From positions 530,001-594,000 of the forward strand of contig NZ_CP015848.1 in the NCBI RefSeq assembly GCF_002105535.1: a DNA stretch of 64,000 nucleotides, given 5' to 3'. How positions within the stretch are numbered: position 1 is the stretch's first letter; every line of letters begins with the position of its first letter. This document shows, one piece after another, positions 1-64,000 of the stretch. The position numbers and the translations under genes were made by a program. The notes under the pieces are model-generated. The model was not told the origin of the DNA. It worked only from the letters and a program-made list of their open reading frames with translations, and searched no databases. This stretch comes from Magnetospirillum sp. ME-1. Its GTDB lineage: Bacteria; Pseudomonadota; Alphaproteobacteria; Rhodospirillales; Magnetospirillaceae.

Positions 1-307
1 GCGCCCCGTCGGTGGCGTGAACCTCGCGCAAGGTTTCGCCCACCAGGCGGGCCACCTCGTACATGGATTTGACGCCATAGAGCGAGCGGGCCCGGTCGGG
101 ACCGTGCAGACGCTCCTCCAGCAGGCTGATCACCGATTGGGTGATGGCCAGATTGCCGGCGGTAAGAATGACGATCACCCGGTCCTCGGCCCCGTCGAAG
201 ACGAAGGACTTGCGGAAGGTGGCAACGCTGTCCACGCCGGCATTGGTCCTGGAATCGGATACGAACACCATGCCGGCCTTCAGCCGCATGCCCAGGCAAT
301 AACTCAC
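1..307 (-). CDS. Anbu-type proteasome-like protease, N-terminal part
   Basis: Partial gene running off the left edge; the first 102 residues are present. It starts at a GTG behind a GGGGAGGGAAG ribosome binding site and begins VSYCLGMRLKAGMVFVSDSR, followed by TNAGVD and FRKSF. This N-terminus matches the Anbu (ancestral beta subunit, COG3484) family of T1-fold peptidases related to HslV and proteasome beta subunits. In related genomes Anbu sits with transglutaminase-like, alpha-E and ATP-grasp genes; those would lie outside the window. The family assignment is from remembered sequence pattern; the substrate is unknown. Confidence 0.8.
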   Translation of the reverse strand, partial: MSYCLGMRLKAGMVFVSDSRTNAGVDSVATFRKSFVFDGAEDRVIVILTAGNLAITQSVISLLEERLHGPDRARSLYGVKSMYEVARLVGETLREVHATDGA

Positions 308-521
308 GGTCTTCCCTCCCCCTGGCGATCCATCGGACCAAGGCCGACGCAAAAGGCGGGCCAGCCCCGAAATGGCGGCATCCCCCGGCGAGGAGTGGCG
401 GCAACGCCCAATTCCTGGGCAGTGGCTGCCCGCCGGCCAAGCATCCCATACATTGGTAATGGACCGTATATTGCCGAGGCCGCCAAGCCTGTATCATTGC
501 GTGAGAGATGCGGAAAGGTCG

Positions 522-1682
522 ATGACCATGACGGACCATTTCACCGACCGGGACGCCTTCGAAGCCATCATCGGCACCATGCTGGAACACGGCAGTCCGG
601 GCAGCTTCGGGCGCATCCACCTGGTCAGCGTCCTGCCGGATGCCCCGGGCGCGGCCCTGGGCGCGGCCCTGCCCAAGGCCCTGTCCATCGCCGAGCACAT
701 CATCCAGCGCCGGCTGGCGCCCGAGGATGCCTGCGTCCCGCTGGAGCCGGGCAAATACATGCTGCTGTTCCCCGGTCTCAGCGATGCCGAGGGCATGGTC
801 AAGGCCACCGCCATCTCGCGCGAGATCAAGGAACGCCTGTTCGGCCAGTCGTCGGGACACATCAACGTCACCGTCCAGGTTCTGCCCCTGGACCGCCTGA
901 AGCATCGCCCCGCGGCGGCCGCCCTGCCCGCCATGGAAACCGTCCTCGACACCCACGAGCGCCATTCCAGCGTGAATCTGCAGGTGGTCTTCCAGCCGGT
1001 ATGGGATGCCGCCGCCCAGGCCATCGTCGGCAACCGCGCCATGACGCGACGCCAGTTCCAGGGCCACGAATTGCTGGACGACGCCGTGCAGCTGGCGGGA
1101 GAGCAGGACCCGCTGGCCCGCGAGCGCAACGCCAACCTCCAGCACGCGGTGGCCGCCTCGCCCACCAACCAGGGCCTGGTGATCATGCCCCAGGCGCTGA
1201 ACGACCACACCATGGCCGACTACCATGTGATGACCGCCGAGATCCGCCATCTGACCGCGTTCTGCCCCGGAGGACTGATGGTCGAGCTGACCGGCGCGGT
1301 GAGTTCGGCCAGCCGCACCCGGCTGCGCGACGTCATTCGCGCCGTCCTGGCCGGGGGAGCCATGGTGGGCGTGCGCATCTTTCCCGAACCGGAGATGGCA
1401 CGGTTCCTCAAGGAGTGCGGGGTCAGCCATCTGTGCTTCAACGAGGCCCAGGCCAAGCAGGCGGCCTTCACCCATTCGGCGCTCTACGCCCTGCTGTCGG
1501 TGGTGGCCCACGAGGTGCGTGGTGTCGGGCTGGAACTGTGCCTGTGGAACACGTCGTCGGGCCAGGACATCAAGCGGGCGGCCACGCTGGGCTTCACCCT
1601 GTTTTCCGGCACGCCTTTCGGCGCCAGCCGGCCGTCCATGGTCCCGCCGCACGGCTGGCCGACCAGCAAGGTCTTCCTGTAG
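522..1682 (+). CDS. Degenerate GGDEF/EAL-like protein
   Basis: 386 residues, cytoplasmic, with no signal peptide or membrane segment. The start is the ATG at 522 behind GGAAAGG; a longer in-frame extension from 372 lacks such a site. From about residue 154 the pattern VVFQPVWD...IVGNRAMTRR aligns with the opening of EAL phosphodiesterase domains (hYQPIVD...GhEALLR), but the E-A-L triad is replaced by N-R-A and later metal-binding motifs are not recognisable. Residues 30-140 look like an eroded GGDEF-type fold. I infer a non-catalytic c-di-GMP receptor or regulator. It is divergent from the Anbu gene, with about 214 bp between them. The fold call is moderate and the function unknown. Confidence 0.6.
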   Translation: MTMTDHFTDRDAFEAIIGTMLEHGSPGSFGRIHLVSVLPDAPGAALGAALPKALSIAEHIIQRRLAPEDACVPLEPGKYMLLFPGLSDAEGMVKATAISREIKERLFGQSSGHINVTVQVLPLDRLKHRPAAAALPAMETVLDTHERHSSVNLQVVFQPVWDAAAQAIVGNRAMTRRQFQGHELLDDAVQLAGEQDPLARERNANLQHAVAASPTNQGLVIMPQALNDHTMADYHVMTAEIRHLTAFCPGGLMVELTGAVSSASRTRLRDVIRAVLAGGAMVGVRIFPEPEMARFLKECGVSHLCFNEAQAKQAAFTHSALYALLSVVAHEVRGVGLELCLWNTSSGQDIKRAATLGFTLFSGTPFGASRPSMVPPHGWPTSKVFL

Positions 1683-1689
1683 GAGGGAT

Positions 1690-1766
<77 letters not shown>

Positions 1767-1809
1767 TGCGGCGGAAAGTAAGGGGTTTGGGACTTTAGCG
1801 CAAGGCGAG

Positions 1810-2268
1810 TCAGCGCCCCCGCTCGAACATGGAATGGATCACCCGGTCGCCGGGCTTCAGCCCCAGCCGCCGGGCGGTTCCGGCGGGAAGCTCCAGCACA
1901 CCCAGCACCGGTTCGGCCGGACCGCGCGGCTCCAGGCTGCCCGGGACCGCGTATTGCTCCACGTAGACGACGCGCCCGCCACTGTCCATGAACAGCATGT
2001 CCAAAGGGATCAGGGTGTTCTTCATCCACATGGAGACCTGGCGCGGGGTGCCGAAATCGAACAGCATGCCCGTTCCCGCCGGCAGGTCCCGGCGAAACAT
2101 CAGGCCTTGCGACAATTGTTCCGGGGTCGCGGCCAGTTCCACCGCGAAGGCATGGCGCTTGCCTCCTTCGGCCACCACTTCCAGCCTGGACGCGCCGAAG
2201 GTCACCGGAGCCGCCGACGCAGCCGCACCCAGCAGGACGAAAATCACCGCCGCCAAGACCCGAATCAT
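1810..2268 (-). CDS. DUF192 family exported protein
   Basis: 152 residues. The start is the ATG at 2268 behind GAGGGGAAACGGC; this yields an N-terminal signal peptide (MIRVLAAVIFVLLGAAASAA). The mature part carries the DUF192 signature: QGLMFRRDLPAGTGMLFDF, then SMWMKNTLIPLDMLF and a closing GDRVIHSMF. The family is small, often exported and of uncertain function. tRNA-Pro follows 43 bp downstream in the same direction. Confidence 0.85.
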   Translation of the reverse strand: MIRVLAAVIFVLLGAAASAAPVTFGASRLEVVAEGGKRHAFAVELAATPEQLSQGLMFRRDLPAGTGMLFDFGTPRQVSMWMKNTLIPLDMLFMDSGGRVVYVEQYAVPGSLEPRGPAEPVLGVLELPAGTARRLGLKPGDRVIHSMFERGR

Positions 2269-2539
2269 GCCGTTTCCCCTCATCTTTGGACGCGACAATG
2301 GTGCGCTTCCAGGCGCGGAGAGGCAATAGAGGACAATTTACCTATCCCCGTTGCCGCCACTCCATCCTCCCGCCACCCCGCGCAACACTGCCGCTGGCGA
2401 GAACCGGCCCCGCCCCCATTGCAACCGCAGGGATTCCGCCGTCCGGTGGGATTTGTCTAAAATTTTATCCAAATGTACTTTTAAATATACACATAGTTAA
2501 TGCAATCATTGTTGCAAATTGAACGGGTGATTTTCCTGT

Positions 2540-2747
2540 TTTCATCTTGCGAATACTTTGATAGAGTCTGTTTCGTGAGCTGGACAGAGGCGAAAGCCTC
2601 CGAAGGCCAGAACCGGAGATACTGCCTTGGGGGGCCTTCCCGCCCATCCCCACCCTCCTCGGCAGGGAAGCGTGACCGCACAGTGTGACGTTTCCGCTTT
2701 CTGGTCGCACGAAGGGGCGCCGGTGCAAACCGGCGCCCCTTTCATTT
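2540..2747 (+). ncRNA. Candidate structured small RNA with terminator
   Basis: There is no credible ORF in 2269-2782. An AT-rich patch (about 2455-2575) offers TTTTCA (2539) - 17 bp - TAGAGT (2562) on the plus strand. It is followed by a GAGGC-GAAA-GCCTC hairpin (2587-2600) enclosed by CTGG/CCAG (2580-2583/2607-2610), then CTGCC/GGCAG (2622/2661) with inner TGGGG/CCCCA (2628/2648). Two competing helices come next, GGAAGCG/CGTTTCC (2666/2689) and GTGACC/GGTCGC (2672/2703), and the stretch ends in a strong terminator. It does not match 6S, SRP, RNase P or tmRNA as I know them. This is inference from structure only. Confidence 0.4.
2714..2747 (+). terminator. Rho-independent terminator
   Basis: GGGGCGCCGGT pairs perfectly with ACCGGCGCCCC around a GCAA tetraloop, followed by TTTCATTT. 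The T-run favours the plus strand (end of the candidate RNA), but the hairpin also lies 36 bp beyond the stop of the minus-strand fixJ-like gene and could act on both strands. Confidence 0.75.
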
Positions 2748-2782
2748 GGCGCAACGTTCAGAAGGGCGAAGGGTAAGACGGT

Positions 2783-3436
2783 TCAGCCCGCCTCCGCCTC
2801 GTCGCCGTCGTGGACCAGCCGCCCGGCTTCCTCCAGTTCCAGCACCATGCGTACCAGAACGGACAGGCTGTCGGCGGCCATCTTTTCCATGACGCGGGCG
2901 CGGTGGATTTCCACGGTGCGCACGCTGATCCCCAACTCGGCGGCGGCCGCCTTGTTGGACAGGCCCTGGGCCACCAGGACCATCACTTCATATTCACGCG
3001 GCGTCAGCGAGTTGGCCCGCGCCTCGATGCCGTCGAGACGGCGGCGCTCGACCCAGGCACGCTGGCTGCTGGACAGGGCCTTGTTCACCGCGGCCAGGAA
3101 GATGGCGTCGTCGAACGGCTTCTCGATGAAATCGGAGGCCCCCTCCTTGAGGGCCTACACCGCCATGCTGACATCGGCATGGCCGGTGATGACGATTAGC
3201 GGCAGGTCGATGTCGCGGTCCTGCAGGATGCGCAGCAGGTCCAGCCCGCTCATGCCCGGCATGCGGACGTCGGCGACCACGCAGCCGGGGCCATCGCCGT
3301 TCAGCCCGGCCGCGATGAAGCTCTCGGCATCGGCATGGACCTTGACCGTATGCCCGGAGGCTTCGAGCAGCATGCGAAGGGAATCGCGCACCGCGGGATC
3401 ATCATCCACCACGTGAATTTCGGGGGCCGCCGTCAT
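2783..3436 (-). pseudogene. FixJ-family response regulator interrupted by an in-frame amber codon
   Basis: Read through, this is a complete 217-codon FixJ/NarL-type regulator: receiver with DDD (11-13) and phospho-acceptor Asp56 in VVADVRMPGMSG, then a LuxR-type helix-turn-helix (LTPREYEVMVLVAQGLSNK...RTVEIHRARVMEKM). Codon 94 (3155-3157) is TAG, at a position where relatives have a charged residue (MAV-x-ALKxGAxDFIEKPF). One base change from GAG, AAG or CAG would explain it, and the frame is intact on both sides. Start is the ATG at 3436 behind GAAAGG. It lies downstream of dctR on the same strand without its own kinase. It could be a recent nonsense mutation, a sequencing error, or suppressed. 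Confidence 0.8.
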
Positions 3437-3538
3437 GACCGACCTTTCATCAAAGAAGAAATTCAACCACTGATTGGGCTAGTTTTCGCCCGATGAAAAG
3501 ATGACCCACGGCGAGCGTCTTGTAAACCCACAGCAACC

Positions 3539-4141
3539 CTAGCGCCGCGAAGAAAGAAGCTGGGCCAGCTCGACGGCGGTCTTCACCCCCATCTTCTCGA
3601 AAAGATGGGCGCGATGGACTTCGACGGTGCGCATGGTGATTCCCAAGTCGTCGGCGATCACCTTGTTGAGCTTGCCGGCCAGGACCTTGTCCATCACCTG
3701 GCGTTCGCGCAGCGTCAGGTTTTCCAGGCGCTGGGCCAGGGAGGCGGCGTCGGCGTCGCTGGCCAGGCGCTGCATTTCCCAGGCCAGGGCCTCGATCACC
3801 TTGTCCACCAGCTCGTTGTCGTTGAAGGGCTTCTCGACGAAGTCGCGGGCGCCCTTCTTCAGGGCGGACACCGCCATGGGGACGTCGCCGTGGCCGGTGA
3901 GAAAGATCACCGGCAGCTTGGCGCCCATCTCGCACAGCCGGTCGAACAGTTCCAGCCCGGTCATGCCTTCCATGCGGATGTCGAGCACCAGGCAGCCGCT
4001 GCATCCCGGGCTCCAGGCGGCCAGGAAATCCTCGGCCGAGGAGAAACATTCGGCGGTGACGCCACGCGACTGGAACAGCCAGCCCAGGGCGTCGCGAATC
4101 GCCTCGTCGTCATCGACAATGTAGACCACGCCCTCGGTCAT
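3539..4141 (-). CDS. dctR: C4-dicarboxylate response regulator DctR (FixJ family)
   Basis: 200 residues. The receiver has DDD at 10-12, phospho-acceptor Asp54 (LVLDIRMEGMTG), Thr in FLTGHGDV and Lys in EKPF. The C-terminal LuxR-type helix-turn-helix (about 135-195) holds LTLRERQVMDKVLAGKLNK and RTVEVHRAHLFEKM. The ATG overlaps the dctS stop by four bases (ATGA), so the pair is translationally coupled. A LuxR-type regulator with a PAS kinase, divergent from dctPQM, is the arrangement described for Rhodobacter capsulatus DctS/DctR. The specific role is inferred from this context. Confidence 0.85.
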   Translation of the reverse strand: MTEGVVYIVDDDEAIRDALGWLFQSRGVTAECFSSAEDFLAAWSPGCSGCLVLDIRMEGMTGLELFDRLCEMGAKLPVIFLTGHGDVPMAVSALKKGARDFVEKPFNDNELVDKVIEALAWEMQRLASDADAASLAQRLENLTLRERQVMDKVLAGKLNKVIADDLGITMRTVEVHRAHLFEKMGVKTAVELAQLLSSRR

Positions 4142-6093
4142 CCGGTCATCTCCGGCAGGGTGAAGAAAAAGACGCTGCCGCCCTCCGGGTTCGGCTCGAA
4201 CCACAGATGGCAGCGATGAGCTTCCACGATGGAGCGGCAGATGTTCAAGCCCATTCCCATGCCCGCCTCCTTGGTGGTGAAGAACGGGCTGAACAGGTTG
4301 GCCGCCGTCTCGGGCGCGATGCCGGTGCCCCGGTCGGCGATGCGGACCCGGGCCTGGCCGTCCTCGCTCTCCAGGGCAATGGACAGCATCCGCTGCGGCC
4401 TGGGTGTGTGTCCCATGGCCTCGATGGCGTTGCGCACCAGATTGAGGATCACCTGCTCGATCAGGATGTGGTCGGCCTCGACCCTCGGCTTGGCGCCTTC
4501 CACATCGAGGTCGATGCGGATGCCGCGCTTGCGGGCGTCGGGTTCCAGGAAGCCGACGGCGCCCTCGATGATCTCGTCGAGGAAGCACGGCACCACCATG
4601 GGCTCGCTCTTCCTCACGAAGTCATGGATGCGGCGGATGATCTGTCCGGCCCGCTGGGCCTGGGCGCCCAGCTTGGTGATGGGCGGCACCAGTTCCTCGG
4701 CCCTGGTGTCGCCCGCCGACAGCCGGTTGAGGCAGCCGGTGGCGTAGGAGGCGATGGCCGACAGCGGCTGGTTCAACTCGTGGGCCAGCGTCGAGGCCAT
4801 CTCGCCCATGGTGATCAGGCGGGCGGTATGCTGCAGCTTTTCCTGATGCTGGCGCGACAGTTCCTCGGACCGCTTGCGCTCGGTGACATCCAGCACCGAG
4901 GCCATCCAGCCGGTATGGCGTCCGTCCGACTCGATCAGCGGCGCCTCGTAGACCAGGGCGTTGAAGCGCTCGCCGTTCTTGCGCCGGAACACCAGCTCGA
5001 ATCCTTCCGCCGGCGCCTCGCCGCGCAGCACCGCCCGGTGAATCTCGTACGTGTTTTCCAGGTCCTCGGGCAGCCAGTAGAGCATGGGCGGAACGGTGCC
5101 GACCAGTTCCTCGGCGGTCCAGCCCACCATGCGGCAGAAGGCGGGATTGACGTAGGTGATGCGGCCTTCCAGATCACGGGCCCGCATGCCCACGGTAAGC
5201 GAATCCTCCATGGCCTTCCTGAAGGCGTGCTCGGTGCGAAGGGCCTGCTCGGCCGCCAGCCGGCGCCGCACGTGCCGCCTGAGCGCCCACAGGCTGGAGA
5301 CCGACAGCAAGGACAGGATGAAGATGGCCGCCGCCAGCACATTGCGCAGCAATTGCGGATCGCTGTGATACGAGATGGCCACCAGTTCCAGCCCGTGGCC
5401 GGGCGGCTCGAAGCGGAGCGTGTAGCTGGCGCCGGGCTCGGACGGCGACAATTGCGACTTGGCCGCCAGCAAGGTGCCGTTGCCGTCCAGAATCTCCAGC
5501 CGGTAGGCCTGGGCGAACCACCAGGGCACGTGATGGGCCAGCATGGCGTCCAGCGAGAACACCCCCGCCACCGTGCCGGCGAAATGACCGTTGCGGAAGA
5601 ACGGCACCTGGGCCTCGAACCGCGCCCCCTTGCCCTCGATCGTGAAGGGCGGGCTATAGGCCGGACGTCCCGACGAGCGGGCCAGGGCCAGGGTGGAATG
5701 CCATTGCGGATCGCCCACGCCCCCACCATCGGCCTCGACCGGCGGCAGGGATTGAAGGATGGTTCCCTCGGCATCGCGGACGAGGACCCGCTCCACCTCT
5801 GGATCGGCGCTGATCAGCGCGCGGCTTTGCAGAACGAACTCCGGGGAAGCCACCCCGCCGCGTCCCGCCAGATCGGCCAGCTGCCCCAGCCGTTCCACGC
5901 CTGAGGAAAGATGGAAATAGAGATTCTGCTCGACCCACAGGATGTCCTGGATCAGAACCCGCTTTTCCTCCTCTACCTCGTTGCGGTGAAGCAGCCACAG
6001 CAGAACGCCCAGCAGCATGACCACCAGCCCCATGGCCACCACGGGCATGGCCTGGATGGCCTGACGATCCCTGAGGGCTTTCGGTGCGTTCAT
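4138..6093 (-). CDS. dctS: C4-dicarboxylate sensor histidine kinase DctS
   Basis: 651 residues. It has a membrane segment at about 16-36, a periplasmic sensing region of roughly 210 residues, and a second membrane segment near 250-272. Next come a PAS domain (about 290-405, ITYVNPAFCRMVGWTAEELVG) and HisKA with the phospho-accepting His near 438 (AHELNQPLSAIASYA). The ATPase has an N box (NLVRNAIEA, about 552), G1 (DRGTGI) and G2 (GMGMGLN). All catalytic boxes are present. A ribosome binding site (AAGGGGATAAGG) precedes the ATG. It is transcribed away from dctP and coupled to dctR; the likely signal is external succinate, fumarate or malate, by analogy. Confidence 0.85.
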   Translation of the reverse strand: MNAPKALRDRQAIQAMPVVAMGLVVMLLGVLLWLLHRNEVEEEKRVLIQDILWVEQNLYFHLSSGVERLGQLADLAGRGGVASPEFVLQSRALISADPEVERVLVRDAEGTILQSLPPVEADGGGVGDPQWHSTLALARSSGRPAYSPPFTIEGKGARFEAQVPFFRNGHFAGTVAGVFSLDAMLAHHVPWWFAQAYRLEILDGNGTLLAAKSQLSPSEPGASYTLRFEPPGHGLELVAISYHSDPQLLRNVLAAAIFILSLLSVSSLWALRRHVRRRLAAEQALRTEHAFRKAMEDSLTVGMRARDLEGRITYVNPAFCRMVGWTAEELVGTVPPMLYWLPEDLENTYEIHRAVLRGEAPAEGFELVFRRKNGERFNALVYEAPLIESDGRHTGWMASVLDVTERKRSEELSRQHQEKLQHTARLITMGEMASTLAHELNQPLSAIASYATGCLNRLSAGDTRAEELVPPITKLGAQAQRAGQIIRRIHDFVRKSEPMVVPCFLDEIIEGAVGFLEPDARKRGIRIDLDVEGAKPRVEADHILIEQVILNLVRNAIEAMGHTPRPQRMLSIALESEDGQARVRIADRGTGIAPETAANLFSPFFTTKEAGMGMGLNICRSIVEAHRCHLWFEPNPEGGSVFFFTLPEMTG

Positions 6094-6107
6094 GGGTCCT
6101 TATCCCC

Positions 6108-6123
6108 TTGTGGATCACCACAA
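6108..6123. promoter_or_regulatory. Perfect palindrome between dctS and dctP, candidate DctR operator
   Basis: TTGTGG-ATCA-CCACAA has perfect 6-bp arms and lies in the 103-bp divergent intergenic region. A plus-strand -10-like TATAGT sits at 6147-6152, with no good -35 box. With a start near 6159, the palindrome centre falls about 43 bp upstream, the classic place for an activator that replaces the -35. It also lies in the leader of dctS, so it could serve autoregulation. Binding by DctR is inference. Confidence 0.45.
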
Positions 6124-6196
6124 TGGCCGAGGTGCGGCCCGATTCCTATAGTAGTGTGGAATAGCCTGATCTACAGGCATCTTGGGAGGAAATATC

Positions 6197-7210
6197 ATGA
6201 AGTTGGGAACCCTCATCGCGGGGGCTATCGCCGCCTGCATGCTGACCGGCACCGCCATGGCGCAGCAGGCTCAGCCGATCGTCATCAAGTTCAGCCACGT
6301 TGTGGCCCCCGACACCCCCAAGGGCAAGGGTGCCGAATACTTCAAGAAGCTGGCCGAGGAACGCACCAAGGGGCGCGTCAAGGTCGAAGTCTACCCCAAC
6401 AGCCAGCTCTACAAGGACAAGGAAGAGATGGAGGCCCTGCAGCTGGGCGCCGTCCAGATGCTGGCGCCATCGCTGGCCAAGTTCGGCCCGCTGGGCGTCA
6501 AGGAATTCGAGGTCTTCGACCTGCCCTACATCTTCCCCAGCAAGGACGTGCTGCGTTCGGTGACCGGCGGTCCGGTGGGCGCCAGCCTGCTGAAGAAGCT
6601 GGAAGGCAAGGGCATCATCGGCCTGGCCTACTGGGATAACGGCTTCAAGATCATGAGCGCCAACAAGCCCCTCATGGCCCCAAGCGACCTCAAGGGCGTC
6701 AAGATGCGCATCCAGTCCTCCAAGGTGCTGGACGCCGAGATGCGGGCCTTGGGCGCGCTGCCCCAGGTCATGGCCTTCTCGGAAGTCTACCAGGCGCTGC
6801 AGACCGGCGTGGTCGACGGCACCGAGAACCCGCCCAGCAACATGTACACCCAGAAGATGCACGAAGTGCAAAAGCACGCCACCATGACCAACCATGGCTA
6901 TCTCGGCTATGCGGTGATCGTGAACAAGAAGTTCTGGGAAGGCCTGCCGGCCGACGTGCGCGCCACCCTGGAAGGCGCCATGAACGAAGCCACCGTCTTC
7001 GCCAACGCCATCGCCCAGACCGAGAACGACGATGCGGTGAAGGCCATGAAGGCCTCGGGCAAGACCGCCTTCCACGAGCCCACCCCCGCCGAGATCGACG
7101 CCTGGCGCAAGGCCCTGCTCCCCGTCCACAAGGACATGGAAGGCCGCGTCGGCAAGGATCTGATCGAGTCGTTCTACAAGGAAGCCGCCAAGTTCGGCTT
7201 CAAGAACTGA
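6197..7210 (+). CDS. dctP: TRAP transporter solute-binding protein DctP
   Basis: 337 residues, the usual length. The start is the ATG at 6197, six bases after GGGAGGA; it gives a signal peptide ending AMA-QQ near residue 22. The mature protein opens VIKFSHVVAPDTPKGKGAEYF and contains VYPNSQLYKDKEEMEALQLG and QTGVVDGTENPPSN, hallmarks of the DctP family. It binds C4-dicarboxylates in the periplasm and delivers them to DctQM. First gene of dctPQM and divergent from the cognate two-component genes, which supports the substrate call. Confidence 0.9.
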   Translation: MKLGTLIAGAIAACMLTGTAMAQQAQPIVIKFSHVVAPDTPKGKGAEYFKKLAEERTKGRVKVEVYPNSQLYKDKEEMEALQLGAVQMLAPSLAKFGPLGVKEFEVFDLPYIFPSKDVLRSVTGGPVGASLLKKLEGKGIIGLAYWDNGFKIMSANKPLMAPSDLKGVKMRIQSSKVLDAEMRALGALPQVMAFSEVYQALQTGVVDGTENPPSNMYTQKMHEVQKHATMTNHGYLGYAVIVNKKFWEGLPADVRATLEGAMNEATVFANAIAQTENDDAVKAMKASGKTAFHEPTPAEIDAWRKALLPVHKDMEGRVGKDLIESFYKEAAKFGFKN

Positions 7211-7222
7211 TCCCGGCCTGAC

Positions 7223-7253
7223 GGGAGGGGGCGCGTTGGGGCGCCCCCCTCCC
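7223..7253 (+). promoter_or_regulatory. Intercistronic hairpin between dctP and dctQ
   Basis: GGGAGGGGGCGC pairs with GCGCCCCCCTCCC, one C bulged, 12 bases after the dctP stop. No T-run follows. Such a stem would protect the dctP message end or cause partial termination, giving more binding protein than membrane subunits. That effect is inferred. Confidence 0.55.
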
Positions 7254-7292
7254 TCATCCGATTCCATTCATTCGGCTTTCGTGGGAGGTCCC

Positions 7293-7994
7293 ATGCTGAG
7301 AGCCCTCGATCACCTTGAAGAATGGCTGATTGCCTTTCTCATGGGCGCGGCGACGCTGATCATCTTCGTCGCCGTCTTGCAACGCTACGCGGCGGGAACC
7401 GCCCTGCTGTATCCCATCGTCGGGCACCTGGATTTCGCCTGGGCCCAGGAACTGTGCATCATCATGTTCGTCTGGATGGCCAAGTTCGGCGCCGCCTATG
7501 GCGTGCGCACCGGCATCCATGTGGGCGTCGACGTGGTGATCAACCGCCTGAACGACCAGTGGCGGTCGAAGTTCATCGTGTTCGGCCTGCTGGCCGGCGC
7601 CACCTTCACCGGCATCATCTCGTACATGGGGGGCCATTTCGTCATGGAGAACGGCGCCCATTACGCCTTCCTCCACGCCTTCGGCCTGCCCACCGGCGAC
7701 CTTTACGAAGGCCCGATCACCCCGGACATGGAGATGCCCACCTGGATCGTCTACTCGGCCATTCCGCTGGGGTCGGCCCTGATGTGCTTCCGCTTCCTCC
7801 AGGTCTGCGTCGGCTACATCAAGACCGGCGAGTTGCCTCACCACGACCACGGCCACGTGGAAGGATTGGAGGAAGACAAGACCGATCCCCAGCGTGCCGC
7901 CCAGGACATCAACTGGTTCGAAATGTCCGACAACCTTCACCCCAAGGACGCCAAAGACGATAAGGGTGATAGCGACAAGGAGAAGCGGCCATGA
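7293..7994 (+). CDS. dctQ: TRAP transporter small permease DctQ
   Basis: 233 residues with four predicted membrane segments (for example AFLMGAATLIIFVAVLQRY and FIVFGLLAGATFTGIISYM) and the conserved DFAWAQELCIIMFVWMAKFG stretch typical of DctQ. Start ATG is six bases after GTGGGAGG. The C-terminus carries an unusually long hydrophilic tail of about 50 residues, rich in His, Asp and Lys (from about residue 185). Its final codons overlap dctM by four bases (ATGA), so Q and M are coupled. Confidence 0.9.
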   Translation: MLRALDHLEEWLIAFLMGAATLIIFVAVLQRYAAGTALLYPIVGHLDFAWAQELCIIMFVWMAKFGAAYGVRTGIHVGVDVVINRLNDQWRSKFIVFGLLAGATFTGIISYMGGHFVMENGAHYAFLHAFGLPTGDLYEGPITPDMEMPTWIVYSAIPLGSALMCFRFLQVCVGYIKTGELPHHDHGHVEGLEEDKTDPQRAAQDINWFEMSDNLHPKDAKDDKGDSDKEKRP

Positions 7995-9274
7995 ATTCCG
8001 CCGTCATCTTCGGGCTGCTGATCGCGTTGATGCTGACCGGCATGCCCATCTCCATCTCGCTGGGCCTCACCGTCCTGTCCTTCCTGTTCCTCTTCACCCA
8101 GGTTCCCATCGAATCCGTGGCGCTGAAGCTGTTCACCGGCATCGAGAAGTTCGAGATCATGGCGATCCCGTTCTTCATCCTGGCGGGCAACTTCCTCACC
8201 CATGGCGGCGTGGCCCGGCGCATGATCAACTTCGCCACGGCCATGGTCGGCCACTGGTATGGCGGCCTGGGCCTGGCCGGCGTCATGGCCTGCGCCCTGT
8301 TCGCCGCCGTGTCGGGGTCCAGCCCCGCCACCGTGGTGGCCATCGGCTCCATCATCCTGCCGGCCATGGTCCGCCAAGGTTTCCCCAACAAGTTCGGCGC
8401 CGGCGTCATCACCACCTCGGGCGCGCTGGGCATCCTGATCCCGCCGTCACTGGTGATGGTCATGTACGCGGTGGCCACCAACACCTCGGTGGGCGCCCTG
8501 TTCATGGCCGGCGTCATTCCCGGCCTGATGCTGGCCACCGTGCTGGGCGCGGTAACCTGGTACATCGCCTGGAAGAACGACTATCCCCGCCTGCCCCAGG
8601 CGACCTGGGGCCAGCGCTTCCGCACGCTGCGCGAGGCCATCTGGGGCCTGGCCCTGATCGTCATCGTCATCGGCGGCATCTACACCGGCGTGTTCACCCC
8701 CACCGAGGCGGCGGCCATGAGCGCGGTCTACGCCTTCCTCATCGCGGTGTTCGTCTACAAGGACATGCCGCTCAAGGGCGTGGGCAAGATCCTGCTGTCG
8801 TCGGCCTCCATGTCGGCCATGCTGCTGTACATCATCACCAACGCGGTGCTGTTCAGCTTCGTGCTGGCCAACGAGAACATCCCCCACGCCATCGCCGACT
8901 GGATCGTCGGCAAGGAGCTGGGCGTCATCGCCTTCCTGCTGGTGGTGAACCTGCTGCTGCTGGTCGCCGGCAACTTCATGGAGCCGTCGTCCATCGTCCT
9001 GATCATGGCCCCCATCCTGTTCCCGGTGGCCATGAAGCTGGGCATCGACCCGGTGCATTTCGGCATCCTGATCGTGGTCAACATGGAGGTCGGCATGTGC
9101 CATCCCCCGGTGGGCCTCAATCTTTATGTGGCATCGGGCATCACCAAGATGGGCATCACCGACCTTACCGTGGCGGTGTGGCCCTGGCTGCTGGCCATGC
9201 TGGGCTTCCTGGTGGTGGTGACCTACTGGCCGCCGCTGTCCATCTGGCTGCCCAAGATGCTGGGGGTGATGTGA
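7991..9274 (+). CDS. dctM: TRAP transporter large permease DctM
   Basis: 427 residues, a normal length for this 11-12-segment inner-membrane subunit that forms the transport path and uses the sodium or proton gradient. Conserved stretches include IPFFILAGNFLTHGGVARRM, GSSPATVVAIGSIILPAM, LGILIPPSLVMVMYAV and MEVGMCHPPVGLNLYVASG. Its ATG overlaps the dctQ stop. Last gene of the dctPQM operon; a palindromic repeat element follows four bases after its stop. Confidence 0.93.
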   Translation: MNSAVIFGLLIALMLTGMPISISLGLTVLSFLFLFTQVPIESVALKLFTGIEKFEIMAIPFFILAGNFLTHGGVARRMINFATAMVGHWYGGLGLAGVMACALFAAVSGSSPATVVAIGSIILPAMVRQGFPNKFGAGVITTSGALGILIPPSLVMVMYAVATNTSVGALFMAGVIPGLMLATVLGAVTWYIAWKNDYPRLPQATWGQRFRTLREAIWGLALIVIVIGGIYTGVFTPTEAAAMSAVYAFLIAVFVYKDMPLKGVGKILLSSASMSAMLLYIITNAVLFSFVLANENIPHAIADWIVGKELGVIAFLLVVNLLLLVAGNFMEPSSIVLIMAPILFPVAMKLGIDPVHFGILIVVNMEVGMCHPPVGLNLYVASGITKMGITDLTVAVWPWLLAMLGFLVVVTYWPPLSIWLPKMLGVM

Positions 9275-9277
9275 CAG

Positions 9278-9356
9278 TGTCATCCTGAGCAGCGCGAAGG
9301 ATCTTTCAGTCTCCGTTCTCACCTGAAAGACCCTTCGGCGATGCCTCAGGGTGACA
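9278..9356. repeat. Dispersed intergenic palindromic repeat, copy 1
   Basis: 79 bp opening TGTCATCCTGAGC and closing CCTCAGGGTGACA, with internal inverted arms CTTTCAG/CTGAAAG. It fills the gap between the convergent dctM and the DUF1850 gene. It shares its TGTCATCC / GGATGACA-type ends and inner GGATCT core with copies at 15998, 22558 and 47115, and is the most diverged of the four. Confidence 0.75.
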
Positions 9357-9362
9357 AGAGAG

Positions 9363-9719
9363 TCAGGGGCAGGCCCGCAGGCGGGTCTGCCCCTTTTCCT
9401 TGTGCAACTCGCCGCAGACACCGTCCACGCACAGCCGCCAGTCGGCGGTGAAGTCCGAGCGGGCCAGGACGATCTCGTCCTGCGCGATACCCGGATGCCA
9501 GACCCAGCGTCCGTTGCGCAGGACCGCCTCGGGCGGCGGCTCCATGCCGGCGCCGCTGCCCATGACCGAGGCCTGGTGGAGATGCAGACGGCCGGATTCC
9601 ACCCGCCAGTCCTCGCGCCACTCCACCTTCTCCACCGAATGGGTCCAGGCCAGGGTGAAGTCATCCGACGATGTCAGCAGCGAGAGCCCCGCCGCCGCAA
9701 CCGCGCATAATCCGCTCAA
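9363..9719 (-). CDS. DUF1850 protein of a TAXI-TRAP operon
   Basis: 118 residues from a TTG start that overlaps the stop of the upstream permease (TTGA), implying translational coupling. Short hydrophobic N-terminus, then FTLAWTHSVEKVEWREDW, SGRLHLHQASVMGSGAGMEP and a C-terminal LCVDGVCGEL. The HSVEK...W pattern and position next to a fused TRAP permease fit DUF1850, a small protein often encoded with TAXI-type TRAP systems. Function unknown. No ATG or GTG start is available in frame nearby, so the TTG is preferred. Confidence 0.75.
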   Translation of the reverse strand: MSGLCAVAAAGLSLLTSSDDFTLAWTHSVEKVEWREDWRVESGRLHLHQASVMGSGAGMEPPPEAVLRNGRWVWHPGIAQDEIVLARSDFTADWRLCVDGVCGELHKEKGQTRLRACP

Positions 9720-11773
9720 GCCGGCACCACGCGGCGTGTCCGGAACCAGTGCCAGGCGATGAACACCGCCGACAGGGCGAAGCCCGCCTGATCGGTCCAC
9801 GGAATGGCCGCCACCAGCAGAAACGCCGCCGCCACGGCCACGGCCCGCTCCCAGATGGGCATGGGCGCCCACAGATAGCCGATGGCCGCCGCCCCCCACA
9901 GGCCGATGGCCAGCAGACACTTGGCCACCATGTAGGCGGTATCGAGCAGCGAGCCGCTCACCATCATCAGCGACGGATCGTAGACCGCCATGAACGGCAC
10001 CACGAACCCGGCCATGGCCACGCGAACCGCCCACATGCCGGTGGTGAAGAACTGGGCCCGGGCGATGGAGGCGGCGGCGAAGGCGGCCAGCCCCACCGGC
10101 GGGGTGAGATCGGCCAGGATGCCGAAATAGAACACGTACATGTGCGAGACGATCAGCGGCACGCCCATCTTGAACAGCATGGGCGCCACCAGGGACGAGG
10201 TGATGATGTAGGTGGGAATGGTGGGAATGCCCATGCCGAGGATCAGCGAGGCGATCATGGTCAGAACCAGGGTCAGGAACAGCGACCCGCCCGACAGGGC
10301 CACCAGCCCCTGGGTGAAGGAACCGGCGATGCCGGTCAGCGTCATGGTGCCGATGATGGTGCCCACCAGGGCGCAGGCGACGCCCACCGGCACGGCCGAG
10401 CGCGCGCCTTCCACCAGTCCGCGCACGGTCATGCGCATGGTCTCGCGGCCGCCGCGCACGAAGAAATTGACGGCGATCAGGGCGGCGACGATGCCCACCA
10501 CCACGTTGATGCCCAGCTTGAAGAAGGCCGACGACGCCACGCCCAGCGTCCCCCAGAACACCAGCCGCCCGGCCATGCCGCCCATATTGGCGGCGATGGA
10601 GGAGCCCAGGATGACGATGGCGGTCAGCGCCAGCCCGACGGTTCCCGAGAACATGGGGGTGAAACCCGCCAGCAGCAGATAGACCAGGGCGGCCAGGGGC
10701 ACCAGCAGGTACCATTGGCTTTTCAGGGCCTTCAGCGCGCTGGGGCACTGGTCCTTGGGCATGCCGTGCAGCCCGGCGACTCCCGCCTCCAGATGCACCA
10801 TCCACAGGGCCGAGGCGTAGTAGAGCAGGGCCGGAATGGCCGCCGCCTTGCAGACCTCGGCATAGGAGATGTTCAGGGTCTCGGCCATGATGAAGGCCAC
10901 GGCGCCCATGACGGGGGGCATGATCTGGCCGCCCATGCTGGCGGTGGCCTCGACCGCACCGGCGAACTCGGCGCGATAGCCGAAACGCTTCATCAGCGGA
11001 ATGGTCAGTTGCCCGGTGGTCACCACATTGGCGATCCCCGAGCCGTTGATGGTGCCCATCAGGCCCGAGGTCACCACCGCCACCTTGGCGGGACCGCCCT
11101 TGGTGTGGCCGACGGTGCCGAGCGCCAGATCGGTGAACAGGCGGATCATTCCCGCCTGTTCCAGGAAGCTGCCGAACAGGATGAACAGGAAGATGTAGGT
11201 GGCCGACACATAGCAGGGAATGCCGAAGATCCCCTCGGTCCCCAGGAAGTACTGGTTGACGATCTGGTCGAAGCCATAGCCGCGATGGCCCAGCGGCGAA
11301 GGCAGCACCTCGCCGAAGGCGGCATAGGCGACGAAGACCAGGCAGAGCAGCGGCAGGGCCCAGCCCATCAGGCGGCGCGCCGCCTCGAACACCAGGGCCA
11401 CCATGATGGTCCCCACCACCAGATCGGTGGTGCTGGGGTCGCCCGAACGCTGGACCAGCTCGCCCTCGTAGACGAGATGATAGAGCGACAGGCCGAAGGA
11501 CAAGGCCCCCAGCCCCCAGGCGACCGCCACCTTCACCGGGTTGCCCCGTCCCATGGCGGCGTAAAGGGCGAAGACCATCAGCAGCAGAAAGCCCACATGG
11601 AGCGAGCGCACCGGCAGCGAGGACAGCGGCGAATAGGCCGCCGTGATGATCTGAAAGGCGGAAAAGACGATGGCGATCCAGAAGATCCCCCTGGAGTCCA
11701 CGCCGTGGCCGAACACCTCGCCCTTGGTGTCGATCTCGGACGGATCGACACCATTCCCGTCATGCTGGCTCAT
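9716..11773 (-). CDS. TRAP transporter fused permease (4TM/12TM)
   Basis: 685 residues, almost entirely hydrophobic. It corresponds to a fusion of the small (Q) and large (M) TRAP subunits as found in TAXI-type systems. Recognisable stretches are GSGIANVVTTGQLTIPLMKR, AEFAGAVEATASMGGQIMPP, LILGMGIPTIPTYIITSSL and LTPPVGLAAFAAASIARA. It sits 26 bases after the solute-binding gene and overlaps the DUF1850 gene. The substrate cannot be told from sequence; glutamate or C4/C5 acids are usual for the family. Confidence 0.9.
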   Translation of the reverse strand: MSQHDGNGVDPSEIDTKGEVFGHGVDSRGIFWIAIVFSAFQIITAAYSPLSSLPVRSLHVGFLLLMVFALYAAMGRGNPVKVAVAWGLGALSFGLSLYHLVYEGELVQRSGDPSTTDLVVGTIMVALVFEAARRLMGWALPLLCLVFVAYAAFGEVLPSPLGHRGYGFDQIVNQYFLGTEGIFGIPCYVSATYIFLFILFGSFLEQAGMIRLFTDLALGTVGHTKGGPAKVAVVTSGLMGTINGSGIANVVTTGQLTIPLMKRFGYRAEFAGAVEATASMGGQIMPPVMGAVAFIMAETLNISYAEVCKAAAIPALLYYASALWMVHLEAGVAGLHGMPKDQCPSALKALKSQWYLLVPLAALVYLLLAGFTPMFSGTVGLALTAIVILGSSIAANMGGMAGRLVFWGTLGVASSAFFKLGINVVVGIVAALIAVNFFVRGGRETMRMTVRGLVEGARSAVPVGVACALVGTIIGTMTLTGIAGSFTQGLVALSGGSLFLTLVLTMIASLILGMGIPTIPTYIITSSLVAPMLFKMGVPLIVSHMYVFYFGILADLTPPVGLAAFAAASIARAQFFTTGMWAVRVAMAGFVVPFMAVYDPSLMMVSGSLLDTAYMVAKCLLAIGLWGAAAIGYLWAPMPIWERAVAVAAAFLLVAAIPWTDQAGFALSAVFIAWHWFRTRRVVPA

Positions 11774-11799
11774 GGCCCTTCCCCCCCCTTTTCGCGCGT

Positions 11800-12738
11800 C
11801 TATTTCAACAGCCCCGCCTCGCGGTAGTACTTCTCCGCCCCCGGATGCAGCGGAATGGGCGACCTGGCCGCGTTGGCCGGATCGATCTCGCGGGCCGCCG
11901 AATGGGCCGCCAGCAGGTCGGGCATGTTGGCGAACATGGACTTGGTCATGCCGTAGACCAGATCGGCGGGAACCCCTTCATGGGTGACCAGGAAGTTGCG
12001 CACGGCCGCCGTGGGCACGTCCACCGTCTGGCCGCGATAGGTGTTGGCCGGCACCACCGAGGCGATATAGGCCGGATCGCCGGTCTTGGCGATCACCTCG
12101 GCCGAGACGGCGACGATGACGATGTCGTCGCCGGTGGCGAGATCGCGCAGCGACGAGACGCCCAGCCCGGCCGATTGAAGCGTGGCGTCCAGCTGCTTGT
12201 TCTTCATCAGCTCGACCGATTCGCCGAAGGGCAGGTACTGCACCTTCATGTCCGAATACGAAAGGCCCGCCGCCTTGAAGATGGCGCGCGCGTTGAGCTC
12301 GGTACCCGACTTGGGCGCGCCCACCGACACCCGCTTGCCCTTGAGGTCGGCCAGGGTCTTGATCCCTGAATCCGCCGTGGCAACGATCTGGATGTAATTG
12401 GGATAGATGGCCGCCACGGTGCGCAGCTTCTTCAAGGGCGCCTTGTAGCCGGCCTCCTCCACGCCCTCCCAGGCCTGGGTCAGCGAATCGCCCAGCGTGA
12501 AGGCCAGCTCGCCCCGCCCGGCCTGCAGCAGGTTGAGATTCTCCACCGACGCCTTGGTGGCCTGGACGGTGACCCGCGCGCCCGGCAGGGTCTTGCCGTA
12601 GATGGACGACAGGGCATTGCCCAGCGGGTAGTAGACGCCGCTGGTGCCACCGGTAAGAATGTTGAGGAACTGGTCGGCGGCCAAGGCCGGCAACGCCAAG
12701 AACGAGGCCAGCACGGCCCCCGCGATAACCCTCTTCAT
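11800..12738 (-). CDS. TAXI-family TRAP solute-binding protein
   Basis: 312 residues with a signal peptide (MKRVIAGAVLASFLALPALA). The start ATG at 12738 follows GGGAGGCATC; longer in-frame extensions lack such a site. The mature protein begins DQFLNILTGGTSGVYYPLGN, the characteristic start of TAXI (TRAP-associated extracytoplasmic immunogenic) proteins, and includes DLKGKRVSVGAPKSGTELNA. First gene of a three-gene operon with the fused permease and DUF1850. Periplasmic ligand capture; ligand unknown. Confidence 0.9.
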   Translation of the reverse strand: MKRVIAGAVLASFLALPALAADQFLNILTGGTSGVYYPLGNALSSIYGKTLPGARVTVQATKASVENLNLLQAGRGELAFTLGDSLTQAWEGVEEAGYKAPLKKLRTVAAIYPNYIQIVATADSGIKTLADLKGKRVSVGAPKSGTELNARAIFKAAGLSYSDMKVQYLPFGESVELMKNKQLDATLQSAGLGVSSLRDLATGDDIVIVAVSAEVIAKTGDPAYIASVVPANTYRGQTVDVPTAAVRNFLVTHEGVPADLVYGMTKSMFANMPDLLAAHSAAREIDPANAARSPIPLHPGAEKYYREAGLLK

Positions 12739-12779
12739 GATGCCTCCCGAGCATTGGTGTTCTATTAGAAGGGTTTGGT

Positions 12780-13775
12780 ATGACCATAACGCAACCCCCC
12801 CGCCTTGACCAGATGACCCGAACATTCGTTCGTTTCGCCTGTCTCGCCCTGTTCTGGGCCGCGCCCGCCTGGGCCGAGCCGCCGCCGTCACCCCAATTGG
12901 CCGCCGGCCATCCGCTGGCCGGCAAGGTCTGGGAACCGGCCACCGGCAAGTGGCGGAGCCCGCGAGACGTGATCGACGCCGCGCAGGGGGCCGGCATCGT
13001 CATGCTGGGCGAGACCCACGACAATCCCGACCACCACGCGCTGCAGGCCTGGGTGGTGCGCGAACTGGCCGCCGCCGGCCGCCGGCCGGTATTGGCGCTG
13101 GAAATGGTGGATACCGACCGTCAGGGCGTCATCGACGGCAATATCGGCGACCCGGCCGGGCTGGGGGCGGCGCTGGACTGGGAGAAGCGCGGCTGGCCCG
13201 ACTGGACGCTCTACCGCCCCATCGTCGAGGCCGCCCTGGCCGCAAGGGGCGAGGTCAAGGCCGCCAACCTGCCCCAGGACCTGACCCGGCGCATCGCCAA
13301 GGGCGAACAGGGCGCCGACGTGGACGGCCGGTTCGGCCTGGACCAGCCCCTGGCTCCGGCCGACGAGAAGGCCCTGGCCGCCGATATCCGGGAAGGCCAC
13401 TGCAACCTGCTGCCCGAACAGGCGGTGGCGCCCATGGTGCGCGTGCAGCGGGCCCGCGACGCCGCCATGGCCGAGGTGCTGGCCGACCAGGCCTCGCGGC
13501 CCGAGGCGGGGCCGGCGGTGCTGATCGCCGGCTCCGGCCATGTCCGCGCCGACCGGGGCGTACCGGTGCGCCTGGGCGCCATGGTCCCCGGCATTCCCAT
13601 GCTGACCATCGGCTTCCTGGAAGTGGAAAGCGCCAAGACCAAACCCGCCGCCTATGGCGAGTCCTTTGGCACCAGGACGCCGCCCTTCGACCTGATCTGG
13701 TTCACCGGCCGCGCCCAGCGCGACGACCAGTGCGCCATGATGGAAAAGCACATGCAGAAGAAGGCGAAGCCGTAA
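12780..13775 (+). CDS. ChaN-family haem-binding-like exported protein
   Basis: 331 residues. The N-terminus has a signal-type hydrophobic run (FVRFACLALFWAAPAWA). Diagnostic motifs are IVMLGETHDNPDHH near residue 79 and LALEMVD near 105, which match the ChaN / DUF399 family; Campylobacter ChaN binds haem at the outer membrane. The ATG at 12780 is chosen for the upstream GAAGGG; an internal Met 33 bases on has no site. Divergent from the TAXI gene with only 41 bp between them, so promoters probably overlap. A terminator follows the stop. Confidence 0.8.
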   Translation: MTITQPPRLDQMTRTFVRFACLALFWAAPAWAEPPPSPQLAAGHPLAGKVWEPATGKWRSPRDVIDAAQGAGIVMLGETHDNPDHHALQAWVVRELAAAGRRPVLALEMVDTDRQGVIDGNIGDPAGLGAALDWEKRGWPDWTLYRPIVEAALAARGEVKAANLPQDLTRRIAKGEQGADVDGRFGLDQPLAPADEKALAADIREGHCNLLPEQAVAPMVRVQRARDAAMAEVLADQASRPEAGPAVLIAGSGHVRADRGVPVRLGAMVPGIPMLTIGFLEVESAKTKPAAYGESFGTRTPPFDLIWFTGRAQRDDQCAMMEKHMQKKAKP

Positions 13776-13779
13776 AACA

Positions 13780-13803
13780 GGAAGGCCCCCGAAGGGGCCT
13801 TCC
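13780..13803. terminator. Bidirectional terminator-like hairpin
   Basis: GGAAGGCCCC-cgaa-GGGGCCTTCC, a perfect 10-bp stem between the convergent chaN-like gene and guaA. Read on the minus strand it is followed by TGTTTTAC, so it should end guaA transcripts best. Confidence 0.7.
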
Positions 13804-13808
13804 GAAGC

Positions 13809-15365
<1,557 letters not shown>

Positions 15366-15499
15366 GACTTCCTCCGGGGGAAACAAGGGCCGGACTTTAG
15401 CGATTCGTCCCGCCCGGAACAAGCACTTGGCAGAGGTCAATTCCATGCCCCGTCCGACGATGGTAGGGTCCGGGCGAATTCAGCCGGAAGGACCCATCC

Positions 15500-15988
15500 A
15501 TGCGCCGTTTCGCCGCCCTGCTGCTCCTGCTGCTTCTGCCCGCCTGCTATCAGGTGGAGGCAGAGACCGTCCCGGCTTCCGCCTCCGTCCGGGTGGACGG
15601 GGTCAAGGACGGGCGCTATCGCCGTCCCGACGGGGTCGAGGTCAAGGTGACGTGGAACGCGGCGGAAAAGCTTTACGACGTGGCGACCCCGGACGGCCCC
15701 ACCGGCAAGGCCCGCGCCGCCCGCCTGGCGCCCGGCCTGTTCCTGGTGCAGTACGTGGACGCGGCGCGCCTGACCCTGATGGCGGCCCCCAAGGGCGACG
15801 ACGTGGTGCTGTTCTTCGCCACCAAGGAGGCCGAGCCCCGCCTGCTGAAGGCCCACGGCCTGGGGCTGAAGCCCGGCCCCATCAACGCGCTGACCGGTCC
15901 GGCCCGGGGCGTGGCGGACTTCTTCAAGGATCTCGCCGTCTCGGGCGAGTTCAAGGAAGGCGAGAAACTGGTATATTTGGGGGCTTAG
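15500..15988 (+). CDS. Predicted lipoprotein, function unknown
   Basis: 162 residues. A lipoprotein signal is clear: MRRFAALLLLLLLPAC with the lipobox LPAC and Cys16 as the likely lipidated residue. The mature part is small and beta-rich in appearance (KDGRYRRPDGVEVKVTW, LFLVQYVDAARLTLMAA) with no motif I recognise. An AAGGA box precedes the ATG. It is divergent from guaA and convergent with the MlaC-like gene; a palindromic repeat follows its stop. Confidence 0.75.
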   Translation: MRRFAALLLLLLLPACYQVEAETVPASASVRVDGVKDGRYRRPDGVEVKVTWNAAEKLYDVATPDGPTGKARAARLAPGLFLVQYVDAARLTLMAAPKGDDVVLFFATKEAEPRLLKAHGLGLKPGPINALTGPARGVADFFKDLAVSGEFKEGEKLVYLGA

Positions 15989-15997
15989 CGCTCAACC

Positions 15998-16103
15998 TGT
16001 CATCCCGACGCCCCCCGGGCGGAGGGATCTCCGCTTGGAATACTGCTTCCCAATTGGAAAAGCCGTTCCAGGATGAGATCCCTCGCATGCGCTCGGGATG
16101 ACA
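15998..16103. repeat. Dispersed intergenic palindromic repeat, copy 2
   Basis: 106 bp from TGTCATCCCGACG to GCTCGGGATGACA, with inner GAGGGATCTC and GAGATCCCTC as inverted arms. It lies between the convergent lipoprotein and mlaC-like genes. The right end (GCTCGGGATGACA) is identical in the copy at 47115-47220. Confidence 0.85.
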
Positions 16104-16120
16104 AGAAAAATCAGGTGGGT

Positions 16121-16774
16121 TCACCCCGCCTGGGCGGCGTTGACCTTGTCATTAGCCTCGATCTTGCGCTGCAGGGCCTCCATCAGCGGTTCGATCTTGC
16201 CGCCCGACGAGCGCAGCACCGAGGCGAAGTCGTCCTTCATGGCGCGGATCAGGCTGACCCCCTGGGCGGTGAGGTCCATGATCGCCGGCTTGCCCTCGGC
16301 GGTGGTCGCCACCTCCCACTCCACCGGAATGGGCTCGCCCGGCTGGGACGGCAGCGAGGCGGAGGACAGCACCCGGACCCGCGTCCCCAGGTCCATGGCC
16401 TGAGCGACCTTGACGGTGGTGCCCGGCTCGGCGCGGCCCAGGATGCTGACGTAGGAGCTGACCAGATAGCGCACGAACAGTTCGGAGAAGGCGTTCTGCT
16501 CGGCCGGGGTGATCTTGCCCCAATAGCGGCCGAGGATGCTGGCCGACAGCATGGGCGGATCGACATAGCGGCGCAGCAGGTTGTCCAGCAGGCGGGTCCG
16601 TTCCGGCAAGGGGTGCGTCTTGCCGACGAAGGTGGAAATCCCCTCGTCCACGGCGCTCTGCACCACCCGGCGGCCCTGCTCCACATCGGCGGCGTGAGCG
16701 ATCCCGGAAATCAGGAGAAATCCGAGGGACAGCATCATGGCCGCCGTCATCCGCCGCAGATAGGTCATAGCCAT
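16121..16774 (-). CDS. MlaC/Ttg2D-family periplasmic phospholipid carrier-like protein
   Basis: 217 residues with a signal peptide (MMLSLGFLLISGIAHA). The body shows the MlaC pattern: LLRRYVDPPMLSASILGRYW, AFSELFVRYLVSSYVSIL and a C-terminal MDLTAQGVSLIRAMKDDFAS. MlaC proteins shuttle phospholipids between the MlaA outer-membrane complex and the MlaFEDB inner-membrane ABC transporter. No other mla genes are visible here, so it is an orphan copy or a paralogue. GGGGACGAG lies upstream of the ATG. Confidence 0.8.
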   Translation of the reverse strand: MAMTYLRRMTAAMMLSLGFLLISGIAHAADVEQGRRVVQSAVDEGISTFVGKTHPLPERTRLLDNLLRRYVDPPMLSASILGRYWGKITPAEQNAFSELFVRYLVSSYVSILGRAEPGTTVKVAQAMDLGTRVRVLSSASLPSQPGEPIPVEWEVATTAEGKPAIMDLTAQGVSLIRAMKDDFASVLRSSGGKIEPLMEALQRKIEANDKVNAAQAG

Positions 16775-16853
16775 GTCCGGACTCGTCCCCTGTCAAAAGG
16801 CCATATGCGGGAGAGGAAATAACGCAAAGCGGGGAGGAAGGGCAAGACCCAGG

Positions 16854-17342
16854 CTACAGCTCGACCACCCGGGGTTCATGCCCGGTGTGTTCGAAGAACC
16901 GCGCCAGCTCGGCCGGGGTCAGCGTGGTGGTCATGTCGTTGCGCAACGGATGGTAATTGACCAGGTCCTGCGCCATCATCCACGCATCGAGGACCACGGA
17001 CACCCGCTGAGCGGAATCGTTGATCACCGCGAAGGGGGTTACCGACCCGGGCTCGATCCCCAGAACCTCCACCAGCAGCTCCGCCGAGCCGAAGGACAGC
17101 CGCGCCGCACCGATCCTGGCCGGCAGTGCCTTGAGATCGACGCGGCGGTCGGCAGGCGCCACCACCAGCCACAGCCGGCCCTTGCCGTCCTTGAGGAACA
17201 GGTTCTTGCAGTGAACGCCGGGAATGGAGCCCCAGACCCGGTGGCCCTGCTCCACCGTGAAGGCCGGTTCGTGACGGTGGGTGACCGCCCGGATATCCAG
17301 GCGGTCGAACAGGGCGAACAGATCGTCGGACGTGGCGGGCAT
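16854..17342 (-). CDS. Free-standing prolyl-tRNA deacylase (YbaK/ProX type)
   Basis: 162 residues forming a single editing (INS-like) domain. Recognisable features: HRHEPAFTVEQG near the N-terminus, GVHCKNLFLKDGKGRLWLVV with the conserved Lys, LSFGSAELLVEVLGIEPGSVTPFAVIND, and a final NDMTTTLTPAELARFF. Proteins of this type hydrolyse mischarged Ala-tRNA-Pro. Start ATG at 17342 is two bases after the GGDEF-EAL stop, so it is probably co-transcribed with that gene, an unexpected partner. Confidence 0.88.
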   Translation of the reverse strand: MPATSDDLFALFDRLDIRAVTHRHEPAFTVEQGHRVWGSIPGVHCKNLFLKDGKGRLWLVVAPADRRVDLKALPARIGAARLSFGSAELLVEVLGIEPGSVTPFAVINDSAQRVSVVLDAWMMAQDLVNYHPLRNDMTTTLTPAELARFFEHTGHEPRVVEL

Positions 17343-17344
17343 CG

Positions 17345-19384
17345 TCACAGCCTGTCGATGGGCTTGGGCACCGCGATGTGGAAGCCCTGGCACAGATTGA
17401 TGCCCATCTTGCGCAGCAGCACCATGGTCGCCTCGTCCTCGACGAATTCGGCGATGGTGGTCATGCCGAAGCGCCGCGCCATGGAGTGGATGTGCTCCAC
17501 CATGATGCGGTCGCGCTCGTCGGTGACCACGTGGCGGATGAAGCTGCCCTCGATCTTGACGTAATCGACGGTGATGTACTTGAGGTACAGGAACGACGAG
17601 AAGCCCGAGCCGAAATCGTCCAGCGCGAAGCCCAGTCCGGTGGAGCGCAGTTCGTTGATCATGGCCACGATGTCGCCGAAATGGGGCAGGGCCTCGCGCT
17701 CGGTGATTTCCAGCACCACCCGCGACGGCGAAACCCCGGCGGCGCGCAGCCGGGCGGGGATGGCCATCATGCGCTCGCGGTCGGTCAGGCTCTTGGCCGA
17801 CAGGTTGACGAAGATCTTGGCGTCGCCCAGGCGGCCCGCCGCCATGGCGGCCAGGGCGCCGTCGAACACGGCGGCGTCGATCTCGCCGGCCAGCCCCAGT
17901 TCCTCGGCGGATTCGATGAAGTCGCCGGCGCACACCGCCTGATCGCCGTCCACCACGCGGGCCAGCACCTCGTAGGCGGCGATGGCGCCATCCTCGGCGG
18001 CGACGATGGGCTGGAAGAAGGGCACCAGACGCCCCTCGGCCAGGGCCGAACGCACCATCTCGCCCTGGCTGAAGATGGCGACGGTGGAATCCTCGCCCTC
18101 GCCGATCACCCCCACCTGATTCTTGCCCGAGCGCTTGGCCTTGTAGATGGCCACGTCGGCGGCGATGGCCAGCTTCTGGGCGTCGTCGGCATTGTCGGGA
18201 TAGCTCACCAGGCCGATGGAGGCGGTGATGCGCACCCCGCCCACCGGCAGGCCCAGCTGACAGTCGGCCACCGCCTGGCGCAGCTTCTCGGCCGCCGCGA
18301 TGCCTTCCTCCATGGTGGTCTCGGGCAGCAGCACCGCGAACTCGTCGGCGCCCACCCGGGCCACCACGTCGGTGCGCCGCACCTCGCGGTGCAGCACGCT
18401 GGCCAGCTCCTTCAGCACCAGATCGCCGATGGGATGGCCGAAGGTGTCGTTGATGTTCTTGAAGTCGTCCAGGTCGATCTGGGCGAGGCAGAAGGGATGG
18501 CCGTGCCGCTCGGTGCGGTCGATCTCGTGGTCCAGGAACTCGTCGAACTTGCGGCGGTTGTAAAGGCGGGTCAGGGGGTCGCGGATGGACAGGTCTTCCA
18601 GGCGGTGCTGGTACTCCTCCACCGTGCGCAGCAGCTTGTTGAAGTAGTCGGACAGGTCCGCCACCTCGGAGATGATGCCGTTGGTCTCCACCCGGCGCGA
18701 CAGGTCGGTGTGCAGGATGATCTCCTGCATCAGCCCGACCATGTTGGTGATGGGCTTGGCCACGAAGATCTTCAGCTTGAAATACAGCGCCACCGACAGC
18801 AGCAGCAGGATGGCGAAGAAATAGGCCAGCACCGTGTTCAGCACGTAGTCCAGCGACACCTTCAGGGCATGCACCGGATAGACGATGTCGATGACGCCGT
18901 TGATGTCGCCCACCTTGGCCGCCGTATGGCAGGCCAGGCACTCCTCCTTGACGGTCAGGGGATAGAGGTAGCGGATGCCGGTGGGACTGGGCAGCAAGGT
19001 CTCCTTGCCGGTGGCGAACACCTCGCGGAGCATGGGATCGATGCTGACCAGCGCCGCGTCGTTGCCGATCTCGCCGAACTGCTCGATCACCGGGCGACCG
19101 CGGATCACGTGGATGGACAGGTCGGGAAGCGCGTTCTGCAGCCGCGAGATCACGTCGTTGATCTCGTCCTTGGACCAGCCCTTGCGCATGGCGGCGTACA
19201 GGGTCTCGAACACCAGGGTCGAGGTCTGCCGCGCCTCGTCGCGGGCGAGGTCATGCACCGACTTCTCGCGCACATGTCCGGATATGAGGACGACCACGCC
19301 CAACGCCAGAACGGTGGCCGTCAGGGACAGCAGAAACACCACGCGGGTGATGCTGATCCTGGCCTTGATTGTCACGTCGTCCAT
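17345..19384 (-). CDS. Membrane GGDEF-EAL protein with c-type haem motif
   Basis: 679 residues. Membrane segment near 12-32; a periplasmic domain carrying CLACH (about residue 149), a CxxCH c-type haem site in a Tll0287/DUF3365-like context; a second segment near 178-200; then a HAMP-like linker. The GGDEF signature reads GADEF (about 346), perhaps inactive as a cyclase. The EAL signature reads EVLAR (about 471), and NLSAKSL, ITERE, DDFGSG and YVKIEG keep the catalytic set, so phosphodiesterase activity is likely. Start: ATG at 19384 after GGGGGGAA; an upstream GTG (19399) would fall before the start predicted from the FNR box. Confidence 0.85.
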   Translation of the reverse strand: MDDVTIKARISITRVVFLLSLTATVLALGVVVLISGHVREKSVHDLARDEARQTSTLVFETLYAAMRKGWSKDEINDVISRLQNALPDLSIHVIRGRPVIEQFGEIGNDAALVSIDPMLREVFATGKETLLPSPTGIRYLYPLTVKEECLACHTAAKVGDINGVIDIVYPVHALKVSLDYVLNTVLAYFFAILLLLSVALYFKLKIFVAKPITNMVGLMQEIILHTDLSRRVETNGIISEVADLSDYFNKLLRTVEEYQHRLEDLSIRDPLTRLYNRRKFDEFLDHEIDRTERHGHPFCLAQIDLDDFKNINDTFGHPIGDLVLKELASVLHREVRRTDVVARVGADEFAVLLPETTMEEGIAAAEKLRQAVADCQLGLPVGGVRITASIGLVSYPDNADDAQKLAIAADVAIYKAKRSGKNQVGVIGEGEDSTVAIFSQGEMVRSALAEGRLVPFFQPIVAAEDGAIAAYEVLARVVDGDQAVCAGDFIESAEELGLAGEIDAAVFDGALAAMAAGRLGDAKIFVNLSAKSLTDRERMMAIPARLRAAGVSPSRVVLEITEREALPHFGDIVAMINELRSTGLGFALDDFGSGFSSFLYLKYITVDYVKIEGSFIRHVVTDERDRIMVEHIHSMARRFGMTTIAEFVEDEATMVLLRKMGINLCQGFHIAVPKPIDRL

Positions 19385-19428
19385 TTCCCCCCAGAACACA
19401 TCAGGTCGACGCCCTATTTCCCGCGCTC

Positions 19429-19442
19429 TTGATACTCATCAA
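19429..19442 (-). promoter_or_regulatory. Consensus FNR/FixK box
   Basis: TTGAT-ACTC-ATCAA matches the FNR/ANR/FixK consensus TTGATNNNNATCAA exactly and extends to a TCTTGAT/ATCAAGA palindrome. It lies upstream of the GGDEF-EAL gene. If it occupies the usual -41.5 position, transcription would begin near 19394, ten bases before the ATG at 19384. Oxygen-responsive control is inferred from the site. Confidence 0.65.
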
Positions 19443-19523
19443 GACCGCGCATGTCCAACTTTTCCACAAAACGCGACGAAACATGGCCGATTGGGGCGAA
19501 GGCTGACGCTATCTTCCGCTCCG

Positions 19524-21530
19524 TCAGGCGGCTTCCCGGATGGGTTGGCGCCCCGAGATCAGGCGCTGGAACTCCGCCTGCCAGCGTCCTTCCACATCGG
19601 GGCTGAGTTCGAGATTGCCGTGCAGGCGGCCGTTCTCGCATTCGCGGCCGACCATGGACAGCGCCACCGAGCAGCCCTCGATGCGCACCTTGACGCGCAT
19701 GCCCTTGCCCACCGGGCAGACATCACCCTGAATGGTCAGCCCCTGCTCGGACACCTCGTCGAACACCACCGGCACCTCCTGGCCGCCGAGATCGACGGAT
19801 CCCTTGATGCCCAGGGCGTAGCGCGGCACATTGCGGCGGTCCACCTCCTTGGTGGCGGTGCGCACCACCCGGACGATGACGCTCTTCAGGGACTCGATGG
19901 AGCGGGCCACGTCCAGCGAGATGGCGTTGACCCGGGCGGCGCGCTCGCCGGTGGCGCCCGCCTCCTCCGAGACCTCGGCGATGCGCTGGGCCACCTCCTG
20001 GGCGGCGCGGGTGGTCTGGGTGATGTTGCGGGCGATCTCCTGGGTGGCGGCGTTCTGCTGGCGGATGGCTTCGGCCACGCTGACCGAGACTCCTTCCACC
20101 TCCTGGATGGCCCCGGTGATCTCGCCCACCGAGGCGACGGCCTCGGCGGTGCTGGCCTGGACCTCGCCGATCTGGGACGAGATTTCCTCGGTGGCCTTGG
20201 CGGTCTGGTTGGCGAGGTTCTTCACCTCGCCCGCCACCACGGCGAAGCCCTTGCCGGCCTCGCCGGCCCTGGCCGCCTCGATGGTGGCATTCAGCGCCAG
20301 CAGGTTGGTCTGGCTGGCAATGCTCTGGATCAGGCTGGCCACCTCGCCGATGCGGTTCACCGCCGCCGACAGGCGGGCGATGGTGTCCTGGGCCTTGTCG
20401 GCGGCGACGACGGCCCCGCCGGTGACGCGGTTGGCGGTGGCGATCTGCTCGCCGATGCCATGGATGGAGGCCGACAATTGTTCGGCGGCGGCCGACACCG
20501 TCTGGGCGTTGGACAATGCCTGGGTGGCGGCGGCGGCGACGCTTTGGCTGCTGCCGCCCACCGCTCCGGCGGATTGCGCCATCTGCCCGGCATTGTCGGC
20601 CATCAGCGCGGTCTGGCTGGCCACCTGTTCCACGGCGGCGCGGGTCTCCAGTTCCACCGTCTCGGCCATGTTCTGCAACGCCGCGACGCGTTCCGTGAAG
20701 GCGGCCTCGCGCTCCCGCTCCTGGGCGGCGCGCATGGATTCCGCCGCGCGCATGGCGTCGCGGAACACCCGGACGGCGCGCGCCATTTCCCCCAGTTCGT
20801 CATGGGCCTCGACCGAGGGGATCTCCACGGAAAGATTTCCCCCCGCCAGGTCCCGCATGGTCCCGGTCAGGCGGTTGATGGGCTGCGACACCCGGCGGAA
20901 GGCGGTCCAGGCCGCCCAGCCGATGCCGGCGGCCAGCCCCAGCACCGCCAGCCACACCATGGCCTGCAGCCGGCTTTCGTAGAAGTCGTCCAGGCCCTTG
21001 GCCAAGTCCGCCACCCGGGCGGCATTGGCGGCGGCCAGCATCTCGATCTGCTTGTTCAAGGCCTGGCGGTTGGCGCGGTTGGCGTCATTGTCGCCGAACG
21101 CCCTGGCTTCCGGCGCGCCGACCTCGCGCCCCAGGCGCACCAGTTCGGTGCGGAAGGCGGCGAACTGGGCGGCATGCTCGATCGCCGGCTTGAAGGCGGC
21201 CCGCTCGTCCGCGGGGACCAGGGCGGCCCATTCGGCCATCAGGCGGTTGATCTCGGCGACGTTCTTCAGCACGGGAGGGGCGTATTTCTCCACCTCCTTG
21301 GCATCGCGGCTCATGTAAATGCCGCGCGAGTCCATCACCACGGCATTGATCAGGCCGTTGATCTTCTCGCCGATGACCGCCCGCTGGGAGGCGCCTTGCA
21401 TCTCCAGCACGTGCTGGTGATAGGTGGCCATGGAGCGGATTCCCACCAGGGCCATGGCGATGGCGGCAACCCCGACCAGTCCGACGGCAGCGAAAATCCG
21501 CAGTTTCAGCGACAGGTGAAACACACCCAT
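19524..21530 (-). CDS. Methyl-accepting chemotaxis protein with C-terminal PilZ domain
   Basis: 668 residues. Membrane segment near 10-30, periplasmic helical domain, second segment near 190-215, HAMP, then the signalling hairpin with [20 protein letters not shown]. After about residue 555 a PilZ domain is fused: RRNVPRYAL supplies the RxxxR motif and DEVSEQG the D/NxSxxG motif, so c-di-GMP binding is expected. Azospirillum Tlp1 has the same arrangement. It is in line with the GGDEF-EAL gene 140 bp downstream, suggesting the enzyme tunes this receptor locally. Confidence 0.9.
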
Positions 21531-21635
21531 GTTCCCCTCCCCGACAGGAAAGCCACTGAGGAGAGGTATGTCGCCCTATGCCGGATTCTCAGGTCATAGA
21601 CACTATGTCTCTCGGTCTAAGGTATGAACCCGATC

Positions 21636-22535
21636 TTAGCGCCCGATGACCAGGGTGGCCCAGCCGTCGATGAGAATCCGGCGCCGCAGGGTCAGCCCCT
21701 GCTTCTCGTGATTGGCCATGACCATGCGTTCCTGGCGCTCCAGCAGGCCCGACAGGATCGCCAGCCCGCCGGGGGCCAGATGGGCGGCCAGGTCGGGGGC
21801 GAAGCGGCACAGCGGCCGGGCCAGGATGTTGGCGAAGATCAGGTCGTAAGGCTTGCCCCCGCCCACCGCCGGATTGCGGTAGCCGTCGCTGACCACGGCG
21901 GTGACGCGGGACGCGACGCCGTTGTTGGCGGCGTTGCCGGCCAGCACCTTGACCGCCGAGGGGTCGATATCGGTACACAGTACCTTGGCCGCCCACAGCT
22001 TGGCCGCCGCGATGCCCAGAATCCCCGAGCCCGAGCCCAGGTCCAGCACGTTGGCGCGGCGGCGCTGCTTGCCCAGCGCGTCCAGCGCCAGCAGGCAGCC
22101 GCGCGTGGTGGCGTGCTCGCCCGAGCCGAAGGCGGTGCCGGCGTCGATCTCGATGCCGATGGTTCCCACCGGCGGCTTGCCGTCCCAGTGCGAGCCGTGG
22201 ACGAAGAAACGGCCGGCGGCGATGGGGGGGAAGTCGCGCAGGTTTTCCAGCACCCAATCCACGTTGGGCAGCATCTCGATCCCCAGGGGCGGGACGTCGA
22301 TGCCGTTGGCGGCGGCCACCGCCGACAGGCCTGCGACGATGGCGGCGCGGTCGGGCGGCGTGCGCGAGAACCCTTCCAGGAACCAGTCGCACTCGCCGTC
22401 CGAGATGCCCGAGCGGTCCTCCATGAACATGGTCACCGCCTCGGCATGGCGCTCGAACACCTCCTCGAACACCGGGAGGGTCTCCATGGAAACGGTGAGG
22501 CGCAGGCGCCAGATGTCGGGGAAAACGGGGGGCAT
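21636..22535 (-). CDS. prmA: Ribosomal protein L11 methyltransferase
   Basis: 299 residues, typical of PrmA. SAM-binding motif I is VLDLGSGSGILGIAAAKL near residue 167; GTAFGSGEHATTRGCL precedes it and the catalytic-region signature DLIFANILARPL follows. It trimethylates L11 lysines in the cytoplasm. Downstream of uvrD on the same strand, separated by a palindromic repeat. Confidence 0.95.
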   Translation of the reverse strand: MPPVFPDIWRLRLTVSMETLPVFEEVFERHAEAVTMFMEDRSGISDGECDWFLEGFSRTPPDRAAIVAGLSAVAAANGIDVPPLGIEMLPNVDWVLENLRDFPPIAAGRFFVHGSHWDGKPPVGTIGIEIDAGTAFGSGEHATTRGCLLALDALGKQRRRANVLDLGSGSGILGIAAAKLWAAKVLCTDIDPSAVKVLAGNAANNGVASRVTAVVSDGYRNPAVGGGKPYDLIFANILARPLCRFAPDLAAHLAPGGLAILSGLLERQERMVMANHEKQGLTLRRRILIDGWATLVIGR

Positions 22536-22557
22536 GGCAGTCTCTCTTCAGTAATCC

Positions 22558-22656
22558 TGTCATCCCGAGCGCAGCCGAGGGATCTCGTTCTGCTCCGCCT
22601 TGCCCGCAGCGGTAACGCCGGAGCAAGCGGAGATCCTTCACTTCGTTCAGGATGAC
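22558..22656. repeat. Dispersed intergenic palindromic repeat, copy 3
   Basis: 99 bp from TGTCATCCCGAGCGCAGCC to GTTCAGGATGACGG, with inner GAGGGATCTC and a second arm GGAGATCCTTC. Sits between uvrD and prmA, which are in tandem. Compared with copies 2 and 4 the right half is diverged. Confidence 0.8.
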
Positions 22657-22671
22657 GGGCGCTGGAAACGG

Positions 22672-24954
22672 CTACACCGCCGAAACGAAACTGTCGAGCA
22701 CCTTCTTGGTCCCCGCCTTGTCGAAGGCGATTTCCAGTTTGTTGCCGTCCAGCGACAGCACGGTGCCGGTACCGAACTTGTCGTGGAACACCCGTTGGCC
22801 CGGCTTGAAACCGCCTTCGCTCTGGCGGGGTTTGGGCTGGCTCCAGGCGGTGGGGGCGGCGGCCGGGCGGGGCTGGCCGAAGCGGGCACGGCTCCAGGCG
22901 GGATCGTTCCAGGCCGCCTTGGATTCCGCCAGCCCGCCGCCGTACAGCCCGCGCTCGCCCGAGCGTTCCACATGGGATTCAGGCAGTTCCTCGACGAAGC
23001 GGCTGGGAAGCTGGGATTTCCACTGGTTGTAGATGCGGCGGTTGGCGGCGAAGGAGACCAGCACCCGCTTGCGGGCCCGCGTCAGGCCCACATAGGCCAG
23101 GCGGCGCTCCTCCTCCAGCCCGCTGGTGCCGGATTCGGACAAGGCGCGGATATGGGGGAAGACCTCCTCCTCCCAGCCGGGCAGGAACACCGAATCGAAT
23201 TCGAGGCCCTTGGCGCCGTGCAGCGTCATGATCACCACGCTGTCGGCTTCGGCCTTGGAATCGTTTTCCATGACCAGGGCCACGTGTTCGAGGAAGCTGG
23301 GAAGCGAATCGTATTCTTCCAGCGCCGCCACCAGTTCCTTCAGGTTCTCCACCCGGCCGGGCGCGTCGGCCGACTTGTCGGCCTTCCACATGTCCACGTA
23401 ACCGGATTCGTCAAGAATGGTGGCCGCCAGTTCGGCGTGGGGCATGGAATCCAGCAGCGAGCGCCAGCGGTCCACGTCCTCGACGAACTTGGCCAGCGCC
23501 TGACGCGGCTTGGGCTTCAGCTCGTCGGTGCCGGCCAGTCGGCGGGCGGCCTCCAAGAGCGGCACCTGCTCGGCGCGGGCCGCCAGGTGGATGGTCTGGA
23601 TGGCGGCCTCGCCCAGGCCGCGCTTAGGGGTATTGACGATGCGCTCGAAGGCCAGCCCGTCCGAGGCCGAGACCACCAGACGCAGATAGGCCATGGCGTC
23701 CCTGATCTCGAGCCGCTCGTAGAAGCGCGGTCCGCCGATGACGCGATAGGGAATGCCGGTGGTGATCAGCCGTTCCTCGAACTCGCGGGTCTGAAAGCCG
23801 GCGCGCACCAGGATGGCCATGGAGGAAAGCGTCTCGCCCCTGCGCTGCAGCGCCTCGATCTCGTCGACCACCAGCCGGGCCTCGGCCTCGCCGTCCCACA
23901 CCGCCATGGTGCGGATCTTCTCGATGGCGTCCAGATCGTGGGCCAGACCGGGGCGCAGGGTCTTGCCCAGCCGCCCGGCATTGTTGGCGATCAGGGCCGA
24001 GGCCGCCGCCAGGATGTGGGGGGTCGAGCGGTAGTTGCTTTCCAGGCGCACCACACGAGCCCCGGGAAAGTCCTTCTCGAAGCGCAGGATGTTGCCCACC
24101 TCGGCGCCGCGCCAGGAATAGATGGACTGGTCGTCGTCGCCGACGCAGCAGATGTTGCGATGGGTCTGGGCCAGCAGGCGCAGCCACAGATACTGGGCCA
24201 CGTTGGTGTCCTGGTACTCGTCCACCAGCAGATAGCGGAAACGCCCCTGCCAGCGGGAAAGCGCCTCGGCATCGGACAGGAACACGGTCAGCACGTGCAG
24301 CAGCAGATCGCCGAAATCGCAGGCATTGAGCGCCTTCAACCGCTCCTGATAGGCGCGGTACAGGGCCTTGGCCTGCCCCTCGGCGCCCCCGTCGGCGGCC
24401 GCCTTGTCGGGGGTAACGGCCCGGTCCTTCCAGCGCTGGATGGTGGCCATCAGCCCCTGGGGCGGCGTGGCCTTGGGGTCCACATGGGCGTCGGCCATCA
24501 CCTGCTTCAACACCCGCATCTGGTCGTCCGCATCCAGCACGGTGAAGTCGGCCGCCAGCCCCACCGCCTCGGCATGGGACCTGAGGATACGCAGGCACAG
24601 CGAGTGGAAGGTGCCCAGCCAGATGCCGTCCGCCACCGGGCCGACCAACTGGCCGACCCGCTCCTTCATCTCGCGCGCCGCGCGGTTGGTGAAGGTCACC
24701 GCCAGACACTGCCAGGGCTGGGCCAGGCCCGACGCCAGGATGTGGGCCAGACGCGACGTCAGCACCTTGGTCTTGCCGGTACCGGCCCCCGACAGCACCA
24801 GGACCGGCCCATCGGTGGTGGTCACCGCCTGGAACTGCTCGGGGTTCAGCCCCTTCAGCCAAGGGGCGTCCAGCGGCACCGGCCGGGGACCGGATGCACG
24901 GGGGGAAGACGGCGCGGAGGGCGCCTCGTCGTCAAGGGCGAAGGGATCTGACAT
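22672..24954 (-). CDS. uvrD: DNA helicase II (UvrD/PcrA family)
   Basis: 760 residues. Superfamily 1A motifs: Q motif LNPEQFQAV, Walker A GAGTGKTKVL, motif II LLVDEYQDTN, motif III GDDDQSIYSWRGA, motif IV VVRLESNYRS, motif V TLHGAKGLEF and motif VI YVGLTRARKRV. A C-terminal Tudor-like segment (GQRVFHDKFGTGTVLSLDG) matches the PcrA/UvrD RNA-polymerase-binding tail. 3'-5' unwinding in nucleotide excision and mismatch repair. The start at MSDPF (24954) fits homologues although no strong ribosome binding site precedes it. Confidence 0.95.
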   Translation of the reverse strand: MSDPFALDDEAPSAPSSPRASGPRPVPLDAPWLKGLNPEQFQAVTTTDGPVLVLSGAGTGKTKVLTSRLAHILASGLAQPWQCLAVTFTNRAAREMKERVGQLVGPVADGIWLGTFHSLCLRILRSHAEAVGLAADFTVLDADDQMRVLKQVMADAHVDPKATPPQGLMATIQRWKDRAVTPDKAAADGGAEGQAKALYRAYQERLKALNACDFGDLLLHVLTVFLSDAEALSRWQGRFRYLLVDEYQDTNVAQYLWLRLLAQTHRNICCVGDDDQSIYSWRGAEVGNILRFEKDFPGARVVRLESNYRSTPHILAAASALIANNAGRLGKTLRPGLAHDLDAIEKIRTMAVWDGEAEARLVVDEIEALQRRGETLSSMAILVRAGFQTREFEERLITTGIPYRVIGGPRFYERLEIRDAMAYLRLVVSASDGLAFERIVNTPKRGLGEAAIQTIHLAARAEQVPLLEAARRLAGTDELKPKPRQALAKFVEDVDRWRSLLDSMPHAELAATILDESGYVDMWKADKSADAPGRVENLKELVAALEEYDSLPSFLEHVALVMENDSKAEADSVVIMTLHGAKGLEFDSVFLPGWEEEVFPHIRALSESGTSGLEEERRLAYVGLTRARKRVLVSFAANRRIYNQWKSQLPSRFVEELPESHVERSGERGLYGGGLAESKAAWNDPAWSRARFGQPRPAAAPTAWSQPKPRQSEGGFKPGQRVFHDKFGTGTVLSLDGNKLEIAFDKAGTKKVLDSFVSAV

Positions 24955-25108
24955 GGGGCGGAGTGTGGCCGAAGCCATCGGACGGCGCAACGCCTGTCCC
25001 GCTATTCCTGCAATGCGGCCGTGTGAGGCGGTTCATTGAAGCGTGGGCGGCCAAGGCCCAGACTCGATCCATTAAGAGCGCGTTCCACCCAAGTCAGGGA
25101 GGTCCGCC

Positions 25109-25666
25109 ATGCGCAAACGCCTTCTCATCGCCGCCACCCTCGCCCTGACGGCCATCGCCTTGCCCGCCTGGGGCGGCGAATGGGCCATGCCGGCCGCAAG
25201 CCAGCCCGGCTGGTCCGCCAACACCACCGTAGCCCTCAAGATGGGCGTGCTGGTTCCCGATTCCGCGGCAGGCAGCGGCTTGGCCGGCGGCTTCGAGATC
25301 GCCATCGACGATCCGCTGATCCAGCTGCCCTACGGCAAGATTCGCGACCAGTTCAGCTACAACCGCTTCGACCATGGCGGGCTCGAGCTCCAGACCCTGG
25401 AATTCAACCCGCACTACATGATCCCCATCATCGATAACATGTGGATCGGCGGCGGACCGGGACTGGGCTGGGTCTTCACCCGCAGCGACACCGGCCCCAG
25501 CCCCGACATGTGGACGGCCCAACTGGGCGCCAGCGCCTATTACACGGCGGGCCAGCTGATGGTCGGCCTGGAAAGCCGCTATCAGTGGGCCGGCGACGAA
25601 CGGGTGGGGGGCGCGTCGAGCGCCGACAACTGGCTGACCGTGCTCAAGATCGGCTACGCCTACTGA
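25109..25666 (+). CDS. Small outer-membrane beta-barrel-like protein
   Basis: 185 residues. Signal peptide MRKRLLIAATLALTAIALPAWG, then alternating short amphipathic strands with aromatic girdles (LQTLEFNPHYMIPIIDNMWI, GGPGLGWVFTRS, MVGLESRYQWAGDE) and a C-terminal VLKIGYAY ending in an aromatic residue, typical of OmpW/OmpA-like 8-strand barrels. CAGGGAGGTCC is seven bases before the ATG. Divergent from uvrD. Exact family and function not recognised. Confidence 0.7.
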   Translation: MRKRLLIAATLALTAIALPAWGGEWAMPAASQPGWSANTTVALKMGVLVPDSAAGSGLAGGFEIAIDDPLIQLPYGKIRDQFSYNRFDHGGLELQTLEFNPHYMIPIIDNMWIGGGPGLGWVFTRSDTGPSPDMWTAQLGASAYYTAGQLMVGLESRYQWAGDERVGGASSADNWLTVLKIGYAY

Positions 25667-25691
25667 TCGGGCCGAGGCGGAAAAGACATCA

Positions 25692-25715
25692 CCGGAGCGG
25701 CCCAGTCCGCTCCGG
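25692..25715 (+). terminator. Hairpin after the beta-barrel gene
   Basis: CCGGAGCGG-cccagt-CCGCTCCGG, a perfect 9-bp stem 25 bases after the stop. Only CTTG follows, with no run of T, so it may be a stability element or a weak terminator. Confidence 0.45.
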
Positions 25716-25816
25716 CGGCGGATCAGTCTTGCGGGGACTCATTTCGGCGGCCATGTGGATACGCATTGTATCTTATGGTGATGTTTCTCGACAGAGTATG
25801 ACTTATACGCACTTCC

Positions 25817-25865
25817 ATCACCTTCTAAGGAGGTGTATCTTTAGGCATGCATCTAAAAGGTTGAG
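25817..25865 (+). other. AT-rich leader with perfect Shine-Dalgarno in a small hairpin
   Basis: TAAGGAGGTG (25827-25836) is complementary over ten bases to the 16S rRNA 3' end. It is followed 10 bases later by ATG CAT CTA AAA GGT TGA, a five-codon frame out of phase with the CoA-transferase. CACCT upstream (25819) can pair with AGGTG, which would hide the site. The surrounding 25750-25890 is much more AT-rich than its neighbours. Could be a leader peptide or the relic of an insertion. Confidence 0.3.
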
Positions 25866-25881
25866 CTATGAGAATAGAACT

Positions 25882-27369
25882 ATGAATGGTTGTTTTTCCT
25901 CGGCCGCCATATCCAGGATCAGCCCTTCATCCAGCGCCGGCGCCCTCAACGAGCTTCTGAGTCTCGGCGGGCTGGAGGGGCGCCCCGGCGGCACCATCGA
26001 CATCAGCGGCTGCGACCCGTATTTCCCCACCACCCACCGGGTGGGCGAGGCGGCGGCGGCGGTCCTGGCCGCCCATGGCGCCGCCATCGCCGAAATCTGG
26101 CGCCGCCGCTCCGGCCGCCGGCAGGATGTGGCCATCGATGTGGGAGCGGCGGCCATCTCCCTGGAATCCGTGCTGTTGATGACCCGGCGCGGCTACACCG
26201 TGCCCTATACCGACATCAACTATCCGCTGACCAATTTCCACCCCACCCGTGACGGCCGCTCGATCCATCTCCATGCCGGCTACCCCCATCTGCGCAACGG
26301 CCTGCTGGAATTGCTGGACTGCCCCAACAGCCTGGACCGCATCCGCGCCAAGGTCGCCCAGTGGGACGCCTTCGAGCTCGAGGACGCCATCGCCGAGCGC
26401 GGCCTGTGCGGAACCGTGGGACGCAGCCGGGAGGAATGGCTGGCCCACCCCCAGGGCGCCTGGCTGGCCGGGCAGCCGGTGGTCACCATCGAGCGCATCG
26501 GCGACAGTGCGCCGGAACCGTTCCGTCCCGCCGCCCGCCCCCTGTCGGGGGTTCGCGTGCTTGATCTCACCGACGTCCTGGCCGGCCCCACCGCCACCCG
26601 CACCCTGGCCGAGCAGGGCGCCACGGTGCTGCGCATCCGTCCGCCGGACCGGCCGATCATCCCCGCCTTCATCCTGGACACCGGCCACGGCAAGCTGTCC
26701 ACCGTGATGGACCTGAAGCGCGAGCCCGAGGCCATGCGCATGCGCGCCCTGCTGTCCGAGGCGGATATCTTCGCCCAGAACTACCGCCCCGGCGCCATCG
26801 CCCGCCTGGGCTTCTCCCCCGAGGAGGCGGCCCGCATCCGCCCCGGCATCATCTGCATGTCGCTCAACTGCTATGGCCATGGCGGCCCCTGGAGCCAACG
26901 CCGCGGCTGGGAACAGCTGGCCCAGGCCGCCTCGGGCATGGCGGTGGCCGATGGCACCCTGGCCGAGCCCAAGGTCAACCCGGTGATTCCCAACGATTAC
27001 ATCACCGGGTATCTGGCCGCCTATGGCATGGCGGTGGCGCTGCTGCGCCGGGCCACCGAGGGCGGCAGCTATCACGTCAGGGTCTCGCTGGCCCGCACCG
27101 CCATGTGGGTCCAGTCCCTGGGCCGCATCAACCCCAAGCCCGACGGCATCACCGTGCCGCCCGAAACCATCCGCGCCCTGCAGATCACCCGCGATTCACC
27201 GGAAGGCCGGCTACGCTTCCTAGGGCCCGTCGCCCGCTTCAGCGAGACCAAGGCCTATTGGGAATGGGCAAGCCCGCCCATGGCGGCGCACGACCCGGTC
27301 TGGCCGCTGATGCCGTCCCTGCCCGACGGGCCGGCGGTGCCGGTGGATTTCTCAGCGCCGCGGGCCTGA
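25882..27369 (+). CDS. CaiB/BaiF (class III) CoA-transferase family protein
   Basis: 495 residues from the ATG at 25882. The second half has the family core: GVRVLDLTDVLAGPTATRTL with the catalytic-type Asp in VMDLKREPEAMRMR, ADIFAQNYRPGAIARLGF and SLNCYGHGGPWSQRRGWEQ. The first half (GRRQDVAIDVGAAA) resembles the N-terminal domain of the long CaiB subfamily. Substrate unknown. The first 20 or so residues are Ser-rich and come from an AT-rich patch, so the true start is uncertain; the conserved part begins at GALNELLSLG. Confidence 0.75.
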   Translation: MNGCFSSAAISRISPSSSAGALNELLSLGGLEGRPGGTIDISGCDPYFPTTHRVGEAAAAVLAAHGAAIAEIWRRRSGRRQDVAIDVGAAAISLESVLLMTRRGYTVPYTDINYPLTNFHPTRDGRSIHLHAGYPHLRNGLLELLDCPNSLDRIRAKVAQWDAFELEDAIAERGLCGTVGRSREEWLAHPQGAWLAGQPVVTIERIGDSAPEPFRPAARPLSGVRVLDLTDVLAGPTATRTLAEQGATVLRIRPPDRPIIPAFILDTGHGKLSTVMDLKREPEAMRMRALLSEADIFAQNYRPGAIARLGFSPEEAARIRPGIICMSLNCYGHGGPWSQRRGWEQLAQAASGMAVADGTLAEPKVNPVIPNDYITGYLAAYGMAVALLRRATEGGSYHVRVSLARTAMWVQSLGRINPKPDGITVPPETIRALQITRDSPEGRLRFLGPVARFSETKAYWEWASPPMAAHDPVWPLMPSLPDGPAVPVDFSAPRA

Positions 27370-27374
27370 TCCCC

Positions 27375-28013
27375 CTACCCTTCCCCGAACACTTCGGGAA
27401 AGGTGGCCATCAGGGCGCAATCCACGTCATCCAGGGTGGGAGTGAGGCCCAGGTCCCACAGCGAGGTGACGCCGTGCTCGCGGATGCCGCAGGGCACGAT
27501 GCCTTCGAAATGGGACAGGTCGGGATCCACATTCAGCGCGATGCCGTGGAAGGTCACCCAGTGACGGACCCGCACGCCGATGGCGGCGATCTTGTCCTCG
27601 CGCCCCCCTCCCCGGTCCACCCAGATGCCGACACGGCCCTGGCGCCGCTCGCCCTTGACCACGAAGCGCGCCAGGGTACGGATGATCCATTCCTCGAGAT
27701 TGCAGACATAGGCCCTGACGTCGGCGCCGCGCGTCTTCAAGTCCAGCAGCACATAGGCCACCCGCTGGCCGGGACCGTGATAGGTGTACTGCCCGCCGCG
27801 CCCCGCCTCATAGACCGGAAAGCGGTCGGGATCGACCAGATCCCTGGGGTCGGCGCTGGTCCCCGCCGTGTAGAGCGGCGGATGCTCCAGAAGCCACACC
27901 AGCTCGGGCGCCGTGCCGGCCCGGATGGCGGCGACCCGCTCCTCCATGGCGGCGACCGCCAGGGGATAATCGACGGGGGAATCGGAAATCCGCCACTCGA
28001 CGGGAGAATTCAT
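27375..28013 (-). CDS. lipB: Octanoyl-[acyl-carrier-protein]:protein octanoyltransferase
   Basis: 212 residues. LipB signatures: [34 protein letters not shown], Lys in [21 protein letters not shown] and the acyl-accepting Cys in [14 protein letters not shown]. It transfers octanoyl groups from ACP to lipoyl domains of 2-oxoacid dehydrogenases and GcvH. Start at MNSPVEW (28013) is chosen by homologue length. Convergent with the CoA-transferase, five bases apart. Confidence 0.95.
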
Positions 28014-28105
28014 CTGGGACTCCGGGATGCGCGCTTGATTCGGGCGAGGTGATTTGGTATTCCCCTCTCTCCTCGTTGGCAAGCCCTTCGAGGCTACCGG
28101 AAAAC

Positions 28106-28192
28106 GCGGCCATGGCGGAACTGGTAGACGCGCAAGCTTGAGGTGCTTGTGGGGTAACACCCGTGGAAGTTCGAGTCTTCTTGGCCGCACCA
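28106..28192 (+). tRNA. tRNA-Leu (anticodon GAG)
   Basis: 87-nt class II tRNA with encoded CCA. Acceptor GCGGCCA pairs with TGGCCGC; anticodon stem CAAGC/GCTTG with loop TTGAGGT (anticodon GAG); variable arm GTGGGGTAACACCCGT; T arm GGAAGTTCGAGTCTTCT. Confidence 0.96.
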
Positions 28193-28204
28193 TCCTTTAC
28201 CATC

Positions 28205-28231
28205 AAGCCCGCCGGCCATCCCGGCGGGCTT
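28205..28231 (+). terminator. Terminator after tRNA-Leu
   Basis: AAGCCCGCCGG and CCGGCGGGCTT form an 11-bp stem 12 bases beyond the tRNA, followed by GGTCGTTTC. It probably ends the tRNA transcript. Confidence 0.65.
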
Positions 28232-28341
28232 GGTCGTTTCAGGCCATTCACGCAATTTTATAACCCGGCCCGGACGCAGTGGTCATACCGCCATACCATT
28301 GCATTTCCTGTGGTTTTCCGAAATTCACCCCATCGGAGGCT

Positions 28342-28369
28342 TTGCTCTGCCGCCTCAAGCGGGTATGGT
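28342..28369 (+). promoter_or_regulatory. Possible maeB promoter
   Basis: TTGCTC - 16 bp - TATGGT lies about 45 bp before the maeB ATG. The 28241-28414 gap also holds CATACC repeats (28293-28307 region) and the inverted TATGGTAT (28364), a pattern that could bind a GntR-type repressor. Weak, sequence-only evidence. Confidence 0.25.
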
Positions 28370-28414
28370 ATCGCCCCCATAGTGAAATAACGTTACGTCA
28401 AAGGTCCCCGTTCC

Positions 28415-30703
28415 ATGAGCATGTCCGACGAGTTGCGCGACGCGGCGCTGGAATACCACCGCCTGCCCACCCCCGGTAAGATCAGCGTCACCCCCACCAA
28501 GCCGCTGGCCACCCAGCGCGACCTGGCGCTGGCCTATTCGCCGGGCGTGGCCGCCGCCTGCGAACTGATCGTCGCCGACGAGGACAGCGCCGCCGACGTG
28601 ACGGCGCGCGGCAACCTGGTGGCCGTGGTGACCAACGGCACCGCCGTGCTGGGTCTCGGCCCCATCGGCCCGCTGGCCGCCAAGCCGGTGATGGAGGGCA
28701 AGGGCGTCCTGTTCAAGAAGTTCGCCGGCATCGACGTGTTCGACATGGAACTGGCCGAACTGGACCCCGACAAGCTGGTGGACATCATCGCCGCCATGGA
28801 GCCCACCTTCGGCGCCATCAACCTGGAAGACATCAAGGCCCCCGAGTGCTTCGAGGTGGAGCGCAAGCTGCAGGAGCGGGTGAAGATTCCGGTGATGCAC
28901 GACGACCAGCACGGCACCGCCATCGTGGTGGGCGCCGCCATGGTCAACGCCCTGCGGGTGGTGGGCAAGAATATCGGCGACGTCAAGCTGGTGGCCTCGG
29001 GCGCCGGCGCCGCCGCCCTGGCCTGCCTCAACCTGCTGTGCAAGCTGGGCGTCAAGCGCGAGAACGTCTGGGTCACCGACATCAAGGGCGTGGTCTACGA
29101 GGGCCGCACCGAACTGATGGACGAGTACAAGTCGGTCTACGCCAAGAAGACCGACATGCGGACGCTCGCCGAGGTCATCGAGGGCGCCGACATCTTCCTG
29201 GGTCTGTCGGCGCCGCGCGTGCTGACCGGCGAGATGGTCGACAAGATGGCGCAAAAGCCCATCGTCTTCGCCCTGGCCAACCCCACCCCGGAAATCCTGC
29301 CCGACGAGGTCAAGTCGGTGCGCCCCGACGCCATCATCGCCACGGGCCGCTCGGATTATCCCAACCAGGTCAACAACGTCCTGGTCTTCCCCTACATCTT
29401 CCGCGGCGCCCTGGACGTGGGCGCCACCGAGATCAACGACGCCATGAAGCTGGCCTGCGTCTATGCGCTCGCCAACCTCGCCATGGCCGAGTCGGACGAG
29501 CGGGTGCGCGCCGCCTACGGCACCGCGCCCTTGACCTTCGGCCCCGAATACCTGATCCCCAAGCCGTTCGATTCCCGCCTGATCCTGAAGATCGCCCCGG
29601 CGGTTGCCAAGGCGGCCATGGAATCCGGCGTGGCGCGCCGCCCCATCATCGATTTCGACGTCTACATGGACCGGCTGAACCAGTTCGTGTTCCGCTCCGG
29701 CCTGGTGATGAAGCCGGTGTTCGACCGGGCGCGCCAGGACATGCGCCGCGTCGTCTATTGCGAGGGCGAAGGCCGCCGGGTGCTGCACGCCGTGCAGACC
29801 GTGGTGGACGAAGGTCTGGCCCGGCCCGTGCTGATCGGCCGGCGCGAGGTGGTGGAGAAGCGCATCCAGGACCTGGACCTGCGGCTTCGCATCGACGCCG
29901 ATTTCGATCTGTGCGACCCCGACGACGATCCGCGCTTCAACGAGTACTGGCGCCTGTACCACTCCATCATGGAGCGCCAGGGCGTCAGCCCCGAATACGC
30001 GCGGACCGTGGTGCGCACCCGCAACACGGTGATCGGCACCCTGATGCTGAAGCGCAAGGAAGTGGACGCCATGGTCTGCGGCACCATCGGCCGCTACGAC
30101 AAGCATCTGTCCCACATCCTCAACGTCATCGGCACCCGCGACGGCGTCAAGGTGCCGGCGGCCATGAACCTGTTGATCATGCCGGCCGGCACCTTCTTCA
30201 TCTGCGACACCTACGTGACGCCGGAACCGACGCCGGAACAGATCTGTGACATGACCCTGCTGGCCTCGGAAGAGGTTCGGCGCTTCGGCATCGAGCCCAA
30301 GGTCGCCTTCCTGTCGCATGCCAATTTCGGCAACCGCTCCACCGCCTCGGCCCAGCGCCAGCGCGATGCCCTGGCCCTGCTGCGGGAAAAAGCCCCCTAT
30401 CTGGAGGCCGAGGGCGAGATGCACGGCGACGCCGCCCTGTCCGAGGAAATCCGCACCCGCATCTTCCCCAATTCCAAGCTGAAGGGCGCGGCCAACCTGC
30501 TGGTCATGCCGACGCTGGACGCCGCCAACATCTCGTTCAACCTGCTGAAGGTGGCGGGCGATGCGCTCTCGGTGGGACCGATCCTGATGGGCATCGCCCA
30601 GCCGGCTCACATCCTCACGCCGTCAGCCACCGTGCGCAACATCGTCAACATCACCGCGCTGGCGGCGGTGGACGCCCAGATGTACGCGGGTAGAACGCGG
30701 TAG
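28415..30703 (+). CDS. maeB: NADP-dependent malic enzyme with phosphotransacetylase-like C-terminus
   Basis: 762 residues, the length of the bacterial MaeB fusion. Malic domain (1-about 420): [52 protein letters not shown] and the nucleotide-binding [15 protein letters not shown]. The C-terminal part (about 430-762) resembles phosphotransacetylase ([45 protein letters not shown]) and is regulatory in MaeB. Converts malate to pyruvate with CO2 and NADPH. A strong terminator follows. Confidence 0.95.
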
Positions 30704-30733
30704 TCAGCTTCCCACCAGGGAATTGTGCGATGA

Positions 30734-30777
30734 TGGCCCCGGGCGCTTCCAACGAAGCGTCCGGGGCCATTCTTTTT
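30734..30777 (+). terminator. Strong rho-independent terminator after maeB
   Basis: TGGCCCCGGGCGCTTC pairs with GAAGCGTCCGGGGCCA (one mismatch) around a CAAC loop, followed by TTCTTTTT. Confidence 0.9.
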
Positions 30778-30791
30778 GGAAGGACCGGCGC

Positions 30792-31559
30792 ATGCGGTTT
30801 TCCCGACTCCTGCTTGCCCTTGCCCTGATCCTGGCATCGCCCGGCCCGGCCGGGGCCGAAGTGATCGCCGTTCCGACAGGGGATGGCTCGGATGCTGCGA
30901 CCCAGACGTTCCTTTGGGAATCTCCGCAGGCCAAGGCCGTGCTTGTCATGATCCCCGGCGGCGAAGGCCATATCGGATTGCAGCCGGACCGGACAAGCCT
31001 GGGCGGCTTCTACGGCAAGACCTTCGGGCCCCTTGCCGATTCCGCGCTGACCTCCGGCCAACTGCACGTTGTCATCTTCGACAACCCCTATGCCTTGCCG
31101 ACGGATCGCACCTTCCCCGTCTCGCGTCTCAGCGGCGACCATCAGCAGCGAATCGAAAGCGTGGTCCGCTTCTACCATCAGCGCTTCGGCAAGCCGGTCT
31201 GGCTGTTCGGCCACAGTAACGGGGCCATCAGCGTCGCCGAATTCCTTCGCACCCGACGGGAATTGGTGGCCGGTGCCGTCTTCAGTTCATCGCGTGTGGG
31301 AGTGAAGGTCAGTGCCGACGTGGGGCTCCCCATCCTGTTCCTGCACCACCGCCAGGATAGCTGTTCCAAGGCCGATCCCGCCGGCGACATCGACCTCCAC
31401 CAGTCCTTGCGTGCGGGGGGCAAGACGGACGTGGATTTCGTCTGGGTCGAGGGCGGCACGGCGGGACGGGGCGATCCCTGTCACGCGGGCTATCACATGT
31501 ACAATGAGAGCGAGGAGGCGGCCTATCGGGCGGTGGACCGGTTCATCGCCGCCCACTGA
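30792..31559 (+). CDS. Exported alpha/beta-hydrolase-like protein
   Basis: 255 residues with a signal peptide (FSRLLLALALILASPGPAGA). The nucleophile elbow GHSNGA sits near residue 142, following a strand KPVWLFG; later VGLPILFLHHRQDSC and GYHMYN supply plausible acid and His positions of a catalytic triad. Three Cys in the last third may form a disulphide. I do not recognise a specific family; dienelactone-hydrolase-like lipase/esterase is a guess. The start at 30792 follows GGAAGGACC. The maeB terminator lies just upstream, so it has its own promoter or relies on readthrough. Confidence 0.7.
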   Translation: MRFSRLLLALALILASPGPAGAEVIAVPTGDGSDAATQTFLWESPQAKAVLVMIPGGEGHIGLQPDRTSLGGFYGKTFGPLADSALTSGQLHVVIFDNPYALPTDRTFPVSRLSGDHQQRIESVVRFYHQRFGKPVWLFGHSNGAISVAEFLRTRRELVAGAVFSSSRVGVKVSADVGLPILFLHHRQDSCSKADPAGDIDLHQSLRAGGKTDVDFVWVEGGTAGRGDPCHAGYHMYNESEEAAYRAVDRFIAAH

Positions 31560-31568
31560 CGCCGCCGC

Positions 31569-32311
31569 TCAATCTGCCTTGACCGGCTTGCCGCCCGCCC
31601 GCATGCCCCGGCGCACGGCGTTGATCTCGGCCAAGGCCGGTTCCGCGGCCAGAACCGACAGCACCCGCTCGGTCGATACGATTTCCGGCGGCAATCGGGC
31701 GAACAGCGCGACCAGGAAGTCGTAATCCTCGGGATAGTCCACCGTCCACCGGCATTCATGGGACAGGTCCCCGTGAGGACAGGCGATATTGCCACGCTTC
31801 AGATGGGGCGCGCGACGCAGCCAGGGAGTGGCGTGCTCGCGGTCAAAGGGATCCGTGGCCCGTTCGTCTGCCTCGACCAGGGCCTTGACGGAGAACACCT
31901 CGGCGTCCAGACCGTGCGGCCAGGAATGAGGCATGTTGTTGCAGCAATAATCCAGTCCCTCGGCCTTGAGCTTGGCCAGAAGGCGACCGCATAACTCGGG
32001 GTCAACCAGGGGACAGTCGCTGGTCACACGCATGGCGATGTCGGCCCCGGCCAGTTCGGCAGCGATGCGGTGGCGCTTCAAGACATCGTCGGACGGCCCA
32101 CGCGCCACCAGGGCGCCGCAGCGCTCCGCCTCGTCGACCACGGGCTGCTCGGAATCGCCGTAGGGAACGGCGCAGACCACCTTGTCGATTCCGGGAATGG
32201 CGGCACAGCGGCGCAGGCACTGGGCGAGCGCCGTCATGCCGCCCAACGGCATCAGAATCTTGCCGGGAAGGCGGGTCGACCCCATGCGGGCCTGGACGAT
32301 CATTGCGGTGG

Positions 32312-32315
<4 letters not shown>
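31569..32315 (-). CDS. pseF: Pseudaminic acid CMP-transferase-like (PseF/SpsF)
   Basis: 248 residues. Nucleotidyltransferase fold opening IVQARMGSTRLPGKIL, with VVCAVPYGD, DVLKRHRIAAEL and MRVTSDCPLVDPE. These are typical of SpsF/PseF cytidylyltransferases that activate nonulosonic acids as CMP-sugars. The GTG start overlaps the pseC stop (GTGA). Its place at the end of pseB-pseC-pseF argues for CMP-pseudaminic acid formation. An alternative ATG lies 12 bases in. Confidence 0.82.
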
Positions 32316-34648
<2,333 letters not shown>

Positions 34649-34679
34649 TTCACCGACACTGTCCCAGGACACCCGGCCC

Positions 34680-35669
34680 GTGACCAAGCCCACGATCCTG
34701 TTCCGCTGCGACGCCACGGTGGCCATCGGCACCGGCCACGTCATGCGCTGCCTGACCCTGGCCGACGAGATGAGCGGGCGGGGCGCCGAATGCGTCTTCG
34801 TCTCGGCGGCCGGAACGCAGGATCTGGTCCCCGCCCTGCCCTATCCCGTTTTGCCACCGGAAAAGCTGCCCTATGGCGCCGCCCTGGCCGTCATCGACCA
34901 TTACGGCCTGGATGCCGCCTACGAGGCGCTGGTGCGCAGCCAGACCAGCGCGGTGATGGCCATCGACGACCTGCCCAACCGCCGCCATCACTGCGACCTG
35001 CTGCTGGACCAGACCCATGGCCGTGTGCCTGAGGAGTACCGGGGACTGGTTCCCGTCACCTGCATCACCCTGGCCGGAGCCGGCTACGCCCTGCTGCGTC
35101 CCCAATTCGCGGCCGCCCGCGAGGCGTCGCTGGCGCGCAGGGACGGCGGCCTGAAGCGCCTGCTGATCACCCTGGGCGGCACCGATCCCGACGACGTCAC
35201 CGGCCGGGTACTGGATGCCGTCGCCGAGGCCGGACCGGATCTGGCGGTGGACGTGGTGATGGGGGCCAAGGCCCCGCACCTGGACGCGGTGCGCGCCAAG
35301 GCGGCGGCCATGAAGAAGACGCAGGTTCTGGTGGGGGTGAGCGACATGGCCGGGCTGATGGCGGAAGCCGACCTCGCCATCGGCGCCGCCGGGACCACCA
35401 CCTGGGAGCGCTGCTGCCTGGGGCTGCCCTCCCTGATGCTGGTCATCGCCGACAACCAGAAGGACATCGCCCGGCTGGTCATCCAGTCGGGCGCCGCGCT
35501 GGCCGCCGCCCCCGACACCATCGCCGGGCAATTGCGCGGCCTGGCCGCCGATCCGGCCGCCCTGCAATCCCTCTCCCGTTGCGCCGCCGCCTTGTGCGAC
35601 GGCCGGGGCGCGGCGCGCATCGCCGATGCCCTGATCCGCCTTCCCTCGCTGAAAGAGCTGCGCCGATGA
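34680..35669 (+). CDS. pseG: UDP-2,4-diacetamido-2,4,6-trideoxy-beta-L-altropyranose hydrolase
   Basis: 329 residues, GT-B-like fold. The N-terminus ILFRCDATVAIGTGHVMRCL matches the PseG glycine-rich loop with its catalytic His; the C-terminal half has LLITLGGTDPDD and AIGAAGTTTWERCCLGLPS. It removes UDP before condensation by PseI. GTG start after CCAGGA. It ends in an ATGA overlap with pseI. Confidence 0.9.
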   Translation: MTKPTILFRCDATVAIGTGHVMRCLTLADEMSGRGAECVFVSAAGTQDLVPALPYPVLPPEKLPYGAALAVIDHYGLDAAYEALVRSQTSAVMAIDDLPNRRHHCDLLLDQTHGRVPEEYRGLVPVTCITLAGAGYALLRPQFAAAREASLARRDGGLKRLLITLGGTDPDDVTGRVLDAVAEAGPDLAVDVVMGAKAPHLDAVRAKAAAMKKTQVLVGVSDMAGLMAEADLAIGAAGTTTWERCCLGLPSLMLVIADNQKDIARLVIQSGAALAAAPDTIAGQLRGLAADPAALQSLSRCAAALCDGRGAARIADALIRLPSLKELRR

Positions 35670-36712
35670 CCGACATTTCCATCGCCGGCCGGGCCATCGG
35701 CCCCGACCACCCCCCCTTCATCATCGCCGAGATGAGCGCCAACCATAACGGCGACCTGGGCCGCGCCCTGGACCTGCTGGAGGCGGCGGCCAAGGCGGGG
35801 GCCGACGCGGTGAAGCTGCAGACCCTGAAGCCCGACGCCATCACCATCGATTGCGACCGCCCCGATTTCGTCATCGAGGGCGGCCCCTGGGGCGGACGCA
35901 AGCTCTATGACCTGTATGCCGAGGCCCAGACCCCCTGGGACTGGCACCCCAAGCTGTTCGAGCGCGGCAAGGAACTGGGGCTGATCGTCTTTTCCTCGCC
36001 CTTCGACAAGGCGGCGGTGGACTTCCTGGCCGGTCTCGACGCTCCCGCCTTCAAGATCGCCAGCTTCGAGATGGCCGATCCCGGCCTGGTGTCCCACGCG
36101 GCGTCCAAGGGCAAGCCGATCATCGTGTCCACCGGCATGGCCGGATTGGGCGACATCGCCGCCACGGTGGAGACGGTGCGCCGGGCGGGAAACGGCGAGC
36201 TGGTGCTGCTTCACTGCATCAGCTCGTACCCCGCCCCCACCGAGGACGCCAATCTCGCCACCATCCCCCACATGGCCCAGGCCTTCGGCGTGCCGGTGGG
36301 TCTGTCGGACCACACCCAGGGCACGGCGGTGGCGGTGGCGGCGGTGGCGCTGGGCGCCTGCGTCATCGAGAAGCATTTCACGCTCAGGCGCGCCGATGGC
36401 GGCCTGGATTCCCACTTCTCGCTGGAGCCGGACGAGCTGGCCCAGCTGGTGCGGGATTGCCGCGCCGCCTGGGTGGCGCGCGGGCGCATCTCCTACGCCC
36501 TGGCCGATTGCGAGCAGGGCTCCAAGGTGTTCCGCCGCTCGCTCTATGTGGTGGAAGACCTCCACCCCGGCGACGTCATCACCGAGAACAAGGTGCGCTC
36601 CATCCGCCCCGGCTATGGGCTGGAGCCGAAATTCCTGCCCGAGATCCTGGGCCGCAAGGCGCGAAAGACGGTGCCGCGCGGCACCGCCTTCGACTGGTCG
36701 ATGATCGAATAG
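35666..36712 (+). CDS. pseI: Pseudaminic acid synthase
   Basis: 348 residues. NeuB-family TIM barrel: PFIIAEMSANHNGDLGRALD, AGADAVKLQT, FKIASFEM, and the C-terminal SAF (antifreeze-like) domain SLYVVEDLHPGDVITEN...IRPGYGLEP. It condenses the hexose with phosphoenolpyruvate to pseudaminic acid. The barrel version with SxPFD (FSSPFDKAAVDFL) fits PseI rather than NeuB. Coupled to pseG. Confidence 0.93.
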   Translation: MTDISIAGRAIGPDHPPFIIAEMSANHNGDLGRALDLLEAAAKAGADAVKLQTLKPDAITIDCDRPDFVIEGGPWGGRKLYDLYAEAQTPWDWHPKLFERGKELGLIVFSSPFDKAAVDFLAGLDAPAFKIASFEMADPGLVSHAASKGKPIIVSTGMAGLGDIAATVETVRRAGNGELVLLHCISSYPAPTEDANLATIPHMAQAFGVPVGLSDHTQGTAVAVAAVALGACVIEKHFTLRRADGGLDSHFSLEPDELAQLVRDCRAAWVARGRISYALADCEQGSKVFRRSLYVVEDLHPGDVITENKVRSIRPGYGLEPKFLPEILGRKARKTVPRGTAFDWSMIE

Positions 36713-36727
36713 GATGCGGGCGGCGGC

Positions 36728-36988
36728 CTATTTCCTGTCTGCGCCGGGAACTGCCGCGGCCGGTCCCGCAGGAGCGGCCTCCTTGCGCAACTCCTCGCTG
36801 ACCACGGGCTTCGCATCCGCCGTCGGAGCGTTTCCGGCCTGCGTCCCCTGGGTCGCGTTCTGATTGGTGGCCCCCGTCGTGGTGCGGACGGCATTCTCGG
36901 TAAGGGTCCGGCTGACATTGCCCATGGGCGACTGGGCGTAGGCCGTGCCGGCGCCCAGCAACAGCACCGCCAGAATCATCAGGCGCAT
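36728..36988 (-). CDS. Small secreted protein of unknown function
   Basis: 86 residues with a signal peptide (MRLMILAVLLLGAGTAYA) and a disordered mature part rich in Thr, Asn, Gln and Ala. The start ATG at 36988 is preceded by AGGAGAG. No family recognised. Upstream on the same strand is the transglutaminase-like gene, 31 bp away, so they may be co-transcribed. Confidence 0.65.
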   Translation of the reverse strand: MRLMILAVLLLGAGTAYAQSPMGNVSRTLTENAVRTTTGATNQNATQGTQAGNAPTADAKPVVSEELRKEAAPAGPAAAVPGADRK

Positions 36989-37019
36989 TTCACTCTCCTG
37001 TTCAAGCTCGCCCGCCCCG

Positions 37020-37904
37020 TCACTCGCCAGGCGCCATGCCGAAGCGTTGCGCAAGAAACTGGCGGGCGCTTTCGACCGTCGGCGCCCACAGAACCTCCAG
37101 CGGATGGGTATAGTCCGGATCGGGCAGAATGGTCGCGAAACAGGTCTTGTCCGTATAATATCGTTGGCCATGGGCGGCATTCAACGCCTCCATGGCCGAG
37201 GGGTCGGCCAGCAGGTCCAGCAGCCCCCCCGCCGGGGTGCGGGAGATGCCTCCCGGCACGATTCCCTGGCCCAGCAAGCCTTCCAGCAGGACCCACCGCC
37301 GCAGTTCGGGCGAGAAGACTTCCATGGTGACGTGGTCGGCCCGCCCCAGACGCTCGGGACCGGTGGCGAGCAGCAGCACGCGGGTTCGATATCCCGCCCG
37401 ATTCAGCAGGATGGACAAAGCCAGCGCCACATCGCCGCAGGCGGTGTTCCGGGCCGCCAGATTGACCAGCACATCGGACTCGGACAGCGCGGTCAGGGCC
37501 GGCGGCGATGCGCCGTTGCGCAGATGCTCGCCATGGACCAGACGCAGCAGCGCCACAACGCCTCCATCAGCGCCCAAGCGTCGGGCGCGGGCCTCCAGGC
37601 GGCGTCCGGCCTGTCTTTCCTCGGGGCTTGCCGGCCGCCCCGCCCCGTCCGAACGGATCAGGAAAGTGTCGCTCCCGCCATAGGCGGGTGAATGGGCCAT
37701 GTCCATGGAAAAAGGCGTATATCCCCAGGCCAGGAATGCCTGCTTCGCGCCGTCGTGAAGAATCGGGCGGGGCAGCCGAATCACATCGGCTGGTTCGGCC
37801 CGCAAGCGGCCAACGGACAGCGCCATGCAGGCCGCGAGCCCCACCAGTACCGAGCGACGGGATGGGGTGAGGCGGGAAGCTCCTGCACCGACTGTGGCCA
37901 ACAT
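37020..37904 (-). CDS. Transglutaminase-like exported protein
   Basis: 294 residues from the ATG at 37904. The N-terminus SRRSVLVGLAACMALSVG looks like a Tat or Sec signal. Residues around NTACGDVALALSILLNRAGY supply a Cys, followed by GRADHVTMEVFSPELRRWVLLE giving His and an acidic residue, the order of the transglutaminase/papain-like triad. Catalysis is inferred from these motifs. Divergent from the beta-barrel gene. A longer start (37970) is possible but has no ribosome binding site. Confidence 0.65.
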   Translation of the reverse strand: MLATVGAGASRLTPSRRSVLVGLAACMALSVGRLRAEPADVIRLPRPILHDGAKQAFLAWGYTPFSMDMAHSPAYGGSDTFLIRSDGAGRPASPEERQAGRRLEARARRLGADGGVVALLRLVHGEHLRNGASPPALTALSESDVLVNLAARNTACGDVALALSILLNRAGYRTRVLLLATGPERLGRADHVTMEVFSPELRRWVLLEGLLGQGIVPGGISRTPAGGLLDLLADPSAMEALNAAHGQRYYTDKTCFATILPDPDYTHPLEVLWAPTVESARQFLAQRFGMAPGE

Positions 37905-37950
37905 GCAACACCCACTTGGTATGTTCAGGCGATATATGCAGGGGGCGGAA

Positions 37951-37987
37951 CGGTGAACTTGCCCGTTCACCGGCAGCGTGGTAGCAG
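37951..37987 (+). promoter_or_regulatory. Inverted repeat and possible promoter of the beta-barrel gene
   Basis: CGGTGAAC-ttgccc-GTTCACCG (37951-37972) has perfect 8-bp arms. Its loop forms TTGCCC, a possible -35 box, 17 bp before TAGCAG (37982). A regulator bound here would cover the -35. Could instead be a terminator or stem in the divergent gene's leader. Confidence 0.3.
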
Positions 37988-38035
37988 GTAACCATGTGTT
38001 TATCCATCAGATAGAGATCAGTGAAGGGGGATCGC

Positions 38036-39076
38036 ATGCAGTTCCGCATTATTGGCGCCGTCGTCGTAGCGGCCGTGATGGCGCTGGGTGCACGTGGAGC
38101 CGTTGCCGGCGGCGCGCAGCAGGCTTGTACCGCGGCCGGCTACAGCACCACCTACAGCCAGTGCTCGTCCAATTCCAATAAGTCCTCGACCCAGGTGACC
38201 GCGGTCGAAACCCTGAAGGCGACCTCCACCCAGACCGCCGGCCTGATCGCCCAGCGTATCGGCAGCTTCACGGGCGCCACGGCGAAGACCGCGTCCAATG
38301 GCCCGCTGAAGGGTGGCCTGTCGGGCGGCTCCAAGGATCTCGGCGTCGGCGTGTGGCTGAATGCCGGATACTCCAACATCCGCTATGCCAAGACCGGCGA
38401 AGAGTTCGATGGCGCCGTGTGGACCGGCATGGGCGGCGTGGACTACAAGCTGACCGAAAAGCTGATGATCGGCCTGGCCGGCGGCTATGAAGACACCAAG
38501 CTGAAGACCACCTACAACCACGGCAATCTGTGGGCCGATGGCTGGACCCTCGCTCCCTATGCCCTGTACAAGTTCACCAAGAACTACAGCGTGGATGTGA
38601 GCGGCGGCTACTCCTCCCTCAACTACAAGGTTGACCGCCTCGACCCCCTGGTGAGCACCAAGATCACCGGCAACACCACGGCCGACCGCTATTTCGCCGC
38701 CGCCAACCTGAACGGCGTGTGGAGCGAGGATGCCTGGCGCTTCTCCGCCAAGTTCGGCGGTCTGTGGGCCTCTGAAGAGAAGAAGGCCTACGCCGAGAGC
38801 AACGGCGTCCAGAATGCCGCCCTGACCACCAATATCGGCCTCGTCAATCTGGGCGGTAAGGTCGGTTACAACCTGGGCATGGTCGAGCCCTATGTGGGAG
38901 GCACCGGCCGCAAGTGGCTCGGCGCCGCCAGCGCCAAGACCGACTTCCTGGCGCAGGCCGGTACCGTCCTGTATCTGGGCGATGTGGCCGTCGGCACCAT
39001 CGAAGCCTCGACCCCGCTGGGCGACTCCAACCTGACCCAGATCAACGTCATCGCCAACATCCGGTTCGACTTCTAA
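38036..39076 (+). CDS. Outer-membrane autotransporter-type beta-barrel protein
   Basis: 346 residues. Signal peptide (FRIIGAVVVAAVMALGARGAVA), a short Ser/Thr-rich passenger-like segment to about residue 95 with two Cys, then about 250 residues of amphipathic strands (VGVWLNAGYSNIRYA, LMIGLAGGYEDTKLKT, YSVDVSGGYSSLNYKV, WRFSAKFGGLWASE) ending INVIANIRFDF with a terminal Phe, the usual barrel-assembly signal. AAGGGGGA precedes the ATG. Resembles autotransporter barrel domains without a real passenger; may be a surface porin or adhesin. Ten bases before the next gene. Confidence 0.8.
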   Translation: MQFRIIGAVVVAAVMALGARGAVAGGAQQACTAAGYSTTYSQCSSNSNKSSTQVTAVETLKATSTQTAGLIAQRIGSFTGATAKTASNGPLKGGLSGGSKDLGVGVWLNAGYSNIRYAKTGEEFDGAVWTGMGGVDYKLTEKLMIGLAGGYEDTKLKTTYNHGNLWADGWTLAPYALYKFTKNYSVDVSGGYSSLNYKVDRLDPLVSTKITGNTTADRYFAAANLNGVWSEDAWRFSAKFGGLWASEEKKAYAESNGVQNAALTTNIGLVNLGGKVGYNLGMVEPYVGGTGRKWLGAASAKTDFLAQAGTVLYLGDVAVGTIEASTPLGDSNLTQINVIANIRFDF

Positions 39077-39085
39077 CAAAAGTCG

Positions 39086-39946
39086 ATGGATCTGAAACGG
39101 GAGACGGTCAAACTCGGTTTGGCCGTCTCTTTTTTTTCCCTGCTGGCCGCCTGCTCTTCCGGTCCGTTTGCCGGGCGCGACGAGGTGGCACGGCGGCTTG
39201 CCGCCGAAAAGGGGCTTTCCGGCCAGATCCTGGCCGGTCCCACCTTCCCGATTCAGGCCTTTGTCGCCCCGGCCCGGCCGGCCGGGCTTCTCACCATTTA
39301 TGTGGAAGGCGACGGGCTGGCGTGGCGGAACCGCTTCACGCCATCGGCCGATCCCACTCCGCGCAATCCCATCGGCCTGGGCCTGGCCGTCGCCGACCCG
39401 TCAACGGCCGTCGCCTATCTGGCGCGTCCCTGCCAGTACGTCAAAAGCCCGGCCTGTTCCGTCGATGCCTGGACCGGCGGGCGGTTTTCGGATCGGGCGA
39501 TCGAGGCCACCAACCGCGCCATCGATGATCTGAAGCGCCGCCACGGCACCGAACGCATCCTTATGGTCGGCTATTCGGGCGGCGGCGTCATGGCGGCACT
39601 GATCGCGGCCGGGCGGCCGGACGTCGCCGGCCTGATCACCGTTGCGGCTCCGCTCGACCTTGCCGCCTGGGTCCGGCACCATGACGTGGACCCCCTGGCA
39701 AATTCCCGGGATCCCGCCCGATGCTGCTCGGAGGCGCTTTCGCGAACGCGCCAGCGGCATGTGGTGGGACTGCGCGATGATGTGGTTCCCCGCTCGGTGG
39801 TCGCCTCCTATGGCAGGACCTTGTCGGCCGATGCGCCATTCGCCGTCGTCGCGGTCGATTCCGATCACGAATGCTGTTATGTGGACCATTGGCCCGGCCT
39901 GGTGACGCGGCTGCGCCAGGACATTCTCGGCCGGGAGGCACCGTGA
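39086..39946 (+). CDS. Lipoprotein with alpha/beta-hydrolase fold
   Basis: 286 residues. Lipobox LAAC with Cys23 after a hydrophobic run (LGLAVSFFSLLAAC). Hydrolase core: LLTIYVEGDGLAWRNR, nucleophile elbow GYSGGG near 152, VVGLRDDVVP giving the acid and DSDHECCY giving the His. Substrate unknown; position among envelope genes suggests a surface-glycan or lipid role. Its stop overlaps the GTG of the next gene. Confidence 0.75.
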   Translation: MDLKRETVKLGLAVSFFSLLAACSSGPFAGRDEVARRLAAEKGLSGQILAGPTFPIQAFVAPARPAGLLTIYVEGDGLAWRNRFTPSADPTPRNPIGLGLAVADPSTAVAYLARPCQYVKSPACSVDAWTGGRFSDRAIEATNRAIDDLKRRHGTERILMVGYSGGGVMAALIAAGRPDVAGLITVAAPLDLAAWVRHHDVDPLANSRDPARCCSEALSRTRQRHVVGLRDDVVPRSVVASYGRTLSADAPFAVVAVDSDHECCYVDHWPGLVTRLRQDILGREAP

Positions 39947-41886
39947 CCCAATCCTGCATTCCGGCGGCGCGCCCGGCGGCATCGCCCGATGACTGGTTTC
40001 TTGCCGTTGTCCTGACCGTCAGCCAATTCACCTTCCTGCTCGCCCTTCGCCCCCTGGCCGGCATCGGCATCTGGTTCCAGTCCGAACCGGTAAGCGCCGC
40101 CAACGCCGCCTTGGCGGCCCTTGTCGCCGCAATTCTGGCGGTGCGGACGTCACGCCGGCTCCGGATTGGCGCCATCGCCCTGCTGCTTGTCTGCCTTGCC
40201 GGATGGTCCGTCCTCACCCTGCCGTTCGCCCTGGCGCCGGCCTCCTCCTGGCTGGGAACCCCGCAAAGCGGGCACGGAATCGGCTGGCTGCTGACCACGG
40301 CGGCCTTTGCCGCCGGCGCCGCCAATCTCCGCCGCCGCCACGGCCCCCTGGCCCTGGTGGCGGCGGGGGCGGTTTCGGCCGCAATCATGATCGTGGCCCT
40401 CAACCGCTGGGCTCCCATGGACTGGCGCCCCCAGCATTTCAAGGAGATTGGGGCCTATAACGCCCTTTTCGCCTGGGCGGTGCTCATGTCGTCACGGCCG
40501 CGCCTGGGGTCGTCCATCGCCGCGACCCTCGGCCTGCTGGCGCTTCTTGCCCTGTGCGGCAACCGGACATCGGTGATTGCCGTTCTGGCCGGCGGTGGCG
40601 CCATGGGGCTGGCCGCATGGCTCGGCCATCGGCCGCAGGGGCGGCGGGTGGCGGCGCTGCTTCCCGTCCTGGCCGCGCTCGGCGTCACGGCGGGCATCGT
40701 CGGCTTCGGCAGCTACCAGGCGCTTCGCGACTTTCACAAGTCGGTGAGGGACACCGTGGTGTCGCGCGCCAACATGACCCGGGTGGTGGGAGCGGAAATC
40801 GCCCAGTCCCCGGGGATTCTGGCCACCGGCCTGGGCTGGGGGAGCTTCGACGTGGCCCTGGCCCGGTCCATGACCCTCGACGGCGTGGCCCTCCAGCCCG
40901 ATGCCAGCGAGGAATTCCTGTTCTGGGACGCGGCCCACCGTAACGACTTCCACACCCATAACGAAGTGATCGAAGCGGCGCTGGCCGGCGGCCTGCCCGC
41001 CGCCCTGGGCTGGCTTGGCCTGCTGGGACTGGCGGCTCATCAGGCCCCCCGGCGGCGGCGGCCGGCGGCGGCCGGCTTCGCCGTGGCCCTGGCGGTTCTG
41101 GCGTCCATGTGGTTCCAGCTTCCCACCTCCGTACCGGCATTCGGCATCGCCCTGGGCCTCGTCACCACTCCGCGGCGTCGGGGGCGGGCGGCATGGCGTC
41201 TGCGGGCCGGGGTTTCGGCACTGGCGGCGCTTCTGGCCGTCACCTCGGTGGCCCAATGGCTGCGGGCCATGGAAGGGCGGCGGGAATTCGCCGACCCGCG
41301 GCCGGCCTGCGCGCCGATCATGGGCGGATATGCCCGGATTCACGCCGTCTGGCTGGTCCAGATGCAATGGCACCGCCTGGAAGACGCCCTGCAGGACCCG
41401 AGTGCCTTACCCCTGGAAGCCCAGCGATTGAAAGCCGCCCTTTGCTCCATCGACGCCATGGCTCAAGCCCGGGACGGGGCGCCGTTCGCGGTGGAAGCGA
41501 CCATCATCCGCTCCGACCTGCTGGCCGCAGCCTGGCCGGCCGAAGCGGGAGAACTGCGCAAGGAGCTGGTCTCGGGGCTTGGCGACGGGCTGGCCCGCAC
41601 CCTGTCCATGGCGCCAAGACGGAGCGACCTGGCGCCCCCCTATCTCGGAGCCCTGCTGGCCCAGGGACAGGAGCAGGACTTGATGGCGTTCATCCGCCGG
41701 CACCTTTCCCCGGACGATCCCGTCGCCTTATGGTACTCGGGCAGCGTGATGATCGGCCGCCCCGAGACGTTCGAGGCCGGGTTGCGGCGGCTGCGGGCCG
41801 CGCTGGCGGCGGGAATCGAGCGGTTCGTGATGATTCCCGCTCCATTGAAGACGCAGATCAAGGCGGCTGGCGGCCCGATGAATTGA
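39943..41886 (+). CDS. O-antigen-ligase/polymerase-like membrane protein
   Basis: 647 residues. Starts at a GTG overlapping the preceding stop, with CGGGAGG upstream. About ten hydrophobic segments fill residues 20-430, with a Wzy/WaaL-type signature: a loop ending FHTHNEVIEAALAGGLPAALG, preceded by TGLGWGSFD. The last 200 residues are soluble, Ala-rich and helical. This fits WaaL ligase or Wzy polymerase proteins that act on lipid-linked glycans. With the pse cluster nearby it may act on nonulosonate-bearing polysaccharide; that link is inference. Confidence 0.75.
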   Translation: MTQSCIPAARPAASPDDWFLAVVLTVSQFTFLLALRPLAGIGIWFQSEPVSAANAALAALVAAILAVRTSRRLRIGAIALLLVCLAGWSVLTLPFALAPASSWLGTPQSGHGIGWLLTTAAFAAGAANLRRRHGPLALVAAGAVSAAIMIVALNRWAPMDWRPQHFKEIGAYNALFAWAVLMSSRPRLGSSIAATLGLLALLALCGNRTSVIAVLAGGGAMGLAAWLGHRPQGRRVAALLPVLAALGVTAGIVGFGSYQALRDFHKSVRDTVVSRANMTRVVGAEIAQSPGILATGLGWGSFDVALARSMTLDGVALQPDASEEFLFWDAAHRNDFHTHNEVIEAALAGGLPAALGWLGLLGLAAHQAPRRRRPAAAGFAVALAVLASMWFQLPTSVPAFGIALGLVTTPRRRGRAAWRLRAGVSALAALLAVTSVAQWLRAMEGRREFADPRPACAPIMGGYARIHAVWLVQMQWHRLEDALQDPSALPLEAQRLKAALCSIDAMAQARDGAPFAVEATIIRSDLLAAAWPAEAGELRKELVSGLGDGLARTLSMAPRRSDLAPPYLGALLAQGQEQDLMAFIRRHLSPDDPVALWYSGSVMIGRPETFEAGLRRLRAALAAGIERFVMIPAPLKTQIKAAGGPMN

Positions 41887-41894
41887 GGAGGCGG

Positions 41895-42170
41895 TCAGTG
41901 CCCGCAGGAACAGCCGCCGCCACCGCAATCGTCGTCCTGGGCCGGGGCCTGATCGCCGACCCGGAAGATGGCGCCGGGATAGATGCGGGCGGTGCGGCCT
42001 TCATGGGTGACTTCGACGCAGTTGCGTCCTTCGTCATCGACGATCATGCCCATGCCGAGGCCACCTTGCTCGATGGCGGCCACCACGTCGGTGTCGGAAA
42101 GGTCAAACGCCTTGGCGATGGAGCCGATCAGCGCGGCGATCTCCTCGAACATCTCGCGGTTATCTTCCAT
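41895..42170 (-). CDS. Small Cys-rich-tailed protein of unknown function
   Basis: 91 residues. Helical acidic N-terminus (MEDNREMFEEIAALIGSIAKAF), then GMIVDDEGRNCVEVTHEG and a C-terminal DDDCGGGGCSCGH that could bind metal through three Cys and a His. No family recognised. The ATG is directly preceded by an 11-bp hairpin that contains its AAGGAG ribosome binding site, so translation may be switched. Convergent with the O-antigen-ligase-like gene. Confidence 0.75.
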   Translation of the reverse strand: MEDNREMFEEIAALIGSIAKAFDLSDTDVVAAIEQGGLGMGMIVDDEGRNCVEVTHEGRTARIYPGAIFRVGDQAPAQDDDCGGGGCSCGH

Positions 42171-42205
42171 GAGCGGGCTCCTTAAGGTCAGGCTGGAGCC
42201 CGCTC
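42171..42205 (-). promoter_or_regulatory. Hairpin sequestering the start of the Cys-rich gene
   Basis: On the minus strand GAGCGGGCTCC, a 13-base loop and GGAGCCCGCTC form a perfect 11-bp stem that ends at the base before the ATG and buries the GGAG ribosome binding site. It could be an RNA thermometer or ligand-controlled switch. A TATAGA (42205-42210) overlapping the 5' arm could instead be the -10 box, in which case the repeat would be a DNA operator. Confidence 0.5.
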
Positions 42206-42236
42206 TATAGCATTCCGTCCGGTCGAAAAGCCAGCC

Positions 42237-43928
42237 TCAGCCGTTCTTCACCTTGGTGACGAAATCGCCGACCGCGGCACCCAGCCCACTGGATTCCTCT
42301 TTCAGGCGTCGGGCCGCGTCGAGCACGGTCTGGGAGGCGCGCCCCGCCTCCCCCGCCGCAGAGGTGACGCCGGTGATGTTGCTGGACACCTCCTGCGTTC
42401 CGCGCGCCGCTTGTTCCACATTGCGGGCGATCTCCTGGGTAGCGGCAGATTGCTCCTCCACCGCCGAGGCAATGGCCGAGGATATCTCGTCGATCCGGCC
42501 AATGGTCGAACTGACGGAGCGGATTGCGCTCACCGCACGATCCGTCTCGGTCTGCACCGAGGTAATCTGCTGGCCGATCTCCTCGGTTGCCTTGGCGGTC
42601 TGGTTGGCCAGGTTCTTCACCTCGTTGGCGACGACGGCAAAACCTTTTCCGGCCTCACCCGCCCGAGCCGCTTCAATGGTGGCGTTCAGGGCCAGCAGAT
42701 TGGTCTGGCTGGCGATGTCGTTGATCAGGCTGATCACCTCGCCAATCCGGCCAGCCGCCTCGGACAGGCCACGTACGATGGTGTCAGTGTGGGCGGCCTC
42801 CTCCACGGCATGCCGGGACACGCGGGCGGCTTCACTGACCTGACGCCCGATTTCCGAAACCGAACTGGACAATTCCTCGGTCGCGGCGGCCACCGTCTGG
42901 ACATTGGTGCTGGCCTCTTCCGAAGCGGCGGCAACGGCGCTGGCCTGGGCCGTCACCTGACCGGCCATGGCCGACATGGCCTGCGCGGTATGCTCAAGTT
43001 CGCCCGAAGCCCCGGACACATTGCTCACCACGGATGCAACCCCGGCCTCGAACTCACCGGCCATGCGGCTCATCTCGGCCTTGTGATCCATCTCGGCCTT
43101 TTTCCTGGCGACGTCGACCTCGGCCTCCATGCGTTTTTTCTCTACGGCATTCTGCTTAAAGACCTGGACCGCCCGGGCAATATCGCCCACCTCGTCCTTA
43201 CGCTCCTGGCCCGTCACCTCGACCGAAGTGTCGCCCGTGGCCAGACCTTTCATTTCCTGGATGGATTGGGCCACCGGAACGGTGATGGACCGGCTGATCA
43301 GCCAGGTCACCGCCACGGCGGCGGCCAGACCAATGGCAATGACGATGGCGGAGGTGACGATGGTGGAATTGTAGGTTGCCACAGACTCCTGGAACTCCGC
43401 CTTGGACACCGTGACCTGCAAGTTGACCAGCGCCTCGAGGGTGTCGACCAGGGTGGTGAAGCGCTTGGCCACATCACTTTTCGGATCGATGACGGTCATG
43501 GCGGAAGCGGCGTCCCCCATCTTCAACGCCTCGAATACCTTGGCGCGGTCATTGCGCACCACCTCCAGCTCGGCGGCAAAGCGCTTGGACAATTCCCGCT
43601 CCTCGGGAGTGAAAGCGCCGGCAATGTAGTCCTTCCAGACCGTATCGATGGCGTTCGAATATTCGGCAATCTTGTCGCTCAGCGCCTTGCGCTCGTCGGG
43701 GCCACTGGCCTCCACCACCCAAACCGTCGTCATGCGAATTCTGTGCAGGTCGTCCATGATCGCCGACAATTGCCCGAGGCTGACCACCCGCTCCTCATAC
43801 AGGTTAGCCATCCGGCCATTGATCGCCTGCATGCCGTTATGCCCCAGCGTCGCGACGACGGAGACCAGGATGATCATAATGGCGATCAGGGTGGACAGAC
43901 GTATCGAAATCCGCAGATTGGTTAACAT
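42237..43928 (-). CDS. Methyl-accepting chemotaxis protein
   Basis: 563 residues. Membrane segments near 10-30 and 190-210 bracket a four-helix-bundle-type periplasmic domain (4HB_MCP). HAMP and the cytoplasmic signalling hairpin follow, with [20 protein letters not shown] at the CheA/CheW contact tip. No PilZ or PAS domain and no C-terminal CheR pentapeptide. Ligand unknown. A long imperfect inverted repeat lies 12 bases upstream of its start. Confidence 0.92.
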
Positions 43929-43939
43929 GGCGGCTCCCT

Positions 43940-43969
43940 TTCCATACGCAAAGCATATGCGTTATGGAA
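43940..43969. promoter_or_regulatory. Inverted repeat upstream of the chemoreceptor gene
   Basis: TTCCATACGCA and TGCGTTATGGAA, arms of 11-12 bp differing by one inserted base, separated by 7 bp. Lies 12-41 bp before the ATG. Candidate operator or leader hairpin. Confidence 0.4.
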
Positions 43970-44062
43970 TATGCAACGCGAATGGGTCAGCTTACGCCCC
44001 ATCTGCGATAGGGGTAAACACGTATTTATTCAGTACATCTCATATTGCACTTATTTAAGAGT

Positions 44063-44082
44063 GGCGCGCCTCACGGCGCGCC
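44063..44082 (-). terminator. Terminator-like hairpin after the EF-G paralogue
   Basis: GGCGCGCC-tcac-GGCGCGCC, perfect 8-bp arms; on the minus strand followed by ACTCTTAAAT. About 25 bases after the EF-G-like stop. The rest of 43970-44062 shows no other feature. Confidence 0.55.
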
Positions 44083-44105
44083 CATTGGTAGGTTCAGGCT
44101 GGAAT

Positions 44106-46133
44106 TCAGGCGCTGGCCAGCGCCTCCTTGCGGGCCTCCACCACCTTTTCGGCAACGCGGCCGCTGATTTCCTGCAGGTGGTCGAACTTCCACGAGAAGG
44201 TGCCCACCCCCATGGTCAGGGAGCGCAGTTCGACGATCAGGTCGTCCATCTCGGCCTGGGGCAGATAGGCCGAGACGGTGTCCCAGCCCTGCCATCCCTC
44301 CTTGGCGTCATAGCCGAGGATCTGGCCGCGGCGGCCAGAGACGATGCGCTGGGCCTTGGCGGTGAAATCGGCGGGCACCGAGATCTCCACCGCCAGGATG
44401 GGTTCCAGCAGCACCGGATCGCATTGGGGCATGCCCTCGCTCATGGCGATGCGGGCCGCCGTCTTGAACGCCATGTCCGAGCTGTCCACGGCGTGATAGC
44501 TGCCGGACGTCAGGGTCACCTGCAGATCCACCACCGGGAAGCCGAAGGGGCCTTGGCGCAGGAAGTCGGCCACGCCCTCCTCCACCGAGGGGATGTACTG
44601 GCGCGGCACCACGCCGCCCACGATCTTGTCGACGAACTTGAAGCCCGAGCCGCGGGGCAGCGGGGCGATGTCGATGTGGATGTCGCCAAACTGGCCGTGG
44701 CCGCCCGACTGCTTCTTGTGGCGGCCGTGGACCGAGGTGGACTTCCGGATGGTCTCCTTGTAGGGAACCGTCGGCTTGGCGGTCACCACCGCCATGTTGA
44801 AGCGGCTCTTCAGGCGGTCGATGGCCACCTGGAGGTGGATCTCGCCCTGGCCGCGCAGCACCTGCTCGCCGAATTCGCCGTGATCCAGCGACAGCGAGGG
44901 GTCCTCCTCGGCCAGCTTGGCGATGGCCCCGGTCAGCTTGACGTCGTCGCCCTTCTTCTCGGCGGCCAGCGCGAAGGCGAACAGCGGCGGAAGCGGTACG
45001 GGCCAGGGCTCCATGCCGGCATCGGCGCCGCCGATCACCTGGCCGGTGGCGACCGCGTCCAGGCGGCCGAAGGCGCAGACGTCGCCCACCCCCGCCTTGG
45101 CCACCTTGGTGGGCGTGCCGCCGGTCATCAGGTAAAGGCCGCCGATGCGGCCCACGTCCAGGGATTGGTTGTCGGTGAACTCGCCCCGCCACACGCGGGC
45201 GAAGCTGAGCTTGCCGGTATGGGCGGCATGGACGGTCTTGAACACGGTGGCCAGGGCGGAACCCTCGGCCTTGACGCCGAGACGGGCGGCGGTGGCGGCC
45301 GGGCCGGGGGCGTCGTGGCGCAGCGCCTTCAGCAGGCGATGGATGCCGCCGTCGTTCTCGGCCGAGCCGAAGAACACCGGCACGATCAGGTCCTCGGCCA
45401 GATCCTTGCCCAGATCGGCATAGACCTCGTCGGCGGGCGGCTGGATGTCTTCCAGCAGCTCTTCCATCAGGTGGTCGTCGAAATCGGCCAGATGCTCGAG
45501 CATTTCCTGGCGCGCCGCGCTTTCCTCGCCCTTGAGCGCATCGGGGATCTTGATCACCGCCGAGGTCTGGCCGGGGCGGTACTTGTAGGCCCGCTCGCTG
45601 ACCAGATCGATATAGCCGGTGACGGCATCGCCCTCGCGGATGGGAATCTCGCGCATGACCAGCGGACGGTCGGACACCGCCTGCAACGCTTCCAGCGTCT
45701 CCTTGAGGCGCGTGCCGGCGGTGTCGATCTTGTTGACGAACAGCAGGTGCGGAATCTTGTGCCCGTCCAGGAACTTCAGCACCGGGGCGACCATCACGGC
45801 GCGGGCGGGGTCGGGTTCGCACACCACTACCGCCACATCGACGGCCATCAGGGCGTTGTAGGAATCCTGCTGGAACTCCACCGAGCCGGGGCAGTCGATA
45901 AAGGTCCACTTCTCGCCCAGATATTCGGCGCTGGCGATGTTGGGCTCGACGCTCATCAGGCGGGCGCGGGCCTCCGGGCTGGAATCGCAGGTGGTGGTGC
46001 CGTCCTTGATGCGACCCTGGCGCCCAATAGCGCCGCAGGCGAACAGCATGGCTTCGAGCAGGCTGGTCTTGCCGGCGGCGAACGGCCCGACCAGGGCGCA
46101 GGCGCGCGGCAGGGAAGGAGACTTGGACGTCAT
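44106..46133 (-). CDS. Elongation-factor-G-like GTPase (paralogue)
   Basis: 675 residues, slightly shorter than EF-G. G1 reads GPFAAGKTS rather than GHxDAGKTT, G3 reads DCPGSVEF, and G4 is NKID. The RGITI effector motif of true EF-G is absent (MSVEPNIASAEYL occupies the site). Domains II to V are recognisable (GQGEIHLQVAIDRLKSRF, FVDKIVGGVVPRQYIPSVEEG, SGRRGQILGY). It belongs to the EF-G-like group of uncertain role (FusA2-like). It lies far from rpsL/rpsG/tuf, so it is not the main translocase. Confidence 0.85.
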   Translation of the reverse strand: MTSKSPSLPRACALVGPFAAGKTSLLEAMLFACGAIGRQGRIKDGTTTCDSSPEARARLMSVEPNIASAEYLGEKWTFIDCPGSVEFQQDSYNALMAVDVAVVVCEPDPARAVMVAPVLKFLDGHKIPHLLFVNKIDTAGTRLKETLEALQAVSDRPLVMREIPIREGDAVTGYIDLVSERAYKYRPGQTSAVIKIPDALKGEESAARQEMLEHLADFDDHLMEELLEDIQPPADEVYADLGKDLAEDLIVPVFFGSAENDGGIHRLLKALRHDAPGPAATAARLGVKAEGSALATVFKTVHAAHTGKLSFARVWRGEFTDNQSLDVGRIGGLYLMTGGTPTKVAKAGVGDVCAFGRLDAVATGQVIGGADAGMEPWPVPLPPLFAFALAAEKKGDDVKLTGAIAKLAEEDPSLSLDHGEFGEQVLRGQGEIHLQVAIDRLKSRFNMAVVTAKPTVPYKETIRKSTSVHGRHKKQSGGHGQFGDIHIDIAPLPRGSGFKFVDKIVGGVVPRQYIPSVEEGVADFLRQGPFGFPVVDLQVTLTSGSYHAVDSSDMAFKTAARIAMSEGMPQCDPVLLEPILAVEISVPADFTAKAQRIVSGRRGQILGYDAKEGWQGWDTVSAYLPQAEMDDLIVELRSLTMGVGTFSWKFDHLQEISGRVAEKVVEARKEALASA

Positions 46134-46266
46134 GGACCCTCCGGAATTTCTTGTTCTGTATGGGCGCCGGAACCCCCTGCGCCCAGCCCCGCCATGGTTT
46201 CAGTCAACGGCGCCCGTGGCAACAGGAAATGGCGCGCAGCCGAGACAGGGCTGCACTGCTTGCGTC

Positions 46267-46295
46267 TTGGTGCATGGAAGCCGGCGTGGTTTACT
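46267..46295 (+). promoter_or_regulatory. Possible promoter of the enoyl-CoA hydratase gene
   Basis: TTGGTG, 17 bp, TTTACT, ending 28 bp before the ATG. Lies in the 190-bp gap between the divergent EF-G-like gene and the hydratase gene; nothing else notable in the gap. Confidence 0.3.
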
Positions 46296-46323
46296 GGTTC
46301 CACCGTTCCGGGGAGGGGTTTTC

Positions 46324-47106
46324 ATGACCGACCACGTTCACGTCAAGATCAGCGGCGCCACCGCCACGGTGACGCTCTGCCGTCCCGATCTGCACAACGC
46401 GCTCGACGAGCAGATGGTGGGAAATCTGGCCCAGACCTTCCAGAAGCTCTCCGTCGCCGACGTGGTGCGCGTGGTGGTGATCGAGGGCCAGGGTCCCAGC
46501 TTCTGCGCCGGCGGCGATATCGGCTGGACGCGGGCCCTGCTGGACCAGGATGCCGAGGAGGTCAGCCGCAGCGCCATGCAGATGGCCGTCATGCTCGACG
46601 CCATCGACCGCTGCGCCAAGCCGGTTATCGCCCGGGTGCAGGGCGCGGCGCTGGGCATGGGGGCCGGCATCGTCGCCTGCGCCGACATGGTGGTGGCCTC
46701 CGAAGACGCCAGCTTCTCCCTGCCCGAGGTGCGCGCCGGCTTCTCGCCCACCCTGATCATGCCCTGCATGGCGGCCGCCATCGGCACGCGGGCCATGCGC
46801 CGCTACGTGCTGTCGGGCGAACGTTTCGACGCACGCGAGGCCCTGCGCCTGGGCCTCGTCCACGCGGTGGTCACGTCCGACAAGCTGGACGCCGCCCGCG
46901 ACCTGATGGTGGACTCCGTGCTGAAGGGCGCCCCCAAGGCCCAAGCCGCCGCCAAGGACATGCTGCGCGTGGTGGACGACAGCCCCGCCGGCCCCGACCT
47001 GATGCGCTACACCGTGGCCCAGTTCGTCGATGCCCGCGCCTCGGCCGAATGCCGCGAGGGCGTCACCGCACTCACCGAAAAAAGAAAGCCGAACTGGTCT
47101 GGATAA
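46324..47106 (+). CDS. Enoyl-CoA hydratase/isomerase family protein
   Basis: 260 residues, crotonase fold. Signature: PSFCAGGDIGWTR for the first oxyanion-hole stretch, then ARVQGAALGMGAGIVACADM. SLPEVRAGFSPTLIMP supplies the catalytic Glu region. Methylglutaconyl-CoA hydratase (LiuC) is a possible specific assignment given the ring of related sequences, but the sequence alone does not settle it. GGGGAGGGG lies before the ATG. A palindromic repeat separates it from a CoA-transferase in the same direction. Confidence 0.88.
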   Translation: MTDHVHVKISGATATVTLCRPDLHNALDEQMVGNLAQTFQKLSVADVVRVVVIEGQGPSFCAGGDIGWTRALLDQDAEEVSRSAMQMAVMLDAIDRCAKPVIARVQGAALGMGAGIVACADMVVASEDASFSLPEVRAGFSPTLIMPCMAAAIGTRAMRRYVLSGERFDAREALRLGLVHAVVTSDKLDAARDLMVDSVLKGAPKAQAAAKDMLRVVDDSPAGPDLMRYTVAQFVDARASAECREGVTALTEKRKPNWSG

Positions 47107-47114
47107 ATCGTTCC

Positions 47115-47220
47115 TGTCATTCCGACGACCATCGGGAGGAGGAATCTCCGCCTGATCCGTCGTTTCCGAACAGAACACGCCGGACCAGGACGAGATCCCT
47201 CGCTTGCGCTCGGGATGACA
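47115..47220. repeat. Dispersed intergenic palindromic repeat, copy 4
   Basis: 106 bp from TGTCATTCCGACG to GCTCGGGATGACA, with AGGAATCTCCGCCTGA and GAGATCCCTCGC inside. Same length and ends as copy 2 at 15998-16103. It fills the gap between the hydratase and CoA-transferase genes. Confidence 0.85.
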
Positions 47221-47240
47221 ATTCAACTTTGGAGCTGAAC

Positions 47241-48347
47241 ATGATCGCCGATTGCCTTGCCGGGCTCAAGGTCCTGGACCTCTCCATGTACATTCCCGGC
47301 CCGCTGGCCACCCTGTGGCTGTCTGATCTCGGCGCCGAGGTCATCAAGGTGGAAAGCCCGGCCGGCGATCCCATGCGCACCATGGGTCCGGTGGACGCGG
47401 ACGGCACCACCGCCTTCTACAAGCTGGCCAACGCCAACAAGACCATCGTGACGCTGGACCTGAAGTCGGCGGACGGCAAGGCCCGCTTCGCCGAATTGGT
47501 GGCCAAGGCCGACGTGCTGCTGGAGGGCTTCCGCCCCGGGGTGATGGCGCGCCTGGGCTTCGGCATCGAGCGCCTGCACGAGATCAACCCCCGGCTGGTC
47601 CATTGCGCGCTCTCGGGCTATGGCGGCACCGGCCCCTTCGCCACACGGGCCGGCCACGACGTCACCTATCTGGCGGTGACCGGATTGCTGGCCGCCAGCG
47701 GACCGGCCGAGCGGCCCATCATGACCTTCCCGCCGCTGGCCGACCATGCGGGGGCCATGCTGGCGGTCAACTCGATCCTGGCCGCGCTGCTGAAGCGCTC
47801 CACCTCCGGCAAGGGCACCACCATCGACATCAGCCTCGCCGAAGCGGCCCTGTCGTGGATGGGCGGCGTGCTGACCATGGCGCACCGCTGGGGCGATCCC
47901 AAACGCGAGCACGACCTGATCAACGGCGGCGCCGCCCATTACCGCATCTACAAGACCAAGGATGGCCGCTTCGCCGCCATCGCCGCGCTGGAGGAGAAAT
48001 TCTGGCAGTCCTTCTGCGCCGCCGTGGGCAAGCCCGACTGGGTGGCCCGCCAGAACGAACCCCTGCCCCAGACCGCCATGATCGGGGAGATGGCGGAGTT
48101 GTTCGCCTCAAAGACCCTGGCCGAGTGGACCGCCCTGCTGGAGCCCGCCGACTGCACCTTCGAGCCGGTGCTGGAACCCCACGAGGTCGCCAGCCATCCC
48201 CATCACGTGGAGCGCGGCTTCACCCATGTGAGCGAGCAGGGCCTGGTCGAGGTGCTGCTGCCCGTTCTGATGGAAGGCGAGCGCCCGCGCCGCCGCAAGC
48301 CGCTGGCCGAAAAGCCGGCCGAGGCGGTCATCGCCGGATGGTCTTGA
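47241..48347 (+). CDS. CaiB/BaiF CoA-transferase
   Basis: 368 residues, class III CoA-transferase. GLKVLDLSMYIPGPLATLWL, LGAEVIKVESPAGDPMR and Asp in VTLDLKSADGKARF are typical, as is LLEGFRPGVMARLGFG. Alpha-methylacyl-CoA racemase is a close relative that shares these motifs and cannot be excluded. GGAGCTGAAC precedes the ATG. Follows the enoyl-CoA hydratase, consistent with acyl-CoA catabolism. Confidence 0.88.
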   Translation: MIADCLAGLKVLDLSMYIPGPLATLWLSDLGAEVIKVESPAGDPMRTMGPVDADGTTAFYKLANANKTIVTLDLKSADGKARFAELVAKADVLLEGFRPGVMARLGFGIERLHEINPRLVHCALSGYGGTGPFATRAGHDVTYLAVTGLLAASGPAERPIMTFPPLADHAGAMLAVNSILAALLKRSTSGKGTTIDISLAEAALSWMGGVLTMAHRWGDPKREHDLINGGAAHYRIYKTKDGRFAAIAALEEKFWQSFCAAVGKPDWVARQNEPLPQTAMIGEMAELFASKTLAEWTALLEPADCTFEPVLEPHEVASHPHHVERGFTHVSEQGLVEVLLPVLMEGERPRRRKPLAEKPAEAVIAGWS

Positions 48348-48371
48348 GGACAAATCAACGGTAGAAATGAC

Positions 48372-48403
48372 GACGGCGGGCCGGGAAGGTCCGGTCCGCC
48401 GTC
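48372..48403 (+). promoter_or_regulatory. Stem-loop before the 25-codon ORF
   Basis: GACGGCGGGCCGG pairs with CCGGTCCGCCGTC over 13 bp (one G-U) around a GAAGGT loop. The ribosome binding site AAGGAGG follows immediately. No T-run, so not an obvious terminator for the CoA-transferase gene 25 bp upstream. Confidence 0.6.
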
Positions 48404-48417
48404 AAGGAGGAAATCGC

Positions 48418-48495
48418 ATGATCAAGATGCGCTTTCTCCTGGTCCTCAGGCTACCGTGGCGGATTCGCATCCGCCTCGCTCTGACCCGAGGCTAG
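48418..48495 (+). CDS. 25-residue cationic small ORF
   Basis: ATG eight bases after AAGGAGG, stop TAG at 48493. The peptide begins MIKMRFLLVLRLPW and ends RIRIRLALTRG; it has six Arg and one Lys, no acidic residue and many Leu and Ile, so it could be a membrane-active or leader peptide. Strong stem-loops lie directly before and after. The convergent gene on the other side rules out a simple attenuator for a downstream gene. Coding is supported by the ribosome binding site only. Confidence 0.45.
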   Translation: MIKMRFLLVLRLPWRIRIRLALTRG

Positions 48496-48500
48496 GGGCG

Positions 48501-48528
48501 GCCGGTGGGTGTTAGCGCACCCACCGGC
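48501..48528 (+). terminator. Stem-loop after the 25-codon ORF
   Basis: GCCGGTGGGTG and CACCCACCGGC form a perfect 11-bp stem with loop TTAGCG, five bases after the stop. No T-run on either strand; may be a weak terminator or stability element. Confidence 0.5.
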
Positions 48529-48571
48529 TACCTCCCATTACGCTAAACCATTCCGGTCAAAAAATCCAGAA

Positions 48572-50755
48572 TCACCCGCGCCGCTTCAGCCAGGCCGCCA
48601 GATCCGCCGCCATGCGGGCCACCGGCGTCTCCCAGTCGCCGGCCTTGGGCTGGCGGTAGAGGCGCATGCCGGGATACCACGGGCTGTCGTCGCGGCCCGT
48701 CAGCCAGCGCCAGCAGCCATCGAAGCGCGACAGCAGCCAGACCGGCTTGCCCATGGCGGCGGCGAGGTGAGCCGTCGAGGTATCGACGCTGATCACCAGA
48801 TCGAGGCCATTGATCAGGGCGGCGGTGTCGGCGAAATCGGTGATGCCTGAAGTGAGGTCGGCGACGCGGCCCTCGTCCCTGGCCTGAAGCCCCTGCTTGC
48901 CCACCTGCAGGCTGACGAAACGGACGCCGTCCACCGCCAGAAGCGGCTCCAGCTGTTTCAGCGCCAGCGAGCGCCGGCGGTCGATCAGCGTGCATTCGAT
49001 ATCGTGTTCGCGGGAATCGCCCGCCCAGACCAGACCGATGCGCGGGCCGGGAGCCAATCCGGCGTTCAGCCGCCGCGCCCAGGGCTCCAGGCGGTCGGGA
49101 GGCGGCGACAGATAGGGAAGGACGGCGGGAATGGTCTCGACCATGGTGCCGAAGGCCAGCGGCAGGCTCATCAGTGGCGATTGAAGGTCGATCGCTCCGG
49201 TCTCGCCGCCCACCGCCACCACCTCGGCGATGCCGGGCATGGTGGCCAGCAGCGACACCAGGGCGGGCTGCACCTCCAGCACCACCCGGGCGCCCCGCGC
49301 CGCCGCCAGGGGGGCGTAGCGGACGAATTGCAGCGTGTCGCCGAAGCCCTGCTCCGACCACAGCAGCAGGGTGCGCCCGTCCAGGGGCTCGCCCTTCCAC
49401 TGCGGAATGCCGGGGTGGCGATGGGGCTCCCGGCGCTTGCGGTTGCCCCAGCGCGCCTCGTAGAGCGCCCAGCCCTCGGCGAAGTCGCCCTGCTTCAGAC
49501 GGACGATGCCACGGTGAAAGCGGATGTCGTCATTGGCCGGGTCGGCGGCTCCGGCGGCGTCGAACTGTTCCTGGGCCTCGGCCAGGCGGCCCTGGGCGTA
49601 CAGGGCCTGGCCCAGATTGCTTAAGGGGATGGCCGCGCCGGGCGACAACTCCACCACCCGGCGGCTCAAGACCTCGGCCTCCTCGACCCGGCCCAGGCTG
49701 CCCAGCAGGGCGGCCCGGTTGGCCATAACGATGGGGTCGTCGGGGCTCAGCGTCTCGGCGGTCTCGTAGCACTCGGCGGCGCGCTCCAGTTCCCCCTGTT
49801 CCCGCAGCGCGTTGCCCAGATTGTTCCACACCTCGGAATGATCGTGCTCGCGGCCCAGCAGGGTCTGGTAAAGCGCCACCGCCTCGGCCAGACGGCCCAT
49901 CTCGTTCATGGCGTTGGCAGCCTCGAACAGGTGGGACACCCCGGACCCCTCGATACCGGCCAGCCGCAGATAGGTCTCGGCGGCGAGCTCATCACGTCCC
50001 ATGGCCCGCAGCTGGCGGGCCAGGATCAGCACGGCGGGGGGATAATTGGGGGCAAGCTCGGCGGCGCGCGCCGCATGCTCCAGCGCCTCCTCGATCCGGC
50101 CCCGTCCCCGGATCACGTCCGAGGCGGCGACCAGCACCGGAACGGAATCGGGGGCAAGCCTGAGAGCGCGGCAGACGGAGATGTCGGCCTCGAGCGCCCG
50201 GTCCGAGGCCAGCAGGGCGCGGCCCAGATCGGCGTGAAGATTGGCCTCGCCCGGGCGTTCGGCCACGGCGCGGCGCAATTTCTCCACCGCCTCGGCGGGG
50301 CGGCCCAGGCGGTTCAGCACCCCGGCCATGTTGGCCAGGGCCTCGACGAAGCCCGGCCGCAGGGCGAGCGCCCGCTCCTGGGCGGTCAAAGCCTCGTCCA
50401 GGCGCCCGGTCTGGGCCAGGGTATTGCCCAGGCCGAACAGCGCCTCGGGAATATCGGGATTGAGCGCCAGCGCGCGACGGTAGGCGGCTTCCGCCTCGGG
50501 CAGGCGCCGCGCGCTGAACAGGGCGTTGCCCAGGTTGACGTGGTAATCGGGAACCCGGCCGTTGGCGCGGATGGCCTCGCCGATCAGATGGATGGCCAGA
50601 TCAAACTGGCCCATCTGGGAACAGGCCACGCCCAGCAGATGGTTGGCCCCCTCGTGATACGGATCGGCCGACAGGATCCGCTGGTAGATGTCGACCGCAT
50701 CAAGCAGCTTCCCCGCCTGATGAAGCTCGACGGCCTTGGCGAAATCGTCGGCCAA
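48572..50755 (-). CDS. TPR protein with C-terminal glycosyltransferase domain
   Basis: 727 residues from a TTG at 50755 that follows GGGGAATCC. About twelve tetratricopeptide repeats fill residues 5-430 (for example AIRANGRVPDYHVNLGNALF, ALALNPDIPEALFGLGNTLA). The last 270 residues resemble GT9/heptosyltransferase-like domains: LWSEQGFGDTLQFVRYAP, PRIGLVWAGD and DLVISVDTSTAHLAAAMGKP. Alphaproteobacterial proteins of this type modify envelope or flagellar glycans. A longer start with ATG at 50860 is possible but adds 35 non-repeat residues and has no ribosome binding site. Confidence 0.82.
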   Translation of the reverse strand: MADDFAKAVELHQAGKLLDAVDIYQRILSADPYHEGANHLLGVACSQMGQFDLAIHLIGEAIRANGRVPDYHVNLGNALFSARRLPEAEAAYRRALALNPDIPEALFGLGNTLAQTGRLDEALTAQERALALRPGFVEALANMAGVLNRLGRPAEAVEKLRRAVAERPGEANLHADLGRALLASDRALEADISVCRALRLAPDSVPVLVAASDVIRGRGRIEEALEHAARAAELAPNYPPAVLILARQLRAMGRDELAAETYLRLAGIEGSGVSHLFEAANAMNEMGRLAEAVALYQTLLGREHDHSEVWNNLGNALREQGELERAAECYETAETLSPDDPIVMANRAALLGSLGRVEEAEVLSRRVVELSPGAAIPLSNLGQALYAQGRLAEAQEQFDAAGAADPANDDIRFHRGIVRLKQGDFAEGWALYEARWGNRKRREPHRHPGIPQWKGEPLDGRTLLLWSEQGFGDTLQFVRYAPLAAARGARVVLEVQPALVSLLATMPGIAEVVAVGGETGAIDLQSPLMSLPLAFGTMVETIPAVLPYLSPPPDRLEPWARRLNAGLAPGPRIGLVWAGDSREHDIECTLIDRRRSLALKQLEPLLAVDGVRFVSLQVGKQGLQARDEGRVADLTSGITDFADTAALINGLDLVISVDTSTAHLAAAMGKPVWLLSRFDGCWRWLTGRDDSPWYPGMRLYRQPKAGDWETPVARMAADLAAWLKRRG

Positions 50756-50926
50756 TGTGGATTCCCCGCGGTTGCTCTTTGGGGTAAACGATGGCACGTC
50801 GCAGAGTGCGGAGGCAAGGCGGCAGGGTAATGAAACAGCCGGTTCGTCAAGATTCGTCATATGCAATTTATCGATTGTTGATCCCACTGAAGCCGCTGCT
50901 ATCATGCCCCCGGCCGAACGGCAGTG

Positions 50927-52615
50927 ATGACTATGCCTAACGACGTGGGTCGACCTCTCAATTTACGCGCCAGCGCCACCGTGGTGGTGATGGGCCTGCT
51001 CGTCGCCCTGTTCATCATCGCGACCTTCAGCGCCATGGCCTGGCAAAGGCAGCGGGACCTGCTGCACGACCGCCAGAGCAGCAACGAGCGGCTGGCCGAC
51101 ACCCTGGCGGAACATGTCGACGGCATCTTCGGCCAATCCGCCCTGGTGCTGTCCATGATGGGCGAGCGGCTGGAGCGCGAGCATTCCGCTTCGCCCCACC
51201 CGGCCCATGACGGGACGTTCCGGACCTTTCTGGCCGCCGTGCTGAAGCAGGCGCCCATGGTGGCGGCGGCCCGCGTCATCACCCCGGACGGCGCCTATCT
51301 CCACAGCCACCCCGAATTGCCGCCCCAAGGGGTCGGCGTCGGCGACCGCGATTACGTCCAGGCCCATCTTCGAGGCGAGGTCGGGCTGTTCGTCGGCAAG
51401 CCGATCGTCAGCCGCGTCAACGGACGGCTGGTGCTGCCGGTCAGCCTGGCGCAGCGGAATTCCCAAGGCCGGCTTGACGCGATCCTGGCCGTGATGATCC
51501 AACTGGACGACATCAACGCCCTGTTCGAGTCCATCCGCCAGAAGCCCAACGGCACCATCGCCCTGTTCGGAGCCGAGGGAACCCTGCTGGCCCGCGGCCC
51601 CATGGACAATGACCTGATCGGCAAGGATTTCTCGCAAGGGCCGCTGTTCCGGGAACACATCCCCAAGGCGGCGACGGGCAGCTACACCAACGTGGTCGCC
51701 ACCGACGGCAAGCTGCGCCAGGCCAGCTATCGGCGCCTGGGAGACTATCCGGCCGTGGTCTCCATCTCGACCCTGCACGACGACACCATGGCCCAGTGGC
51801 GGTCCTATGTCGCCACCCTGGCGCTTATCGCGCTGCCGCTGCTCCTGGCCACCACCGCCATCACCTGGGCGCTGCACCGGCAACTGGTGGAGCGCGAGCG
51901 GTTCGAACGTCTGCTCGCCCGGCGTACCTCCGATCTGGAACTGGCCAACGAGGAATTGCGCCACATGGCGGAAATTTCCGCCCACCACCTGCAGGAGCCG
52001 CTGCGCACCATCCTGTCCTACGCCCAACTGCTGGTGCGCAAGGCCGGCACGGGAGAGACGGCGGGGCTGGAGGAATACCTGGGCTTCATCCGCTCGGGAA
52101 CCGACCGCATGAAGGCGCAGCTGGACGCCTTGCAACGCTATCTGGGGGTGGGTCAGTGCCGCCCGTTGCAACCGGTGCCGCTGCAGCGCCTTCTGGACGA
52201 GACCATCGACTTGCTCGCCCCCCGCCTGGAGGCCGCAGGCACCACCATCACCTCAGGAAGCCTGCCCGAGATCATGGGCGACCGCCAGCATCTGGCCGGC
52301 CTGTTCCACCACATGATTTCAGCCATTCTCGAGCGGCGGCGGCCCGAGCAGAGCCAGACCATCGGGGTCAGCGCGGCGCGGGATGGCGACATGTGGCACC
52401 TGATCGTCAGCTCCGACAATACCGCTGCCGATTTCGGCGACGGCGAAACCTCGTTCCCGCTGCTGGGCGCCGGCAGTTCCGGCGACAAGGGGCGCGGCCC
52501 GACGCTCAGCCTGGCGCTCTGCCGCAAGATCGCCCAGTTGCACGGCGGCCGCCTGTGGGCGGAAACCACCGGCGACGGCGAAAGCCGCCTGCACGTCATG
52601 TTGCCGGCGGAATAG
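50927..52615 (+). CDS. Cache-domain sensor histidine kinase, divergent ATPase
   Basis: 562 residues. Membrane segments near 14-38 and 290-312 flank a double-Cache-like periplasmic domain (GVGDRDYVQAHLRGEVGLFVGKP). HisKA has its His in SAHHLQEPLRTILSYA. The ATPase region is unusual: the N-box position reads LFHHMISAILERRRP with no Asn, and the first G box is weak (DGETSFPLLGAGSSGDKGRG), though LSLALCRKIAQLHGGRL is intact. Kinase activity may be lost. No partner regulator is adjacent. A start at the GTG three bases earlier is possible. Confidence 0.8.
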   Translation: MTMPNDVGRPLNLRASATVVVMGLLVALFIIATFSAMAWQRQRDLLHDRQSSNERLADTLAEHVDGIFGQSALVLSMMGERLEREHSASPHPAHDGTFRTFLAAVLKQAPMVAAARVITPDGAYLHSHPELPPQGVGVGDRDYVQAHLRGEVGLFVGKPIVSRVNGRLVLPVSLAQRNSQGRLDAILAVMIQLDDINALFESIRQKPNGTIALFGAEGTLLARGPMDNDLIGKDFSQGPLFREHIPKAATGSYTNVVATDGKLRQASYRRLGDYPAVVSISTLHDDTMAQWRSYVATLALIALPLLLATTAITWALHRQLVERERFERLLARRTSDLELANEELRHMAEISAHHLQEPLRTILSYAQLLVRKAGTGETAGLEEYLGFIRSGTDRMKAQLDALQRYLGVGQCRPLQPVPLQRLLDETIDLLAPRLEAAGTTITSGSLPEIMGDRQHLAGLFHHMISAILERRRPEQSQTIGVSAARDGDMWHLIVSSDNTAADFGDGETSFPLLGAGSSGDKGRGPTLSLALCRKIAQLHGGRLWAETTGDGESRLHVMLPAE

Positions 52616-52626
52616 ATCCGGGCGGG

Positions 52627-53970
52627 TTATCTGCTTGCCAATTCCACCAGACGGGACGGCGTGACGTCGCCGGCCGAGCCGGGCTGAAGCAGCCGGGCGG
52701 CGGCGGCGCGTTCGGCCGCCGAGAAGGTGCCCAGCGTCTTCAGCGCGTCGGACCGGGTGCTCATGCCGCCATCGAAGCCGGTGGCGGATACCGCATGCCA
52801 GCGGGCCGCCTCGGCCCGGGCCGCGCTGCCGCCCTCGGCCTCGCGGATCAGGGCCAGCAGCTGGGCCGAGGGAGCGTGGCGCCGCTTGGCGGCCAGTTCG
52901 GCCATGGCGGCGGCCTTGGCCAACAGGTCGGGCATCTTGGTCATTTCCATGGCCGAGCGCTGGGCGGTGCGGCACAGCTGGGTCAGCGCCTCGGTACGGA
53001 ACTCGCCGGCGGGCAGGGCTTCCGCCCCGGCCAGCAGCCGGTCCATCCAGCCCAGCGAATCCGGATTGACCGGGCTGAAGTCCTTTTGCGCGAAGGGCAT
53101 GTTGGCCAGACGGTCGCGGCGCGTCGCCGGGTCGCTTACCTTGGAGAGCGAGACGAAGCCGGCCGCCGGGTCGTCGGCGCGCACGCGGGCGCCGTACAGC
53201 ACCAGGGTGGCGGCGTCGCGCTTCGACGGCACGGTCAGCGCGTCCACCTGGGGTTCCAGCACGGCGGCCAGGGCCAGCGCCCCCTTCCTCGCCTGGCCCA
53301 TGGCCAGCGATTCCAGCGCCACCAGACCGGAGTCCAGACGGATATCGGCATCGGGCAGCGCCTTGATTGCGGCGATGGCCTCGTCGGCGGTGGCCTCGGC
53401 CTCGGGCAGGCGGCGCGCGCTCATCAGGCCGGCGGCATGGGCCAGCAGCCGCGCCCGCAACACCGGATCGGCCACCCGGGCCAGGGCCAGGGCGGCATTG
53501 GGGTCGCGGCGCTTGACCTCGGCGTCGATGCGGTAGCGGGCGATGGACTCGGTCATCTCGCGCACCAGGGCGGGATCGTCCACCCATTGGGGCGCGTCGG
53601 TGACGGCGGCCAGCAGGCGCAGGCCCTGGCCGTCATCGGCGGCGTCCAGACCGTCCAGGCCGGGCTTGACGAAGGCCTCGACCACCTTGGCGGATTTCAG
53701 CTTGGGCGCCGGCCAGAACGAATCGGCGGCGCACGGCAGGCGGAACGCCAGCGCCTCGCCCACCTGCGCCTTGCCGACGAAGGCCTTGCGCACAGTGCCC
53801 GATACCCGGCAGGCCGCGCCGGAAACGTCCACTCCCGCCACCTCCACCTGCACATGGCTTTCGGCGGCCAGTCGGCGGGCGACCCAGTTGCGGGCCTCCA
53901 TGGCCCCATCGGCGGCCAGGGCCGACGTGGACGACAACAGCAGCAGGACCAGCGGAACCGTGCGCTTCAT
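52627..53970 (-). CDS. Exported Ala-rich helical protein, unknown
   Basis: 447 residues with a signal peptide (MKRTVPLVLLLLSSTSALA). The ATG at 53970 follows GGGGAGAGG. The body is helical and Ala-rich, with a repeated pattern suggestive of TPR/SEL1-like helices (ADPVLRARLLAHAAGLMSAR, LPEAEATADEAIAAIKALP, DPATRRDRLANMPFA). Two Cys near residues 54 and 79 may bond. No family recognised. Convergent with the kinase, 11 bases apart. Confidence 0.65.
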   Translation of the reverse strand: MKRTVPLVLLLLSSTSALAADGAMEARNWVARRLAAESHVQVEVAGVDVSGAACRVSGTVRKAFVGKAQVGEALAFRLPCAADSFWPAPKLKSAKVVEAFVKPGLDGLDAADDGQGLRLLAAVTDAPQWVDDPALVREMTESIARYRIDAEVKRRDPNAALALARVADPVLRARLLAHAAGLMSARRLPEAEATADEAIAAIKALPDADIRLDSGLVALESLAMGQARKGALALAAVLEPQVDALTVPSKRDAATLVLYGARVRADDPAAGFVSLSKVSDPATRRDRLANMPFAQKDFSPVNPDSLGWMDRLLAGAEALPAGEFRTEALTQLCRTAQRSAMEMTKMPDLLAKAAAMAELAAKRRHAPSAQLLALIREAEGGSAARAEAARWHAVSATGFDGGMSTRSDALKTLGTFSAAERAAAARLLQPGSAGDVTPSRLVELASR

Positions 53971-54045
53971 GACCTCTCCCCAGGCAATCACGGCTGGCAG
54001 ACTAGCCCAGACGCCCGCCCGGCGGCTTGACTTGCGTCATGTGGT

Positions 54046-55065
54046 CTACAGGCCGAAAAAGCCGGCGATCTCGGACGCCGCGCACTTGCCCCCATCGCTC
54101 ACATAGGCCCCCTCGCGGCCGCAGCCCGCGGCGGGCGCCACCGGCGCGGCGTGGCCGAAGCCCCGCAGCAGCCAAAGCTCCACCGCCGGCCCGCCCGCGC
54201 CGCCGGGCGCCGTCCAGGTGGGACCGGACACCAGCGGATTGACGGGGGCCTGCTCGCAGGTGGTGAAGGGCGGCAAGGCGGCACCGTGCAGCCCCGCCCA
54301 TTGCGCGGCGCTCTCCACCGCGTTGACGCAAGCGACCGTCTTGTCGGCATCGCCGTGCCAGATGGCCAGGCGCGGCCATTTGTGCCGCGCCCCGTGCAGC
54401 CGGGCGATCTCGCCGGCCCAGTGCTCGGGCCTGACCTCGGCGGGGCCTTCCATGCAGCCGAAGGCGCGCCGCACCTCGGGCGTGGCGAAGTACGAACCAC
54501 CAGTCACCCCGCCGATGCGCGCGCAGCCCACCGGCACGCCCCCCATGGAAGCGCCGGCGGCGAAGTCGTCGGGAAGCGCCGCCAGCAGCACCTGGGCCAT
54601 GGCGCCGCCCGCCGACAGGCCGACCACGAAATTATCGCCGCCCTTGATGCCGAAGGCTTCGCGCGCCGCCAACACCTCGCGGTACAAACGGCCGATAATG
54701 TTCTTTTCGGTGGGCAGCCGCTCGTTCTCGTCGAACCACCACAGGCAGTTGTTGCCCGGCGCGCCGGAAACGGAATCGGTGAACTCGGCCACCAGCAGGG
54801 CGAAGCCCTTCTTCTCGGCCAGATCGCGCCAGCCGCTGTCGGTGGCGAAAGGAATGCCCTCCTGCTTGCAGCCGTGCAGCAGCAGGACCACCGGTCCCGG
54901 CTTGCCCCTGGCGGCGTCGGGGACATAGGCCTTGACTGCCAAGTTCCACCACCACAGCTGGCCGCCGCCGGCGAACAGGCCGGAAACGGGCTGGAACTCA
55001 GTGGCGCAAGCGGGGACGGCCCACAGGACCAGGGCCGCCAGAAGGGCGCCCAGACGCGACATCAT
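54046..55065 (-). CDS. PHB-depolymerase/feruloyl-esterase-like exported hydrolase
   Basis: 339 residues with a signal peptide (LGALLAALVLWAVPACA). LLLHGCKQEG (oxyanion-hole region), GLSAGGAMAQVLL with nucleophile Ser near 158, WHGDADKTV (Asp) and RGFGHAAPV (His) form an esterase-PHB (PF10503-like) triad. Several Cys pairs are present. May cleave extracellular polyesters or aryl esters. Start after GAGGAGC; the ATG three bases in is equally possible. Fourteen bases after the Dyp peroxidase stop, same strand. Confidence 0.8.
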   Translation of the reverse strand: MMSRLGALLAALVLWAVPACATEFQPVSGLFAGGGQLWWWNLAVKAYVPDAARGKPGPVVLLLHGCKQEGIPFATDSGWRDLAEKKGFALLVAEFTDSVSGAPGNNCLWWFDENERLPTEKNIIGRLYREVLAAREAFGIKGGDNFVVGLSAGGAMAQVLLAALPDDFAAGASMGGVPVGCARIGGVTGGSYFATPEVRRAFGCMEGPAEVRPEHWAGEIARLHGARHKWPRLAIWHGDADKTVACVNAVESAAQWAGLHGAALPPFTTCEQAPVNPLVSGPTWTAPGGAGGPAVELWLLRGFGHAAPVAPAAGCGREGAYVSDGGKCAASEIAGFFGL

Positions 55066-55078
55066 GCTCAGTTGCTCC

Positions 55079-55987
55079 TCAGGCGAGGGATTCCAGGAAG
55101 TCGGCGGACGGCGCGAAGAAGGACGCGCCGGTCACCGCCCGGGTGAAGTCCAGCAGACGGTCGTGCAGACCGTCGCCGGCCGACAGCACCATGCGCTCCA
55201 GCATCTTGCGGAACGGCGCCGGGCTGGCGCAGTAGGCGACGAAATAAAGGCCGTTCTCCGACGTGCTTCCGTAGGGCATGGAATGGCGCAGCACCTCCAG
55301 CTCCTCGCCGTCCTCCTCGATCACCACGCGGACGATGTGGGCGAAGGGCGGCTTCACCGCATCGGCCAGTTCCTCGTCGCCTTCCTTGGTGCGGCCCACC
55401 GCCGCTTCCTGGTCGGGAGTGGACAGGGCCTCCCAGCGGGCGAGGTCATGGACGTAGCGCTGCAACGAGACGAAGCTGCCGCCGGCATGGGGGCCGTCGG
55501 CCACCAGCGCCACCTCTGCCCGCTCGTCGCCTTCCGGGTTCTCGGTGCCGTCGACGAAGCCGGTCAGGTCACGCTTGCCCATGTGGCGAAAGCCCATCAC
55601 CTCCTCGGCAAGCCGCACATGGGAGCCCAGCGCCGCCATCACCCGCCGCGCCAGCATCAGGTTGGCGTCGTGGCGGGGCGAGTGGATGTGCACGAACAGG
55701 TCGGCGGGGGTGGCCGGCGCCTTGCGGGCGCCCTCGGCCAGGGGCGCGAAGGGAACCAGCCCCTCCGGGCATTCCCGACCGGTCAGTCGAGTCCAGCAGG
55801 ACGCGCCGATTGCCACCGAACTGACCAAGGCGGGCTCGCCCGCCTGCTCGGCCACGGCCTCGGTCATGTCGGGCAGGGCGGCGAGCACGCGCCGCACCGG
55901 GCCCATGTCGCCGTCAGCCAGAACAAGGGTGAGGAACAGGCCGAAATCACCACCGTCCGCGCAGATGGCCGATTGGGGCTTGGTCAT
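55079..55987 (-). CDS. Dyp-type haem peroxidase
   Basis: 302 residues, no signal peptide. The family fingerprint GFVDGTENPEGDE is at about residue 141-153, with the distal Asp in it. FAHIVRVVIEE supplies the proximal His, and YGSTSENGLYFVAYCASP and MLERMV complete the haem pocket pattern. B-type, YfeX-like. Upstream is greA (four bases), downstream the esterase, suggesting one transcript. Confidence 0.92.
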   Translation of the reverse strand: MTKPQSAICADGGDFGLFLTLVLADGDMGPVRRVLAALPDMTEAVAEQAGEPALVSSVAIGASCWTRLTGRECPEGLVPFAPLAEGARKAPATPADLFVHIHSPRHDANLMLARRVMAALGSHVRLAEEVMGFRHMGKRDLTGFVDGTENPEGDERAEVALVADGPHAGGSFVSLQRYVHDLARWEALSTPDQEAAVGRTKEGDEELADAVKPPFAHIVRVVIEEDGEELEVLRHSMPYGSTSENGLYFVAYCASPAPFRKMLERMVLSAGDGLHDRLLDFTRAVTGASFFAPSADFLESLA

Positions 55988-55991
55988 GGCG

Positions 55992-56465
55992 TCACCCGAA
56001 GCGGACGTCGACGATCTCGTAAGATTTGGACCCGCCCGGCGCGGTGACCTCGACGGTGTCGCCCAGATGCTTGCCGATCAGGGCGCGGGCCAGCGGCGAA
56101 TGCACGCTCATGCGGCCCGACTTGATGTCGGCCTCGTGGGCGCCGACGATGGTGTAGACCACCTCGTCGTCGGAATCCTCGTCGGCGAGCGTCACGGTGG
56201 CGCCGAAGCGCACCTGATCGCCCGACAGGCTGGCGATGTCGATCACCTGGGCGCGGGAGATGATGTCTTCGAGCTCGGAAACCCGACCCTCGATGAAGCT
56301 CTGGCGTTCGCGCGCCGCGTGGTATTCGGCGTTTTCCGACAGATCACCGTGCTCGCGCGCCTCGGCGATGGCCCGGATCACCGCCGGGCGCTCCACCGAT
56401 TTCAGGGTCCTCAGCTCTTCCTCCAGCTGGGCCAGCCCGGCCGGAGTCATCGGGATCTTTTCCAT
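55992..56465 (-). CDS. greA: Transcription elongation factor GreA
   Basis: 157 residues, the normal length. N-terminal coiled coil with [47 protein letters not shown] carrying the acidic tip, and C-terminal [29 protein letters not shown]. It stimulates RNA polymerase cleavage of backtracked transcripts. ATG at 56465 fits homologues. It lies 17 bases after the carB stop, same strand, and could be co-transcribed with carAB. Confidence 0.96.
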
Positions 56466-56482
56466 CAAACGCCCCTACGCCC

Positions 56483-59740
<3,258 letters not shown>

Positions 59741-59764
59741 CGTCTGGTTCCAGCGAATGAATTA

Positions 59765-59783
59765 ACCACGAAGGCACGAAGGC
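59765..59783 (+). repeat. Inverted repeat, left end of the cassette
   Basis: ACCACGAAGGCACGAAGGC; the CACGAAGG unit recurs at 59794-59801, so the left side has a third partial unit. Confidence 0.85.
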
Positions 59784-59802
59784 ATGAAGGAAGCACGAAG
59801 GT

Positions 59803-60231
59803 TCAAAGCACCACCCGTTTCATGCCATCTCGAAGCACCTCGCTGTTAAAGTTCAGCAAAAGACCGGCCCGGATGCCGGTGAGTTTCAGATAGGTCAACA
59901 ATTGAGCGCCGTGTACCGGCAGCAATTTCTCAACCGCCTTGATTTCCAGGACCAGCGCATCGGCAACGACGAGGTCGAGCCTATAGGCGCAGTCCAATTT
60001 CATTCCCTTGTAGACGACCGGAACAGGTACCTGTCGTTTGAAAGGGATCTCGTTCAACTCCAGTTCATGAGCCAGACACTGCTCATAGGCCGATTCGAGA
60101 AGTCCTGGGCCTAAAGCCCTGTGAACCTCGATCGCCAGCCCGATCACCCTTCGGCTTGCGGCGTCGAATTCCTTATCCCCTTCCAATTCCTTCGCGCCTT
60201 CGTGCCTTCGTGGTGAAATGAACGCGTCCAC
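59803..60231 (-). CDS. GxxExxY family protein (PD-(D/E)XK-like)
   Basis: 142 residues from a GTG directly after the carA stop. Motifs: GLAIEVHRALGPGLLESAYE (GxxExxY), QVPVPVVYKGMKLDCAYRLD and LVLEIKAVEKLLPVHGAQLL (ExK of a PD-(D/E)XK-type core), then LLNFN. The first 15 residues are translated repeat (SPRRHEGAK), so translation may begin at the TTG at 60186, with the repeat AAGG as ribosome binding site. Role unknown; nuclease activity is inferred from the fold. Same strand as carA and carB, so it is probably read as part of their transcript. Confidence 0.85.
   Translation of the reverse strand: MDAFISPRRHEGAKELEGDKEFDAASRRVIGLAIEVHRALGPGLLESAYEQCLAHELELNEIPFKRQVPVPVVYKGMKLDCAYRLDLVVADALVLEIKAVEKLLPVHGAQLLTYLKLTGIRAGLLLNFNSEVLRDGMKRVVL
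60196..60214 (-). repeat. Inverted repeat, right end of the cassette
   Basis: Exact reverse complement of the left end, followed inward by another CGAAGG unit. It overlaps the first codons of the longest version of the GxxExxY gene. Confidence 0.85.
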
Positions 60232-61437
<1,206 letters not shown>

Positions 61438-61769
61438 GGTGGTCCTTTGTCGCGTTCGCGGGCCGGAAGGGCTCCGGCCGCAGGTACATTATCATAGAGA
61501 GCCCAAGGCTCCCCCCGCCGATTTTGGGCCGCAGAAGGCCGCCGGAGCATCTCGCATACGGGCAAGACCTTCGGGGCTGCGGGGCCGTATCGCGACCCAG
61601 TCGGCATCAGGTAAATTCCGCGCCTTATAATGACGGGCGCGGACAGAGTCAAGCCTTGCGACGGGCCGAAAAAAACCCTTCCTTTTCAAGGTTATGGCGT
61701 TCCATGGATAAGCTTCCTTTCCGTGGGGATTTGGAGTAGCCTGTGCGCTTTCCCAAACGAGGGGTTGCC
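61438..61769. other. Divergent intergenic region carA / yqeY
   Basis: 332 bp with no credible gene. On the minus strand GATAAT (61488-61493) could be the carA -10 box; the -35 position is G-rich and does not match. The carA leader then contains GGCCGGA/TCCGGCC (61461-61479), a 7-bp stem. On the plus strand TTTTCA (61684) - 18 bp - GATAAG (61708) could serve yqeY. Nothing else stands out. Confidence 0.3.
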
Positions 61770-62228
61770 ATGCTGCGCCAGCAGTTGAATGACGCGCTCA
61801 AGGCCGCGATGCTGGGCAAGGATGCCCGTACGGTTTCCACGGTCCGCCTGATTCTGGCGGCGCTGAAGGACCGCGACATCGCGGCGCGGCCCAAGGGCGT
61901 GACCGACGGCATCCCCGAGGCCGAGATCCAGCAGATGCTGCAGTCCATGATCAAGCAGCGCCGCGAGAGCATCTCCATGTACGAGCAGGGCGGCCGTCCC
62001 GAGCTGGCGCAGCAGGAAGCCGAGGAAATCGCCATCATCGAGAAGTTCCTGCCGCGTCAGATGGACGAGGCGGCGATCACCGAGGCGGTCAAGGCCGCCA
62101 TCGCCGTCTGCGGCGCCGGCGGCATCAAGGACATGGGCAAGGTCATGGCCGAACTGAAGGCCAAGCATTCCGGCACCATGGACTTCGCCAAGGCCGGCGC
62201 GGTGGTGAAGAAGGAACTGGGGGGCTGA
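61770..62228 (+). CDS. GatB/YqeY domain protein
   Basis: 152 residues, the YqeY length. Opens MLRQQLNDALKAAMLGKDAR with TVRLILAALKDRDIA, then QSMIKQRRESISMYEQGGR and FLPRQMDEAAITEAVKAAI and ends DFAKAGAVVKKELGG, all typical. Related to the C-terminal tRNA-binding domain of GatB. GAGGGG precedes the ATG; a longer GTG start 27 bases upstream is less likely. It is in the usual place just before dnaG. Confidence 0.93.
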   Translation: MLRQQLNDALKAAMLGKDARTVSTVRLILAALKDRDIAARPKGVTDGIPEAEIQQMLQSMIKQRRESISMYEQGGRPELAQQEAEEIAIIEKFLPRQMDEAAITEAVKAAIAVCGAGGIKDMGKVMAELKAKHSGTMDFAKAGAVVKKELGG

Positions 62229-62285
62229 CGCAGCCCCCGCGGCGTCACCATATCCACCCGGTGACGTGAACGGAAAGACCCCGGC

Positions 62286-64000
62286 ATGGCTTTCCCTCCC
62301 CAATTTCTCGACGAGCTGCGCGCCCGCGTCCCGGTCACCTCGGTGGTGGCCCGACGGGTCAAGCTGGTGCGCAAGGGCCGCGAGCACCAGGGCCTGTGCC
62401 CCTTCCACAACGAGAAGACCCCGTCGTTCACCGTCAACGAGGACAAGGGGTTTTTCCATTGCTTCGGCTGCGGCGCCCACGGCGACGCCATCGGCTTCGA
62501 GATGCGGGCCGGACACCTGTCCTTCACCGAGGCGGTGGAAAAGCTGGCCGCCGAAGCCGGAATCGAGGTCCCCAAGGCCACGCCGGAGGAGCGGGTGCGC
62601 GAGCAGCGCCGGGCCTCGCTGCACGACGCCCTGGAATCGGCCACCGCCTTCTTCGAGAAGCACCTGCGGGGACCAATGGGACGGGACGGCTTCGCCTATC
62701 TCAAGAACCGGGGCCTGTCCGACGACACCATCGCCCGCTTCCGCTTAGGCTTCGCCCCCGATTCCCGCGAGGCGCTGAAAAGCGCCCTGATGAGCAAGGA
62801 ATGCCCGGAAAGCCTGCTGATCGAGGCCGGTCTGCTGAAGAAGCCCGACAATGGCGGCGCCTCCTTCGACTATTTCCGCGGCCGCGTGATGTTTCCCATC
62901 ACCGACCGGCGCGGCAGGGTGATCGGCTTCGGCGCCCGCACCCTGGGCGACGGCCAGCCCAAATACCTCAACTCGCCCGACACGCCCCTGTTCCACAAGG
63001 GCCAGACCCTCTACGGCCTGGCCCATGCCCGCGAACAGGCCCGCGAGCAGAACCGGGTGGTGGTGGTCGAGGGCTACATGGACGTCATCGCGCTCCACCA
63101 GGCCGGCTTCGCCTATGCGGTGGCCCCGCTGGGCACGGCGGTGACCGAAGCCCAGATCGAGGAGCTGTGGCGCCTGGCGCCAGAACCCATCCTCTGCCTC
63201 GACGGCGACAAGGCGGGACAGCGGGCCATGGCCCGCGCCCTGGAGCGCGCCTTCCCCATCCTGAAGCCCGGCCACTCCCTTCGCTTCGCCACCCTGCCCG
63301 CGCCCGAGGACCCGGATTCCCTGATCAAGGCCCGCGGTCCTGCCGCCATGGCCGCCGTGCTGGACGCCGCCCAGGCCATGGTCGAGGTGGCCTGGCGCAT
63401 CGCCACCGAGGACCGGCCGCTGGACACGCCCGAGCGCCGCGCCCTGCTGGAGAAGGAACTGGCGGAAAAGGCCTTCTCCATCGCCGACGAAACGGTGCGC
63501 TATCAGTACCTGGCCACCTTCCGCCAGAAGGCGAAGGACTCGTTCCGCCCGCCGCCCCGCCAATGGAACACGTCAGGCGGCCGCATGGGAACCAAAGGCT
63601 TCGGCCGCTTCCGCCCCGATCCCCAGGCCCCGCTGAAGGGCCCCGACGGCTTGCTGCCCGGCGTGGGGCGCCCGCGCCCGCCCAGGCCCAATTCCAGCGC
63701 CCAGGAATGGATGATGCTGGCCCTGGTCCTCGACCATCCCCGCCTGATGGATTCCATCGGCGAAAGGCTCGGCGAGACCACTTTCGCGGACAAGAGGCTT
63801 GACAATCTTCGACGCGGGATTCTAAAGCACCTCGGGGCTGCCCGCGACCTTGACGCGGACGGTCTCGTCACCCATTTGAGGACGGACGGATATTCCGAGA
63901 TTCTGGACTTCCTGCTCGACGCCAACGAAAGGCGGATTCGCGCGGTGCGCGGCGACCTTTCCACCGAGGAAGCCCGGCATCACTGGGAACACGTCTACAA
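62286..64000 (+). CDS. dnaG: DNA primase, N-terminal 571 residues
   Basis: Runs off the right edge without a stop. Zinc-binding domain CPFHNEKTPSF...FFHCFGCG (about 39-63). RNA-polymerase core domain follows with YFRGRVMFPITDRRGRVIGF. TOPRIM catalytic EGYMDVIALHQAG with Glu near 262 and LCLDGDKAG. The DnaB-interacting C-terminal domain begins near residue 465 and is cut. Makes RNA primers for replication. rpoD probably lies just beyond, as in the common dnaG-rpoD order. GGAAAG lies before the ATG. Confidence 0.96.
   Translation, partial: MAFPPQFLDELRARVPVTSVVARRVKLVRKGREHQGLCPFHNEKTPSFTVNEDKGFFHCFGCGAHGDAIGFEMRAGHLSFTEAVEKLAAEAGIEVPKATPEERVREQRRASLHDALESATAFFEKHLRGPMGRDGFAYLKNRGLSDDTIARFRLGFAPDSREALKSALMSKECPESLLIEAGLLKKPDNGGASFDYFRGRVMFPITDRRGRVIGFGARTLGDGQPKYLNSPDTPLFHKGQTLYGLAHAREQAREQNRVVVVEGYMDVIALHQAGFAYAVAPLGTAVTEAQIEELWRLAPEPILCLDGDKAGQRAMARALERAFPILKPGHSLRFATLPAPEDPDSLIKARGPAAMAAVLDAAQAMVEVAWRIATEDRPLDTPERRALLEKELAEKAFSIADETVRYQYLATFRQKAKDSFRPPPRQWNTSGGRMGTKGFGRFRPDPQAPLKGPDGLLPGVGRPRPPRPNSSAQEWMMLALVLDHPRLMDSIGERLGETTFADKRLDNLRRGILKHLGAARDLDADGLVTHLRTDGYSEILDFLLDANERRIRAVRGDLSTEEARHHWEHVY

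What the first reader, a model, noticed from the sequence alone, without database searches (positions are those of the whole stretch)
59741..60231. GxxExxY nuclease-like cassette with exact 19-bp inverted ends inside carA-carB
A single gene and perfect terminal inverted repeats (ACCACGAAGGCACGAAGGC) separate two genes that are usually adjacent. The gene keeps GxxExxY and ExK motifs of a PD-(D/E)XK-like fold, reads in the operon direction, and starts within its own repeat. No transposase is present, so either it is moved by something else in trans or the gene itself acts in mobility. It could be a minimal, undescribed mobile unit.
Basis: partly seen in the sequence, partly recalled or inferred. 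Interest (0 to 1): 0.72.

Follow-up and report, generated by a model that had tools for sequence, protein, structure and literature searches.

The report
Nuclease gene with matching repeat ends
A small nuclease-like gene between two pyrimidine-synthesis genes is bracketed by inverted arrays of a short repeat, and related genes from several bacterial phyla carry such arrays in their own matching 'dialects', with gene-less copies scattered in many related genomes that carry the gene, which looks like an unrecognised counterpart of the known REPIN-RAYT repeat system.

Summary
The carA-carB spacer (59741-60231) holds a GxxExxY gene (TIGR04256/PF13366, catalytic residues invariant) between inverted arms that extend to 31 nt at 90%. 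Of 129 GxxExxY loci compared, 113 have significant inverted arms made of tandem 8/9- or 11-nt units (CACGAAG, CACAGAG, CACCAAG, ACACGGATG ...). Where both ends could be typed, 100 of 111 carry the same dialect (shuffled mean 30). Dialect follows protein phylogeny (20 changes; shuffled minimum 51). Gene-less inverted pairs are dispersed: median 26 array hits in the 31 family genomes with GxxExxY, 0 in the 24 without. Gene-bearing units are mostly inherited in place: all 8 distinct pairs at 90% identity or more share both flanks. Copies on plasmids are rare and on phages not found. Closest analogue: REPIN-RAYT, but with a Cas4/lambda-exonuclease-like fold instead of an HUH transposase. I infer that the nuclease acts on, and slowly spreads or maintains, its cognate arrays. 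No clean empty site, target duplication or biochemistry supports transposition. In the window's own genome 13 of 14 array hits are of dialects with no resident gene. DUF559 nucleases show a parallel arrangement.

The parts
59803..60231 (-). GxxExxY / PDDEXK_3 gene (142 codons from GTG; true start probably downstream of the arm)
60187..60217 (-). gene-proximal (5') arm: tandem CACGAAGG-type units, unit orientation on the coding strand
59762..59792 (+). gene-distal (3') arm, inverted copy of the 5' arm
59765..59783 (+). exact 19-mer ACCACGAAGGCACGAAGGC
60196..60214 (-). exact 19-mer, inverted copy
56483..59740 (-). carB, downstream neighbour
   Evidence: ORF translation; name by recall of the carbamoyl-phosphate synthase large chain
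60232..61437 (-). carA, upstream neighbour
   Evidence: ORF translation; name by recall of the small chain

Best explanation
GxxExxY genes and dispersed inverted tandem-unit arrays form one linked, chromosomal, slowly evolving repeat system that works like REPIN-RAYT. A few-copy, mostly vertically inherited nuclease gene sits between two inverted arrays. The nuclease recognises arrays of its own dialect, perhaps as hairpins or cruciforms, and by cutting there promotes copying, movement or homogenisation of gene-less inverted pairs into intergenic junctions. Shown: the bracketing, agreement of the two ends, dialect-protein co-inheritance, co-occurrence of arrays and gene, intact catalytic residues, and a bias to lie co-directionally between genes. 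Inferred: DNA binding and cutting, and that the nuclease causes array spread.
For: 113 of 129 loci have inverted arms above the 99th percentile of shuffles (129 includes nine records that repeat another one exactly or nearly). At least 2 units are found in 202 of 258 arms against 3 of 240 far controls; dialects agree at both ends in 100 of 111 loci typed at both ends, shuffled mean 30, maximum 42. On the protein tree dialect needs 20 changes (n=104; minimum of 200 shuffles 51), period 9 versus 11 needs 3 (minimum 11), within period 9 it needs 16 (n=89; minimum 37). Array hits per genome against GxxExxY count: Spearman 0.77, median 26 in 31 genomes with the gene and 0 in 24 without; after removing 4 hits per gene, 0.59 and 18 against 0; 23 of 31 genomes with the gene have more than 4 hits per gene. 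Reversed-pattern control 0-4 hits per genome. Dialect-gene match over 18 genomes for the 9-nt and 6 for the 11-nt type: pooled Fisher p 0.0002 after removing own-arm hits (8e-5 with G027 and G029 added; tallied by eye). Catalytic E46, D86, E96, K98, Q110, Y114 are invariant in 41 proteins. The model is Cas4/lambda-exonuclease-like. Five gene-less elements that I chose all fold as near-perfect hairpins, z -10 to -14. At 90% identity or more, 8 of 8 distinct pairs (6 sites) share both flanks. Of 104 loci with typed neighbours, 68 are (+,+) and 8 (-,-).
Against: No clean empty site or consistent target duplication was found. The window's own complete genome has 10 CACCAAG and 3 CACAGAG array hits but no gene of those dialects, and only 1 array hit of its own dialect. 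G008 has about 55 CACGGAG hits but both its genes are CACCAAG-type. Of 24 genomes without the gene, 9 have hits, G022 22 and G028 11 the most; 8 of 31 with the gene have no more than 4 hits per gene. 16 of 129 loci lack significant arms, 18 of 129 could not be typed at both ends, and at least one unit pointing the wrong way lies near the gene in 98 of 258 arms. Y1 transposase and DUF559 counts also correlate weakly with arrays (Spearman 0.32 each, falling to 0.18 and 0.22 after own-arm removal). Arms flank the gene, so co-inheritance need not mean recognition. Genomes are related, so p-values overstate independence; the tree has few columns and 61 of 116 inner branches are poorly supported. 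No binding or cleavage data.
Confidence: 0.55

Rival explanations
1. A minimal autonomous transposon: the GxxExxY nuclease is the transposase and the arms are ordinary terminal inverted repeats moved as one unit with the gene.
For: Inverted ends around a single gene in several phyla; up to 10 gene matches, partial ones included, per genome; junctions without the unit in relatives.
Against: Copies at 90% identity or more never lie at different sites in the sample (the closest pair without shared flanks, L105/L161, is 89%), though one genome per species cannot show fresh jumps; no consistent target duplication; by the window protein 7 of 72,556 plasmid records, 0 of 50,697 phage records, 0 confirmed viral contigs.
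Confidence: 0.13
2. The arrays spread or are homogenised by replication template switching or another enzyme, and GxxExxY is a passenger gene that sits in such a palindrome.
For: Both arms can differ in dialect together at a fixed locus (carA-carB: L027/L036 against L012, L023 and others), as template-switch correction would do; 9 of 24 genomes without the gene have array hits; gene-less interiors in five G000 elements are unrelated to one another and to the gene.
Against: Strong array-gene co-occurrence and dialect-protein congruence. The one other cargo candidate tested, TIGR02436, is in 1 of 55 genomes with no arrays nearby; other cargo was not searched for.
Confidence: 0.2
3. Arrays are moved in trans by REP-associated or other Y1 (HUH) transposases.
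For: Gene-less palindromes resemble REPINs in shape; Y1 count correlates weakly with arrays (Spearman 0.32).
Against: Y1_Tnp is in 20 of 55 genomes, and of the 15 genomes with 30 or more array hits 7 lack it. 2 of 30 Y1 loci have any array within about 0.7 kb. In the 35 genomes without Y1, median hits are 22 with GxxExxY and 0 without, 18 and 0 after own-arm removal.
Confidence: 0.04
4. The arms act as an RNA hairpin in the operon transcript (intervening-sequence-like or RNase-processed), not as DNA sites.
For: Co-directional position, 68 against 8; strong hairpins (folded as DNA).
Against: Arm mismatches in 84 loci show no bias to pairs tolerated in the coding-strand RNA: 74 against 76. Co-direction is also explained by dependence on read-through transcription and on the arm as leader (inference).
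Confidence: 0.08

Closest known systems
REPIN-RAYT (REPtrons)
   Same: Dispersed inverted pairs of a short repeat with variable spacer; a few-copy, vertically inherited partner gene flanked by the same repeats; not seen on plasmids (PMC3116915 and PMC8049555, passages read).
   Different: The partner is a PD-(D/E)XK nuclease, not an HUH tyrosine transposase; repeats are tandem CAC-type units, not GTAG palindromes; excision intermediates not examined.
MITEs and insertion sequences with terminal inverted repeats
   Same: Short inverted-ended gene-less units; gene-bearing unit with inverted ends.
   Different: No transposase, no consistent target duplication seen, interiors of the nine gene-less elements tested not shared with the gene-bearing units.
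GxxExxY protein family TIGR04256 / PDDEXK_3 PF13366
   Same: The window gene is a clear member.
   Different: In the held library, searches for GxxExxY and for PF13366/PDDEXK_3 gave 2 and 1 papers, none about flanking or dispersed repeats as far as seen (one passage read, two listings).
Cas4 / lambda exonuclease / RecB-type nucleases
   Same: Predicted fold and a QxxxY motif (meaning of the motif by recall).
   Different: No sequence match in the PDB; no Foldseek hit at E 1e-3 or better, TM-scores about 0.4; activity untested.
CGTC REPs (PMC3733652, passages read)
   Same: Dispersed palindromes said there to lack a dedicated transposase.
   Different: Different sequence; no link tested here.

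Membership tests
GxxExxY (TIGR04256) | score above the curated cut-off | tested here: met
   150 bits against 35
PD-(D/E)XK nuclease superfamily | conserved E...D...ExK catalytic residues and fold | tested here: met
   invariant E46, D86, E96, K98 in 41 sequences; model and Foldseek, weak scores
REPIN-RAYT | HUH/Y1 tyrosine transposase as partner | tested here: not met
   partner is PF13366; no Y1_Tnp match in G000
REPIN-RAYT | dispersed inverted repeat doublets | tested here: met
REPIN-RAYT | partner gene flanked by the same repeats and vertically inherited | tested here: met
   but in G000 itself 13 of 14 dispersed array hits are of other dialects
REPIN-RAYT | excised hairpin intermediates | not testable with these tools
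   needs deep read data
Insertion sequence / MITE | transposase and target site duplication | tested here: not met
   no transposase in the unit; no consistent duplication in compared junctions; TTCATT on both sides in G000 and G046 but not in G037 (by eye)
23S rRNA intervening sequence | lies in a rRNA gene, S23/four-helix protein | tested here: not met
   between protein genes; different protein family
Anti-phage defence system | match to a defence model | tested here: not met
   PADLOC 0 families

The most novel reading that the evidence does not exclude
A new class of genome-resident repeat system: small PD-(D/E)XK nucleases (GxxExxY, and in parallel the DUF559 endonucleases) each own a population of short palindromic arrays written in a matching dialect, which they recognise in trans and spread between genes without any transposase.
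Probability: 0.45. Interest if true: 0.9.

Novelty: new variant of a known kind. Interest (0 to 1): 0.72.

Why it matters
GxxExxY is a widespread family for which I found no role in print. If its members act on their own arrays, this gives the family a function, explains a kind of intergenic repeat found in several phyla, and shows a REPIN-like lifestyle evolving with an unrelated enzyme. About eleven natural dialects with matching proteins make the recognition code directly testable by swapping partners.

Tried and rejected
Four-helix-bundle (TIGR02436) as alternative cargo: 1 of 55 genomes, no arrays in the fetched stretch. Rfam: no match at E up to 1 in 801 bases. PADLOC and PHROGs: none. 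PDB sequence profile: none. Gene-less elements as deletion derivatives of the gene: no convincing similarity of interiors in nine tested. RNA-pairing signature: none. One single origin of the carA-carB cassettes: the tree splits them (6 changes), but the one-clade test on 41 chosen rows is borderline (p-AU 0.0585; 0.0655 without L064), so several arrivals are suggested, not proven; a first run was unfinished. 'Open frame spanning the element' in 12 of 40 gene-less sites was judged uninformative in high-GC DNA. A search with 9-letter repeat words and TIGR04256 gave 1,109 papers, of which the 30 listed look unrelated. Searches on DUF559 with palindromes, on CGTC REPs and on MITEs with PDDEXK listed nothing on this link; 15 of 571, 8 of 63 and 1 of 1 papers were listed.

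Left out of counts: nine repeated records (seven identical, two 98-99%) were removed from the tree and but not; L040 was not found by the seed profile; 15 of 119 tree rows had no or conflicting dialect; G011, G027, G028 and G029 were left out of the dialect tally (G027 and G029 added).

Full report
The reported feature. The spacer between carA and carB (59741-60231) holds one gene and two inverted arms. The 19-mer is exact at both ends with 0.02 matches expected by chance, and the arms extend to 31 nt at 90%. The gene belongs to GxxExxY TIGR04256 and PF13366 and is the only one in this 4.55-Mb genome. A further array without a gene lies at C1:242579, between ORFs that I read as a DegP-like protease and a flagellar protein by recall.

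The arms go with the gene family. The best 80 of 320 confirmed relatives in genome contigs and 49 loci from the family's genomes, less one not recovered by the seed profile, plus the window, gave 129 loci; nine of them repeat another record. 113 of 129 have inverted arms above the 99th percentile of shuffles; flanks paired across loci pass in 31%, since dialects are shared. The arms are tandem units of 8/9 nt (CAC + GAAG, AGAG, GGAG, CAAG, TAAG, AAAG and others) or 11 nt (ACAC + GGATG, AGATG, GAATG). At least two units occur in 202 of 258 arms against 3 of 240 far controls. Both ends were typed in 111 loci, one end in 13, neither in 5; of the 111, 100 agree, where shuffled pairings give a mean of 30 and a maximum of 42. 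At least one unit pointing the wrong way lies near the gene in 98 of 258 arms. Of six plasmid-record loci read (of seven hits), arms are clear in Bacteroides and Bernardetia, and of a CGCAGAG kind beside the Gemmatirosa gene; Treponema has short inverted ends, Sphingomonas has only a left arm, and Prevotella has a different repeat (by eye).

Dialect and protein evolve together. On a tree of 119 proteins, dialect needs 20 changes (n=104; shuffled mean 55, minimum 51) and unit period needs 3 (minimum 11). The tree rests on 122 columns and 61 of its 116 inner branches are poorly supported. Because the arms flank the gene, joint inheritance alone could link them. What needs explaining is that short non-coding arms stay recognisable and matched over such distances. 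At the carA-carB site itself, L027 and L036 carry a CACTGAG dialect at both ends where most others in that part of the tree carry CACAGAG, so both ends differ together.

Gene-less arrays. Pattern searches of 55 family genomes found 0-209 hits of the 9-nt type and 0-103 of the 11-nt type per genome; the reversed control gave 0-4. Hits track GxxExxY number (Spearman 0.77; median 26 in 31 genomes with it, 0 in 24 without), also after removing four hits per gene (0.59; 18 against 0), and also among the 35 genomes without a Y1 transposase (22 against 0). 23 of 31 genomes with the gene have more than four hits per gene, and 9 of 24 without it have some hits. Dialects of arrays and genes match more often than expected (pooled Fisher p 0.0002; 8e-5 with two more genomes), with exceptions that include the window's own genome, G008 and G027. 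The gene-less units fetched are inverted pairs of 57-162 bp, plus two nested ones of about 220 bp, and the five folded are near-perfect hairpins. Interiors of five G000 elements are unrelated; G048 has a family of about 150 bp with a shared interior, reversed in some copies, and five G025 elements of 73 bp look alike (by eye).

Position. The carA-carB junction in the 30 loci fetched of 51 genomes with a hit: 5 with a gene-bearing unit, 8 with gene-less inverted elements of other dialects (L140 degenerate), 15 without, 2 not determined (by eye). Other junctions are likewise reused by different dialects. Gene-bearing units lie mostly between co-directional genes, in their direction: of 104 loci with typed neighbours, 68 (+,+), 15 (-,+), 13 (+,-), 8 (-,-). 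The left arm often ends within 0-4 nt of the start taken by the script (32 of 76 loci with a 9-nt unit upstream), so it may serve as the gene's leader; this is inference.

Mobility. Where relatives lack an element, their spacers are different and usually shorter; no clean empty site or consistent duplication was seen. All 8 distinct pairs of genes at 90% protein identity or more, at 6 sites, share both flanks (counted from its list after leaving out repeated records). The sample has one genome per species, so fresh jumps would be missed. Plasmids: 7 of 72,556 records; phages: 0 of 50,697, both with the window protein alone; viral contigs: 4 pattern matches, none confirmed. The gene-bearing unit is therefore chiefly inherited in place.

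Enzyme. In 41 proteins E46, D86, E96, K98, Q110 and Y114 are invariant. The model (pLDDT 85.6) has its best PDB matches in LHK-Exo, Cas4 SSO0001 and lambda exonuclease; none reaches E 1e-3 and TM-scores are about 0.4. Cas4/lambda-exonuclease-like is thus a fold-level statement only.

Reading. The arrangement works like REPIN-RAYT as described in PMC3116915 and PMC8049555 (passages read) but fails its defining enzyme feature, so it is not a member. I think it most likely that the nuclease acts on its cognate arrays; that step is untested. In print, the held library gave 2 papers naming GxxExxY: one passage of PMC8934634 read, unrelated; the other seen in listing only. PF13366 gave 1 paper, listing only, and six repeat words gave 0. 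PMC12306157 holds none of six searched terms, nuclease and RAYT among them.

Noticed in passing
L311-L331, L339, L340 (family genomes); L270, L281, L197: DUF559 (PF04480) matches occur in 28 of 55 family genomes. Of 23 loci looked at, 19 were testable; 14 have matching inverted arms above shuffles, 13 of these of a CCCTCTCCC/CCCTCGCCC/CCCTCCCC palindrome type (type by eye). DUF559 genes also occupy some of the same junctions as the CAC-type arrays.
   Followed up: partly
L164-L173, L183 (genome G048): A family of about 150-bp gene-less CACCAAG/CACGAAG elements with shared interior, reversed in some copies, and with shared sequence outside the arms too.
   Followed up: partly
L251, L252, L258: Nested elements: a CACAGAG array pair inside a CACCAAG one, and another pair inside a CACGGAG one (by eye).
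   Followed up: no
L094, L096, L144, L146: GxxExxY genes at a shared locus, upstream of a YchF-like gene (name by recall), with inside-out arrays upstream and no significant inverted pair across the gene.
   Followed up: no
window genome C1:877083-877400 (L326): A DUF559 gene in the window's own genome, about 2 kb from the gene-less CACCAAG element at C1:879493.
   Followed up: no
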